Virus record (IMG/VR): IMGVR_UViG_3300009093_000081
Span: 1-39,240 of that record
Strand: one strand, 5' to 3'
Length of the DNA: 39,240 bases
Origin: a virus
Made by a program: the position numbers and the translations under genes
In this document: piece after piece, positions 1 through 39,240 of the stretch
Position numbering within the stretch: the stretch's first letter is position 1
How the letters are laid out: the number at the start of each line of letters is the position of its first letter
The notes under the pieces: model-generated
Told to the model about the DNA's origin: nothing
The model's database searches: none
The model's input: the letters and a program-made list of their open reading frames with translations, nothing else

Positions 1-123
1 CGACGTGGATTATAAGGTCACTCTTACAATCACGGGTGAGGAGGTCGACATACCTAAGAAGATTGAGACCCTCACGAACCTCTTTACCTCGCTCCAACAG
101 GCGCAAGACCCACGGGCGGATAA
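1..123. repeat. Direct terminal repeat, left copy
   Basis: These 123 bases are identical to the last 123 bases of the window. They lie inside the portal coding sequence and the frame continues unbroken across the joint, so this is most simply the overlap left when a circular or circularly permuted genome is linearised by assembly. A true packaged terminal repeat is possible but less likely, because it falls inside a gene with no special structure. Confidence 0.95.
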
Positions 124-316
124 AGTCCTTTCCCGAATCCTCGCTCTTGCTGGAGAGAACTACGATGTCGTGGCGGGAGTGAAACCTACCCAAGCCCCAG
201 GGGCTGCGATGCCGCAGCAAGGAAATCTACCCGCCCCACCAGTGCAAAAGGGCTCTGCGCCCCGTCCCTCGATAATGCCCAACTCGATGCCGTCTTCCGC
301 TAACCGAACAATGTGA
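1..316 (+). CDS. Portal protein, C-terminal part (gene begins at 37595)
   Basis: The frame starting at base 2 (GAC GTG GAT) is the continuation of the gene that opens at 37595, so there is no start codon here. Joined, the protein is 612 aa, a normal size for a portal. This part holds the end of the helical body (E-K-I/L-rich stretch with A-L-A-G-E-N-Y-D) and a proline, alanine and serine-rich tail of about 45 residues that is probably disordered. A GTG at base 5 could be mistaken for a start, but the upstream in-frame extension at the other end of the window rules that out. The stop overlaps the next ATG by four bases. Confidence 0.9.
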   Translation, partial: DVDYKVTLTITGEEVDIPKKIETLTNLFTSLQQAQDPRADKVLSRILALAGENYDVVAGVKPTQAPGAAMPQQGNLPAPPVQKGSAPRPSIMPNSMPSSANRTM

Positions 317-549
317 TGAATAACAAATTTGAAAAACTGGCCAGGGGACAATACGGAAGGATTCTCCTTGAAGTCCTTGAGGACACAAAGAGACAGGTGG
401 CGGATATCCGAACCCCGATGAAGATTAAGCCTGAGATAGCCAACGAGGTCAGGCTCGGAGTCATCGAGGCATTGGACATTTATTTGGTCGATAAATTAAA
501 AGTTTTAACGGGTGAGATTAACCCAGCAGACCCTAACGAACATTTATAA
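313..549 (+). CDS. Small helical protein after portal, function unknown
   Basis: A 78-aa charged protein starting at ATG 313, overlapping the portal stop (ATGA). It is predicted mostly helical from its pattern (FEKLARGQYGRILLEVLED, then I-A-N-E-V-R-L-G-V-I-E-A-L-D) and has no cysteines or membrane segment. Its place directly behind the portal and ahead of the scaffold-like gene suggests a role in head assembly, but no family was recognised. The tight translational coupling supports it as a real gene. Confidence 0.75.
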   Translation: MMNNKFEKLARGQYGRILLEVLEDTKRQVADIRTPMKIKPEIANEVRLGVIEALDIYLVDKLKVLTGEINPADPNEHL

Positions 550-550
550 T

Positions 551-706
551 ATGCCATTAACTAAAAATGTCAGTAAAAATATAAGTGAACTTTATAAGGA
601 TAATATGAAGAAGGGTAAGGAAAAGGGGGCCAACGGCAAGGTGCGCCCTAGAAAACAAATAATTGCCATCGCATTAAAAGCAGCAGGTAAGAGTAAATAC
701 AAATAA
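551..706 (+). CDS. Small basic protein resembling the DUF6496 family
   Basis: A 51-aa protein starting at ATG 551, one base after the previous stop. The lysine-rich centre followed by R-K-Q-I-I-A-I-A-L-K-A-A-G-K-S-K is close to the short conserved core (K-x-R-K-Q-A-I-A-I-A-L-x-E-A-G) I know from DUF6496-type proteins of phages and bacteria. The function of that family is unknown; the charge suggests nucleic-acid contact. An in-frame ATG at 512 exists but would overlap the previous gene with unlikely sequence, so 551 is preferred. Confidence 0.7.
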   Translation: MPLTKNVSKNISELYKDNMKKGKEKGANGKVRPRKQIIAIALKAAGKSKYK

Positions 707-707
707 C

Positions 708-884
708 ATGGATTTAATCAAAAACTTTGGACTCGGAACGGCAACTACGATTAATAAGATGGAGGAGATGCCCTACGAAGGCAAGCCTCTTAGCTCGTCA
801 GCTCCTGCTACGGATAAGCAGGGAATGAAGATTGAGGGAGACTCTGGCGCACGCCCTAACATGTCTCAGGATATCCAGGAATAA
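708..884 (+). CDS. Small protein, function unknown
   Basis: A 58-aa reading frame beginning MDLIKNFGLGTATTINKMEE at ATG 708, one base after the previous stop. It is rich in Ser, Gly and acidic residues, with no cysteines or hydrophobic segment, so it is probably flexible. It is supported by tight packing with its neighbours and by the same A-A-T-A-A-C-ATG start context seen in nearby genes. No homology was recognised. Confidence 0.6.
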   Translation: MDLIKNFGLGTATTINKMEEMPYEGKPLSSSAPATDKQGMKIEGDSGARPNMSQDIQE

Positions 885-893
885 TATAATCAT

Positions 894-1055
894 ATGAACG
901 ATAAAACCTACGATACTGATGCTAAGAATGATGCTCTACAGAACAATGTGAGCGATGCTGACGCATCAATAAAGATTGACCCCACTGCTTTTGTCAAAAA
1001 GTCGATTGACCCTAAGAAGCAGTACGATTCTGAGGGTATGTGCATCGAAGAATAA
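894..1055 (+). CDS. Small acidic protein, function unknown
   Basis: A 53-aa frame from ATG 894 to TAA 1055, nine bases after the previous stop. The product is acidic and lacks hydrophobic segments (MNDKTYDTDAKNDALQNNVS at the start, D-P-K-K-Q-Y-D-S-E-G-M-C near the end). An opposite-strand frame (908-1090) covers the same bases but makes no sense in this rightward operon. Function unknown; one of four successive tiny frames between portal and scaffold. Confidence 0.55.
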   Translation: MNDKTYDTDAKNDALQNNVSDADASIKIDPTAFVKKSIDPKKQYDSEGMCIEE

Positions 1056-1056
1056 C

Positions 1057-1290
1057 ATGAGAAAAGACCAAGCAAATACAATGCCTCCATCTAATTCCTC
1101 CAACGGATTTACTTCTAATGGGAAAAGAAGCGATGCTCCTGATATGGAGAGCGAAGGAGGTAATGTACCTAATAATTCTATTCAGTGGGATAAGGGATGG
1201 ATGGATAGGCATGAAGGGAACATAAAAGGAAAGAACAAGGATAGTCTTTACGCAAATCAGAAAGAGTATAAGGATTCGACGGCGTTTTAG
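1057..1290 (+). CDS. Small hydrophilic protein, function unknown
   Basis: A 77-aa protein from ATG 1057, one base after the previous stop. It is rich in Asn, Ser, Gly and Lys and predicted disordered, with W-D-K-G-W-M-D-R-H-E-G-N as the only ordered-looking part. The frame is open upstream to 976, but a start at 1057 avoids overlap and matches the A-T-A-A-C-ATG context of its neighbours. It is followed by about 90 bases without a gene before the scaffold-like gene. Confidence 0.6.
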   Translation: MRKDQANTMPPSNSSNGFTSNGKRSDAPDMESEGGNVPNNSIQWDKGWMDRHEGNIKGKNKDSLYANQKEYKDSTAF

Positions 1291-1379
1291 TTTCTTGAGG
1301 GCTTAGGATAGGGCAACCTCATTTAAAAAGCCAATCCATGAGAAGGAAAACTCTCTAAACCATCTAATTCATAGCTTAT

Positions 1380-1883
1380 ATGAACAAAGACGAAAATGTG
1401 GTTATCGACACTCAAAACGATACTAAAGCTCCAGAGGGAGAAACAGCAGAGCAGAAAGCGATAAGGCTCGAAGAGACGAATAAGAAGCTCTATGAGCGTG
1501 CAAAAGCCGCTGAGGGCCTTGTCAAAGAGTACAAGTCTAAAGTATTACCAATCCCAGAGAAACCAAAAATCGAAGAAGAGGTTATCTCTGATGTCAAAGA
1601 GCTGAAACAGGCTGAAAAGAAGCGACAGTTCGGATATAAGAATAGCCTCTCGCCTGAGGAGACAGATTTGCTCTTCAAGTTTGCGGGAGATAAAGACCCA
1701 AGCGAAGTTCTAAAGGACGATGATTTCAAAGATGTACTTGAAGTAAGGCGTAGAAGGAGCAGGGTAGCGAACGCTACACCATCTAGCTCTAACCGCACCG
1801 CTAAAGTAGAAGGAAAGACATTTAAAGAGATGACGCCCGAGGAGCGTGCCGCCAATTGGGGAAAGATAGTCCCGCAGCAGTAG
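1380..1883 (+). CDS. Putative capsid scaffolding protein
   Basis: A 167-aa, highly charged protein directly upstream of the major capsid gene, the usual place for a scaffold in tailed phages. Residues about 20-70 look like a coiled coil (E-Q-K-A-I-R-L-E-E-T-N-K-K-L-Y-E-R-A-K), the middle has an L-S-P-E-E-T-D-L-L-F-K-F helical element, and the C-terminus is basic then acidic (E-V-R-R-R-R-S-R-V) ending E-R-A-A-N-W-G-K-I. Scaffolds typically have exactly such a coiled-coil body and a basic C-terminal part that binds the coat protein. Assignment rests on position and composition, not on a recognised signature. No Shine-Dalgarno sequence precedes the ATG. Confidence 0.65.
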   Translation: MNKDENVVIDTQNDTKAPEGETAEQKAIRLEETNKKLYERAKAAEGLVKEYKSKVLPIPEKPKIEEEVISDVKELKQAEKKRQFGYKNSLSPEETDLLFKFAGDKDPSEVLKDDDFKDVLEVRRRRSRVANATPSSSNRTAKVEGKTFKEMTPEERAANWGKIVPQQ

Positions 1884-1912
1884 ATTTAGGTTCTGGTTTA
1901 TAAATTATTATT

Positions 1913-2869
1913 ATGGCCGTTACATCAGACCCCTTTGTTGGTGGAGTGAGTTCAAACCACCCCGCTAACGACCTCATAGCGACGATATCCGAAGTATGGA
2001 CGGATATGGTCAATGAGAAGACCTTTAACGACACGGTTCTTGCAAACTTCTGCACAGACCTTTCGGCATACGCCCAGAATGGCGGTGCGGTCTTCCATGT
2101 CCCAGACCTCTATACCAACTCCCTCACTGTCTCAACGCAGTCTACGCAGGGAGCGGAAGTCACCACAGCATCTCCAGCCCAGAACAACACCGTTTTGAGC
2201 GTCACTACTCACAAGTATGTGGCCTTCATCATCGGTGACTTGGACATGGGACAGATTGCCTCTAACTACAACATCAACGAGTTGTACGTTAATGAGGCAC
2301 GCCGCCTTCTTACCGAGGCACTTGAGCAAGACCTTGCGGCCCTTTGGTCATCGCTCACCACGAACATCACCATCACAGACACGGCAACGTTGCTCTCTGA
2401 TGCTGAGATTCGTGCAGGCCTTTACACGATGGAGAATGGAAAGTACCACCTCGACGAGTGTGCGTTCTTCTTCCACCCATATGTGTATTGGGAACAGCTC
2501 CACGGAATCACGAAGTACTACCAGCAGTACTCATATGGCCCTTCAACTGAGCCAGGTGCAGTAAGGACTGGTAACTTCGGAACCGCAGGATATGCTCTTA
2601 ACTTCAAGGGCTTCCTCTATGGAGTTCCATGTTACACGACTACCAACATCGTTTCTTCGCTCCTTACATATCGCAACCTGCTCCTCCACAAGAGAGCCTT
2701 TGGTTTCGCTATCCAGACGAAGGGCGGTGCCCGTGTCCGTGTTCAGATTGAGAACGCAGTCCGTAACTTGGGTACGCTTGCTGTTATCGACATCGTATAC
2801 GGCGTTGCCGTTCTCCGCGATGCCGCAGCAGTCTTGCTCCAGGCAACCACCGCTTTCATCAACTCTTAA
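1913..2869 (+). CDS. Major capsid protein
   Basis: A 318-aa protein with the composition and ending of a phage coat subunit: an N-terminal arm, a Thr/Asn-rich middle, a segment naming a beta-hinge (V-A-F-I-I-G-D-L-D-M-G-Q), and the C-terminal V-Y-G-V-A-V-L-R-D-A-A-A-V-L-L motif that I know from HK97-fold coat proteins of podovirus-like phages. It follows the scaffold-like gene and is followed by an intrinsic terminator, consistent with a highly expressed last gene of a head operon. Codon use is visibly more biased to C-ending codons than in its neighbours, as expected for a very abundant protein. The ATG has no Shine-Dalgarno sequence. Confidence 0.85.
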   Translation: MAVTSDPFVGGVSSNHPANDLIATISEVWTDMVNEKTFNDTVLANFCTDLSAYAQNGGAVFHVPDLYTNSLTVSTQSTQGAEVTTASPAQNNTVLSVTTHKYVAFIIGDLDMGQIASNYNINELYVNEARRLLTEALEQDLAALWSSLTTNITITDTATLLSDAEIRAGLYTMENGKYHLDECAFFFHPYVYWEQLHGITKYYQQYSYGPSTEPGAVRTGNFGTAGYALNFKGFLYGVPCYTTTNIVSSLLTYRNLLLHKRAFGFAIQTKGGARVRVQIENAVRNLGTLAVIDIVYGVAVLRDAAAVLLQATTAFINS

Positions 2870-2878
2870 TACGAGTGC

Positions 2879-2910
2879 AAAAGGGGGCTTGTCAAGAACA
2901 GGCCCTTTTT
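2879..2910 (+). terminator. Intrinsic terminator after the capsid gene
   Basis: An A-rich start, a stem (about AAAGGGGGCTTGT against ACAGGCCCTTT, with a bulge and a wobble) and a run of five T lie ten bases behind the coat gene stop. It would end the head transcript, and it overlaps the -35 element of the next promoter. Confidence 0.75.
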
Positions 2911-2918
2911 GCTATACT
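2889..2918 (+). promoter_or_regulatory. Sigma70-type promoter giving a leaderless mRNA for the gene at 2925
   Basis: TTGTCA (2889-2894), an 18-base spacer and TATACT (2913-2918) with a TGC extended -10. Transcription expected seven bases after the -10 would begin at 2925, the A of the next ATG. The promoter is nested in the terminator, so the T-run forms part of the spacer. Confidence 0.6.
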
Positions 2919-2924
2919 ACGGGC

Positions 2925-3359
2925 ATGAGCGAAATATTGTCTCCTGGACAATTCCCGAATACCGAGCCTATCCCAAAGAACCCTAAGCCGAATACTAATT
3001 CGCCTTGGGGTAAGCCTCGTGCCGTTCGAACATATTTCTTTCAGCGTGAAGACGGAAGCATTATCACAGCAGATGACGCCTCGGCGTGGAGCATCTATTC
3101 AGGTAAGAATCAGGTTATAGGGCCTGTGACTGCCCGCCCGAAGTATGTAGGCCAGACTGATGGTGTTCTTTACTTCAAGGCGATTATGGAAGCTCAGAAG
3201 ATGTTTAAGGAAAGGGGACTTGAAGCCTCGCAGGAAATAATGCGCCAGGCTGAGAGAGATTCGTTTGAGGAGGCAAAGAAGAATACCACTCCTCCGAGGA
3301 ACATGGACGCCGTGGACAGGAATGGTAACCCGATTAATCTTAGAACATATGGATATTAG
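2925..3359 (+). CDS. Virion-operon protein, function unknown
   Basis: A 144-aa protein beginning MSEILSPGQFPNTEP. The first 35 residues are Pro/Asn-rich and probably disordered; then comes a compact part (V-R-T-Y-F-F-Q-R-E-D-G-S-I-I-T-A-D-D) and a long acidic-basic helix (about 85-125). The reading frame is open well upstream through the coat gene, but that part is out of frame with the coat protein and this ATG sits exactly at the predicted transcription start. No Shine-Dalgarno sequence. No family was recognised; a head-completion or decoration role is a guess from position. Confidence 0.65.
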   Translation: MSEILSPGQFPNTEPIPKNPKPNTNSPWGKPRAVRTYFFQREDGSIITADDASAWSIYSGKNQVIGPVTARPKYVGQTDGVLYFKAIMEAQKMFKERGLEASQEIMRQAERDSFEEAKKNTTPPRNMDAVDRNGNPINLRTYGY

Positions 3360-3804
3360 CCAAGAACAAATCTCGAAGGTACTATCAGAAATAAGTGGAC
3401 GAGTACCAAAACTCCTCCTTAAAAGAGCTTTTCACGAGGAAAAACTGACCCCTACGGTTGAGTTCGTCCTACAAGAATCCCTTAAGAGCGAGACTATCTC
3501 TGATGAGAAGAAGAAACAGATTAAGACCGTCCTTGATTCGGGGGATGTCTCAAAGATGAAGATAGTCGAAGACCACGTTGTGACTAAGAAGATTGACCAG
3601 TTCTGGGCTAGGGAGATTAATAAGGCGATAAAGCAGGGTCGATTGCCGCCGAGAAGCAAGATTATGCAATTACCAGATTTTAAACATTTTTACGATGCCC
3701 AACAAAAAGTACATAGTTCAGAAGATAAAGGAACACATAGAGACCAACGAGCTGACGAGAGCGCAGTCGTGGATAGCGATTCAGGCCCACGAGCAGGGAT
3801 TTAG
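3349..3804 (+). CDS. Helical protein, function unknown, overlapping the next gene by 110 bases
   Basis: Starts at ATG 3349 inside the end of the previous gene (11-base overlap) and encodes 151 aa. The first ~115 residues look like a real helical protein (MDISQEQISKVLSE, then L-P-P-R-S-K-I-M-Q-L-P-D-F-K-H-F). The last ~36 residues (S-E-D-K-G-T-H-R-D-Q-R-A-D-E-S-A) have the flat, charged composition of an out-of-frame reading, and they lie on top of the next gene in another frame. Either the overlap is genuine or the true product ends differently, for example by frameshift or sequence error. Function unknown. Confidence 0.6.
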   Translation: MDISQEQISKVLSEISGRVPKLLLKRAFHEEKLTPTVEFVLQESLKSETISDEKKKQIKTVLDSGDVSKMKIVEDHVVTKKIDQFWAREINKAIKQGRLPPRSKIMQLPDFKHFYDAQQKVHSSEDKGTHRDQRADESAVVDSDSGPRAGI

Positions 3805-3913
3805 CGTTAAGACGGAGAAAGAGATTAATGCCGCCAAGTTCAATATCGAAGACTCTACTAAGCAAATAGAATGGTTCAAGAAACTCCTAAAAAACCCAGA
3901 ATTGTCGGCATAG
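3695..3913 (+). CDS. Small helical protein, function unknown
   Basis: A 72-aa protein (MPNKKYIVQKIKEHIETNEL at the start) with a balanced helical composition and a W-F-K-K-L-L-K-N-P end. Its frame is +1 relative to the gene it overlaps upstream by 110 bases, and it overlaps the next glycosyltransferase gene by 43 bases. The composition favours it over the overlapping tail of its neighbour. No family recognised. Confidence 0.55.
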   Translation: MPNKKYIVQKIKEHIETNELTRAQSWIAIQAHEQGFSVKTEKEINAAKFNIEDSTKQIEWFKKLLKNPELSA

Positions 3914-4635
3914 GAGTCTGTGGCCCAGGCGAGGCTAGCCGTTACATGGATAAGACTATGAAGGAGTTTAAGAGGCTCTGTGACGCTGTTATCATTGTGA
4001 CGAATAACGCCACCCAGAGAGAGATTAATCTGCTCGATGACTACGGATTCAAGCACTATAACGATTCCAGGGAATGGGGGAAAGACCAGCCTCATATAAA
4101 GACTGACCTTCTAAAGAACGCCTCGGAACTTAATCCTGATTGGATTATAGCTCTTGATATGGACGAGGTGTTCGCCCCCGAAGTTACTCGTGAGAAACTG
4201 GAAGAACTAGCTTCATGTGGAGAGTATGCGTGGAAGTTTATGGTAGTCAATCTGTATAATGATGAAGAACACTTCGCCCATGATAAAGGAATACAGAGAT
4301 TCTGGAATGTCAGGTTCTATAAGTATATGCCCGAACTTGGACTGCAGTTCCTCCGTCGCTCACTTCATTGTGGTCTTGGGCCACCATATGCCTATTCCCT
4401 TGCATGGCACGCACCGTTCTACCTCCTCCACTATGGACTAATGAAGAAAGAGGATAGGATGAAAAAGGTCGAGAGGTATCAGAAGTATGACCCCAATGCG
4501 AAGTTCAAAGGGCGTGAGTACTATGATGACCTCGCTAGAGACCTCATTATGAGGCCGTGGAATCCAGTCAAAGCCCTAAACCAGTTAAAAGAATCAGTCG
4601 ATTGCCGTAAAAGAGTACCACCTAAAATAAAATGA
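3871..4635 (+). CDS. Glycosyltransferase, family 2-like
   Basis: A 254-aa protein with the plan of a small GT-A glycosyltransferase: an N-terminal strand and loop (I-V-G-I-G-V), a long helix with R-E-I-N-L-L-D-D-Y-G-F, and W-I-I-A-L-D-M-D-E-V-F around residues 91-101, where D96-x-D98 is the metal and nucleotide-sugar binding DxD pattern. The acceptor half has aromatic-rich W-N-V-R-F-Y-K-Y and H-C-G-L-G-P motifs. It is the first gene of the sugar island and its start overlaps the preceding gene by 43 bases. Donor and acceptor cannot be told from sequence. Confidence 0.75.
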   Translation: MVQETPKKPRIVGIGVCGPGEASRYMDKTMKEFKRLCDAVIIVTNNATQREINLLDDYGFKHYNDSREWGKDQPHIKTDLLKNASELNPDWIIALDMDEVFAPEVTREKLEELASCGEYAWKFMVVNLYNDEEHFAHDKGIQRFWNVRFYKYMPELGLQFLRRSLHCGLGPPYAYSLAWHAPFYLLHYGLMKKEDRMKKVERYQKYDPNAKFKGREYYDDLARDLIMRPWNPVKALNQLKESVDCRKRVPPKIK

Positions 4636-4811
4636 TTAACTTTGAGCCACAGAAGCAAGTGATAGTTAAACGCCTTAAGGACGGGGCATACCTCACGATT
4701 CCCGAAAGAGACCTTTATGCTACCCTTAAACAAGGATTTGAGTTCGTTGCGAACGACATAGATACTTCTTCCGAGATGAAGAAGCTGTTTGGAGATAAGA
4801 AAAAGAAATGA
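4632..4811 (+). CDS. Small protein in the glycan island, function unknown
   Basis: A 59-aa frame from ATG 4632 (overlapping the previous stop, ATGA) to TGA 4811, which in turn overlaps the next ATG. It starts MINFEPQKQVIVKRLKDGAY and ends in a lysine-rich tail. It has the small beta-then-helix look of phage proteins that sit beside head genes, but no family was recognised. Translational coupling on both sides is the main support. Confidence 0.6.
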   Translation: MINFEPQKQVIVKRLKDGAYLTIPERDLYATLKQGFEFVANDIDTSSEMKKLFGDKKKK

Positions 4812-5701
4812 AAGTCCTCATCACTGGCGGCCTCGGATTCATCTTTAGCCATGTAACTGAATACATGGTCGCAAAAGGGTACGAGGTCGTGGTGATTGAT
4901 AACCTATCCGAAGGTTCTCACCCAGAGATTGAGAATGGGAAATTTAAACTGTATCAAGAAGATGCAACTACTTCTAGGGCATACGATATAATCCTATTCG
5001 AAAATCCTCACTACATTATCCACGCCGCAGCTTATTCCGATGTAGACGGGTCTATAAAGAAGCCAGTTAAGATATTCAATAATAACTTTGATTCTACTCT
5101 TAATGTCTTTGAAGCTGCTAGGAAATGCTCAAACCTGCGTAAGTTGGTTTATGTATCCACTGATGAGGTATATGGGGAATGTGGACACAAGAAGAAAGAG
5201 GATGAGATTATTTTCCCCAAGAATCCCTATGCATGTTCAAAGGCGTTCGGGTCACTACTTCGCCTGACCTATGACAACACCTATCCTGAGTTGAAAGATA
5301 AGACTGCTGAGACTCGTTTCTGTAATGTGTTCGGCCCACGACAAGACGAAAGGAAGATACTACCTCTTGTAAAGAAGTCTATCGAAACGGGGGAGTCTAT
5401 TGGAGTCCACAATGGAGGGAAAGGGTATAGAGAATATATCTATGTAAAGAATATCCCCGAAGTCGTCGAACTTATCATGCTTAAAGGGAACAGGACTTAT
5501 AATGTAACTTTAAACGATGGATATACCGTGGAGGGTTTGATAAAGGAGGTGGAGAAGCTAACTGACAAGACCGTAGAAACGCACGAGACTAACCGTCCTG
5601 GAATGGATTTAAAGTATCAAATGGACAATTCAAGGATACTTGCGCTTGGTTGGAAGCCACGGTATAATTTTATTCAAGGTCTCACTGAATATCTATGTTA
5701 A
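4808..5701 (+). CDS. NAD-dependent sugar dehydratase, RmlB (dTDP-glucose 4,6-dehydratase)-like
   Basis: A 297-aa extended short-chain dehydrogenase. The Rossmann start is G7-G-L-G10-F-I-F13; the catalytic V-S-T-D-E-V-Y-G (residues 116-123) is the signature of dTDP-glucose 4,6-dehydratases, Y141-A-C-S-K145 is the YxxxK pair, and the C-terminus has R-P-G-M-D-L-K-Y with L-G-W-K-P, also typical of RmlB. Such enzymes turn an NDP-glucose into the 4-keto-6-deoxy sugar. It is shorter than usual RmlB (about 340-360 aa). Oddly the third glycine of GxxGxxG is Phe13, which could weaken NAD binding. The substrate nucleotide is uncertain. It is coupled to the aminotransferase that follows. Confidence 0.8.
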   Translation: MKVLITGGLGFIFSHVTEYMVAKGYEVVVIDNLSEGSHPEIENGKFKLYQEDATTSRAYDIILFENPHYIIHAAAYSDVDGSIKKPVKIFNNNFDSTLNVFEAARKCSNLRKLVYVSTDEVYGECGHKKKEDEIIFPKNPYACSKAFGSLLRLTYDNTYPELKDKTAETRFCNVFGPRQDERKILPLVKKSIETGESIGVHNGGKGYREYIYVKNIPEVVELIMLKGNRTYNVTLNDGYTVEGLIKEVEKLTDKTVETHETNRPGMDLKYQMDNSRILALGWKPRYNFIQGLTEYLC

Positions 5702-6723
5702 AGCTTTTCCAACCATATGTCTCGGATGAAGCGAAGAAACTCTGTATGGAGGTTCTTGATTCTAACTATCTTACAGAGGGGGAGCAGGTAAAGCTATTTG
5801 AGAAGGAGTTTGGGGAGAAGTTTGGACTACAGAACGTCGTAGCTCTTAACTCTGGGACTTCCGCACTTGAACTCGCCTATGAGCTGGCAGGAATAAAGGA
5901 AGGTGACGAAGTTCTTACTCCCGTCTTTACCTGTACAGCAACCAATATCCCGCTTCTTCACTTAAAAGCTAAAATCGTATTTGTCGATACGGATTATGAC
6001 CTTAATATCAATATAGAAGATATTAAAAAGAAAATCACAGACAAGACAAAAGCCATTGTATTTGTCCACTTCGGAGGAAACAATAGAGGTCTTAAAGAAA
6101 TACAGGAAATCGCTAGAGGATTTGGAATACCAGTTATTGAAGATGCCGCTCAGGCGGTGGGAAGTGAATACTGGGGAACAAGTGAATTCGCTTGTGTATC
6201 AACTCAGGCTATCAAGACACTTACATCAGGAGATGGTGGATTTCTTATCTGTAAGGATAAACAGAGCGCAGATAAAGCTAGAAGATTGCGCTGGTTCGGT
6301 TTCGATAGGGAAGTCAAACAAAAAGTAGGGAATTGCGATGTAGTAGATGTGGGATACAAGAAGCACATGAATAATATCAATGCTGCTATCGGTCGAGGCA
6401 ATCTCATAGTCATAGATAAGTTGCTAGAACATCGTAAAGACCTTGCGTGGATTTATGAGATATACGGTTTAGTTTGCCATCCATGGCTTGCAGGAGGCAT
6501 GACGAATAAATATGAGGAACTAAAGAAAGCTATGGCCGATGAGGGATATGAGATAGGACAAGCTCATTATCGTAATGATATGTACTCTATCTTTAAGCAT
6601 CTCAAAAATTACTGCCCTACGATGGATATAATCGAGGGTAGATACTTCTTTGTCCCGTATCATCATGGAATCACAGAGGAAGACGCTCATAAGATAGGTA
6701 AACTATGCCAACAGCTAAGATAA
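5695..6723 (+). CDS. DegT/DnrJ/EryC1/StrS-type sugar aminotransferase
   Basis: A 342-aa PLP enzyme: L-N-S-G-T-S-A-L (51-58) binds the cofactor phosphate, E-D-A-A-Q-A-V-G (149-156) carries the Asp that contacts the pyridine nitrogen, and K174 in Q-A-I-K-T-L-T-S-G-D-G-G is the expected Schiff-base lysine. Family members aminate 4-keto (or 3-keto) NDP sugars. With a Gmd-like and an RmlB-like dehydratase in the same operon, products such as GDP-perosamine or a dTDP-4-amino-sugar are possible. The gene overlaps its upstream neighbour by seven bases and the next by 19. Confidence 0.85.
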   Translation: MLKLFQPYVSDEAKKLCMEVLDSNYLTEGEQVKLFEKEFGEKFGLQNVVALNSGTSALELAYELAGIKEGDEVLTPVFTCTATNIPLLHLKAKIVFVDTDYDLNINIEDIKKKITDKTKAIVFVHFGGNNRGLKEIQEIARGFGIPVIEDAAQAVGSEYWGTSEFACVSTQAIKTLTSGDGGFLICKDKQSADKARRLRWFGFDREVKQKVGNCDVVDVGYKKHMNNINAAIGRGNLIVIDKLLEHRKDLAWIYEIYGLVCHPWLAGGMTNKYEELKKAMADEGYEIGQAHYRNDMYSIFKHLKNYCPTMDIIEGRYFFVPYHHGITEEDAHKIGKLCQQLR

Positions 6724-7412
6724 TAGCCACAGCGTTCTCTCAAAGGCGGGCAATAAAACCCGCCTCAAATTGGCCTTATCATAGCCAGATACTATCCACA
6801 GAAAACTTGTATTCCGAACTGGTCACCAAACTAGCCAAATTGGAGATGACTGAAGACCCAGGTGAGCCTATGGATACCTTTATAATCGCATTTAAAGACG
6901 AATGGGGGGCATACAAGCAGTGGCTTCAGTACGACGGTAAATCAACCAAACGAGGCGTGCTCCACATAGTCATTGAGGAAGAAGATGGCGGTTGCTATCT
7001 CCAATATAATAAGGGTTTTCAAATGAACAAGGACAAGTACGAGTGGTTTTTGATAACCTGTGATGATGTGTGTATCTTGGGCCAGAATTACCTAACTAAG
7101 ATAAAATCCAAATGGACAGAAAAGGCTGGATATATCGCCCTACAAGGCTTGAATGACTCTCCTCATGTGCAGGGTTCTATAGGACTTACCCACCGAGACA
7201 TACTCCAAAAGGTATGCGATATGAATAACGGAGAACTTCCTCACCCTAAAGGAGTTTTCTCACAGGAAAGGAACATATCTGAGGGCGAACATCCTTTCAC
7301 TAACATGATTCACCAAATGGGATATGAGTTAATTAAGTATAATAACTCTGAGAAATGGGATAGGAATAACCTTTGTATGCCATACCACGACATTAAAGCC
7401 TCAATACAGTGA
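6705..7412 (+). CDS. Glycosyltransferase-like protein
   Basis: A 235-aa protein with the outline of a GT-A fold: W-F-L-I-T-C-D-D-V-C-I-L around residues 114-125 places D120-D121 where the DxD-type motif lies, followed by a Y-L-T-K-I-K-S-K-W helix and a G-Y-I-A-L-Q-G-L strand; H-R-D-I-L and H-P-F-T-N may belong to the acceptor side. The start at 6705 lies inside the aminotransferase gene, and the reading downstream is clean. Family membership is inferred from pattern and context and is weaker than for the other transferases of the island. Confidence 0.55.
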   Translation: MPTAKIIATAFSQRRAIKPASNWPYHSQILSTENLYSELVTKLAKLEMTEDPGEPMDTFIIAFKDEWGAYKQWLQYDGKSTKRGVLHIVIEEEDGGCYLQYNKGFQMNKDKYEWFLITCDDVCILGQNYLTKIKSKWTEKAGYIALQGLNDSPHVQGSIGLTHRDILQKVCDMNNGELPHPKGVFSQERNISEGEHPFTNMIHQMGYELIKYNNSEKWDRNNLCMPYHDIKASIQ

Positions 7413-8218
7413 AAAAACTTTTGATTACAGGTGCATATGGTCTAGTTGGAACTGAGATATGCGCTCAGTTGGCAAGAAACCACCCAGATATAGATGTAAC
7501 TAAAGTTAAGTGTGAAGAAGGGGGAATGGGTACTTACGATTACATAATCCATGCAGCAGGGTATGGTCAGCCGCAAATGTTTTCAAAAGATAAGGTTATG
7601 ACTATAGAAATTAACACTACCTTAACATCAGTTCTTTTAGACAAACTTAACCCTGATGGTAAGTTTCTTTTCATTTCTTCTTCCGAAGTATATGAAGATA
7701 CTATGCCAGAGCACCCACGGGCATGTTATATCGAAGGAAAGAGGTGTGGTGAGGCCATATGCCACGCCTACGAAGAACAGGGATATGATGTAAAGATTGC
7801 CCGACTTGCTCTCGCGTATGGCCCAGGATACAAGAAAGGCGACACCCGTGTTATTAATCAGTTTATTCAACAAGGGGTGAATGGGGACATCATACTAAGA
7901 GATGACGGTCATGCCAAAAGGACATATATCTATGTCGGAGATGCCGTTACGATGCTATTGAATATCTTATTTAAGGGGACACAAGTTCTATACAATGTAG
8001 GAGGAGATTCAGAGACTACGATTAAAGATTTGGCTATGGCCATTGCGCGCAAGGTTGGTAGAGGTATAGTAGTTGGAAAAGTGAATAAGCCTATAATTGG
8101 CGCACCAGAAAATGTAAAACTAGATATAACCCGCTATGAGAATGAGTTTGGAAAGATGAACTTTGTGTCGTTATCAGAAGGTCTAGATAAAACAATAGAA
8201 TGGGCAAAATCCTTATAA
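7409..8218 (+). CDS. NAD(P)-dependent epimerase/dehydratase or 4-keto-sugar reductase
   Basis: A 269-aa extended short-chain dehydrogenase with an intact T-G8-A-Y-G11-L-V-G14 nucleotide motif, catalytic S-S-S-E-V-Y-E-D (90-97) and Y107-x-x-x-K111. The C-terminal part (Y-N-V-G-G-D-S-E-T-T-I-K-D-L) is typical of sugar-nucleotide epimerases. The best start is GTG at 7409, overlapping the previous stop (GTGA). It could act as a reductase on the keto sugar made by one of the two dehydratases (for example Rmd-like after Gmd), as an epimerase, or as a decarboxylase; sequence alone does not decide. Confidence 0.75.
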   Translation: MKKLLITGAYGLVGTEICAQLARNHPDIDVTKVKCEEGGMGTYDYIIHAAGYGQPQMFSKDKVMTIEINTTLTSVLLDKLNPDGKFLFISSSEVYEDTMPEHPRACYIEGKRCGEAICHAYEEQGYDVKIARLALAYGPGYKKGDTRVINQFIQQGVNGDIILRDDGHAKRTYIYVGDAVTMLLNILFKGTQVLYNVGGDSETTIKDLAMAIARKVGRGIVVGKVNKPIIGAPENVKLDITRYENEFGKMNFVSLSEGLDKTIEWAKSL

Positions 8219-9159
8219 CAGGCCTCACAGGCCAAGATGGTTCTTACATGGCCGAGATTTGTCTCGCTAAAGGGCATGAGGTGCACGGGACTATGCGCCG
8301 TTCATCCTCCCCAAACTCCCAGCGTATCTCGGAGATTATAAAGAGCGTTCATACCCATCTAATGGATTTGTCCGATGCGACCTCGATTACGAGAGTTATA
8401 TCGGAAGTTAAGCCAGACATTATATTTAATCTCGCCGCCCAGTCTGATGTTCGTGCTTCGTATGATATACCCGTGTATACGGAAGATGTGACTGGACTTG
8501 GATTTGGAAGGATAATAGAGGCGGTTAGAATGTTCTGTCCTAAGGCAAAAGTCTATCAGGCTGGCTCATCTGAGATGTTTGGTAAAGTCCAACAGATACC
8601 TCAATCTGAAAATACCCCGTTCTGGCCTCGCTCACCTTATGGGTGCTCTAAGGTCTTTGCCTTTAGCCTGGGTCGGGCTTATAGGGAAGGGTACGGATTA
8701 TCAATCTATAACGGTATATTATTCAACCATGAATCACCACGTAGGGGAGAACTCTTTGTCACGAAGAAAGTCGTCAAAGCCGCAGTCGAAATTAAGAAAG
8801 GTAAAAGGACGAAGCTCACATTGGGGAATCTTGAAAGCAAAAGGGACTGGGGCTACTCGAAAGACTACATGCAAGCGGTATACGATTTCGTCACGACTCA
8901 AGACCCACAGGATTTTGTTATCGCCACAGGGGAAACTCATAGTGTTGAGGAGTTCGTCAAGGAGACCTTCGATTACATCGGTCTCGGTGACTGGAAACAG
9001 TATGTTGAGTTTGACAAGAACCTCACCCGTCCTGCCGAAGTCGATATCCTTTTGGGGGACGCTTCTAAAGTCCGTTCGCTCACTGGCTGGAAGCCTTCGG
9101 TCACTTTTAAAGGGCTAGTCAAGTTAATGGTAGATGATGAAATACAGAACTTTAAGTAA
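8200..9159 (+). CDS. gmd: GDP-mannose 4,6-dehydratase
   Basis: A 319-aa protein clearly of the Gmd family: I-T-G-L-T-G-Q-D-G-S-Y (6-16), the R-R-S-S-S region that contacts the cofactor, G-S-S-E-M-F-G (122-128), Y147-G-C-S-K151, N-H-E-S-P-R-R-G-E-L-F-V-T (176-188) and W-G-Y-S-K-D-Y. It converts GDP-mannose to GDP-4-keto-6-deoxymannose, the branch point to GDP-fucose, GDP-rhamnose, GDP-perosamine or colitose. No recognisable GDP-fucose synthase follows, so a 4-amino sugar made by the aminotransferase or a reduced sugar made by the gene at 7409 are likelier outcomes. Slightly shorter than the usual 340-370 aa. Overlaps both neighbours. Confidence 0.9.
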   Translation: MGKILITGLTGQDGSYMAEICLAKGHEVHGTMRRSSSPNSQRISEIIKSVHTHLMDLSDATSITRVISEVKPDIIFNLAAQSDVRASYDIPVYTEDVTGLGFGRIIEAVRMFCPKAKVYQAGSSEMFGKVQQIPQSENTPFWPRSPYGCSKVFAFSLGRAYREGYGLSIYNGILFNHESPRRGELFVTKKVVKAAVEIKKGKRTKLTLGNLESKRDWGYSKDYMQAVYDFVTTQDPQDFVIATGETHSVEEFVKETFDYIGLGDWKQYVEFDKNLTRPAEVDILLGDASKVRSLTGWKPSVTFKGLVKLMVDDEIQNFK

Positions 9160-9949
9160 AAAGGAAAATGATACTGCGCTCATACGAATAGTCGATGAGC
9201 TTCTTAAGCCACTACCCACTGCAGGAAAGAAGCGTAAAGAAGACTGGGAGAAAGGTTGGGGGCAGAATCTAAAAGAGGGTGACATAATACCTCGGTACTT
9301 TGGAAAGTATAAGATAAACCGACTTAATGGAAAATTAGTCTATGCACTATCGAAGAATTACGAAAGGGAAGCATTGTATTCAATCCTAGACCCTTTATTC
9401 AAGAAGTATTCTAAAGGTTGTAGATACATACATGAGTTCGGGTGTGGTACGGGGCATAATCTTAAAAGAGCCGCAGAGATGACTAATTGCTGGCCGATTG
9501 GTTCTGATTGGGCTGAATCATCTCAGAAGATAGTGAGGAAGATGGGATTCAGTGCGACCAATTTTGACTTCTTTAATCCGAACATGGGAGTTGAGTTCTA
9601 TCCCGACACCTGTGTATATACCGTTGCCGCACTTGAACAGGTCGGGACTAAGTATAAGAAGTTCGTACAGTATCTCTTGAATGAAAAATACTATGATGGG
9701 CCTAAAAATAGGAATAAACCTATAGTAATTTTCCATGTCGAGCCTATAGAGGAGCTTCTTGACCCGACAAATCTACTAGATTACCTCTCTTTAAAGTATA
9801 TGAAGAAGAGAAAGTATCTATCTGGCTACCTGACTTATTTGCGAAAGCTTGAAAAACAGGGTAAGATACAGATACTTGAAGCACGACGCTCTGGCATTGG
9901 TTCGATGTTCATAGATGGGTACTCAATAATCGCATGGAAACCACTCTAA
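9134..9949 (+). CDS. SAM-dependent methyltransferase
   Basis: A 271-aa protein with Rossmann motif I as I-H-E-F-G-C-G-T-G-H-N-L (about 99-110), an acidic residue after the second strand (I-G-S-D-W-A-E), and a Y-T-V-A-A-L-E-Q strand-4 motif. The N-terminal ~95 residues are an extra helical, basic domain. The final strand (S-I-I-A-W-K-P) is usual for sugar or small-molecule methyltransferases. In this operon it probably methylates a sugar. It overlaps gmd by 26 bases and the next gene by 16. Confidence 0.75.
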   Translation: MMKYRTLSKKENDTALIRIVDELLKPLPTAGKKRKEDWEKGWGQNLKEGDIIPRYFGKYKINRLNGKLVYALSKNYEREALYSILDPLFKKYSKGCRYIHEFGCGTGHNLKRAAEMTNCWPIGSDWAESSQKIVRKMGFSATNFDFFNPNMGVEFYPDTCVYTVAALEQVGTKYKKFVQYLLNEKYYDGPKNRNKPIVIFHVEPIEELLDPTNLLDYLSLKYMKKRKYLSGYLTYLRKLEKQGKIQILEARRSGIGSMFIDGYSIIAWKPL

Positions 9950-10530
9950 AAAAGCTTAGAAATAGGATACTTGAAGTCGCCCTCCGTGATGGAATGGGAC
10001 ATATTCCGTCTGCCCTTTCAATACTCGGCATAGTCTGGGAACTATACGACAAAATAATGACTAAGGATGACCAGTTTATTCTTTCTAAAGGACATGGCTG
10101 TATGGCTTTATACGCCGTCCTAGAGGAGAAAGGTCTATTAGACTGGTCTACTAAGCTTTGGGGACATCCGAAGCGTGGCGGGGCTATTTTGGCCTCTACA
10201 GGTTCATTGGGACACGGGTTGCCAATGGCAGTAGGGCTAGCTTTGGCCAAAAAGATAAAAGGTGAGGTCGGAAAGGTCTATTGTCTCATAGGAGACGGTG
10301 AGTGCAATGAGGGTACGACATGGGAGAGTTATAATTTAATGAAGTATCTTAGATTAGATAACCTTAAAGTCATTGTTGATGACAATGGCACTTCCTTGTT
10401 TGACCAAATTAAGTTTCCAGAGTTTGAATATCGTAAGACGATAAAGGGAGATGGCGTCCCGTATCTACAAGGTCGAGAGTGGCACAATAAGAAAATAACA
10501 AAAGAAGACTATGAGAAATGCCTTTCCTAA
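9934..10530 (+). CDS. Transketolase-like enzyme, N-terminal (diphosphate-binding) subunit
   Basis: A 198-aa protein with S-K-G-H-G (51-55), a G-S-L-G-H-G-L loop (90-96) and the thiamine diphosphate motif G120-D-G-E-C-N-E-G followed about 25 residues later by V-D-D-N151-G. These are the hallmarks of the PP domain of transketolase. The subunit is shorter than usual split forms (about 270 aa). It overlaps the gene for the partner domain by 20 bases. In nucleotide-sugar clusters such two-part enzymes can transfer a two-carbon unit to make branched sugars; here that role is inferred from the company it keeps. Confidence 0.85.
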   Translation: METTLKKLRNRILEVALRDGMGHIPSALSILGIVWELYDKIMTKDDQFILSKGHGCMALYAVLEEKGLLDWSTKLWGHPKRGGAILASTGSLGHGLPMAVGLALAKKIKGEVGKVYCLIGDGECNEGTTWESYNLMKYLRLDNLKVIVDDNGTSLFDQIKFPEFEYRKTIKGDGVPYLQGREWHNKKITKEDYEKCLS

Positions 10531-10972
10531 AATAGTCATGGATATAATGGACAAGGACGAACGAGTAGTCGTCCTACTCGGTGATATTGGTGTCCATGCC
10601 TTTAGAGATGTGTTCGCCAAGTACCCTACTCGTTGCTATAACACGGGGATTTGTGAGCAATCTATGGTCGGTGTTGCCGCAGGCTTAGCTATGGCGGGAT
10701 TTATTCCGATTGTCCACACCATTTCTCCTTTCCTAGTAGCCCGTGCCTATGAGCAGATACGAGATGACTTTGGATTCCAAGAATTAAATGGGACTTTTGT
10801 CGGGGTAGATGTATCGGGTAATAATTATGGCCCGACCCATGAGTGTCCTGAAGACTTAAGTCTAATGTCTTACGTTAAAGGAATGACTGTATATGCTCCT
10901 GAAAATGCTGAACAGTTCACCGAACTTCTTGAATCTCAGTATGGAAAACTTAATTACTTTAGAATCAAATGA
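10511..10972 (+). CDS. Transketolase-like enzyme, pyrimidine-binding subunit, short form
   Basis: A 153-aa protein matching the central domain of transketolase: G-D-I-G-V-H (24-29), N-T-G-I-C-E49-Q-S-M-V-G-V-A-A-G-L-A with the glutamate that activates thiamine diphosphate, and Y-G-P-T-H-E-C-P-E-D-L-S-L-M. It ends right after this domain, so the usual third (C-terminal) transketolase domain is missing and no other gene nearby supplies it. The pair with the previous gene therefore looks minimal but has the catalytic residues. Overlaps the next start by four bases. Confidence 0.85.
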   Translation: MRNAFPKIVMDIMDKDERVVVLLGDIGVHAFRDVFAKYPTRCYNTGICEQSMVGVAAGLAMAGFIPIVHTISPFLVARAYEQIRDDFGFQELNGTFVGVDVSGNNYGPTHECPEDLSLMSYVKGMTVYAPENAEQFTELLESQYGKLNYFRIK

Positions 10973-11640
10973 ATGAACTCGAAAAGATAAAGGAATTGGC
11001 AGAGATTCCAATGACAGACGATAAGACTACTAAAAGAGTGGAGATTATCATGCTAAAGTTTAAGGAGAATTGGGAAGTCATCGGTGAAGCCATACGCCGA
11101 ATCATCGCAAATACAAATTATCCCTATAAACTTACTATATTCGATAATAGATTAAATACGGCCAACACATCTAGGGCATGGAATAAGTTAGTTAGTGAAT
11201 CCACTTGCGATTATGTCCTTATTATTGATTCTGACGCCTATATTCCAGAGGGGATTGGGCCGTGCTGGTTGGGAAGAATGATGGAAAGCATAGATGAGAC
11301 TGGACTAGTTATTCCTGTATCAAATCTAAGTGGAGGCCAAAGCCAAAAGGTTGGTGGTCCTAAGATATACCCTAGTACGACAAGAAACCGAGGTATATGG
11401 AGCGGATACTGCTTTCTCTTTAAAAAGAGCCTGTATGAGCAATTAGGGCCATTTGATGAGAGATTCTACCTTTACGGGCAGGATTCAGAGTGGGCGCATA
11501 GGTCAAAGAAGACTGGTGGGGCAGTCATGCGGGAAGATGTGTGGGTAAAGCATATCGGAGGTTACTCAATGGAGAAGAATGAGAACAAAGATTTTGATAA
11601 GATGTACGCACGTAAACTATTTCAATACCTATGCGCTTAA
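10969..11640 (+). CDS. Glycosyltransferase family 2
   Basis: A 223-aa GT-A enzyme: V-E-I-I-M-L strand, F-D-N-R-L-N-T-A-N-T-S-R-A-W-N near residues 58-72, Y-V-L-I-I-D-S-D-A-Y (82-91) with D87-x-D89 as the metal site, G-Y-C-F-L-F-K-K-S-L-Y and G-P-F-D-E-R-F-Y-L-Y-G-Q-D-S-E-W, where the last Asp-Ser-Glu contains the expected catalytic acid position. It closely follows the classic GT2 layout. Coupled to the transketolase gene by ATGA. Donor unknown. Confidence 0.85.
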   Translation: MNELEKIKELAEIPMTDDKTTKRVEIIMLKFKENWEVIGEAIRRIIANTNYPYKLTIFDNRLNTANTSRAWNKLVSESTCDYVLIIDSDAYIPEGIGPCWLGRMMESIDETGLVIPVSNLSGGQSQKVGGPKIYPSTTRNRGIWSGYCFLFKKSLYEQLGPFDERFYLYGQDSEWAHRSKKTGGAVMREDVWVKHIGGYSMEKNENKDFDKMYARKLFQYLCA

Positions 11641-12071
11641 ATATCGGCTGCGGCCATGATAAAAGAGAAGGATTCGTAGGACTAGACATATCACCTGATG
11701 TTGGAGCAGATATTGTGTGCGATATAGAACAAGGTATACCACTTAAAGACAATGAGTGTGAGGAAGTAATCTGCCTCGATGTTTTAGAACAGATGAGTAG
11801 CGCAAAGGCATTTGTATTCGTTATGAACGAGCTGTGGCGCATAACTAAGTTGGGGGGCTCGGTTCATGTCCGTGTCCCTAATGCAAAAGACATTTGTGCT
11901 TTCCAAGACCCTATGGATTCTCGTCATTTCACCGAGGAGACATTTACTTATATGGGATTCAAGCACCAAAGATACGAACGGTACGGAAAACATTACGGGT
12001 TCAAACCGTGGGTAGTCGGGATAGTGGAGAATGGGGCGCAGATTCGATTAATATTAAATCCAGTAAAATGA
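11631..12071 (+). CDS. Small SAM-dependent methyltransferase
   Basis: A 146-aa protein starting L-N-I-G-C-G-H, the usual motif I of methyltransferase family 11-like enzymes found next to glycosyltransferases, followed by G-L-D-I-S-P-D (D19 as the ribose-binding acidic residue), C-L-D-V-L-E-Q after strand 4 and L-G-G-S-V-H-V-R-V-P. It is shorter than most such enzymes. It overlaps its upstream neighbour by ten bases and is followed by an ATGA overlap. Confidence 0.8.
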   Translation: MRLNIGCGHDKREGFVGLDISPDVGADIVCDIEQGIPLKDNECEEVICLDVLEQMSSAKAFVFVMNELWRITKLGGSVHVRVPNAKDICAFQDPMDSRHFTEETFTYMGFKHQRYERYGKHYGFKPWVVGIVENGAQIRLILNPVK

Positions 12072-12988
12072 ATCCTAAACGAGTAGCATTGATACTTGCA
12101 GACTGGCCTTCGTATGAGCTTTTCTGTCCCAACTTTCGAGGTATGCAGGACGGTCTAAAAGAAATGGGGATAGAATACAAGCTTATCTCTTGCCGTCCCG
12201 AATTAAACGTACAGGCAGTAATAGACTATCAGCCTGATTTGGTCGTGTACGGACTACTAGATATGGTTAAGAATAAGATTTGGAGAAACAAGATTCGTGA
12301 AGGACTTCCTAACGCGAAGATAGTTATGTGGTACGGCGACCTGCGAGATGATTTCACGGGACAAATCGGTGCAGATATGTCTGAGATTGACATGATGTTC
12401 GTGTCGAATAACGCCCAGAATGAATACTATGAGAAGAAGTGGAAAGTTAAGAAGTGCCATTTTCTTCCGTTGGGTTGTTCGAGGTACAAACCAAAGTATA
12501 GGGAGGATTTAGACTTTCCTTTTGTATTCGTGGGGGCGAAGATTACAGGTTCATGGTTCGTCAATCGTGCCAAAGAGATAATAGACCTAGAGAAAGTAGG
12601 TTTAAAGGTCATAAATGCCCCTGCGGATAGAGCCAGTAACCTTAGGGCACAGATTATGGAGCAGATACCAGAGCTTTACCGCTCCTCTAAGGTTGTTCTA
12701 GACATATCCCACTTTACCGACATAGACGGGTATACTTCTAACCGTTATTGGGTCATTCCTGCTTCCGGTGGCTTTGCTTTGACTAAAAGATGGCCTGGTT
12801 GCGAGGATTTCTACCCAGAGGGAACAAGGGTTTACTTTGATACCGTTCAAGAGGCTATAGAGAAGTTCAAGTATTACATGGAACACGAAGATGAAAGAGA
12901 AAAGATACGAAAAGCTGGATATGAACAGGCCAAGAGACATACTTACCCTAATCGCTGGAGAGTGATGTTTGACTATCTGTACGGATAA
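12068..12988 (+). CDS. CgeB-like glycosyltransferase (GT-B fold)
   Basis: A 306-aa protein starting at ATG 12068 (the frame is open further upstream but only through the previous gene). Two Rossmann-like halves: N-terminal R-V-A-L-I-L-A-D-W and K-I-V-M-W-Y-G-D, and C-terminal P-F-V-F-V-G with S-K-V-V-L-D-I-S and R-Y-W-V-I-P-A-S-G-G-F, close to the nucleotide-sugar binding site of CgeB/group-1 transferases (which read S-x-R-x-x-E-x-x-A-x-G-x). The H-T-Y-x-N-R-W end is also typical. Last gene of the sugar island; its 3' end carries the promoter for the tail genes. Confidence 0.75.
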   Translation: MNPKRVALILADWPSYELFCPNFRGMQDGLKEMGIEYKLISCRPELNVQAVIDYQPDLVVYGLLDMVKNKIWRNKIREGLPNAKIVMWYGDLRDDFTGQIGADMSEIDMMFVSNNAQNEYYEKKWKVKKCHFLPLGCSRYKPKYREDLDFPFVFVGAKITGSWFVNRAKEIIDLEKVGLKVINAPADRASNLRAQIMEQIPELYRSSKVVLDISHFTDIDGYTSNRYWVIPASGGFALTKRWPGCEDFYPEGTRVYFDTVQEAIEKFKYYMEHEDEREKIRKAGYEQAKRHTYPNRWRVMFDYLYG

Positions 12989-12996
12989 GGTAAAAT
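12969..12996 (+). promoter_or_regulatory. Promoter for the tail-gene operon
   Basis: TTGACT (12969-12974), a 16-base spacer and TAAAAT (12991-12996) followed by ACAG. It lies over the end of the last sugar gene. The -10 and its ACAG continuation match the promoters at 24591, 35504 and 37542. Transcription would start near 13003. Confidence 0.7.
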
Positions 12997-13021
12997 ACAG
13001 TAGTCAGCAGGTAATAACCAT

Positions 13022-13045
13022 GACGGCCAGAGTGCCGTCTTTTTT
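13022..13045 (+). terminator. Terminator-like hairpin between promoter and first tail gene
   Basis: GACGGC / GCCGTC with a six-base loop and six T. It lies only about 20 bases after the predicted start of transcription and nine bases before the next ATG, so it may end transcripts from the sugar island, attenuate the new transcript, or both. The same arrangement is found before the portal gene. Confidence 0.75.
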
Positions 13046-13053
13046 ACATATAC

Positions 13054-13809
13054 ATGAGCCTTGTATTCAATGGAGACCCCAACAACCTAGATATATGCAC
13101 ACTCGCAGATAAGTTGGCGGGAGGCCAGAATGACAACAATTTCCCTCTCGCGGATAAGGCCATGTATGCGAATATGGGTATGCGTATCCTTTGGGGAGAT
13201 GCCTTTATAGCCTACGGGGGTTGGGTTTACGATGACTCTAACCGCACAGACCTTCCTGAAGCTACGGCAGACCTAGTATCAGGTCAGCAGTTCTACGGGC
13301 TTCCAATAACAGACATGTCTCACCTCATTGGAGTTGAGTTTAAAAATCAAGGTGGCACATGGATTACTCTCGTCCCAATCACAGTCGAAAAGATAAAACA
13401 GAATGGCTATGCGGAAAGCGAGTTCTACAAGACAAGCTCCACTCCTTTATTCTATCGCCCGACGGCCACAGGAATAAAACTTTATCCTCCTGCAAACTAT
13501 TCTCAGGCATCATCACTCCGTATCCATGTCAGCCGTGACATAACGACATTCACGCCGACTAGTACTAACACCTCTCCTGGATTTGACCCGTTATTCCACG
13601 AAGGAGTATCGCTTTACATGGCACTCCGTCACGCACAGGCAAAAGGACTTGGTGTAGCAGGTGGAACGCTCCGTGGGGGATATAAGACAGGACTTCTATC
13701 GGATTGGTTCGACTTCGAGGATAGATTTAAAAGACATTATGCAGAGAGATTTAAACAAATGTTCCCACCCCGACTTAGAGTGGTGGATTCGACTAGAGAT
13801 TTTATGTAA
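13054..13809 (+). CDS. Putative head-tail adaptor / tail protein
   Basis: A 251-aa protein, first gene of the tail group. Layout resembles phage adaptor (P22 gp4 / T7 gp11-like) proteins: an N-terminal helical part with L-A-D-K-A-M-Y-A-N-M-G, a beta-rich centre (Y-G-L-P-I-T-D-M, F-Y-R-P-T-A-T-G-I-K-L-Y-P-P), and a C-terminal helix region F-H-E-G-V-S-L-Y-M-A-L-R-H-A-Q-A then F-E-D-R-F-K-R-H-Y. The 'strand - P-x-x-G-x-L-x-L-Y-P-x-P' part is common in these proteins. Assignment is by pattern and position. Confidence 0.6.
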   Translation: MSLVFNGDPNNLDICTLADKLAGGQNDNNFPLADKAMYANMGMRILWGDAFIAYGGWVYDDSNRTDLPEATADLVSGQQFYGLPITDMSHLIGVEFKNQGGTWITLVPITVEKIKQNGYAESEFYKTSSTPLFYRPTATGIKLYPPANYSQASSLRIHVSRDITTFTPTSTNTSPGFDPLFHEGVSLYMALRHAQAKGLGVAGGTLRGGYKTGLLSDWFDFEDRFKRHYAERFKQMFPPRLRVVDSTRDFM

Positions 13810-13819
13810 TTAAAATAAC

Positions 13820-14230
13820 ATGGCATCAACATTCAACAAATTCGATTATTTCGTAGAGGATATAACAAAGAAGATTCATAATCTTGGTTCAGACCAGCTT
13901 ACCGTCGCTCTTACTGATACTCTTCCAGTTAGGACGAACCATGTCCTCGCTGATATAACTCAGATAAGCTACACGAACTTGGGTTCGAGAAACATTACTA
14001 CTATCTCGGATAGCCAGACATCAGGGACACTTAACTTAAAATTGACTAGCTTTACAATCGCCGCTACAGGCACGGTTGCTCAGTTTAGGTATGTGGTTAT
14101 CTACAACAGTACGGCAGCTAGCGGTAATCTTATTGGGTGGTTTGATTATGGGTCTGAAGTAAATCTAACTAATACCCAGAGCCTCTCAATCACCTTCGAC
14201 GGAACAAACGGACTTCTAAGCATCGCATAA
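13820..14230 (+). CDS. Beta-rich virion protein
   Basis: A 136-aa protein: a short helical start (F-N-K-F-D-Y-F-V-E-D-I-T-K-K-I-H-N-L) followed by beta strands with Y-V-V-I-Y-N-S-T-A-A, L-I-G-W-F-D-Y-G-S and I-T-F-D-G-T-N-G-L-L-S-I-A. I recognise this end (V-I-Y-N-x-T ... L-I-G-x-x-D-Y-G ... F-D-G-T-x-G-x-L-x-I-A) as a common small structural protein of podovirus-like phages, exact role unknown. It probably lies on the tail or capsid surface. Confidence 0.65.
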   Translation: MASTFNKFDYFVEDITKKIHNLGSDQLTVALTDTLPVRTNHVLADITQISYTNLGSRNITTISDSQTSGTLNLKLTSFTIAATGTVAQFRYVVIYNSTAASGNLIGWFDYGSEVNLTNTQSLSITFDGTNGLLSIA

Positions 14231-14231
14231 T

Positions 14232-15020
14232 ATGGCTATTGCTCTTGATGCTGCAACTAGGTCAAACGTGGGAAGCGGCACAACGCTTTCATTCTCTAAG
14301 ACCTGCACAGGGAGCAATTTGATATTGTTCTTTAACATTGTTATTGGTTCAACATCAGACCTAGTGACTGCCGTAACCTACAATGGTGTTTCAGCTTTTG
14401 GAAATCTAGTCCAAAAACAGAATGTTTCAGGGTTTACCTATCTATTTTATCTAATAGCTCCAGCGACAGGTTCTAATACGGTTGTGGTTACAACAAGCGG
14501 TTCTACGGCAATTACTTGCACAGCTATCTCATATACGGGGGTAGACCAGACTACGGCGATAGGCGAGAGTATTCTTGTTCCCGCCACAGTCCAGAATCCA
14601 ACAACCACCCTGACTGTAACTCATGCCAATAGCTGGATGATAACAGTGGCCGCATCTACTTCGGGAGTATTGACGGCAGGAACAGGTGCGACAATCCGAG
14701 ACACTTCCACAAGCGAAAATACATTCGATAGTAACGGGGCTTTGGCTATTGGTAATCAGTCGATGACTATAAACAACTCAGGCGGAGTGACAGGAATAAT
14801 CATGGCGTCATTCTTTCCTGTAGGTTCTCTATCCATCGCACTTTCAACAGGAGTCTTTGTACTAACTGGTCGTAATATAACCTTGGCAACATTTTGGAAT
14901 ATAACCATGTCAGTGGGAACTTTCATTTTAACGGGCGTGTCCACAACATTGTCTGCTGCCGCAAACTTGTGGACAAATACTGCAAAGAATATAACTTCAT
15001 GGACTAATTCTTCAAAGTAA
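14232..15020 (+). CDS. Beta-sandwich virion protein, fibre or decoration
   Basis: A 262-aa protein. The first ~195 residues form a Ser/Thr-rich beta domain with T-C-T-G-S-N-L-I-L-F-F, V-T-Y-N-G-V-S-A, Y-L-I-A-P-A-T-G-S-N-T-V-V-V and I-S-Y-T-G-V-D-Q-T-T-A-I-G, a pattern common in phage and bacterial surface proteins. The C-terminal ~65 residues hold two repeats of L-S-T-G-V-F-V-L-T-G / M-S-V-G-T-F-I-L-T-G and a short W-T-N-x-x-K-N/S motif seen twice. Likely on the virion surface. Stop overlaps the next ATG. Confidence 0.6.
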   Translation: MAIALDAATRSNVGSGTTLSFSKTCTGSNLILFFNIVIGSTSDLVTAVTYNGVSAFGNLVQKQNVSGFTYLFYLIAPATGSNTVVVTTSGSTAITCTAISYTGVDQTTAIGESILVPATVQNPTTTLTVTHANSWMITVAASTSGVLTAGTGATIRDTSTSENTFDSNGALAIGNQSMTINNSGGVTGIIMASFFPVGSLSIALSTGVFVLTGRNITLATFWNITMSVGTFILTGVSTTLSAAANLWTNTAKNITSWTNSSK

Positions 15021-15298
15021 TGGAAGACCTACAGAAACAAATCAACGAATTGAAAGCAATACTTGAGGCTTTGAACTCGGCTAATTCTATTCCCTTGAAG
15101 ATAGACCAAGCCCTAGTTGGCCGAGGATTTATAAAGACAATTAAACTCACTGGTATACTTAAAGCAAATGGAAACTCACCTCTGACAGCTATAACCCCTT
15201 TAAGTGGAACTAAGATTTATTATGTCGCAGATTCGAGTGGAGGCTCGACGACAAGGAAACTCACCTTTGTAAACGGTGTATTAACCGCAGAAATATGA
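15020..15298 (+). CDS. Small structural protein with N-terminal coiled coil
   Basis: A 92-aa protein beginning MEDLQKQINELKAILEALNS, a heptad-like coiled coil, followed by a beta part (I-K-L-T-G-I-L-K-A-N-G, K-I-Y-Y-V-A-D-S-S-G-G, R-K-L-T-F-V-N-G-V-L). The coiled-coil-plus-beta plan suits a trimeric tail-tip or fibre-attachment protein. It is coupled by overlaps on both sides (TAATGG and ATGA). No family recognised. Confidence 0.6.
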   Translation: MEDLQKQINELKAILEALNSANSIPLKIDQALVGRGFIKTIKLTGILKANGNSPLTAITPLSGTKIYYVADSSGGSTTRKLTFVNGVLTAEI

Positions 15299-17058
15299 TT
15301 AAACTACCTCCAGAAACATCTCAGACGTGGGAACAGAATAACCGAAGCGATACTTTGGGAACTCTTTGGTCGTCATTCAATCTTAACTTGACCGACCAGC
15401 TCGGCAAGACCAAAGTTACCCAGAGGTTGATTATAACTACCAACGGTATTACTAATCTTGGTTGCCCTGTGGCCTTTAAGCAACTCGGTACGAAAATATA
15501 CACGGTGGCGGGAAGCCGTACATTCATAAACCCAGGAACTAAGACTGAGACCGCTTTTGTGGAAGATGTGAATACTTTAACTTCTTGTTCTTCTGACTAT
15601 TCCGACCTAGAGATTTATAACTCAAAGATATGGACGACTTCAGGACAGGGACTCTATTGGTCTTCCGGTGGGTCGTGGACGCTCATAGATACAGGAGGTG
15701 GAACAAGCGGACTTACTTCAGGTACAGCACACAAACTTCTTTCATTTTTTCACACAAACCTAATTTATGTAGCAGATGGAAACCGAGTCCGTGGAACAGA
15801 CGGAAGTGCTGCAACCCTGCCAACTTCAGGAGCGAATACATATACTTTTGGAAGTAGCCTCTCTGGATTGAATGTCGTTTCGCTTCTAGCTGTTGATGAC
15901 CTAATTTGGATTCTAACTACTAACCCAGTAGACCAGACTGGATATGTCGTCACTTGGGACGGAACGACAGCAGACACACCTACTAAAATCATACCCCTCG
16001 ACTCTCGTGGTGCTTTGGCTGGAATAGTCAAAGACGGTACGGTTTACATAATAACGATTGATGGTAAACTCCAGTTTTATAATGGACAGACTTTTGTGAA
16101 TGTTAAGAATGGTTGGCTGCCAGTCTCATTTAGGAAGTATCTTAAAAATCCTTTCGGAACAAATAATACATCTAACGATAGGTGGATTCACCCTAATGGA
16201 ATCACCCTTGTAAATGGCAAGATAAATATCCTAGTTAATAACGAGAACTATGATAATGGGACTACGATAAACGAGAATCTTCCATCAGGAATATGGGAGT
16301 ATGATGAGACTATAGGTTGGTATCACAAGAACTCTATCTCCCTGTTTGATACTGCCGTCGGTACGGTCTCAGACTACGGTCAGAACCGAGTATCAAGAGT
16401 TGGTGCATTATGTAATCTTAGAACAGACAACAATTCTGCCGATAGTTATGTTGGCACGCTTCTAGTCGGAGCAAATTACTTTAGCGGAAGCGGCTCGACG
16501 GCAGTTAGTGCGATATATACGAATGACTCACTTGATACGGTGCAGAAACATGGTTACTTGGTAACGACAAAGATACCAGCTAAAAATGCCCAAGACTCAT
16601 GGCAGAAGTTATTTATACGAATCAAGCAATTACTCAATTCAACAGATGAGATTATAGCTAAATATAGAGTAGGGGATGCGACTTCAACTGAGATTTCGCT
16701 TACGTGGAACTACGCAACTAGCTTCACAACTTCGACTGATTTGAGTAACTATGTAGGGTATGAAGTCGAAGGTTTACAAGGTGCTGGCTCTGGAAGGACT
16801 GCCCATATAACCAAAGTAGAGGCGATGGCAAGCCAATTCATCGTGACGATAGACGAGACATTAGGTGCTTCGTCTGGCACAGGAAAAGCCCGTATCCAAA
16901 ATTGGTCTAAACTAGATTCGACCTCAGACCAAGTCATGAATCTTATCCAATTCGGGGACATGGGAAACTCGACATGGCTGCAGATTAAGCTTTGTATGCT
17001 GTACACAGGTAACGATGAGTTGTATAATTTAATAGTAGATAACGGCGTATTCCAATAA
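15295..17058 (+). CDS. Large tail protein, probable beta-propeller nozzle
   Basis: A 587-aa protein with repeated blade-like elements: G-T-K-I-Y-T-V-A-G-S, D-L-E-I-Y-N-S-K-I-W-T-T-S, N-L-I-Y-V-A-D-G-N-R-V, L-I-W-I-L-T-T-N and G-T-V-Y-I-I-T-I-D-G-K-L-Q-F-Y-N. This, its size and its place after the adaptor-like gene resemble the tail-nozzle proteins of podoviruses (P22 gp10 / T7 gp12 type). The last ~150 residues form a different beta domain (G-Y-L-V-T-T-K-I-P, W-L-Q-I-K-L-C). Function inferred; no signal sequence. Confidence 0.6.
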   Translation: MIKLPPETSQTWEQNNRSDTLGTLWSSFNLNLTDQLGKTKVTQRLIITTNGITNLGCPVAFKQLGTKIYTVAGSRTFINPGTKTETAFVEDVNTLTSCSSDYSDLEIYNSKIWTTSGQGLYWSSGGSWTLIDTGGGTSGLTSGTAHKLLSFFHTNLIYVADGNRVRGTDGSAATLPTSGANTYTFGSSLSGLNVVSLLAVDDLIWILTTNPVDQTGYVVTWDGTTADTPTKIIPLDSRGALAGIVKDGTVYIITIDGKLQFYNGQTFVNVKNGWLPVSFRKYLKNPFGTNNTSNDRWIHPNGITLVNGKINILVNNENYDNGTTINENLPSGIWEYDETIGWYHKNSISLFDTAVGTVSDYGQNRVSRVGALCNLRTDNNSADSYVGTLLVGANYFSGSGSTAVSAIYTNDSLDTVQKHGYLVTTKIPAKNAQDSWQKLFIRIKQLLNSTDEIIAKYRVGDATSTEISLTWNYATSFTTSTDLSNYVGYEVEGLQGAGSGRTAHITKVEAMASQFIVTIDETLGASSGTGKARIQNWSKLDSTSDQVMNLIQFGDMGNSTWLQIKLCMLYTGNDELYNLIVDNGVFQ

Positions 17059-17059
17059 T

Positions 17060-18808
17060 ATGAACCCAACACTTAATCCAGGCCAGGCGACTTTCTCCCC
17101 ACAAGGCGGTACAGGGGGATATGTTAATTCGCAGGGCGTCTATACTAACGGAGGAACGCCAGCCCAGACCGCCGACTCATCTGCACAAGGAACTGCCCCG
17201 ATTAAGGTGAATACCACTATAGACGGAGGTTCGCTTGGAGGAGTCCAACCGTTCACTACTCCTACCCCGAACCCATCTTCTACAGCACAAAACTCTCTTG
17301 GCGCAGCTGTAGCTCCTGCTATTCCTAGCGATGACCCTAACCGTACAAATGCGCTTAATAGCCTTCTTGGCTTGGAAAGCGGACAGAATAAAGGACAAGA
17401 CCAAATCGACCAAGAATCTGCCGCAGGTGTTCCTGATAAACTTAAAGTGGTCAATGCTCTCGATGCTAGTTCGATGAGCACGGCAAAACACTATGATGAC
17501 TTGATTCAAAATGTCCGAGACTCTGCAAAAGGAGTAATAGACCAGTCAGGAATACAGGATAAGATTGACGTTCTAACCCGTCAGAAGAACTCCGACCTCG
17601 CCAATATCGCTATACAAAAGAGCGTAGCAAATAATGACTATACAGCAGCCGTTAATATTGCAACAAAGAAAGTGGCCGCCGATACCGAAGGACAGCAGAA
17701 TAAGATTAACGCTCTCAAGGACTATATCCAGAATATAGACTCGTCTCCTGCTGAGAAAGCTAAGATGACTGCTGCTGCTAACGCACAACAAGCCCAGTTG
17801 GATGCCCGCAAGACAGCGGCTGACTATGCACTTCGCACAGCTTCGCAAAATGGAGCAGACGCAAAAACTTTAGCAAAAATCGGAGCGACTGCCGCAGACC
17901 CTAATGCGACTATTGCCTCAATCTATAGCGCAGGTGGAGATTACATGCAGACTAAAACCCCGAAGTCACCTGACTTGGTACAAAGTGTCGCAGGAGGAAC
18001 TTACGAACCAGTAGATACTACTCAGTGGTCTACTCCGCAGAAAGCAAACACAGGAAATCCAGCATGGGGAGGTCTTTCATACAATGGTCTTCTTAACGAT
18101 GCCAAGCTCTATCTTGGTAACAATGGAAAGATGCCTTCACTTGGCCTGGGAAGCAAAGATAGTGTGGTGAACGCCCGTCTTGCAATCCAAAACTTCGCAG
18201 GACAACTCGCCGATTCTATGGGTCTTGATACTAACCAGTACACAGCTCTAGTTAAGGCTAATTCAAGCGCAGCTAAACAGATTATCGAGCGTGTCGCAAA
18301 GGTTGAGACCGTTTCTGCTGCTCTTACTTCTCAATTCCCTCGCCTCGCAGATTTGGCTAGTAAGGTTCAGAACCTCGGTATACAGGAATCAGACCTTAAC
18401 GCAGGAAAGACGGCTCTTACAAGGAAGTTCGGTTCAGTCGATGCTGGAAACTATATTGAACTCATAAACACGGTTCGTGGAGATTATGCTTCACTCCAAG
18501 CCTCTTATGCAGGCTCAAGAGGCGGACAGTACTTCGCCGCAAAGTCTGAGGACGCTATCCCGCTTGGACTTTCACCTGCCCAGTATCTTGGAATCATGCA
18601 AACTATGCAGAATAGCGCAGCAGCAGCTTCTTCCGCCACACAAGGTGAAGCTAATGACCTTGTTAATAGTATAGGGTCTCCCTCTACTGGAAGCTCAGCC
18701 TCTACTTCAAGTTCTTCAGGGACGACAGTTATGACTGGCCCTGATGGAAAGCAATATAATGTCCCTAATGACAAAGTAGCCGCATTTAAGGCTGCTGGAG
18801 GAAAATAA
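17060..18808 (+). CDS. Internal virion / ejection-type protein, putative
   Basis: A 582-aa protein. Residues 1-75 are Gly/Pro/Thr-rich and disordered; about 100-310 is a long Ala/Lys/Asp/Gln-rich helical region (A-A-N-A-Q-Q-A-Q-L-D-A-R-K-T-A-A); about 330-520 is a second helical domain with Y-N-G-L-L-N-D-A-K-L-Y-L; the end is a Ser-rich linker plus G-P-D-G-K-Q-Y-N-V-P-N-D-K-V. Long helical, cysteine-free proteins between nozzle and fibre genes of podoviruses are usually ejected with the DNA. This is a positional inference. A lytic domain was looked for and not seen. Confidence 0.5.
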   Translation: MNPTLNPGQATFSPQGGTGGYVNSQGVYTNGGTPAQTADSSAQGTAPIKVNTTIDGGSLGGVQPFTTPTPNPSSTAQNSLGAAVAPAIPSDDPNRTNALNSLLGLESGQNKGQDQIDQESAAGVPDKLKVVNALDASSMSTAKHYDDLIQNVRDSAKGVIDQSGIQDKIDVLTRQKNSDLANIAIQKSVANNDYTAAVNIATKKVAADTEGQQNKINALKDYIQNIDSSPAEKAKMTAAANAQQAQLDARKTAADYALRTASQNGADAKTLAKIGATAADPNATIASIYSAGGDYMQTKTPKSPDLVQSVAGGTYEPVDTTQWSTPQKANTGNPAWGGLSYNGLLNDAKLYLGNNGKMPSLGLGSKDSVVNARLAIQNFAGQLADSMGLDTNQYTALVKANSSAAKQIIERVAKVETVSAALTSQFPRLADLASKVQNLGIQESDLNAGKTALTRKFGSVDAGNYIELINTVRGDYASLQASYAGSRGGQYFAAKSEDAIPLGLSPAQYLGIMQTMQNSAAAASSATQGEANDLVNSIGSPSTGSSASTSSSSGTTVMTGPDGKQYNVPNDKVAAFKAAGGK

Positions 18809-18809
18809 T

Positions 18810-20198
18810 ATGGCATTTGACCCAACACAATTTGGTGCGACACCAGTAACAGGAAGCTTTAATCCTTCTGATTTTGGAGCAACTGAGATAAGCTCTCAAC
18901 CAAAAGTGGATACTTCGCAGATGCCACGCTCAAGACTGACTGGAAACTATTCTCCATCTCAACCAGGAGGCCTTAGAGAATATCTTGATGAAAATACAGG
19001 ACAATATGTCCCTGAAAATCAGGCATCAATAGGACAGAAAGCAAAAGCATTAGCTGAGACCTTTCTTGACCCTGCCGCAAAAGCCTTAGGTTCTGCCGCT
19101 AAAGTCCCCCAAGATATAGTTTCTTCGATAATGAACCACCCTACTTCAGATTTTCAAATGAAGTTACCGTCAGGGAAGACCTCTAGTACTATCCAGCATG
19201 AGTTTGAGACACAGACAATTCCTGATGTCACTTCAGGGAAGACAAGCCCTCTAGCTGGAACGGCAGATGTAGTAGGACAGACCGTTGGTGGTGCGGCCAC
19301 ATTTCTTGGAGGTGGTGCAGCTAAAGAGGGAGTCCAAGCTGGAGCTGATACTGCGGCAGATATAGCTTCATATATGAAAGGAAGACTAGAGGGGGGCGAT
19401 AAGACTTTTGAATCAGCACTTAAAGATGTAACGCCAAACTTCGAAAAGGCAACACCGACTGAGAAAGGAAATCTTATATCCCAACCAGCCGTTAATGGTA
19501 CGCCTAGAGTACAAGAAGGAGGGTTCTTTAGTGGAAGAAGTGTAACCTCCACTCCCCACGAAGCAGAAGTTGCTAATAAACTTTCTACAATTCCAGGATA
19601 TAAACCCAATATGACCGCACTGGATAAGTCGAACCTTGTTAACGACCAGATTGCTAAAGAGGGTAATCAAATGAGGGCTTCTCTACAGAATGAACCGTTC
19701 ATAGCTCCGCCAAAAGAAATAGTCAGTGTGGTAAGAAAAGCAGTAAATGCCGTCCCACAAAATAGTCTTCTTCTTCAAAAGTCCGACCCTGTAATAGCGA
19801 ACTATCTTAGGGTCGTGAATAATTCGGCTTCGAATATGACTGGAAATCTTGAAGGTGTCCTTAACCTTAAGCAGACCCTTGACGCTGCTTACGAGAACGC
19901 TAGGGGTAAACTAGCCTTTGGTTCAGACAGTTCATCTGCACTTGATGAGGTACATACCGCAGCTCGTGACGCACTTACTCAGTATATGATTAAGAACGCC
20001 CAGAATACGAATGTAAAATTAGCCCTCCGTTCTCAGTGGTTACTTTATAAAGCTTCTGATGTCATCACTAAGAAGGCGGCTAAGGAAGGTACTTCGGGCG
20101 CAGAGAGGCTTCTTGATAGCCACCCTGTGTTAAAGACGGGAGTTGGAATAATTAAGAAAGCAGTACCATTCGGGCTTGGTGCTCATATCGTCCCGTAG
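18810..20198 (+). CDS. Internal virion-type protein, putative
   Basis: A 462-aa protein starting one base after the previous stop. The N-terminus has two copies of F-x-P-x-x-F-G-A-T (F-D-P-T-Q-F-G-A-T and F-N-P-S-D-F-G-A-T), which is also seen in ejected phage proteins, then a Gly/Ala-rich stretch (V-G-Q-T-V-G-G-A-A-T-F-L-G-G-G) that could insert in a membrane, and a helical C-terminal half with L-K-Q-T-L-D-A-A-Y-E-N-A-R-G-K and A-A-R-D-A-L-T-Q-Y-M. The end K-K-A-V-P-F-G-L-G may be membrane-active. Role inferred. Confidence 0.5.
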   Translation: MAFDPTQFGATPVTGSFNPSDFGATEISSQPKVDTSQMPRSRLTGNYSPSQPGGLREYLDENTGQYVPENQASIGQKAKALAETFLDPAAKALGSAAKVPQDIVSSIMNHPTSDFQMKLPSGKTSSTIQHEFETQTIPDVTSGKTSPLAGTADVVGQTVGGAATFLGGGAAKEGVQAGADTAADIASYMKGRLEGGDKTFESALKDVTPNFEKATPTEKGNLISQPAVNGTPRVQEGGFFSGRSVTSTPHEAEVANKLSTIPGYKPNMTALDKSNLVNDQIAKEGNQMRASLQNEPFIAPPKEIVSVVRKAVNAVPQNSLLLQKSDPVIANYLRVVNNSASNMTGNLEGVLNLKQTLDAAYENARGKLAFGSDSSSALDEVHTAARDALTQYMIKNAQNTNVKLALRSQWLLYKASDVITKKAAKEGTSGAERLLDSHPVLKTGVGIIKKAVPFGLGAHIVP

Positions 20199-20271
20199 TC
20201 AGGGCAAATCTTATGAAGAAAGACTCCGATAAATAAGATAATGAGAAAAGCCACAGTATCTTAACTCTACC

Positions 20272-21018
20272 ATGAAAGAACTAAACCCTCAACAGAAAAG
20301 AAAGGCAAAAAGACTGGTAAAGTTCACCCAAAACAAAGATAGGGCTGTATTTGACGACCTTAACTTCCTAGAAGACTCAATTTTAGAATTAAAAGATTTA
20401 GTCGCTAACCTTAAATTGGAAAAGGGAGACAAGGGTGATTCTATTCAAGGGGAACAGGGTGGAAAAGGAGAGGTTGGTGAAAAGGGAGACAAAGGCGATA
20501 CTGGTGAGCGCGGAGCAGATGGCTTAAACGGTAAAAATGGTCGAGATGGTAAAGACGGTAAAGATGGGCGTGATGGTTTAGATGGAAAAGATGGTCGAAA
20601 TGGAATCGACGGAAAGGACGGGATAAACGGTAAAGATGGCTCGCCCGATGACCTTAACTCTCTTAGAAAAAAACTTGACCCCGTTTTTAAGGAGATATAT
20701 GAAGGATTAAGAGGCAAGAACTATGGAGGTTTTATTGAGACTCAGGTCAAAGCTGGTTCGAATGTCTCTGTATCGAAAGACGCTTCGGGAGCATGGGTCG
20801 TATCTTCTACTGCTTCTGGTGGTGGCTCAACTCCCATTACACTCCTATCAGGCGGTCTTGGACAAGGAACCTTCGTTTGGGCTTCTGCCCCTAATATCAT
20901 TTTCATAGATGGGGTTGCCACCCAAAAGACCTCAGTAAATGGAACAAGTAACTGGACTGGTACTACAACGACAGTCCTCCAACAGACTTGGCCGACCCAG
21001 GATATATTCGCAATTTAA
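20272..21018 (+). CDS. Tail fibre protein with collagen-like repeats
   Basis: A 248-aa protein in three parts. Residues 1-50 are basic then helical (F-L-E-D-S-I-L-E-L-K-D-L-V-A-N-L), fit to trimerise. Residues about 52-123 are collagen-like Gly-X-Y triplets, unbroken from G60 to G123, rich in G-K-D, G-R-D and G-x-N. The rest is a Gly/Ser/Thr-rich beta tip ending T-T-T-V-L-Q-Q-T-W-P-T-Q-D-I-F-A-I. This plan is usual for trimeric phage fibres. About 70 bases without a gene precede it; the stop abuts the next gene's promoter. Confidence 0.8.
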   Translation: MKELNPQQKRKAKRLVKFTQNKDRAVFDDLNFLEDSILELKDLVANLKLEKGDKGDSIQGEQGGKGEVGEKGDKGDTGERGADGLNGKNGRDGKDGKDGRDGLDGKDGRNGIDGKDGINGKDGSPDDLNSLRKKLDPVFKEIYEGLRGKNYGGFIETQVKAGSNVSVSKDASGAWVVSSTASGGGSTPITLLSGGLGQGTFVWASAPNIIFIDGVATQKTSVNGTSNWTGTTTTVLQQTWPTQDIFAI

Positions 21019-21021
21019 ATG

Positions 21022-21030
21022 TGGTATAAT
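21022..21030 (+). promoter_or_regulatory. Extended -10 promoter placed for a leaderless fibre mRNA
   Basis: TGG directly before TATAAT (21025-21030), no good -35. The expected start of transcription, seven bases after the -10, is 21037, the A of the preferred start codon. The GTGGTATAAT block recurs at 32736 and, as GTGGTATGCT, at 35591. Confidence 0.55.
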
Positions 21031-21036
21031 ACTGTC

Positions 21037-23310
21037 ATGCTAAAAAAACTCCTTATTACTTTCGGAATAGTTGCCTTATCGTTATCATTTATTCAGCAGA
21101 CCGTATCAGCCGCCACTATCCCCTGGACTTCAACCTCTACAGCTACCAATTGGGCTTCGCTTAACTCAGTCATGGGCGTCCAACAGACTGCCGTAGCTCA
21201 GAACTATATAGCCACATCAACAACTGCTACCAATAGCTTCGCTGGCCCAATGACTGGAACGACAGCTAACTTTAATTCCACCATGACGATAGGAGGTGTC
21301 GTTAAGGTCGGAACAACTAATTTCTCATCGGGTGTAGATGTTACCTTGGGACAGGGTAGTATTCCAGTCTCTAACCCGTCTCAGCTTCAACTCAATTCTC
21401 TCTATACTTCGTTCGGTTCACTGGTAGGCTATCCTCTTCTTGGTGGCAATTGGTTCTCAAATGGGGTATGGGGTATTGGCCCAGCGACCCAGACATCAGA
21501 CAATACTTTAAGGTTGGGATATAGTTCTGTCGGCTCATCATTTGACCAGCCATTCGACCCTGACCAGACGGCCATGCTCGTGGCGATTGCAAGCAGCACT
21601 TATGGGCAAAACGCTACCATTAGAGGCACGGCGTCTTCGACGAACGATATCGTTTCTTCTCTCGGCAAGCCATCAGGAACATTCGTCGCTGCTGACCCGA
21701 CAGGTAAGCTCATAGCCACTACGACCCCATCAGGCGGCTCATCTTTCGCCTATCCATTCGACCGCCTCACTAACTATGGCACTACCTCGGCCGCTACCAC
21801 GACGCAGATATGGGCACAGAATGGCCTCAATGCCTCTTCAACGAGCCATTTCGTCAACGCCTCTTCGACCTCACTGTCTTCAGCGAGCATCTATGACACA
21901 TCGCTTGGTCAAGGATGGCTCTACACGCTCGGGGGCGTGAACAACGCTATCCTTTCATCGACTTCTCCGACAATCGCCTATCTCACTTCAACGTCAACGG
22001 CCACATCATCTTTCCAAGGACTTATAACTACGGCTACAGACTATAAGATAGGCCTTGGAGGTACGACAGATTTGAATGGAGGCTATTCAATGCAAGATTC
22101 GACTGGTCTTAAGTTGAGCTTCCTGCCGAGCCAATATAATGGCTGTAACGGATTTGGTCTCGATAATAAAAACGGGCATGACACTAGCACCGGATTCAAC
22201 GGATTCTTGATGGAGAATTGTCGCGATTTCGGCAGCAGCCGTGGTCTGGTCGACTTCGCATGGGCGGCTTTGGCTCCGTCCGGAGGTTCAATCCTTAAAT
22301 CAGTCCGTCTTGAAGTGCGTTCGGGCTTCGTAAAGACGCCATGTGTCATAGGCACTATCCCAAACTCAGAGCTTCAATTCGGTTCTACGAACATCTACAT
22401 CGGAGGATTCGGCAACCAGCCGAACCTGTTTCTTGGTTCATGCTTCTCAGCAGTCACTACTGGCCTCTCGATAGGACAAGGCATGTCTCCGACAGCGCCT
22501 CCGACCAATGGCCTCTTTGTGCAATCGAATATACAGACGAATGGCTCTGTCATTGCTACGGGAGCAGTGATAGCAAACGGCAACGTCCAGTCAAGCTCGA
22601 CCATTATGGGCTATCAGCTCGGCATAGGAACAACGACCCCTATCATCTCTGCTGAGATAGCCCCTATCCATCGAAGCAACACCGTCGTAAACTCATATAC
22701 CGATTCACCTTTCTCGACCACATTCTCCACTTCCCATACGCCGATTGATGTCGGTAGCGTGAGCGGAACATATGAAGATTCAGCCTGTAGCTTTGGAACA
22801 GATACTTTCTCCGATAATGGAGATGGTACGCTTGGAAGCAATTGCGACGGCCATATCGTAGCGAATATCAACTATACGACTGGCGCAGTAGATAGCTCCC
22901 CGTATCTGAACGAACAGATAGACACGATTAGCTACACGATAACAGTCACGACCAACTGGATAGATTCAACCGCCCTCCAAGTAGACGCCGACATCATCGC
23001 TCTAGGAACGACGACCGCTTCGAAATTCGTAAAGACAGGAGGTACAGGAACCCAATTTCTTATGGCAGATGGTACGACTGCTGCATCTTCAACGATATAC
23101 ACTTCTACGGGAAGCAAATTAAGTGTCGCTACTACCACAGCCACAGGCGTTCTAAACCTCGGTAAGAATATAGGCACGACTAACTCCTCCTCAACAGTAT
23201 TCATGTCAAAAGTACAGTTTGACGGGTATAACTCTGCTGGAGTGAGGACTTGTACTTTTCTTAATGCTTCAAATGTAATGACGACTATTAACGGAGCGTG
23301 TATAAATTAA
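21037..23310 (+). CDS. Large Ser/Thr-rich fibre or adhesin with signal peptide
   Basis: A 757-aa protein. The preferred start (ATG 21037) gives a textbook signal peptide, MLKKLLITFGIVALSLSF then I-Q-Q-T-V-S-A as cleavage site; an in-frame ATG at 21019 would add six residues that lie on the -10 element. The body is a low-complexity Ser/Thr/Ala/Gly beta protein with repeated S-T-S-T-A-T-S-S-F-Q-G and A-S-S-T-S-like segments, G-I-G-T-T-T-P, and an ending C-T-F-L-N-A-S-N-V-M-T-T-I-N-G-A-C. Such segments are typical of surface proteins of Parcubacteria-like hosts. A signal peptide is unusual for a tail fibre, so it may instead coat the host cell. The middle (about 21600-22900) is richer in G+C than the ends. 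Confidence 0.7.
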   Translation: MLKKLLITFGIVALSLSFIQQTVSAATIPWTSTSTATNWASLNSVMGVQQTAVAQNYIATSTTATNSFAGPMTGTTANFNSTMTIGGVVKVGTTNFSSGVDVTLGQGSIPVSNPSQLQLNSLYTSFGSLVGYPLLGGNWFSNGVWGIGPATQTSDNTLRLGYSSVGSSFDQPFDPDQTAMLVAIASSTYGQNATIRGTASSTNDIVSSLGKPSGTFVAADPTGKLIATTTPSGGSSFAYPFDRLTNYGTTSAATTTQIWAQNGLNASSTSHFVNASSTSLSSASIYDTSLGQGWLYTLGGVNNAILSSTSPTIAYLTSTSTATSSFQGLITTATDYKIGLGGTTDLNGGYSMQDSTGLKLSFLPSQYNGCNGFGLDNKNGHDTSTGFNGFLMENCRDFGSSRGLVDFAWAALAPSGGSILKSVRLEVRSGFVKTPCVIGTIPNSELQFGSTNIYIGGFGNQPNLFLGSCFSAVTTGLSIGQGMSPTAPPTNGLFVQSNIQTNGSVIATGAVIANGNVQSSSTIMGYQLGIGTTTPIISAEIAPIHRSNTVVNSYTDSPFSTTFSTSHTPIDVGSVSGTYEDSACSFGTDTFSDNGDGTLGSNCDGHIVANINYTTGAVDSSPYLNEQIDTISYTITVTTNWIDSTALQVDADIIALGTTTASKFVKTGGTGTQFLMADGTTAASSTIYTSTGSKLSVATTTATGVLNLGKNIGTTNSSSTVFMSKVQFDGYNSAGVRTCTFLNASNVMTTINGACIN

Positions 23311-23311
23311 A

Positions 23312-23635
23312 ATGATTACCAAAGAAGAAGTAAAAGATATTGTCGAGGACGTGGTGTTCAAATCACACTCATCAGTCGCCTCCGTTACTTCTAACGCCTT
23401 TGGGGAGATTAAAAGGGACATAGCACTCATAAAAAAGGACCTCCAATACATCAAAGAGGATAATAATCGCAGGAATGGGGCGTTTGTGAAGGCTGTTGAG
23501 GGATTCACTCAGAAGATAGAGAACCTAGACGCATACCGAAGCTACACGACTGGGGCCGTGGCAGTAATAATCCCCATCGTAGGGTTTCTGGCTTACGAGG
23601 TAATCCACCTTCTCCAAGAGATTAAAACCCTATGA
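23312..23635 (+). CDS. Holin-like or spanin-like membrane protein with coiled coil
   Basis: A 107-aa protein: residues 1-75 are charged and helical (I-K-R-D-I-A-L-I-K-K-D-L-Q-Y-I-K-E-D), followed by one membrane segment (T-G-A-V-A-V-I-I-P-I-V-G-F-L-A-Y-E-V-I) and a short tail. The 'helical domain then one C-terminal membrane helix' form is common for phage membrane proteins next to endolysins. It is probably part of the lysis cassette, together with the tiny membrane protein and the M23 endolysin that follow in overlapping frames. Confidence 0.6.
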   Translation: MITKEEVKDIVEDVVFKSHSSVASVTSNAFGEIKRDIALIKKDLQYIKEDNNRRNGAFVKAVEGFTQKIENLDAYRSYTTGAVAVIIPIVGFLAYEVIHLLQEIKTL

Positions 23636-23748
23636 ATGACGATTTCATGACAGTCAAAGAGGGTGAAAAACAGGCGAAGATTCTGCTAATAGTCTTCTTT
23701 GGAGTTGTCGCTTTTATCCTCATAGTCTGTGCTATTTTAATCCTATGA
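23632..23748 (+). CDS. Tiny membrane protein, candidate holin
   Basis: A 38-aa frame from ATG 23632 (overlapping the previous stop) to TGA 23748 (overlapping the endolysin ATG). It has a hydrophilic N-terminus and one strong membrane segment (I-L-L-I-V-F-F-G-V-V-A-F-I-L-I-V-C-A-I-L) at the C-terminal end. Position between a membrane protein and the endolysin, with ATGA overlaps on both sides, supports a lysis role. Confidence 0.65.
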   Translation: MNDDFMTVKEGEKQAKILLIVFFGVVAFILIVCAILIL

Positions 23749-24518
23749 AATTCACACTCCAATACCCGATAAAGCCAATCATCGTAACCCAACATTTCGG
23801 GGAGACGGCTAACCTTGCTTACTACGAGGCGGCGGGGATTAATTTCATCGGGCATAATGGAATAGATTTCCATGCTTATCATGGGCAACCTATTTATGCA
23901 GCTCACGATGGTACGGCCTATTACGAGATAGACCAGAGCGGGGGACATGGGGTGATAATCGTCACTAACGATGAGTACGACTACAAAGGTGGTCAGGCCT
24001 ACTTCAAATCAATTTACTGGCACATGATTGATTCATCGAAAGAACCCCAATTTAAATCACCGATAGAAGGTTACAGCTTTCCTGGAAATGGAATACAGGT
24101 TAAGACTGGCGACTTGATAGGCTACGCAAACTCAACAGGCCTATCCACAGGTGACCATCTTCACTTCGGTCTTAAGCCGATGTTACTTGCCTATCCATCA
24201 GACTATACGAACATAGAACAGAATAATGGCTATATGGGAGCAATAGACCCTACTCCATACTTCCCAAGACACATTTTCAATACTGACATGAACTACGGGG
24301 AAAATTCCCCTGAAGTCTCTGCCTTACAGGACTATTTGATACAAAATGGCTTTATGACGCCCATACCCTCAGCTCAGTATGGCATATATGGGCCTAAAAC
24401 GGCCTCAGGCGTGTTTCTTTTCCAAAAGACGTATCAGGTATCGAACCAGCTCGTTTTGGCATGGAATAGGGGTAAATACGTCGGCCCACTTACGAGGAAA
24501 TTCCTGAACTCTGTTTAA
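23745..24518 (+). CDS. Endolysin: M23 metallopeptidase with C-terminal peptidoglycan-binding domain
   Basis: A 257-aa protein. Residues 1-145 are a LytM/M23 peptidase: G-H37-N-G-I-D41-F-H (HxxxD zinc ligands), Y-W-H93-M and G-D-H138-L-H140-F-G (HxH). It would cut peptide crosslinks of peptidoglycan. Residues about 190-257 are a peptidoglycan_binding_1-type repeat (S-P-E-V-S-A-L-Q-D-Y-L, G-I-Y-G-P-K-T-A-S-G-V, then V-G-P-L-T-R-K-F-L-N), a form I associate with Patescibacteria. There is no signal peptide, so release to the wall needs the holin-like neighbours. Last gene of the overlapping lysis cassette. Confidence 0.88.
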   Translation: MKFTLQYPIKPIIVTQHFGETANLAYYEAAGINFIGHNGIDFHAYHGQPIYAAHDGTAYYEIDQSGGHGVIIVTNDEYDYKGGQAYFKSIYWHMIDSSKEPQFKSPIEGYSFPGNGIQVKTGDLIGYANSTGLSTGDHLHFGLKPMLLAYPSDYTNIEQNNGYMGAIDPTPYFPRHIFNTDMNYGENSPEVSALQDYLIQNGFMTPIPSAQYGIYGPKTASGVFLFQKTYQVSNQLVLAWNRGKYVGPLTRKFLNSV

Positions 24519-24534
24519 TTGTAAATCTCAAACT

Positions 24535-24579
24535 GAACCGAAACTGCCGCAAAATATAGCACGCAGATTACATCGGTTC
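24535..24579 (+). other. Hairpin between endolysin and the next promoter
   Basis: GAACCGA (24535-24541) and TCGGTTC (24573-24579) are exact complements across a 31-base loop. There is no T-run, so it is not a normal terminator. It overlaps the promoter region of the following gene and could be an operator or a 3' mRNA structure. Confidence 0.35.
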
Positions 24580-24596
24580 GGTTTAAGGTGTATAAT
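24568..24596 (+). promoter_or_regulatory. Promoter of the TATAATACAG group
   Basis: TATAAT at 24591-24596 followed by ACAG, with a weak -35 (TTACAT, 24568-24573, 17-base spacer). It drives the two zinc-ribbon genes that end the rightward virion region. Confidence 0.6.
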
Positions 24597-24614
24597 ACAG
24601 GTGAAAGGCTCTTT

Positions 24615-24791
24615 ATGACCTATAAATGTCTTAACTGCGGTTTTGACTTTGGTTGCAAATCTTTGCCTGTCGAGAGCGAGAAAGGAAACTTCTGTTCCGA
24701 GGAGTGCTTCGTGGAGTTTACTTACAAAGAACCCGCCCAGCTGTTCTTGTTTTCATTCCCCGAACCTATCTATCCGATTGGAGGTGCTTAA
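24615..24791 (+). CDS. Zinc-ribbon small protein
   Basis: A 58-aa protein with Y-K-C-L-N-C-G-F near the N-terminus and N-F-C-S-E-E-C further on, a CxxC...CxxxC pair fit to bind one zinc. The start at ATG 24615 is favoured by a rare clear Shine-Dalgarno sequence (GAAAGG, 24603-24608); the frame is open upstream only through the promoter. The hydrophobic proline-rich tail has no known motif. Role unknown, perhaps regulation. Confidence 0.65.
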   Translation: MTYKCLNCGFDFGCKSLPVESEKGNFCSEECFVEFTYKEPAQLFLFSFPEPIYPIGGA

Positions 24792-24792
24792 C

Positions 24793-24972
24793 TTGAGACA
24801 GGCATACGCTTATTGCAGCCAGTGCCAACAGACATTCCCCCGCTCATGGTTTCAAACCCATGACGCGACAAGGAAAAACGGCCACGACTTTTGTTCAACA
24901 AAGTGTTGTGGAAAGTATCAACCAAATAAAACACACGAGCTGTTTCACATAGCGGCTCTGACAAGGAGGTGA
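24793..24972 (+). CDS. Zinc-ribbon small protein with TTG start
   Basis: A 59-aa protein beginning (M)RQAYAYCSQCQQTFPRSWF and containing D-F-C-S-T-K-C-C-G-K, again a CxxC...CxxxC zinc site. TTG 24793 is chosen as start because a strong GGAGGT (24780-24785) lies seven bases before it and it follows the previous stop directly. This pair of genes differs from the rest of the genome in having good ribosome-binding sites. Function unknown. Confidence 0.6.
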   Translation: MRQAYAYCSQCQQTFPRSWFQTHDATRKNGHDFCSTKCCGKYQPNKTHELFHIAALTRR

Positions 24973-24982
24973 TTCATCTACT

Positions 24983-25005
24983 GAGAGGCTTATCACCTCT
25001 CTTTT
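24983..25005 (+). terminator. Intrinsic terminator ending the rightward virion region
   Basis: GAGAGG / CCTCTC with a seven-base loop and TTTT. An alternative pairing of AGGTGAT (24966-24972) with ATCACCT (24992-24998) uses part of the same stem. It separates the rightward genes from the leftward operon that ends at 25026. Confidence 0.7.
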
Positions 25006-25025
25006 AGTAATTGGTAATGAGGGGG

Positions 25026-25178
25026 CTACTTTGCTTCGTTCAGGTCTTCGATAATCGAATCAAACCATGCTTCTGGGCCGCTTTCAGAATAGTTCTCTCC
25101 TTCTCTCCAAAAACGGAGTTTATATACTTCTGCAGCTATATCAGCAATTATTTGTTTTAAGTCTCTGGTTTTCTTCAT
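25026..25178 (-). CDS. Small protein, function unknown (weakly DUF2934-like)
   Basis: A 50-aa frame reading MKKTRDLKQIIADIAAEVYK and ending E-A-W-F-D-S-I-I-E-D-L-N-E-A-K. The order 'I-A-x-x-A-x-x-x-Y ... W-R-E-G ... P-E-A-W-F' slightly resembles the short DUF2934 family, but the match is poor and should be taken as a hint. It is the last gene of the leftward operon; no clear leftward terminator was seen behind it. Confidence 0.5.
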   Translation of the reverse strand: MKKTRDLKQIIADIAAEVYKLRFWREGENYSESGPEAWFDSIIEDLNEAK

Positions 25179-25186
25179 ATAGTGTC

Positions 25187-25273
25187 TTAATTAAGGAACA
25201 TACCAATAATCACAGCCGTTATGATAGAGCCAAATGCGAAGAAAATGAGTGGTGTAAGTGCTGATTGTCTCAT
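25187..25273 (-). CDS. Tiny membrane protein
   Basis: A 28-aa frame, MRQSALTPLIFFAFGSIITA followed by V-I-I-G-M-F-L-N, almost all membrane helix. It lies between two small genes of the leftward operon with short gaps on both sides. Too short for certainty; the hydrophobic pattern and position support expression. Confidence 0.45.
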   Translation of the reverse strand: MRQSALTPLIFFAFGSIITAVIIGMFLN

Positions 25274-25305
25274 ATCTATATACCTATTAAGCTGATAAAA
25301 GGGTC

Positions 25306-25488
25306 TTAAATATCCATACAGTTCTGATAATCACACTCATCGCATACAGTGTGGTAGGCGTTTGGGTCGTTCCCCACATCGTTGGCATACCCATTAGGGC
25401 GGTATGAGACGCTCAATTTTTTCTTGCCACATACCTCACATTTCATGCCCTCAGGGTGTTCTTTTTCTAATACAGACTCTCTGGTCAT
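25306..25488 (-). CDS. Small zinc-finger protein
   Basis: A 60-aa protein with K-C-E-V-C-G-K-K-K (CxxC) and H-T-V-C-D-E-C-D-Y-Q-N-C (CxxC plus one further Cys), a two-knuckle zinc ribbon. The AT-rich leader lacks a Shine-Dalgarno sequence. It lies downstream of the homing endonuclease pair. Function unknown. Confidence 0.6.
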   Translation of the reverse strand: MTRESVLEKEHPEGMKCEVCGKKKLSVSYRPNGYANDVGNDPNAYHTVCDECDYQNCMDI

Positions 25489-25500
25489 AATGATATGTAT

Positions 25501-25989
25501 TTAGGTAATTTTGTTAAGACGTGCGAACTCACCGAACAACTCAACAGCCTTATTATTGTAGGCAATAGCGGCTTCTTTCTGCGTCTTGTAAATCCCTAGA
25601 AAGTAATGGACACCGCCTTTGTTTATCTGAGCAATTATATGCTTCTTGTTACCCTGATAGGTAACGCCTTTATATTTACTCCAAGACCTTTTATTCTTCT
25701 TTCGATTAAATCTATTAGTTCGACAATCAGACAGCCTTAGATTTTGTCTGCGGTTATCGAGAGTGTCGCCGTTGATATGGTCAATCTGAATCTTCAGGTC
25801 TTTGACTCCCATGATATGTCGGTGCATCAGGAGACGCAAATTAGGGCATCGGGCGTAGTAAACATTGACATCTCCAAGATGTTTTGACCAAGTGTATTTC
25901 GATAACTCACCATAGTCGGCATCGTCTACTAAGGCCCACAGTGGCTTTGATGCTCCTTTCCTGTGCCCACCTAATTGAATCTTTTTCAT
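25501..25989 (-). CDS. HNH homing endonuclease with AP2 domain
   Basis: A 162-aa protein. Residues about 50-98 form the HNH nuclease: L-M-H-R-H-I-M-G, Q-I-D70-H71-I-N-G-D-T-L-D-N-R-R-Q-N-L-R and C-R-T-N-R-F-N. Residues about 105-160 are an AP2/ERF DNA-binding domain (Y-K-G-V-T-Y-Q-G, F-L-G-I-Y-K-T-Q-K-E-A-A-I-A-Y-N, F-G-E-F-A-R-L-N). This combination is typical of mobile homing endonucleases in phages. It overlaps the next upstream endonuclease gene by four bases. It probably acts on DNA of related phages lacking the gene. Confidence 0.9.
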   Translation of the reverse strand: MKKIQLGGHRKGASKPLWALVDDADYGELSKYTWSKHLGDVNVYYARCPNLRLLMHRHIMGVKDLKIQIDHINGDTLDNRRQNLRLSDCRTNRFNRKKNKRSWSKYKGVTYQGNKKHIIAQINKGGVHYFLGIYKTQKEAAIAYNNKAVELFGEFARLNKIT

Positions 25990-26552
25990 CTTGATTTGAT
26001 AAGGGCTTTCTTATAAGACCATTTGTATCCCTGGCTGCTAATGTAATCTCCGACACAACATCTACCGACACCCTGTCTATCGAATCCTACCTTATAGACT
26101 GAGCTGAGGCTCTCGTGTGAAGCGACTAGCTTTCCCTCTAAGGTGAACTGATATACTCGCTTCCATAACATTCTCTTTGGTTTGCCGATTTGGGCACTGC
26201 TAATTTTTTCCTTGACCTCTTGTGTCCTCGGTATGCCCGTAGTCGCCTTTGCTGAGTTTATATAAGCTATAGGCACTAACTTCCTACCTTTAAGCGCTCT
26301 CCTCATCTTTGCCCCGAAATCAGGCCGTATGTCGTATTTCGTATGGCACTGCTTACATAACTGCATGAAGTTTTCTATCTTGTAGGCATACCTCTTACCT
26401 TTAATTTTAGCCCACTCAAATCTCTTGCTTATGCCCAAGCACCCTCTTTGTTCGCAATGGTCTGCTTTTCCATAGTGGTATCGAATCCAATAATGGAGAG
26501 AACTATGCTTTCCATTCCGATACCTCAGGTTAGTTTTTGGTATTCCTGACAT
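25986..26552 (-). CDS. HNH endonuclease with NUMOD-type DNA-binding modules
   Basis: A 188-aa protein. About 15-80: an HNH/zinc-type nuclease (S-L-H-Y-W-I-R-Y-H-Y-G-K, C-E-Q-R-G-C, then M-Q-L-C-K-Q-C-H-T-K-Y-D). About 103-127: a NUMOD3-like stretch (T-Q-E-V-K-E-K-I-S-S-A-Q-I-G-K). About 130-182: a NUMOD1-like domain (V-Y-Q-F-T-L-E-G-K-L-V-A-S-H-E-S-L-S). This is a homing-endonuclease architecture. It overlaps the gene upstream by 23 bases and the AP2-type endonuclease downstream by four, so two mobile nucleases stand in tandem. Confidence 0.8.
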   Translation of the reverse strand: MSGIPKTNLRYRNGKHSSLHYWIRYHYGKADHCEQRGCLGISKRFEWAKIKGKRYAYKIENFMQLCKQCHTKYDIRPDFGAKMRRALKGRKLVPIAYINSAKATTGIPRTQEVKEKISSAQIGKPKRMLWKRVYQFTLEGKLVASHESLSSVYKVGFDRQGVGRCCVGDYISSQGYKWSYKKALIKSR

Positions 26553-26985
26553 GGTTAGATTCTATCACCTCACGACAATCTTTGCAACATAGCTCGATGA
26601 TAGCCTTGCGTTCCTCCTCACGAACCATTTTATCGCCCTCAATAAGCTCATCTGTGGCGTCGGTGTATCCATCTGAGTATCCAGTCGCGTAGCCCTCCTC
26701 TTTGGCGGTGGAGAGTTCGGAGCGGATGAAAGATTTTATTAAATCGAATCCGTCAAGCTCACCATAGGTTATATGATTTACTGCCTCCATGACGATAGAA
26801 TCCATAAACTTCTTGTACCTCTCCTCCCATGAGGATTGAGGGGCGACCATTTTCGGCGACTGGCGGATATGGTTGGTTATTTCCTTACCAGATACATGGC
26901 AACGGCAAGAATTATTTATGCAATATGTCCTTGAACCCGTATAGTCCTCGGTATGGGAACATTTCTCACAGCATTTAGTATTCAT
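26530..26985 (-). CDS. Protein with N-terminal zinc finger, function unknown
   Basis: A 151-aa protein: K-C-C-E-K-C at the N-terminus, then Y-C-I-N-N-S-C-R-C-H as a second cysteine cluster, a charged helical middle (S-S-W-E-E-R-Y-K-K-F-M-D), a Gly/Tyr/Asp segment (G-Y-A-T-G-Y-S-D-G-Y-T-D) and a C-terminal C-C-K-D-C. The last ~8 codons overlap the endonuclease gene that follows, which may mark the insertion point of that gene. No family recognised. Confidence 0.6.
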   Translation of the reverse strand: MNTKCCEKCSHTEDYTGSRTYCINNSCRCHVSGKEITNHIRQSPKMVAPQSSWEERYKKFMDSIVMEAVNHITYGELDGFDLIKSFIRSELSTAKEEGYATGYSDGYTDATDELIEGDKMVREEERKAIIELCCKDCREVIESNHVRNTKN

Positions 26986-26990
26986 GTTGG

Positions 26991-27101
26991 TTAGGGGTTA
27001 TCTTTTCTAAAGACATTTTTAATAAATGAGATTATAATAAATATAGATGCCATTAAATCTTCTAATATGCTATTGGTGCACTCGTATCTATATTTTCTCA
27101 T
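26991..27101 (-). CDS. Tiny membrane-associated protein
   Basis: A 36-aa frame starting MRKYRYECTNSILEDLMASI with a hydrophobic middle (F-I-I-I-S-F-I) and a basic end. Its ATG lies one base after the stop of the gene upstream and its stop five bases before the next gene, so it fills an otherwise empty slot in a tight operon. Real but low-information. Confidence 0.45.
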   Translation of the reverse strand: MRKYRYECTNSILEDLMASIFIIISFIKNVFRKDNP

Positions 27102-27102
27102 C

Positions 27103-27417
27103 TTATTTAATGTAATTACGCAGTTTGGATTGGAGATTCTCTAGAGCGCCGTTATAAGCACCCATTCCCGAGCCATCTCTCTCGTTCATTGGCAAATTTA
27201 TTTTCACCCCCTCTATTTCCTCCACTATCGCCCCTATAAGTCCTTTCATGGATTGAGTGAGGTGGGATTTAACTGTATCAATATCGTCATGGGCGCATGA
27301 CCTAGGATTCTCGTGTCCTTCGGTGAAGTGATATTCGTACAAAGGAATCTCAATAATAGATACAACTTTGTCAAACTCCTTCTCTTTCTCCGCTATGTAT
27401 TTCTCTATTGGTGTCAT
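27103..27417 (-). CDS. Small helical protein, function unknown
   Basis: A 104-aa protein starting MTPIEKYIAEKEKEFDKVVS with two long helical regions, one with H-D-D-I-D-T-V-K-S-H-L-T-Q-S-M-K and one at the C-terminus (G-A-L-E-N-L-Q-S-K-L-R-N). I recognise this general type (I-E-x-F-x-x-E-F ... V-K-x-F-I) from many phage early regions, with no assigned function. Confidence 0.6.
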   Translation of the reverse strand: MTPIEKYIAEKEKEFDKVVSIIEIPLYEYHFTEGHENPRSCAHDDIDTVKSHLTQSMKGLIGAIVEEIEGVKINLPMNERDGSGMGAYNGALENLQSKLRNYIK

Positions 27418-27418
27418 G

Positions 27419-27523
27419 TTAGTAGCAGAATCTTAGATGGTCTAGCCAATAAATAACTCCTAGAAGGTCAACAAAACCCAAAACTACAAGTCCTATTCCA
27501 ATTATGTTTATTACTTTTTTCAT
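27419..27523 (-). CDS. Tiny membrane protein
   Basis: A 34-aa frame, MKKVINIIGIGLVVLGFVDL followed by L-G-V-I-Y-W-L-D, essentially one membrane helix with a basic start. Its ATG overlaps the stop of the upstream gene (ATGA). The coupling makes it likely to be translated. Confidence 0.55.
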   Translation of the reverse strand: MKKVINIIGIGLVVLGFVDLLGVIYWLDHLRFCY

Positions 27524-27669
27524 TTCTTTTTCTTAGTAGGGATAGTAAGGGTAAAAAGTTCAGTAAATCTCTGATTTGATTCTTTGGGCATTGACTCATA
27601 TTTTCCAGCTATATCTTTCCACTGCTGTATCGTCTGTTCTAGATATTTTATGTATTCTTTGTCGTTCAT
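27520..27669 (-). CDS. Small hydrophilic protein, function unknown
   Basis: A 49-aa frame starting MNDKEYIKYLEQTIQQWKDI and ending in a lysine run (P-T-K-K-K-K). The N-terminal half is helical. It lies ten bases after the NinG-like gene and overlaps the following gene by four bases. No family recognised. Confidence 0.55.
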   Translation of the reverse strand: MNDKEYIKYLEQTIQQWKDIAGKYESMPKESNQRFTELFTLTIPTKKKK

Positions 27670-27679
27670 ATATTTACTA

Positions 27680-28132
27680 TTAGGTTGGTAGGGATTGAAG
27701 TTCCTTAATCTTGTTCTTGTAATGTTCTATCTTTGCTTGGTACTCTTTCTTCGACCACTCTTTGGTGATTTTTCCCCCGTAATGAGAATCCTTGTATCGC
27801 TGTTCCAACATTTCAACTTTTTCCAGCCCGATTCTTTTAATAAGGCCAAGGCGATATTCGTGTTGGTGATTTGGGTTGAATCCGTTATCATACGAACATT
27901 CGCCATTAACATTTTCTTCGTCAAAGAGTAATCCGAAGCCGCAATTCCCAGCGGCAAGGTAATGACCTGCTTGGAGTTCCTTAAACTCTTTCCTTTGCCC
28001 GCAAGTGATGCATTTTTCATGGTTTGTATAATCTCTTAGACAGACATAATAAGCGAACACATCCCAAAACTTTGATTTAATGCCTTTGTAGCGACCCCTC
28101 CTAGTTATTCCAAGCTCGGTGTATATGCTCAT
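27680..28132 (-). CDS. NinG/Rap-like recombination nuclease
   Basis: A 150-aa protein resembling the lambda NinG (Rap) family: C41-I-T-C44-G-Q zinc knuckle, E-L-Q-A-G-H57-Y, L-F-D71-E-E-N-V-N-G-E-C and Y-R-L-G-L-I-K-R-I-G. The family is a structure-specific endonuclease that cuts D-loops or branched DNA in phage recombination and is distantly HNH-like. The C-terminal helix is charged. It shares a four-base overlap with the gene upstream. In this genome without a recognised recombinase it may resolve replication intermediates. Confidence 0.7.
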   Translation of the reverse strand: MSIYTELGITRRGRYKGIKSKFWDVFAYYVCLRDYTNHEKCITCGQRKEFKELQAGHYLAAGNCGFGLLFDEENVNGECSYDNGFNPNHQHEYRLGLIKRIGLEKVEMLEQRYKDSHYGGKITKEWSKKEYQAKIEHYKNKIKELQSLPT

Positions 28133-28341
28133 TTATTTCTTTGATTGGTATTTGTTATCTTTATAGATATATCATTTCCTAGATTATCCCAATTGAGTTT
28201 CTTGTCCATGAGCTTCAGTACTTCGTATTCGCTCTGTGAGCCACTGCTTGATTTACCCATAAGATACGGGGTTCTAGACTTAGAGGGACGGGTGCTATTT
28301 CGTTTTATGTTTTTGGGGTTTGAACTCATTTTATTGGGCAT
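28129..28341 (-). CDS. Small basic protein, function unknown
   Basis: A 70-aa protein with a Ser/Lys/Arg/Asn-rich, probably disordered first half (MPNKMSSNPKNIKRNSTRPS) and a short helix (S-E-Y-E-V-L-K-L-M-D-K-K-L). It overlaps genes on both sides by 4 and 16 bases. The charge suggests nucleic-acid binding, and it directly precedes the NinG-like nuclease, but no family was recognised. Confidence 0.55.
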   Translation of the reverse strand: MPNKMSSNPKNIKRNSTRPSKSRTPYLMGKSSSGSQSEYEVLKLMDKKLNWDNLGNDISIKITNTNQRNK

Positions 28342-28523
28342 TTAGGATTATCACACTTATCCCGAAAACAGAGTTTACAGTTCATTCTTCTCCCATTGTA
28401 ATTACAAGTTGGGCATGAATGGTATTCTCCGTCCCATTCAAAAGGGCATTTTTCTGTTTCTTTCCTAATGTCGCTATTAGGAGCACCTATAGCAATGTGT
28501 CCGTTCGGTAATCTGTTAATCAT
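28326..28523 (-). CDS. Small zinc-binding protein
   Basis: A 65-aa protein with an eight-cysteine C-terminal half: H-S-C-P-T-C-N-Y, M-N-C-K-L-C-F-R-D-K-C and N-P-K-C-P. This could hold two zinc ions. The N-terminal I-N-R-L-P-N-G-H-I-A-I-G is beta-like. It overlaps both neighbours, a sign of real coupled translation. Function unknown. Confidence 0.6.
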   Translation of the reverse strand: MINRLPNGHIAIGAPNSDIRKETEKCPFEWDGEYHSCPTCNYNGRRMNCKLCFRDKCDNPKCPIK

Positions 28524-28870
28524 AGTGAGCCTCGCATTTCTTCCATAGACATCTTGGAGAGAACCTTCGCTAACCGAATTGACTCCTCTATCCTCCCTAT
28601 CTTTGCCTTTTGAAGATTTGCTTGTTTATTTACTTCCATTGCCTCGACTAAGACTTTGGATTTAGCTACTGTGTTTCCTAATGCTAGTAATGTTCCTTTC
28701 TCTTGGGCGACTTTCTGCTGTAGGTCAAATAGCTTTTCATGCTCTCCTGATAGAAGTACATTGAGCTTCATGGCTGCTTCGACCCAATCACTTGGCCCTA
28801 TGGGGATTTTCTGTGCCACACAATGCTCCAAGTAATCGAGTATCGTGTCTATGTTTACAGCTTCTGGCAT
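28520..28870 (-). CDS. Helical early protein, function unknown
   Basis: A 116-aa protein with an N-terminal domain (I-D-T-I-L-D-Y-L-E-H-C, P-S-D-W-V-E-A-A-M-K-L-N-V-L) and a long C-terminal coiled-coil-like helix of about 60 residues rich in Lys, Glu, Ala and Leu. No cysteine cluster or membrane helix. It is followed by the zinc protein gene with a four-base overlap. It could be a structural partner in a DNA-processing complex, but this is only a guess. Confidence 0.6.
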   Translation of the reverse strand: MPEAVNIDTILDYLEHCVAQKIPIGPSDWVEAAMKLNVLLSGEHEKLFDLQQKVAQEKGTLLALGNTVAKSKVLVEAMEVNKQANLQKAKIGRIEESIRLAKVLSKMSMEEMRGSL

Positions 28871-28871
28871 A

Positions 28872-29081
28872 TTAGTCGAAAGATTGTACTTCCAAAGGAG
28901 GCAATTCGAGGCCGATTATCTTAGCAATATCGTACAAAGTACAAGCTGTGCCCCTATTTTCACCATCTGCGAATTGGTCATCACCATTACCCTGCGACCA
29001 CATCGAAGTTCTTGCCCCATCGTGAGCGTCATAACTTTTTATAATGTATTCCTTTAGCTGTTCTGCAATTTTTGATTCCAT
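28872..29081 (-). CDS. Small early protein, function unknown
   Basis: A 69-aa protein: helical start (S-K-I-A-E-Q-L-K-E-Y-I-I-K-S-Y), a Gly/Asp-rich middle (S-Q-G-N-G-D-D-Q-F-A-D-G-E-N-R-G) and a C-terminal helix (T-L-Y-D-I-A-K-I-I-G-L). The start has the usual AT-rich, Shine-Dalgarno-free context (A-A-A-A-T-A-A-T-ATG). Only one base separates its stop from the next gene. Confidence 0.6.
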   Translation of the reverse strand: MESKIAEQLKEYIIKSYDAHDGARTSMWSQGNGDDQFADGENRGTACTLYDIAKIIGLELPPLEVQSFD

Positions 29082-29099
29082 ATTATTTTAGTTTTTTGA

Positions 29100-29579
29100 T
29101 TAAAATGGCTTATTATCTCCGTAGTTCATCTCCAGCCAGTTCTTCCATGAGAGTATCTGTGCCTTGATTGAAGCCTCCATTTCTCCTGGAGTGTGGAGCT
29201 TATAGGCGTCAGCGTAGAATGTAGTGACGATGAGCACAGCGTCCCTTTGGTGGGCGGCCAACTTGATAGCGTCATTCTTTCGGTCTTGGGCAACCTCGAT
29301 ATTAGCAGCTTTCTTGTCCATTGCCGCACCGATATTAGCCGCAGGACGCTTGTTATATGTTCCTGTAGTCTCCTCTTTGAACTTCCAGCCTACCTTTCCG
29401 TTATAGTCGTTAGCCGTGAGTTCACCTGTCAAAGTCTCTCCAACAGTCTTGTTTGAGGCGGGTGAGAAAAGAGTGACGTTTGAGAACTCTTGGTTGTGTT
29501 CGTTCTGTACTGTTGCTCTGGCGAAAGATGTACCTTTGGCCGATGTGAGCATCTCTATCTTTGTAATTTTGAATATCAT
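29100..29579 (-). CDS. Putative single-strand DNA-binding-like protein
   Basis: A 159-aa protein. The first ~65 residues alternate strands and turns (I-F-K-I-T-K-I-E-M-L-T, F-A-R-A-T-V-Q-N-E, F-S-N-V-T-L-F-S, G-E-T-L-T-G-E-L, V-G-W-K-F-K), as in an OB fold. A helical, Ala/Lys-rich second part follows (A-A-M-D-K-K-A-A-N-I-E-V-A), and the end has W-K-N-W-L-E-M-N-Y-G-D-N-K-P-F. I have seen this two-part layout in phage early proteins near replication genes, annotated only as hypothetical. ssDNA binding is a tentative reading. Confidence 0.5.
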   Translation of the reverse strand: MIFKITKIEMLTSAKGTSFARATVQNEHNQEFSNVTLFSPASNKTVGETLTGELTANDYNGKVGWKFKEETTGTYNKRPAANIGAAMDKKAANIEVAQDRKNDAIKLAAHQRDAVLIVTTFYADAYKLHTPGEMEASIKAQILSWKNWLEMNYGDNKPF

Positions 29580-29588
29580 TGGTTTAAT

Positions 29589-29819
29589 TTATTTCTGATA
29601 ATATTTTAGACATGCGGCGGGCAAAGATTTTATATCTGACTTACTGTACCAATCGTTTGTGCATATTTCTTTAATTTTATTTTCGTCTTTCTGTTCAACT
29701 GCCTCTGAGAGTTTAGAGAAATAGTGGAAGTCATAAACTAATCCGCCTATTAGACCGAACAACAGGAGGCCAAGAAGTGCCGAAACTATAATAGCGAATA
29801 TTGTTTCCATGTTAGTCAA
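29589..29819 (-). CDS. Small membrane protein
   Basis: A 76-aa protein with one membrane helix near the N-terminus (I-F-A-I-I-V-S-A-L-L-G-L-L-L-F-G-L-I-G-G) followed by a charged domain containing two cysteines (I-C-T-N-D-W-Y and A-A-C-L-K-Y). An internal ATG three codons later is also possible. It overlaps the upstream gene by eight bases. Might act at the host membrane early in infection; unknown. Confidence 0.6.
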   Translation of the reverse strand: MTNMETIFAIIVSALLGLLLFGLIGGLVYDFHYFSKLSEAVEQKDENKIKEICTNDWYSKSDIKSLPAACLKYYQK

Positions 29820-30015
29820 AATTATGTTTAATCATCTCCTCTCCGTTGTCTGAATTCTGATAATCTACTTCGATACCTATCTCTGCTAAGTCCTGTACCT
29901 TTGCCTCGGAGGGATATTTCCCTACGCTTATCATCTTCCTTTTAAGGAGAAGCCTTGCGGAGGGGTGGTGTCCGAATGGGTGTTCTAGCAATGCTCTTTC
30001 AACGGGTGATTTCAT
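29812..30015 (-). CDS. Small early protein, function unknown
   Basis: A 67-aa protein starting MKSPVERALLEHPFGHHPSA. It has a short basic helix (A-R-L-L-L-K-R-K-M-I-S) and an acidic end (Y-Q-N-S-D-N-G-E-E-M-I). Overlaps on both sides (8 and 4 bases) support translation. No family recognised. Confidence 0.55.
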   Translation of the reverse strand: MKSPVERALLEHPFGHHPSARLLLKRKMISVGKYPSEAKVQDLAEIGIEVDYQNSDNGEEMIKHNFD

Positions 30016-30134
30016 TTGTTTAGTATCTTATTGAGGATATCAAGGGCGGCCTCTGCATTTTTTTGCATCACCTTGATTGATTCGTTAATATTCTGTAGCT
30101 CATTGAGGAGTTCTTCGTTTGTTGCGTCATTCAT
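30012..30134 (-). CDS. Tiny coiled-coil protein
   Basis: A 40-aa frame, MNDATNEELLNELQNINESI followed by a helix of Ala, Leu, Ile and Lys, in full a plausible coiled coil. Its stop overlaps the next gene's start by four bases (ATGA). It belongs to three successive tiny helical frames at the head of the leftward operon. Confidence 0.55.
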   Translation of the reverse strand: MNDATNEELLNELQNINESIKVMQKNAEAALDILNKILNK

Positions 30135-30135
30135 A

Positions 30136-30303
30136 TCAATTGAACTGTATGTTTCTAACGGAATCGCGGGCGAGCGACAATCGCTTTTGAGCTTTAATCT
30201 TCTTTAACTTAATGTTCGTATCCGCCAACTGTGCTTCTAGGTTCTCTTGCATTGCCTCTTGAAGTTCGGCGATAGCATCTTGTACCTCTTTTTGAGTAGT
30301 CAT
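30136..30303 (-). CDS. Tiny coiled-coil protein
   Basis: A 55-aa frame starting MTTQKEVQDAIAELQEAMQE and continuing as a lysine and arginine-rich helix (K-L-K-K-I-K-A-Q-K-R-L-S-L-A-R). Two bases separate it from the preceding and one from the following frame. No Shine-Dalgarno sequence (G-A-T-T-A-A-C-ATG). Function unknown. Confidence 0.55.
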   Translation of the reverse strand: MTTQKEVQDAIAELQEAMQENLEAQLADTNIKLKKIKAQKRLSLARDSVRNIQFN

Positions 30304-30304
30304 G

Positions 30305-30409
30305 TTAATCAGAGTTAGCTATTAACTTTTCCTCTTCTTCCTCTCTCTCCCTTTCTAGTTCAGGCCTTACTACGTTCTCTTGGTATGCTTCTTCGTTTGA
30401 ATCATTCAT
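30305..30409 (-). CDS. Tiny acidic protein, first gene of the leftward operon
   Basis: A 34-aa frame, MNDSNEEAYQENVVRPELER followed by a run of Glu and Arg. It is the first reading frame after the long gene-free region, with its ATG preceded by AAAGAGAT, a poor ribosome-binding site. If transcription begins near 31238, its leader would be about 830 nt. Assignment as a gene rests on position and the M-N-D start shared with the gene at 30134. Confidence 0.45.
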   Translation of the reverse strand: MNDSNEEAYQENVVRPELEREREEEEEKLIANSD

Positions 30410-30423
30410 ATCTCTTTGGCTCG

Positions 30424-31210
30424 GTTCCACCCATTTCTAAAACCTATCTCAGTTTATCTGCGTTAGCAGTTAGAGAGAGAAAATGGGCAGAACGGAACAG
30501 GTTTTAGTTTGATAATTTACATACCTGATAATCAAAGCGAAGTGGGCCAGTTCTCTGACCTAGAACTTGTCCTGCTTACGCAGCATACAAGTGCTGGCCT
30601 GCATGTTAGAAAACCTGTTCTCGTCCCGTTGGCACAGGTCAGCCCGTATGCCCTGTTTCCGAGACGCACTTCATTTTGATTACCAAGCACTTGATAGAGA
30701 AAGTTCTGTAAACATGATTATTCGTTAGCTTACTATAGTGCCATAATTAGCATGTTATAAGCATACTAGCACGACTAAGCAATACGGAATTTCCGAATAA
30801 TCTTCTCGCCGTATCAACCCGATAGCTTACAGAGTTTTCTCTACCAAGACTTTGTATCTGATGAGCAGACCAGCGGAGGCATGCCGATGAGTCCCCCATC
30901 GGTCGCCGTAGCGATGGACTCATACCCTCCCGTCTCGAATCGAACGAACGGGATACCCGCGGAGGTCTACTCACCAGACTATTTAATTGTTATCACGCTC
31001 TGGGATAGAAAGACGACATTCCCTTGACTGTCTAACTAACGAGTATCATGTGTTGGGTACTGTGGGAAAGGGTGCTGGGTTGCAACATAGGTTAGAGGTT
31101 GCACTTGCCGCTTTTTATTCAGCGTATATATCCGCCGCTTTCCTCTCGGACTAACCAGCCACAGTTTTCAACACACGAAACTAATCAGCCGATGTCTTAG
31201 TATCTTCGTC
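30424..31210 (-). ncRNA. Candidate large structured RNA or very long structured leader
   Basis: No credible gene lies between 30410 and 31317, but there are many complementary segments. Helices seen: 30424-30436 with 30481-30493; 30495-30505 with 30610-30620 (11 exact); 30529-30544 with 30667-30682 (15 of 16); 30545-30550 with 30594-30599; 30565-30575 with 30580-30592; 30555-30561 with 30636-30642 (pseudoknot); 30690-30711 with 30827-30848 (21 of 22); 30716-30724 with 30794-30802 (9 exact); 30862-30876 with 30957-30973; 30929-30937 with 30945-30952; 31049-31065 with 31159-31175 (7+7). The leftward strand is preferred because two CTGC/GCAG stems would then carry GUAA (GNRA) and UAAC (UMAC) loops and a seven-base T-loop-like UUCGAUU appears; G-U counts do not decide. 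A leftward promoter lies at its 5' side. Class unknown. Confidence 0.6.
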
Positions 31211-31237
31211 CTCCTGTCCAAGAGCATGATTACTGTC

Positions 31238-31246
31238 TGGTATAAA
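31238..31246 (+). promoter_or_regulatory. Rightward early promoter (extended -10)
   Basis: TGG followed by TATAAA (31241-31246), like the other G-G-T-A-T-A-A phage promoters; no clear -35. It would transcribe across the GTAC palindromes into the ribbon-helix-helix gene. Its -10 overlaps the -10 of the leftward promoter by two bases. Confidence 0.45.
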
Positions 31247-31272
31247 TATAGCACATCTAAAAAGGTACACAA
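31245..31272 (-). promoter_or_regulatory. Leftward early promoter
   Basis: On the minus strand: TTGTGT (31272-31267), a 16-base spacer, and TATATT (31250-31245) with a TGC extended -10. It would start near 31238 and transcribe the structured region and the leftward operon. The -35 lies inside the palindrome GGTACacaaGTACC. Confidence 0.5.
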
Positions 31273-31312
31273 GTACCCCCATGTGGATAACCGACTTATG
31301 TACAACTAGTAC
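31264..31312. promoter_or_regulatory. Paired GTAC palindromes, possible operators
   Basis: GGTACacaaGTACC (31264-31277) and GTACaactaGTAC (31300-31312), each followed by CCCC and AT, are spaced about 36 bases centre to centre. They sit between the divergent promoters and the ribbon-helix-helix gene, a typical place for operators of such a protein. Confidence 0.45.
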
Positions 31313-31353
31313 CCCATATGTTAGGCTTAACCTATATCAGTAATAATAAAAAT

Positions 31354-31518
31354 ATGTCCAAGAAAGAAAACGCCACAGTAAGGATTAAGATTTTTCCAAA
31401 AGATTTGAAACAGATAAAGATTAGGGCAGCTAAGGCCGAAATGACCATTGGGGAGTTTGTGAGCTATTTACTTTCTATTAGCAAGATGTTTAATGCCTCA
31501 CAGTATGAAAAAGACTGA
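31354..31518 (+). CDS. Ribbon-helix-helix (CopG/Arc-like) DNA-binding protein
   Basis: A 54-aa protein from ATG 31354: T-V-R-I-K-I-F (beta ribbon), then K-D-L-K-Q-I-K-I-R-A-A-K-A (helix) and T-I-G-E-F-V-S-Y-L-L-S-I (helix), the standard RHH layout in which the ribbon residues touch DNA as a dimer. An in-frame ATG at 31318 would add 12 residues ahead of the fold and is less likely. It probably represses one or both divergent early promoters through the GTAC palindromes. Confidence 0.75.
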   Translation: MSKKENATVRIKIFPKDLKQIKIRAAKAEMTIGEFVSYLLSISKMFNASQYEKD

Positions 31519-31678
31519 AACTTTGAGAATAAAGATTTACTCGGTAAAAGGAAACTACGACGGAAGTCTTTACGGACTAGTAGATGTAGAAGCGTCAAAA
31601 CTTGATTACAATTTCTGGTTTACATTACTGTCTGGCAAAGCCGTTCCAAATGCAAAGAAGATTAAAGAAAACAAATGA
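31505..31678 (+). CDS. Small early protein, function unknown
   Basis: A 57-aa protein from ATG 31505, overlapping the RHH gene by 14 bases; an upstream in-frame ATG at 31493 is possible. Sequence starts MKKTETLRIKIYSVKGNYDG, a beta-rich pattern with L-Y-G-L-V-D-V-E-A and F-W-F-T-L-L. No family recognised. Stop overlaps the next start (ATGA). Confidence 0.6.
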   Translation: MKKTETLRIKIYSVKGNYDGSLYGLVDVEASKLDYNFWFTLLSGKAVPNAKKIKENK

Positions 31679-31809
31679 AGAAAGATTTACCACCAGAAGA
31701 AACATGGGATTGTCCTACCGATGACCCAGAGCAAATGTGTGAGACATGCAGAAAAATACACGATGTTAAATATCCCGAATCAAATGGAGATAAAAAACTT
31801 CCTCAATAA
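31675..31809 (+). CDS. Tiny protein with possible zinc site
   Basis: A 44-aa frame from ATG 31675 (overlapping the previous stop) to TAA 31809: MKKDLPPEETWDCPTDDPEQ, then M-C-E-T-C-R-K-I-H. One CxxC plus an upstream Cys and a His could bind zinc. It overlaps the following gene by 26 bases. Confidence 0.5.
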   Translation: MKKDLPPEETWDCPTDDPEQMCETCRKIHDVKYPESNGDKKLPQ

Positions 31810-32002
31810 AGGATATAAGTTCCACCCACCTAGCGGGACTTTATTCCCTCTTGACCTACAGACAGCGGTTAAGGAGAAAGTATGCCCCCTATGCTTCTGC
31901 AAGTTGTATGAGATGAGGAATAGGAAGTACTGGTACTGTAAGTCAGTTCGGCATAAGCAGAGATATATAATTACCTCAGAGAAGTTGAGATGTTACAATT
32001 GA
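31784..32002 (+). CDS. Small zinc-ribbon protein
   Basis: A 72-aa protein from ATG 31784 (in-frame starts at 31721 and 31763 would overlap the previous gene further). It holds V-C-P-L-C-F-C-K-L-Y and Y-W-Y-C-K-S, followed by basic residues. Cysteine spacing fits a small zinc ribbon, likely nucleic-acid binding. An intrinsic terminator follows 33 bases later. Confidence 0.5.
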   Translation: MEIKNFLNKGYKFHPPSGTLFPLDLQTAVKEKVCPLCFCKLYEMRNRKYWYCKSVRHKQRYIITSEKLRCYN

Positions 32003-32034
32003 AGCGCAGCGAAGTGCAGTTTTGGAGACTAATC

Positions 32035-32055
32035 TTGCCCTTAGGGGCATTTTTA
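32035..32055 (+). terminator. Intrinsic terminator
   Basis: TGCCC / GGGCA with a short loop followed by TTTTT. It ends the small-gene group that starts with the ribbon-helix-helix protein and isolates the replication-like gene behind its own promoter. Confidence 0.75.
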
Positions 32056-32064
32056 GTTATCCAC

Positions 32065-32093
32065 TTTCTCTTAAGATATATATTTGTTATACT
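32065..32093 (+). promoter_or_regulatory. Promoter of the replication-like gene
   Basis: TGT plus TATACT (32088-32093), an extended -10, with a weak -35 (TTTCTC, 32065-32070, 17-base spacer). The predicted RNA start (about 32100) coincides with the first base pair of the leader hairpin that follows. Confidence 0.5.
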
Positions 32094-32098
32094 TAATC

Positions 32099-32173
32099 CT
32101 GTTCGTTTACAAATTAACCTTGCACCTTCCGTTTGCCTCCTACTTACTTGCAAGGTGGGTGGGTGGCGAACAG
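32099..32173 (+). promoter_or_regulatory. Structured 5' leader of the replication-like gene
   Basis: Two nested exact helices: CTGTTCG (32099-32105) with CGAACAG (32167-32173), and ACCTTGCA (32117-32124) with TGCAAGGT (32149-32156). The purine-rich AGAGGGA next to the outer strand is the likely ribosome-binding site for ATG 32187, so folding could control translation. No known riboswitch class is recognised. Confidence 0.5.
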
Positions 32174-32186
32174 AGGGACAAACAAC

Positions 32187-32732
32187 ATGCCTAACATAGG
32201 TTTTAAGGACGAGAGTGGAGACAGAGAGCACTTTACGATTATTCCAAACTATATAGCTAATCATTCAACGGCGATAGACCAGTCGCTGTATTTTCAGATG
32301 AAGAAACACGCAGGTGAAAACGGCGAATGTTTCGTAAGTAAAAGGAATCTGATGAAGAAAATGGGTATAGGTAAAGCTACATTGAATAAATCAATCAAGT
32401 ATCTATTAGACCACAAATGGATATGTGAAAAGGGGTTCAGGATAGTAAATACTGCTGGTGGAGAACAGGCTATCCAAGTCTACGGAATAAATAACATTTG
32501 GAAGATGAACAGCGACTATTACGATAAGCTTTACAAAGGTGAGTCCAATCAGACCCCCCTAGTCCAAAACAGCTCAAAGGTGGGTCTAGAACGACTCAGA
32601 GGTGAGTCTGAAACAGCCCCTAATAAGAACCATAATACTAATAAGATAAGTGAAGAAGACTTTTCTTTGGAAGATAAAGAGAAAAAACGCCAAATCGCAC
32701 TTTCAATTAAGAGAAAGTTAGGTAAACTATAA
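32187..32732 (+). CDS. Replication initiation-like protein with winged-helix N-terminus
   Basis: A 181-aa protein. Residues about 14-80 (H-F-T-I-I-P-N-Y-I-A, I-D-Q-S-L-Y-F-Q-M-K, F-V-S-K-R-N-L-M-K-K-M-G-I-G-K-A-T-L-N-K-S-I-K-Y-L) form a helix-turn-helix of the HTH_36 / replisome-organiser type, as at the start of phage RepO-like proteins. Residues about 110-160 are a polar linker, and the C-terminus is a short basic helix (A-L-S-I-K-R-K-L-G-K-L) that might contact a host helicase. ATG 32187 is chosen over 32133 because the upstream part is the leader hairpin. With no polymerase, helicase or primase seen, it may recruit host replication proteins. Confidence 0.65.
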   Translation: MPNIGFKDESGDREHFTIIPNYIANHSTAIDQSLYFQMKKHAGENGECFVSKRNLMKKMGIGKATLNKSIKYLLDHKWICEKGFRIVNTAGGEQAIQVYGINNIWKMNSDYYDKLYKGESNQTPLVQNSSKVGLERLRGESETAPNKNHNTNKISEEDFSLEDKEKKRQIALSIKRKLGKL

Positions 32733-32736
32733 TTCG

Positions 32737-32745
32737 TGGTATAAT
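32737..32745 (+). promoter_or_regulatory. Extended -10 promoter of the holin/transglycosylase pair
   Basis: GTGGTATAAT with TATAAT at 32740-32745. The RNA would start near 32752, where TAGGTT (32752-32757) can pair with AACCTA (32773-32778) just before ATG 32784. Confidence 0.55.
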
Positions 32746-32783
32746 CCCCCCTAGGTTCGATTACCATGCTTTAACCTAACTCA

Positions 32784-32978
32784 ATGAATAACTATCCTAA
32801 ACTTAACAGCGCGATACATACATTCCTTGCTACCTTCATCGTTTCAGTCCTCGCCCTCCTCTCTGCTATCCCTGCTGATTCAATCCTCTCAGCTCAGACG
32901 TGGACGACCGCCGCAATTCTCGGCATAATCACAGCAGCAGTCCGTGCTGGAATCAAAGCAGTTTCCCCTCTTAGCTAA
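32784..32978 (+). CDS. Holin-like small membrane protein
   Basis: A 64-aa protein with two hydrophobic segments (F-L-A-T-F-I-V-S-V-L-A-L-L-S-A-I and A-A-I-L-G-I-I-T-A-A-V) and short polar ends. It sits directly before a lytic transglycosylase gene, as holins often do. The start region has no Shine-Dalgarno sequence. Confidence 0.65.
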   Translation: MNNYPKLNSAIHTFLATFIVSVLALLSAIPADSILSAQTWTTAAILGIITAAVRAGIKAVSPLS

Positions 32979-32980
32979 AA

Positions 32981-33397
32981 ATGCTGCCACTATTGGTGGC
33001 TTTAGGTTTATTGGCAAGTCAAACGATAACATCGTCTACTACGACCCAGAATGGCGTATATGAGGCCAAAGACCCAAAGCCGACTCTAGTATCGTCTTCT
33101 TCACCAAAACAGCTCCTAGAGGCGTACAGCGACTTATACGGGGTATCTTACGCCCAGATGTACTACACAATCGAGTGTGAGAGCAATTTTAACCCCAAAG
33201 CGGTCAATCCAAAAGACCCTAGTTATGGGATAGCTCAATTCGTTCCCTCCACGTTTTACAGATACGCTTCAGTGGCTGGGATAGAAAATCCCGATATAGA
33301 TAACACAGCCCAACAGATTCAGCTCATGGCTTACATGTTTTCGATTCATCAAGAACATCAATGGACGTGTTGGCGCAATCTTTTTAATACCCCATAG
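32981..33397 (+). CDS. Lytic transglycosylase with signal peptide
   Basis: A 138-aa protein. Residues 1-20 are a hydrophobic signal (MLPLLVALGLLASQTITSST); the catalytic domain starts near 45 and has Y-T-I-E-C-E67-S-N-F-N-P-K-A and S-Y-G-I-A-Q-F-V-P-S-T-F, the motifs of SLT-family transglycosylases in which the Glu of E-S-N-F-N-P is the acid. It would cut the glycan strand of peptidoglycan outside the membrane. It ends near a terminator. Lies apart from the M23 endolysin of the late region. Confidence 0.85.
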   Translation: MLPLLVALGLLASQTITSSTTTQNGVYEAKDPKPTLVSSSSPKQLLEAYSDLYGVSYAQMYYTIECESNFNPKAVNPKDPSYGIAQFVPSTFYRYASVAGIENPDIDNTAQQIQLMAYMFSIHQEHQWTCWRNLFNTP

Positions 33398-33413
33398 AAA
33401 TATGGGTAGAACG

Positions 33414-33629
33414 TCAAAGTCCGTCAGAGAGGCCTAGTCGAGGGCCTTTTTGTTTCCTTTCTAGGATATTAGAATCAAAAGGGTCTAGACCTAGTCGTGA
33501 ACGCCAAACCTGTTTCTTCATTCTTTCTAGTTCCTTTTCTAGGCTTTCAAGGCACCAATTACAAATCATATTATTCTTTCTCTTGCTGTGATTTGTGGTG
33601 ATATTACAGTAGTAACAGAAGCTCATCAC
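33414..33629 (-). CDS. Small zinc-finger protein
   Basis: A 71-aa protein with C-Y-Y-C and I-C-N-W-C (two CxxC knuckles in the first 26 residues), then a charged helix (L-E-S-L-E-K-E-L-E-R-M-K-K). It is the last gene of the second leftward group; its final codons overlap the terminator of the rightward lysis genes, so the two operons converge here. Confidence 0.6.
   Translation of the reverse strand: MMSFCYYCNITTNHSKRKNNMICNWCLESLEKELERMKKQVWRSRLGLDPFDSNILERKQKGPRLGLSDGL
33430..33451 (+). terminator. Intrinsic terminator of the holin/transglycosylase transcript
   Basis: AGGCC / GGCCT with an eight-base loop and a run of five T. It lies 32 bases after the transglycosylase stop and on top of the 3' end of the convergent zinc-finger gene. 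Confidence 0.75.
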
Positions 33630-33686
33630 TCTAGTATATGGGGAAAACTGGAATATTTCTACTCCAGTGTTTAAGCCCCAGTTATG

Positions 33687-33833
33687 TTAATCTGTCCCCA
33701 GTTTGTATATCTTCTTACCTGCTTTTGCACGGACACCTAACATGGCAATCTCCTTTCTACGTTCCTTTGAGAGCTTCTTAGCTCGTGCTTTGCCTCCGAG
33801 TGAGCCGAGAGCTTGGGCGTTTAAGTTTTTCAT
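33687..33833 (-). CDS. Small basic protein, GGKARAKKLS type
   Basis: A 48-aa protein from ATG 33833: MKNLNAQALGSLGGKARAKK, then L-S-K-E-R-R-K-E-I-A-M-L-G-V-R-A-K-A-G. I know the S-L-G-G-K-A-R-A-x-x-L-S-x-E-R-R-x-E-I-A core from many short phage and bacterial proteins of unknown function, likely DNA-binding by charge. A GTG at 33878 would extend it into the neighbouring gene and is less likely. Confidence 0.65.
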   Translation of the reverse strand: MKNLNAQALGSLGGKARAKKLSKERRKEIAMLGVRAKAGKKIYKLGTD

Positions 33834-33847
33834 GGGTAGGCTATTAG

Positions 33848-34177
33848 TTAGATAAGTTTCAGAGCTGTGTAAATCCACGATACCACTTCCTTTGTTGAGC
33901 CACCGATATGCCAGTCTCTAACTTGGCTTTTTGGTATACCCTCTTCATTACCGTTATACTTTTTACCCTGCTTATAATCGTATATTGTAGCCAGTCCTGC
34001 AGGAGTTTCAATGAACCACTCAGCCTGTACTTTATAATCATCTCCGCTAGAGTCTTCCTTTCCAAATGCGGCGACGAGTTCTTTATAAGATATATCTATT
34101 TCACCTTGATAAGAACTTCCATTTAACTCTGCTGGCCAATACGATTCAATCTTTCCTTCAATGTTTATTTTTTTCAT
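33848..34177 (-). CDS. Conserved-looking phage protein, function unknown
   Basis: A 109-aa protein with a core F-G-K-E-D-S-S-G-D-D-Y-K-V, A-E-W-F-I-E-T-P-A-G-L-A-T-I-Y-D-Y-K and V-R-D-W-H-I-G-G. I have met the 'P-x-G-x-A-T-I-Y-x-x-K-x-G-K-x-Y ... W-H-I-G-G' pattern in many unrelated phage genomes, always without a function. It lies between the lysozyme-like membrane protein and the small basic protein. Confidence 0.65.
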   Translation of the reverse strand: MKKINIEGKIESYWPAELNGSSYQGEIDISYKELVAAFGKEDSSGDDYKVQAEWFIETPAGLATIYDYKQGKKYNGNEEGIPKSQVRDWHIGGSTKEVVSWIYTALKLI

Positions 34178-34178
34178 A

Positions 34179-34751
34179 TTACTTTATCTTCTTAATCGCC
34201 TGAATAGTTGCCGTGAGAGAGAGCTTGTTCGAGCAGTTAGCCCAATCAGTAGCCAAGTTAGGCGAGGTAAACATGATTGCCTGTGCCAATTGTCCTGCCT
34301 GTGCATCATCAAGTGCTATCTCTATGGCCTCCTTGCCTGTTATAACCTTGTTATACAGCGATTTCTCATAGAAGATGACTGTATGCACCTGAAACTGTAG
34401 CGTGCCTATTGAAGCGACCTTGTTTGAATCGAACACTATCAAGCCCTCTGACTCTTTGTGTCCACCACTCTCGCACGCCCTGACCTGTTCGACTACAGAC
34501 TTCTCCAAGCTGTCAATTTTGGCCGCAAAGGTAGCTGATGATGTGTCAACAATGACTGTCTTAGTCTCGATAAGAGGATGTTTGATGTGATACCACAACC
34601 CGAGGCCTACCAGAATGGCCGCAATGACTGCTGAACCGATAAACTTAGCAAGCGTATGGTCTTTCTTGAACTTTCCTTGTGATGTGCGTGATTTGTCCAT
34701 TTGGAGATTATCAAACTCTGTACGTTTATGACATTTGTTGTCTCTGTTCAT
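34179..34751 (-). CDS. Membrane-anchored lysozyme-like protein
   Basis: A 190-aa protein: a basic cytoplasmic N-terminus (about 1-34), one membrane helix (A-K-F-I-G-S-A-V-I-A-A-I-L-V-G-L-G-L-W, about 35-53), a short coiled part, then R-A-C-E94-S-G-G-H near residue 92 and S-I-G-T-L-Q-F-Q-V-H-T-V-I-F-Y. This resembles the E-S-G-G ... G-x-L-Q-F lysozyme-like domain of phages and Patescibacteria, with E94 as likely acid. It is encoded in the leftward early group rather than with the late lysis genes, so a role in entry, wall remodelling or exclusion is possible. Confidence 0.6.
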   Translation of the reverse strand: MNRDNKCHKRTEFDNLQMDKSRTSQGKFKKDHTLAKFIGSAVIAAILVGLGLWYHIKHPLIETKTVIVDTSSATFAAKIDSLEKSVVEQVRACESGGHKESEGLIVFDSNKVASIGTLQFQVHTVIFYEKSLYNKVITGKEAIEIALDDAQAGQLAQAIMFTSPNLATDWANCSNKLSLTATIQAIKKIK

Positions 34752-34753
34752 GT

Positions 34754-34909
34754 TTATATGTTAGCGAACCTGTTAATGTGTCTACAATTCTTACAATCGA
34801 ACTCATACCATTCTGCCTTTCGATTCTTGCTTATCTTTTCTTCTATATGCCTTATATCTTCTCTCTTTACCTCTTGGGGAACTTTGCAATTAACGCATTT
34901 CGTCTTCAT
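34754..34909 (-). CDS. Small zinc-ribbon protein
   Basis: A 51-aa frame, MKTKCVNCKVPQEVKREDIR followed by a basic helix and F-D-C-K-N-C-R-H-I-N. Two CxxC pairs 30 residues apart make a clear zinc ribbon. It lies two bases before the lysozyme-like gene on the same strand. Confidence 0.65.
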   Translation of the reverse strand: MKTKCVNCKVPQEVKREDIRHIEEKISKNRKAEWYEFDCKNCRHINRFANI

Positions 34910-34927
34910 ATTGATTAAGGTTAGCTG

Positions 34928-35110
34928 TTACTCTGTTACTTCTACTACTATCTTGTTATCTCCATTCCATGAGGCGAAAACTTCACCCATTGGTTTCTTG
35001 CCAAAAATTTTAGCTACTTCTATCTCTATTTTTCTCATTGAGACCCTGAAGTCTTTGTCGTTAAGTATTCTTTTCATTTGATTAGATGAGAGGGTTTTAG
35101 TTTCTCTCAT
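34928..35110 (-). CDS. Small early protein, function unknown, leaderless
   Basis: A 60-aa protein starting MRETKTLSSNQMKRILNDKD, helical in the first half, with a beta end (V-F-A-S-W-N-G-D-N-K-I-V-V-E-V). It is the first gene of the second leftward group. The promoter just upstream predicts an RNA that begins at its ATG. Confidence 0.65.
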   Translation of the reverse strand: MRETKTLSSNQMKRILNDKDFRVSMRKIEIEVAKIFGKKPMGEVFASWNGDNKIVVEVTE

Positions 35111-35116
35111 GTAGTA

Positions 35117-35145
35117 ACTATACTCCCTACTTAGCGGTAAGTAAA
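35117..35145 (-). promoter_or_regulatory. Leftward promoter giving a leaderless mRNA
   Basis: On the minus strand: TTTACT (35145-35140), a 17-base spacer, TATAGT (35122-35117), six bases, then the ATG at 35110. Expected transcription start is the A of the ATG. Confidence 0.6.
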
Positions 35146-35287
35146 TACTCTCCTGTTGATAACTATCGTGATAATATGGCTTAACTGTGTTGAAATGGCT
35201 ATGTTGAGCTGTAATTCTCCCCCAAACGAGCTATATAAATGAACTTTAGCCTATTGACTATGCTTTAAATCGGAGTAAGCTGACCAT

Positions 35288-35503
35288 ATGAAACACATCA
35301 TAGCTATCGCAATAGTCCTCTTAATCGCCCCAGTAACCTACGCATACGTCGTACGCAATTGGGTTGATTACGCACAGATAGGGATTATCGAGAACGCAAC
35401 CAAATCTGACAGGTTGGAGATATACAAGTTTCAAGACGCATCTAGCACATGCTATGTCCTTTTGGGAACACAAACCCACCAGCAATCTTTGTCTTGTAAG
35501 TGA
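35288..35503 (+). CDS. Small exported protein, function unknown
   Basis: A 71-aa protein with a clear signal peptide (MKHIIAIAIVLLIAPVTYAY, likely cut after T-Y-A) and a mature part of about 53 residues containing two cysteines near the end (S-T-C-Y-V-L-L-G and S-L-S-C-K) that could form a disulphide outside the cell. It is the first rightward gene before the packaging genes. Its stop codon forms the TGA of the next extended -10. Might act at the host surface; no family recognised. Confidence 0.65.
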   Translation: MKHIIAIAIVLLIAPVTYAYVVRNWVDYAQIGIIENATKSDRLEIYKFQDASSTCYVLLGTQTHQQSLSCK

Positions 35504-35509
35504 TATAAT
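35501..35509 (+). promoter_or_regulatory. Promoter of the TATAATACAG group
   Basis: TGA plus TATAAT (35504-35509), an extended -10 followed by ACAGG; no good -35. The transcript would carry a leader of about 90 bases with a small CCAAC/GTTGG hairpin (35559-35574) and a T-rich tail before the terminase small-subunit gene. Confidence 0.6.
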
Positions 35510-35591
35510 ACAGGAACGGACGGCTAGCTAACTCTAGTAACAGTTTTTCTTTTGCTCACCAACACTGTCGTTGGTCGTTTTCTTTTATTTG

Positions 35592-35600
35592 TGGTATGCT
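35592..35600 (+). promoter_or_regulatory. Second promoter before TerS, nearly leaderless
   Basis: GTGGTATGCT: TGG extended element and TATGCT (35595-35600), eight bases before ATG 35609. Same block as the promoters at 21022 and 32737 with a weaker hexamer. Confidence 0.4.
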
Positions 35601-35608
35601 TGTACATT

Positions 35609-36028
35609 ATGGGTTCAATCAACGCACAGATGTCTGCTATAAAAGTATCAGAAACAATAAGGAAGGGTAAAAAGGTAATTCTTGGAGATATACTGAAGGA
35701 AAATGGATACTCTGATGCTACTGCTAATAGTCCTAGCTTAGTCACAAAGACCAAGTCCTATATGACTGCTTTGGAATTAGAGAAGCGTCCGTTGTTAGAA
35801 GGATTACAGAGAGAGATTAATGAGATTAAGCAGGCGATGGCGAACAAAGACAAGAGTAAAGAGGAGTACAGAACTCTTGTTGGCTCACTCGACATCGTCA
35901 CCCGCAACTATCAACTCCTCTCTGGAGGTGCAACTGAACGTCAAGTGTTCGTACTTCCAAGCGAAGTATTGGAGAAGAACTCGATCAAAGAAATCAGTGA
36001 CACGAGTGATAGTGCTGTGGATAACTAA
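35609..36028 (+). CDS. Putative terminase small subunit
   Basis: A 139-aa protein immediately before TerL. The N-terminal ~45 residues (K-V-S-E-T-I-R-K-G-K-K-V-I-L, E-N-G-Y-S-D-A-T-A-N-S-P, V-T-K-T-K-S-Y) follow the G-Y-S-x-x-x-A-x-x-P ... T-K-x-W helix-turn-helix pattern of small terminases, which bind the packaging site. The middle is a charged coiled coil (L-Q-R-E-I-N-E-I-K-Q-A-M-A) suited to ring formation. ATG 35609 is taken as start; the frame is open to 35552 but that part is the hairpin leader. Confidence 0.75.
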   Translation: MGSINAQMSAIKVSETIRKGKKVILGDILKENGYSDATANSPSLVTKTKSYMTALELEKRPLLEGLQREINEIKQAMANKDKSKEEYRTLVGSLDIVTRNYQLLSGGATERQVFVLPSEVLEKNSIKEISDTSDSAVDN

Positions 36029-36046
36029 CAATATTTATGTTAGACC

Positions 36047-36111
36047 ATAGGGGTAGGGGGATGTCAAGAAAGGTAATGAGCGTTAGTGATTGAGACACTC
36101 CCCCTCCCTAT
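36047..36111 (+). other. Long hairpin between TerS and TerL
   Basis: ATAGGG plus AGGGGGA (36047-36061, two-base bulge) pairs with TCCCCCTCCCTAT (36099-36111), with a second short helix TGTC/GACA inside. No T-run follows, so it is not a normal terminator. Its place beside the terminase genes makes it a candidate packaging (pac) site or RNA processing site. Confidence 0.45.
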
Positions 36112-36130
36112 AACTAATCCCAATACTCAT

Positions 36131-36159
36131 TTGACAGAATACTAAAATAGTGATATTTC
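36131..36159 (+). promoter_or_regulatory. Promoter upstream of TerL
   Basis: A perfect TTGACA (36131-36136), a 17-base spacer, and TATTTC (36154-36159) with a TGA extended element. RNA would start near 36166, about eleven bases before the GTG start. The block G-T-G-A-T-A-T-T-T-C occurs again at the start codon itself. Confidence 0.55.
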
Positions 36160-36176
36160 TTAAGTAATAGAACAAA

Positions 36177-37397
36177 GTGATATTTCACCCAGCACAGTCC
36201 CAAATAGCCAGAGACCCCCATAGATATAGGGTGGTTAATTGCGGACGAAGGTTCGGTAAGACATCTTTAGCTATCAATGAGATGGCTGGCAAGGCTTACT
36301 CTAAGAAAGGGAGGAAGATTTGCTATATCGCTCCTACTTATCAGCAGGCTAGGGACATTGCTTGGGTTGAATTGGTTAAGATTCTGAATCCCATAGCTAC
36401 GAAGATTAACGAGACTCGTCTTGAGATAACAGTTCAGACCCAAGATAAGGGTAAGAGTACTATCTTTCTAAGAGGTTGGGAGTCGGTAGATACCCTCCGT
36501 GGTCAGGCTTTCGACTTCCTCGTTATAGATGAGATTGCCTCTATGAGAAACTGGGAGACTAACTGGAATATGATACTCCGTCCTACCCTCACGGACACCG
36601 CAGGAGAGGCTCTTTTCATCTCTACCCCTAAGGGATTCAACCATTTCTACGATTTATACAATAAGCAGAATGACAAACAGGGAGGTAAAGACTATAAATC
36701 TTTCCACTTCACCTCATTCGACAACCCATTCCTGGCTAAAGGTGAACTTGAGAAGGCCCGCTCTGAGGTCTCGGAAGACCAGTTCGCCCAAGAGTACCTA
36801 GCGGACTTCAGGAGGCAGGAGGGGCTTGTGTACAAGGAGTTCGATAGGAAGCTCCATCTCTATGAGGAGATGCCTAAGGTGAGGAAGATAAGCTACCTTG
36901 CGGGTATAGACTTCGGCTATACCAATCCCTGTGCTGTCCTCCATATCTATAAGGACTTTGACTATAACTACTGGGTGGAGGATGAATACTACAAGACGGG
37001 GCAGACTGATGCCAAAGTCGCCGATTATGTGAAATCCTGCCAATTCAACTATGTATTCCCAGACCCAGAGAATCCTGCGGCCATAGAGGAATTGAACCAG
37101 AGGGGGGTGAACATACGGGAAGTGGTGAAGGGGAAGGATTCTATCAGAAACGGGATATCGAGGGTGAGGGAGATGTTCAAACAGAACAAGTTGAGAATCA
37201 ACAAAAGATGCATTAACTTGATAACCGAGCTTGAGAGCTACCACTACGACACCCCAGACCCCGACAGGAACGAGAGGGAGAATCCGATTAAGGATAACGA
37301 CCACGCCCTTGACGCTTTAAGATACGTTATAATAACCGATGCCTCTTTTAGGAGGCAGACATTCACCCCAACACATGAGCAAACTTCCTTTGAGTGA
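36177..37397 (+). CDS. terL: Terminase large subunit
   Basis: A 406-aa packaging motor and nuclease. ATPase: N-C-G-R-R-F-G-K28-T-S as Walker A (21-30), L-V-I-D-E-I as Walker B with catalytic Glu (115-120), and I-S-T-P-K-G as coupling motif (148-153). Nuclease: A-G-I-D245-F-G-Y, F-P-D296-P-E-N, and D375-H-A-L-D379-A-L-R-Y, the three acidic groups of the RNase H-like domain. Start is GTG 36177, preceded by a good promoter but no Shine-Dalgarno sequence. The C-terminal codons overlap the next small gene by 23 bases. Confidence 0.95.
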   Translation: MIFHPAQSQIARDPHRYRVVNCGRRFGKTSLAINEMAGKAYSKKGRKICYIAPTYQQARDIAWVELVKILNPIATKINETRLEITVQTQDKGKSTIFLRGWESVDTLRGQAFDFLVIDEIASMRNWETNWNMILRPTLTDTAGEALFISTPKGFNHFYDLYNKQNDKQGGKDYKSFHFTSFDNPFLAKGELEKARSEVSEDQFAQEYLADFRRQEGLVYKEFDRKLHLYEEMPKVRKISYLAGIDFGYTNPCAVLHIYKDFDYNYWVEDEYYKTGQTDAKVADYVKSCQFNYVFPDPENPAAIEELNQRGVNIREVVKGKDSIRNGISRVREMFKQNKLRINKRCINLITELESYHYDTPDPDRNERENPIKDNDHALDALRYVIITDASFRRQTFTPTHEQTSFE

Positions 37398-37536
37398 TTG
37401 CGAGGAGAAGATAATCGAGATGGTCCGCTCGATGGAGCTTTTCGATAAGATTGAGATAAAATATTCCAAACAAGGGGAGCTTTCGTGGCAATTAACCGAG
37501 AGTCATCGTGGCATATACTTGCGTCCGCTTGACTAA
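37375..37536 (+). CDS. Small protein between TerL and portal
   Basis: A 53-aa protein from ATG 37375, overlapping the end of TerL. Reads MSKLPLSDCEEKIIEMVRSM with a helical first half and a beta end (Y-S-K-Q-G-E-L-S-W-Q-L-T-E-S-H-R-G-I-Y-L). An upstream ATG at 37339 would extend the overlap and adds unlikely sequence. Function unknown. Confidence 0.6.
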   Translation: MSKLPLSDCEEKIIEMVRSMELFDKIEIKYSKQGELSWQLTESHRGIYLRPLD

Positions 37537-37547
37537 GATTATATAAT
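37519..37547 (+). promoter_or_regulatory. Promoter of the portal/head operon (TATAATACAG group)
   Basis: TTGCGT (37519-37524), a 17-base spacer, TATAAT (37542-37547) and ACAGG. The transcript, starting near 37554, reaches a terminator-like hairpin within 20 bases and the portal ATG within about 41. Confidence 0.65.
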
Positions 37548-37570
37548 ACAGGGGCGCAAGGGATTCCCAC

Positions 37571-37592
37571 GCACCCAGAGAGGGTGCTTTTT
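37571..37592 (+). terminator. Terminator-like hairpin directly before the portal ATG
   Basis: GCACCC / GGGTGC with a five-base AGAGA loop and TTTTT, ending two bases before the portal ATG. It can stop read-through from TerL or attenuate the new transcript; head genes beyond it must be reached by read-through or antitermination. Confidence 0.75.
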
Positions 37593-37594
37593 AT

Positions 37595-39240
37595 ATGGAA
37601 GAAAACTCAACAATCGCCGATACCCTATACGGACAGACTAAAAGGGAACTAGATGAGTTCTTTAATAAGCATGTGCATATCGCTGGCACTCAGAAGCAGG
37701 AGAGCGCACGCTATCTCGATTCCCGTAATCGAAAATATCTTTTTAACCAGTGGGAGACCCTGAACCTCATAGACCTGTACTACAATTCGAAGTTCGAGTC
37801 TGGGCCGTATGACACGGAGGGACAGAGGAAGCTCTTTTTGAACATATGTAAGTTCCGTTCCGATGTGGCTGCGAAGCAGATTGACTTGGATGTTAAGGAC
37901 TTCAACTTCATTCCCGAGGAAGGTGAGAGCATTTGGCCTGCGTACTTCATGCAGAAGGAGTTTAAATATTGGGCGAAGGAGAATTACTTTGGCGAATTGA
38001 TAAACAAGTGCGTCGAGAACTTCCCTCGATATGGGTGGCTGGTACTTAAAGAGGTAAAAGGGGATTTGGAGTTCGTTCCGCTTCAGACCCTTCGAAATCA
38101 GCAGGATGCAAAGAACCTTAATGTTGCACGCTACGTCATCATCGAGCACCCGAACATGACGCTAGACGAGATGAAGCAGATGAAGGGATGGAATACGGAT
38201 GGAATAACTTTGAAGCCTGGGCAGACCGATACAATCTACGAGAGATATGGTTTCATTACGGTCAAGGAATATAATAAGTACGCTGAGAATAAAATCGACG
38301 GAGACCCGAATGACATGATTGATACCCTTTCGATTCTCACTCTTAAGGAAACGAAGATAGACGGAAAGAAAGGAATCACCGGTAACGTATTATTCATTGA
38401 GGAGATTACTGAACGGCCATTCGCGGAGGTGAAGTGGTCTGAGCAGCATGGTCGAACGATGGGAATAGGAGAGGTAGAGAATCAGTTTGAGAACCAGATA
38501 GGAGCGAACCTCGCCCATAACCTATTCCGCCGACAGCTCCTCTGGTCGTCTAAAAAGATATTCCAATCCACTGATGATGGAATCGCCAAGAACCTCGTCA
38601 AAGATGTTAAAGACGGAGATGTCCTCCAGATTTCCGCTAATGGAAACATCACTCAGGTCGATATGTCTAACAAGGCAATCGCAGATTTCACCAACTTCGC
38701 CAAAGCTACGGAGAACAATGCCGACCAAAAATCCTTTACATTCGAATCTGCTACAGGCGAAGGTATGGCCTCTGGTACTCCATTTAGACTTGGTGTACTT
38801 CTTTCAAACACAGTGAACTCGCATTTTGATTTGAAGCGTGAGGAGCTTGGTCTTTTCTTCAAGCGTGCCATGAAAGAATTAGTAATTCCAAAGTGGAAGA
38901 AGGAGTTTAACGAAGAGCACATAATCTCGATGTTCGCAGACGAGGAAGGATTCAGCACCCTAAAGGAAATCGTCCACCATATAAACGTGAATGACGCAGT
39001 GAAGAAATCCCTTATGGCTGGACAGCTTCCCGATGTAGATAAGATTACCCAGCAGGTCGCCTCTCATCTTGAGAAACAGAGATACCTTTTCGTTAAGATT
39101 CCAGATTCATTCTATGACGACGTGGATTATAAGGTCACTCTTACAATCACGGGTGAGGAGGTCGACATACCTAAGAAGATTGAGACCCTCACGAACCTCT
39201 TTACCTCGCTCCAACAGGCGCAAGACCCACGGGCGGATAA
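37595..39240 (+). CDS. Portal protein, N-terminal part (continues at base 1)
   Basis: ATG 37595 opens a frame with no stop to the window edge and continues in frame through base 316 at the other end, 612 aa in total. The protein is charged and mostly helical: Y-L-D-S-R-N-R-K-Y-L-F-N-Q-W near the start, a wing-like centre with F-V-P-L-Q-T-L-R-N-Q-Q-D-A, then the long stem and crown helices with F-R-R-Q-L-L-W-S-S-K-K-I-F. Position behind TerL, size and layout fit a podovirus-like portal, the twelve-fold ring through which DNA enters the head. No sharp signature motif exists for this family, so position carries weight. Confidence 0.85.
   Translation, partial: MEENSTIADTLYGQTKRELDEFFNKHVHIAGTQKQESARYLDSRNRKYLFNQWETLNLIDLYYNSKFESGPYDTEGQRKLFLNICKFRSDVAAKQIDLDVKDFNFIPEEGESIWPAYFMQKEFKYWAKENYFGELINKCVENFPRYGWLVLKEVKGDLEFVPLQTLRNQQDAKNLNVARYVIIEHPNMTLDEMKQMKGWNTDGITLKPGQTDTIYERYGFITVKEYNKYAENKIDGDPNDMIDTLSILTLKETKIDGKKGITGNVLFIEEITERPFAEVKWSEQHGRTMGIGEVENQFENQIGANLAHNLFRRQLLWSSKKIFQSTDDGIAKNLVKDVKDGDVLQISANGNITQVDMSNKAIADFTNFAKATENNADQKSFTFESATGEGMASGTPFRLGVLLSNTVNSHFDLKREELGLFFKRAMKELVIPKWKKEFNEEHIISMFADEEGFSTLKEIVHHINVNDAVKKSLMAGQLPDVDKITQQVASHLEKQRYLFVKIPDSFYDDVDYKVTLTITGEEVDIPKKIETLTNLFTSLQQAQDPRAD
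39118..39240. repeat. Direct terminal repeat, right copy
   Basis: Identical over 123 bases to the start of the window, inside the portal gene. Shows that the sequence closes on itself; unique length 39,117 bases. Confidence 0.95.

Follow-up and report, generated by a model that had tools for sequence, protein, structure and literature searches.

We looked at the gene content of the window, that is, the whole stretch of 39,240 nucleotides analysed here. It is a complete phage genome (39.2 kb), its first and last 123 bp being identical, and among its products are a terminase, NinG, a DnaD-like replication protein, lysis enzymes and HNH endonucleases. The most similar terminases that the searches gave (38-70% identity) were carried by two viral contigs and by MAGs labelled Nomurabacteria, Saccharibacteria or 'bacterium', and from this the host probably belongs to the ultra-small Patescibacteria. 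Shine-Dalgarno sequences are rare, any of four loose core tetramers being present at 7 of the 32 starts inspected, and A/U-rich contexts were seen upstream of the start codons of most genes. The late region holds what looks by eye like a nucleotide-sugar/glycan cassette (4808-10972; epimerase, aminotransferase, dehydratase and transketolase-like halves), which is partly conserved in the one near-complete relative, hereafter G001.

The genome is packed with genes except for one sizeable stretch, 30410-31317. This region of about 0.9 kb is flanked by the first ORF of a leftward operon and by a divergent gene for a ribbon-helix-helix protein (31318-31518), which starts at 31318 or, more likely, from 31354 onward. 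ORFs of at least 50 aa within the region were limited to five overlapping frames of chance size (75 aa at most), and reading TGA as glycine opened no convincing frame there, in agreement with the original prediction that it contains no plausible gene. By our reading, the one further gap of some size, 24518-25500, is occupied by small zinc-ribbon-like ORFs; part of it, 24519-25200, was considered as a second non-genic structured stretch and rejected, its folding z-score being just -2.9 and the sequence looking coding.

At the right-hand end of the region lie a perfect DnaA box, a promoter-like site and a pair of direct repeats (Table 1). The GTACCCC repeats are probably the operator of the divergent ribbon-helix-helix protein. 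Leftward transcription had been predicted from a promoter at about 31245-31272. A promoter-like site is indeed present at about 31248-31290 and the folding described below is strand-asymmetric, but the site was picked by eye, and a consensus promoter scan did not list it, as it fell below threshold. No intrinsic terminator was found on the minus strand from 31290 to 25501, and no good promoter was found between the RNA and the leftward operon.

Predicted fold of the putative leftward transcript

Helices were counted with Watson-Crick pairs only, an approach that is strand-neutral and uses no energy model. Nine strong helices were found within 320 nt, against a mean of 0.65 and a maximum of 4 in 60 dinucleotide shuffles. 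Three helices of the original prediction were found just as described, with 15 of 16 pairs (30529-30544 with 30667-30682), 11 exact pairs (30495-30505 with 30610-30620) and 9 exact pairs (30716-30724 with 30794-30802). The helix joining 30690-30711 to 30827-30848 reaches 21 of 22 pairs, as claimed, only when G.T is counted on the plus strand, and has 20 of 22 on the transcribed minus strand. The bipartite helix near 31049-31065 and 31159-31175 is present too, with 7+10 pairs in the predicted fold where 7+7 had been announced.

Folded by minimum-free-energy models from this one sequence, the minus-strand RNA running from 31241 to 30404 (838 nt) gave -315.9 kcal/mol against -236.3 +/- 7.8 kcal/mol for its dinucleotide shuffles (z -10.2), and none of the 150 shuffles approached its energy. 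The plus strand of the same region reached z -5.2 (80 shuffles), and this difference between the strands points to an RNA made leftward. When 838-nt slices of the genome were compared on both strands, the region ranked first of 90 (-9.8, the next independent stretch being at -4.4), and with 240-nt slices the two best of 652 came from it. Each of the five domains of the fold beat 200 of 200 shuffles when taken alone, and the pairing probability was near 1 for most helices. The comparison with shuffled sequences that the original prediction had proposed thus came out clearly on the side of structure, and the models make it very probable that this unusually large, well-defined structured RNA is real.

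Table 1. Features of the gene-free region and its borders.
Feature	Position	Strand	Remarks
Whole predicted structured RNA	30404..31241	-	z -10.2; rank 1/90; start inferred from promoter
Perfect DnaA-box consensus TTATCCACA, upstream of leftward promoter	31282..31290	-	two copies in genome against 0.34 expected
Promoter-like site TTGTGT, 16 nt, extended -10 TGC-TATATT	31247..31274 (approximate)	-	by inspection
Direct repeats ACAAGTACCCC / ACTAGTACCCC, probable operator of ribbon-helix-helix gene	31269..31315	+	sole GTACCCC sites in genome
Domain I: imperfect rod of ~250 nt with branched tip, closing 5' end of RNA	30985..31235	-	z -7.8
Domain II: closed by a helix of 16 bp; its junction carries the T-loop-like hairpin GUUCGAUUC	30856..30979	-	z -4.4
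Domain III: rod, 13+9 bp closure; apical loop CUUAUAA with palindrome UUAUAA	30690..30848	-	z -5.1
Domain IV: multi-branched, closed by 15+7 bp, with a tetraloop of GNRA type (GUAA)	30522..30689	-	z -6.6
GAACAGGUUUU in domain IV junction, candidate pseudoknot partner of 30495-30505	30610..30620	-	11/11 complementary; energetically neutral
Linker CUAAAACCUGUUC	30495..30507	-	alternative partners: 30610-30620 (11 bp) and 30437-30445 (9 bp)
Domain V: stem-loop, ends 9 nt ahead of first ORF of leftward operon	30419..30498	-	z -4.8
First ORF of leftward operon, 34 aa, MNDSNEEAYQ...	30305..30409	-	1 nt to next ATG (30303)

Crossing helices had also been expected. The 11-bp one (30495-30620 against 30529-30682) is plausible: the fold containing it was computed at about -107 kcal/mol with no pseudoknot penalty applied, and at -102.6 kcal/mol without the pairing. 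About 9 kcal/mol is needed to free both 11-nt strands, and about 13 is gained from the duplex. In the model, such a contact within or between molecules is possible and energetically not compelled. Pairing of the linker with 30437-30445 would, by our reading of the geometry, need domain V to be opened, and appears sterically and energetically poorer. The other crossing (30545-30599 against 30555-30642) was absent from the predicted fold, which has a local hairpin at 30545-30560 in its place. The 3' end of the structured RNA may continue into the operon. The loop of domain V (30441-30453) is complementary at 12 of 13 positions to 31329-31341, in the leader of the rightward mRNA for the ribbon-helix-helix protein; an antisense pairing was considered and set aside, as a rough estimate gave a 2% probability of such a match by chance before multiple testing, and chance may explain it.

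Known RNA families and homologue searches

When the whole window was compared by cmscan with Rfam 15 (OLE, HEARO, raiA, introns, riboswitches, 6S and others), as the original prediction had suggested, no match above a curated cut-off was obtained; at E<=5 the region gave two chance-level matches, far below the cut-offs. Membership of GOLLD or ROOL, which had been proposed, was not borne out by cmscan or by single-family searches. For GOLLD (RF02032), the latter at E<=10 gave no match in the region, chance matches in control genomes showing that the search was live. ROOL (RF03087) was found neither by cmscan nor by its single-family search, and the positive control of that search was silent, so the weight lies on cmscan. 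A tRNA search of the genome found none. The RNA is thus an orphan predicted structured RNA, outside every Rfam 15 family.

GOLLD RNAs are phage-borne, often longer than 800 nt and frequently close to tRNAs; their 3' half is conserved, and they have a loop-linker pseudoknot and symmetric intermolecular kissing loops (PMC12286853). The RNA described here resembles them in its phage origin (a genome with a terminase), its predicted length of 838 nt, its many helices and its possible loop-linker pairing. It differs from them in having no model match, no tRNA nearby and a position that appears to be that of an operon leader without terminator. A homo-14-mer cage also is characteristic of GOLLD. Since size and style are alike and the model and tRNA setting are not, it may work like GOLLD-type RNAs, and we do not file it as one. 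ROOL is likewise a large multi-helix RNA occurring in phages and prophages, but it measures about 575 nt, has another domain layout, and its covariance model does not match our RNA. Very few phage RNAs of such size and complexity are known (GOLLD, ROOL), their roles being unclear, and RNA-only cages were a surprise of 2025. The RNA described here, comparable to these in size, is an orphan from a phage with probable Patescibacteria hosts.

Homologues were also looked for at the level of sequence, in collections that may lack records very close to the window. Searches by blastn against GenBank phages and plasmids (PLSDB) at E<=10 yielded nothing beyond isolated chance matches, some 29-48 nt long, and DNA and covariance-model searches of samples of 380 genomes of the Patescibacteria phylum gave no homologue. 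Searches for close relatives through the terminase and NinG likewise yielded no homologue of the RNA; an SSB-like protein used as query gave no relatives. Some short matches were rejected as chance. Three exact patches of 16-17 nt searched over IMG/VR gave 17 matches without likeness beyond the patch, all in open frames of at least 126 codons, a 25-nt match (96%) in a Patescibacteria genome lies inside a murD-like gene, and a 26-nt match in a related contig (L007) is coding.

Possible roles of the RNA

The reading that we favour, and to which the models lead us to give about an even chance, is that the large RNA is a structured 5' leader of about 830 nt belonging to the leftward operon, which runs from 30409 to 25501. 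Transcription would start leftward at the DnaA-box promoter, and the RNA and the operon would form one transcript, which is the simplest reading because no minus-strand terminator was found from the promoter to 25501. Of the two options offered by the original prediction, a separate RNA or a leader, the second is favoured because this terminator is absent and just 9 nt separate the last helix from the first ORF. Of the five consecutive domains, the first would enclose the 5' end and the last would close just ahead of the first start codon. The job we think most likely is that of a cis-acting leader shielding the 5' end of the transcript; it would control how translation is initiated, and its timing, in a phage mostly devoid of Shine-Dalgarno sequences, and it could possibly also be cut out as a stable RNA. 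Against this reading stand the cost and unusual length of an 830-nt leader, the single sequence and the by-eye promoter. About 2% of a 39-kb phage genome (some 840 nt) spent on a non-coding RNA is costly, and the genomes of the probable hosts are tiny. To our knowledge, such a leader would be among the longest structured leaders in any phage.

The folding agrees just as well with an independent, processed RNA, and the main rival to the leader, which we hold to be possible but clearly less probable, is a free ornate RNA, processed or separately terminated, acting in trans like GOLLD or ROOL. Its palindromic apical loops, together with the contact between loop and linker, might allow it to build a homo-oligomer. 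Its size and multi-domain complexity lie within the range of these families, and the fold has palindromes in its loops (UUAUAA, AUAUAU, UCGA), one loop of GNRA type and the possible 11-bp contact between loop and linker, but short loop palindromes are common by chance, there is no Rfam match and no nearby tRNA, and the 3' end has no terminator, the operon beginning 9 nt later. A combined version is slightly more tentative still: the RNA may represent a new class of large ornate RNA confined to Patescibacteria phages, released from the operon leader and forming assemblies with further copies or with proteins of the host or phage. If true, it would be the first large ornate RNA linked to a DnaA-box promoter of an early operon.

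It is unlikely, in our view, that the RNA modifies RNA polymerase or attenuates the operon in cis, either by HK022 put-like antitermination or as a riboswitch-like element with 30495-30507 as switch strand. The leader position in an early operon would suit it, as would the two exact complements of that strand (30610-30620 and 30437-30445), the second of these pairings being the poorer one, and a terminator-like hairpin was seen by eye inside a 359-nt leader of G001. The put RNAs of HK022-type phages also are structured and open an early operon transcript. The known ones are, however, an order of magnitude smaller, and neither the leader nor the operon has a terminator-like site on the minus strand, which leaves nothing obvious to read through. 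A DNA element, that is, a replication or packaging origin with hairpins acting in single-stranded DNA, is very improbable. The perfect DnaA box and the divergent position by the DnaD-like and ribbon-helix-helix genes are what one could expect of it, and the helices also appear in the Watson-Crick-only count (G.U 8 against A.C 6), but the DnaA box is single, no iterons were found, and one strand folds far better than the other, as expected of an RNA with G.U pairs. That the region is decayed coding sequence with chance helices is hardly credible: no gene is left in it, but composition cannot explain the helix excess or the z-scores.

Leaders in related phages

The leader reading also draws on G001 (39.1 kb; terminase 59% identical), the nearest relative with synteny, whose late genes are in the same order and whose early region is unrelated. 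On its contig L006, TTATCCACA boxes co-oriented with transcription were found at 8972, 10044, 10898 and 15518 (+), and a further one at 5065 (-) faces the terminase genes. Behind the second box, 10070-10428 gave z -7.8 on the plus strand and -1.8 on the minus strand; behind the third, 10930-11126 gave z -7.0 on the plus strand and -5.3 on the other. The third promoter has GTACCCC (10908) next to its box, the same pair as at our promoter, and GTACCCC occurs only twice in each of the two genomes. That strongly structured leaders of G001 immediately follow TTATCCACA promoters which face its early genes argues for the leader reading. Those of G001 are much shorter, with other genes downstream, and because no sequence or covariance-model similarity to our RNA was detected they may be analogous and not homologous. 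These sequences suggest a common regulatory layout with leaders differing in size and sequence, perhaps a group-wide way of building early transcripts, and the co-oriented boxes suggest that host DnaA, or a mimic, acts at the promoters of this phage group.

The divergent regions of three other relatives (L012, L014 and L016) showed no unusual structure, so that the structured region is not universal in the group. In a distant contig, L008, gene-poor structured stretches were seen upstream of the terminase on the plus strand, at 1743-2290 (548 nt, z -6.5) and 2700-3310 (z -4.9). In L007, whose terminase is 70% identical, a group I intron (71 bits) lies at 5175-5451 between phage structural ORFs.
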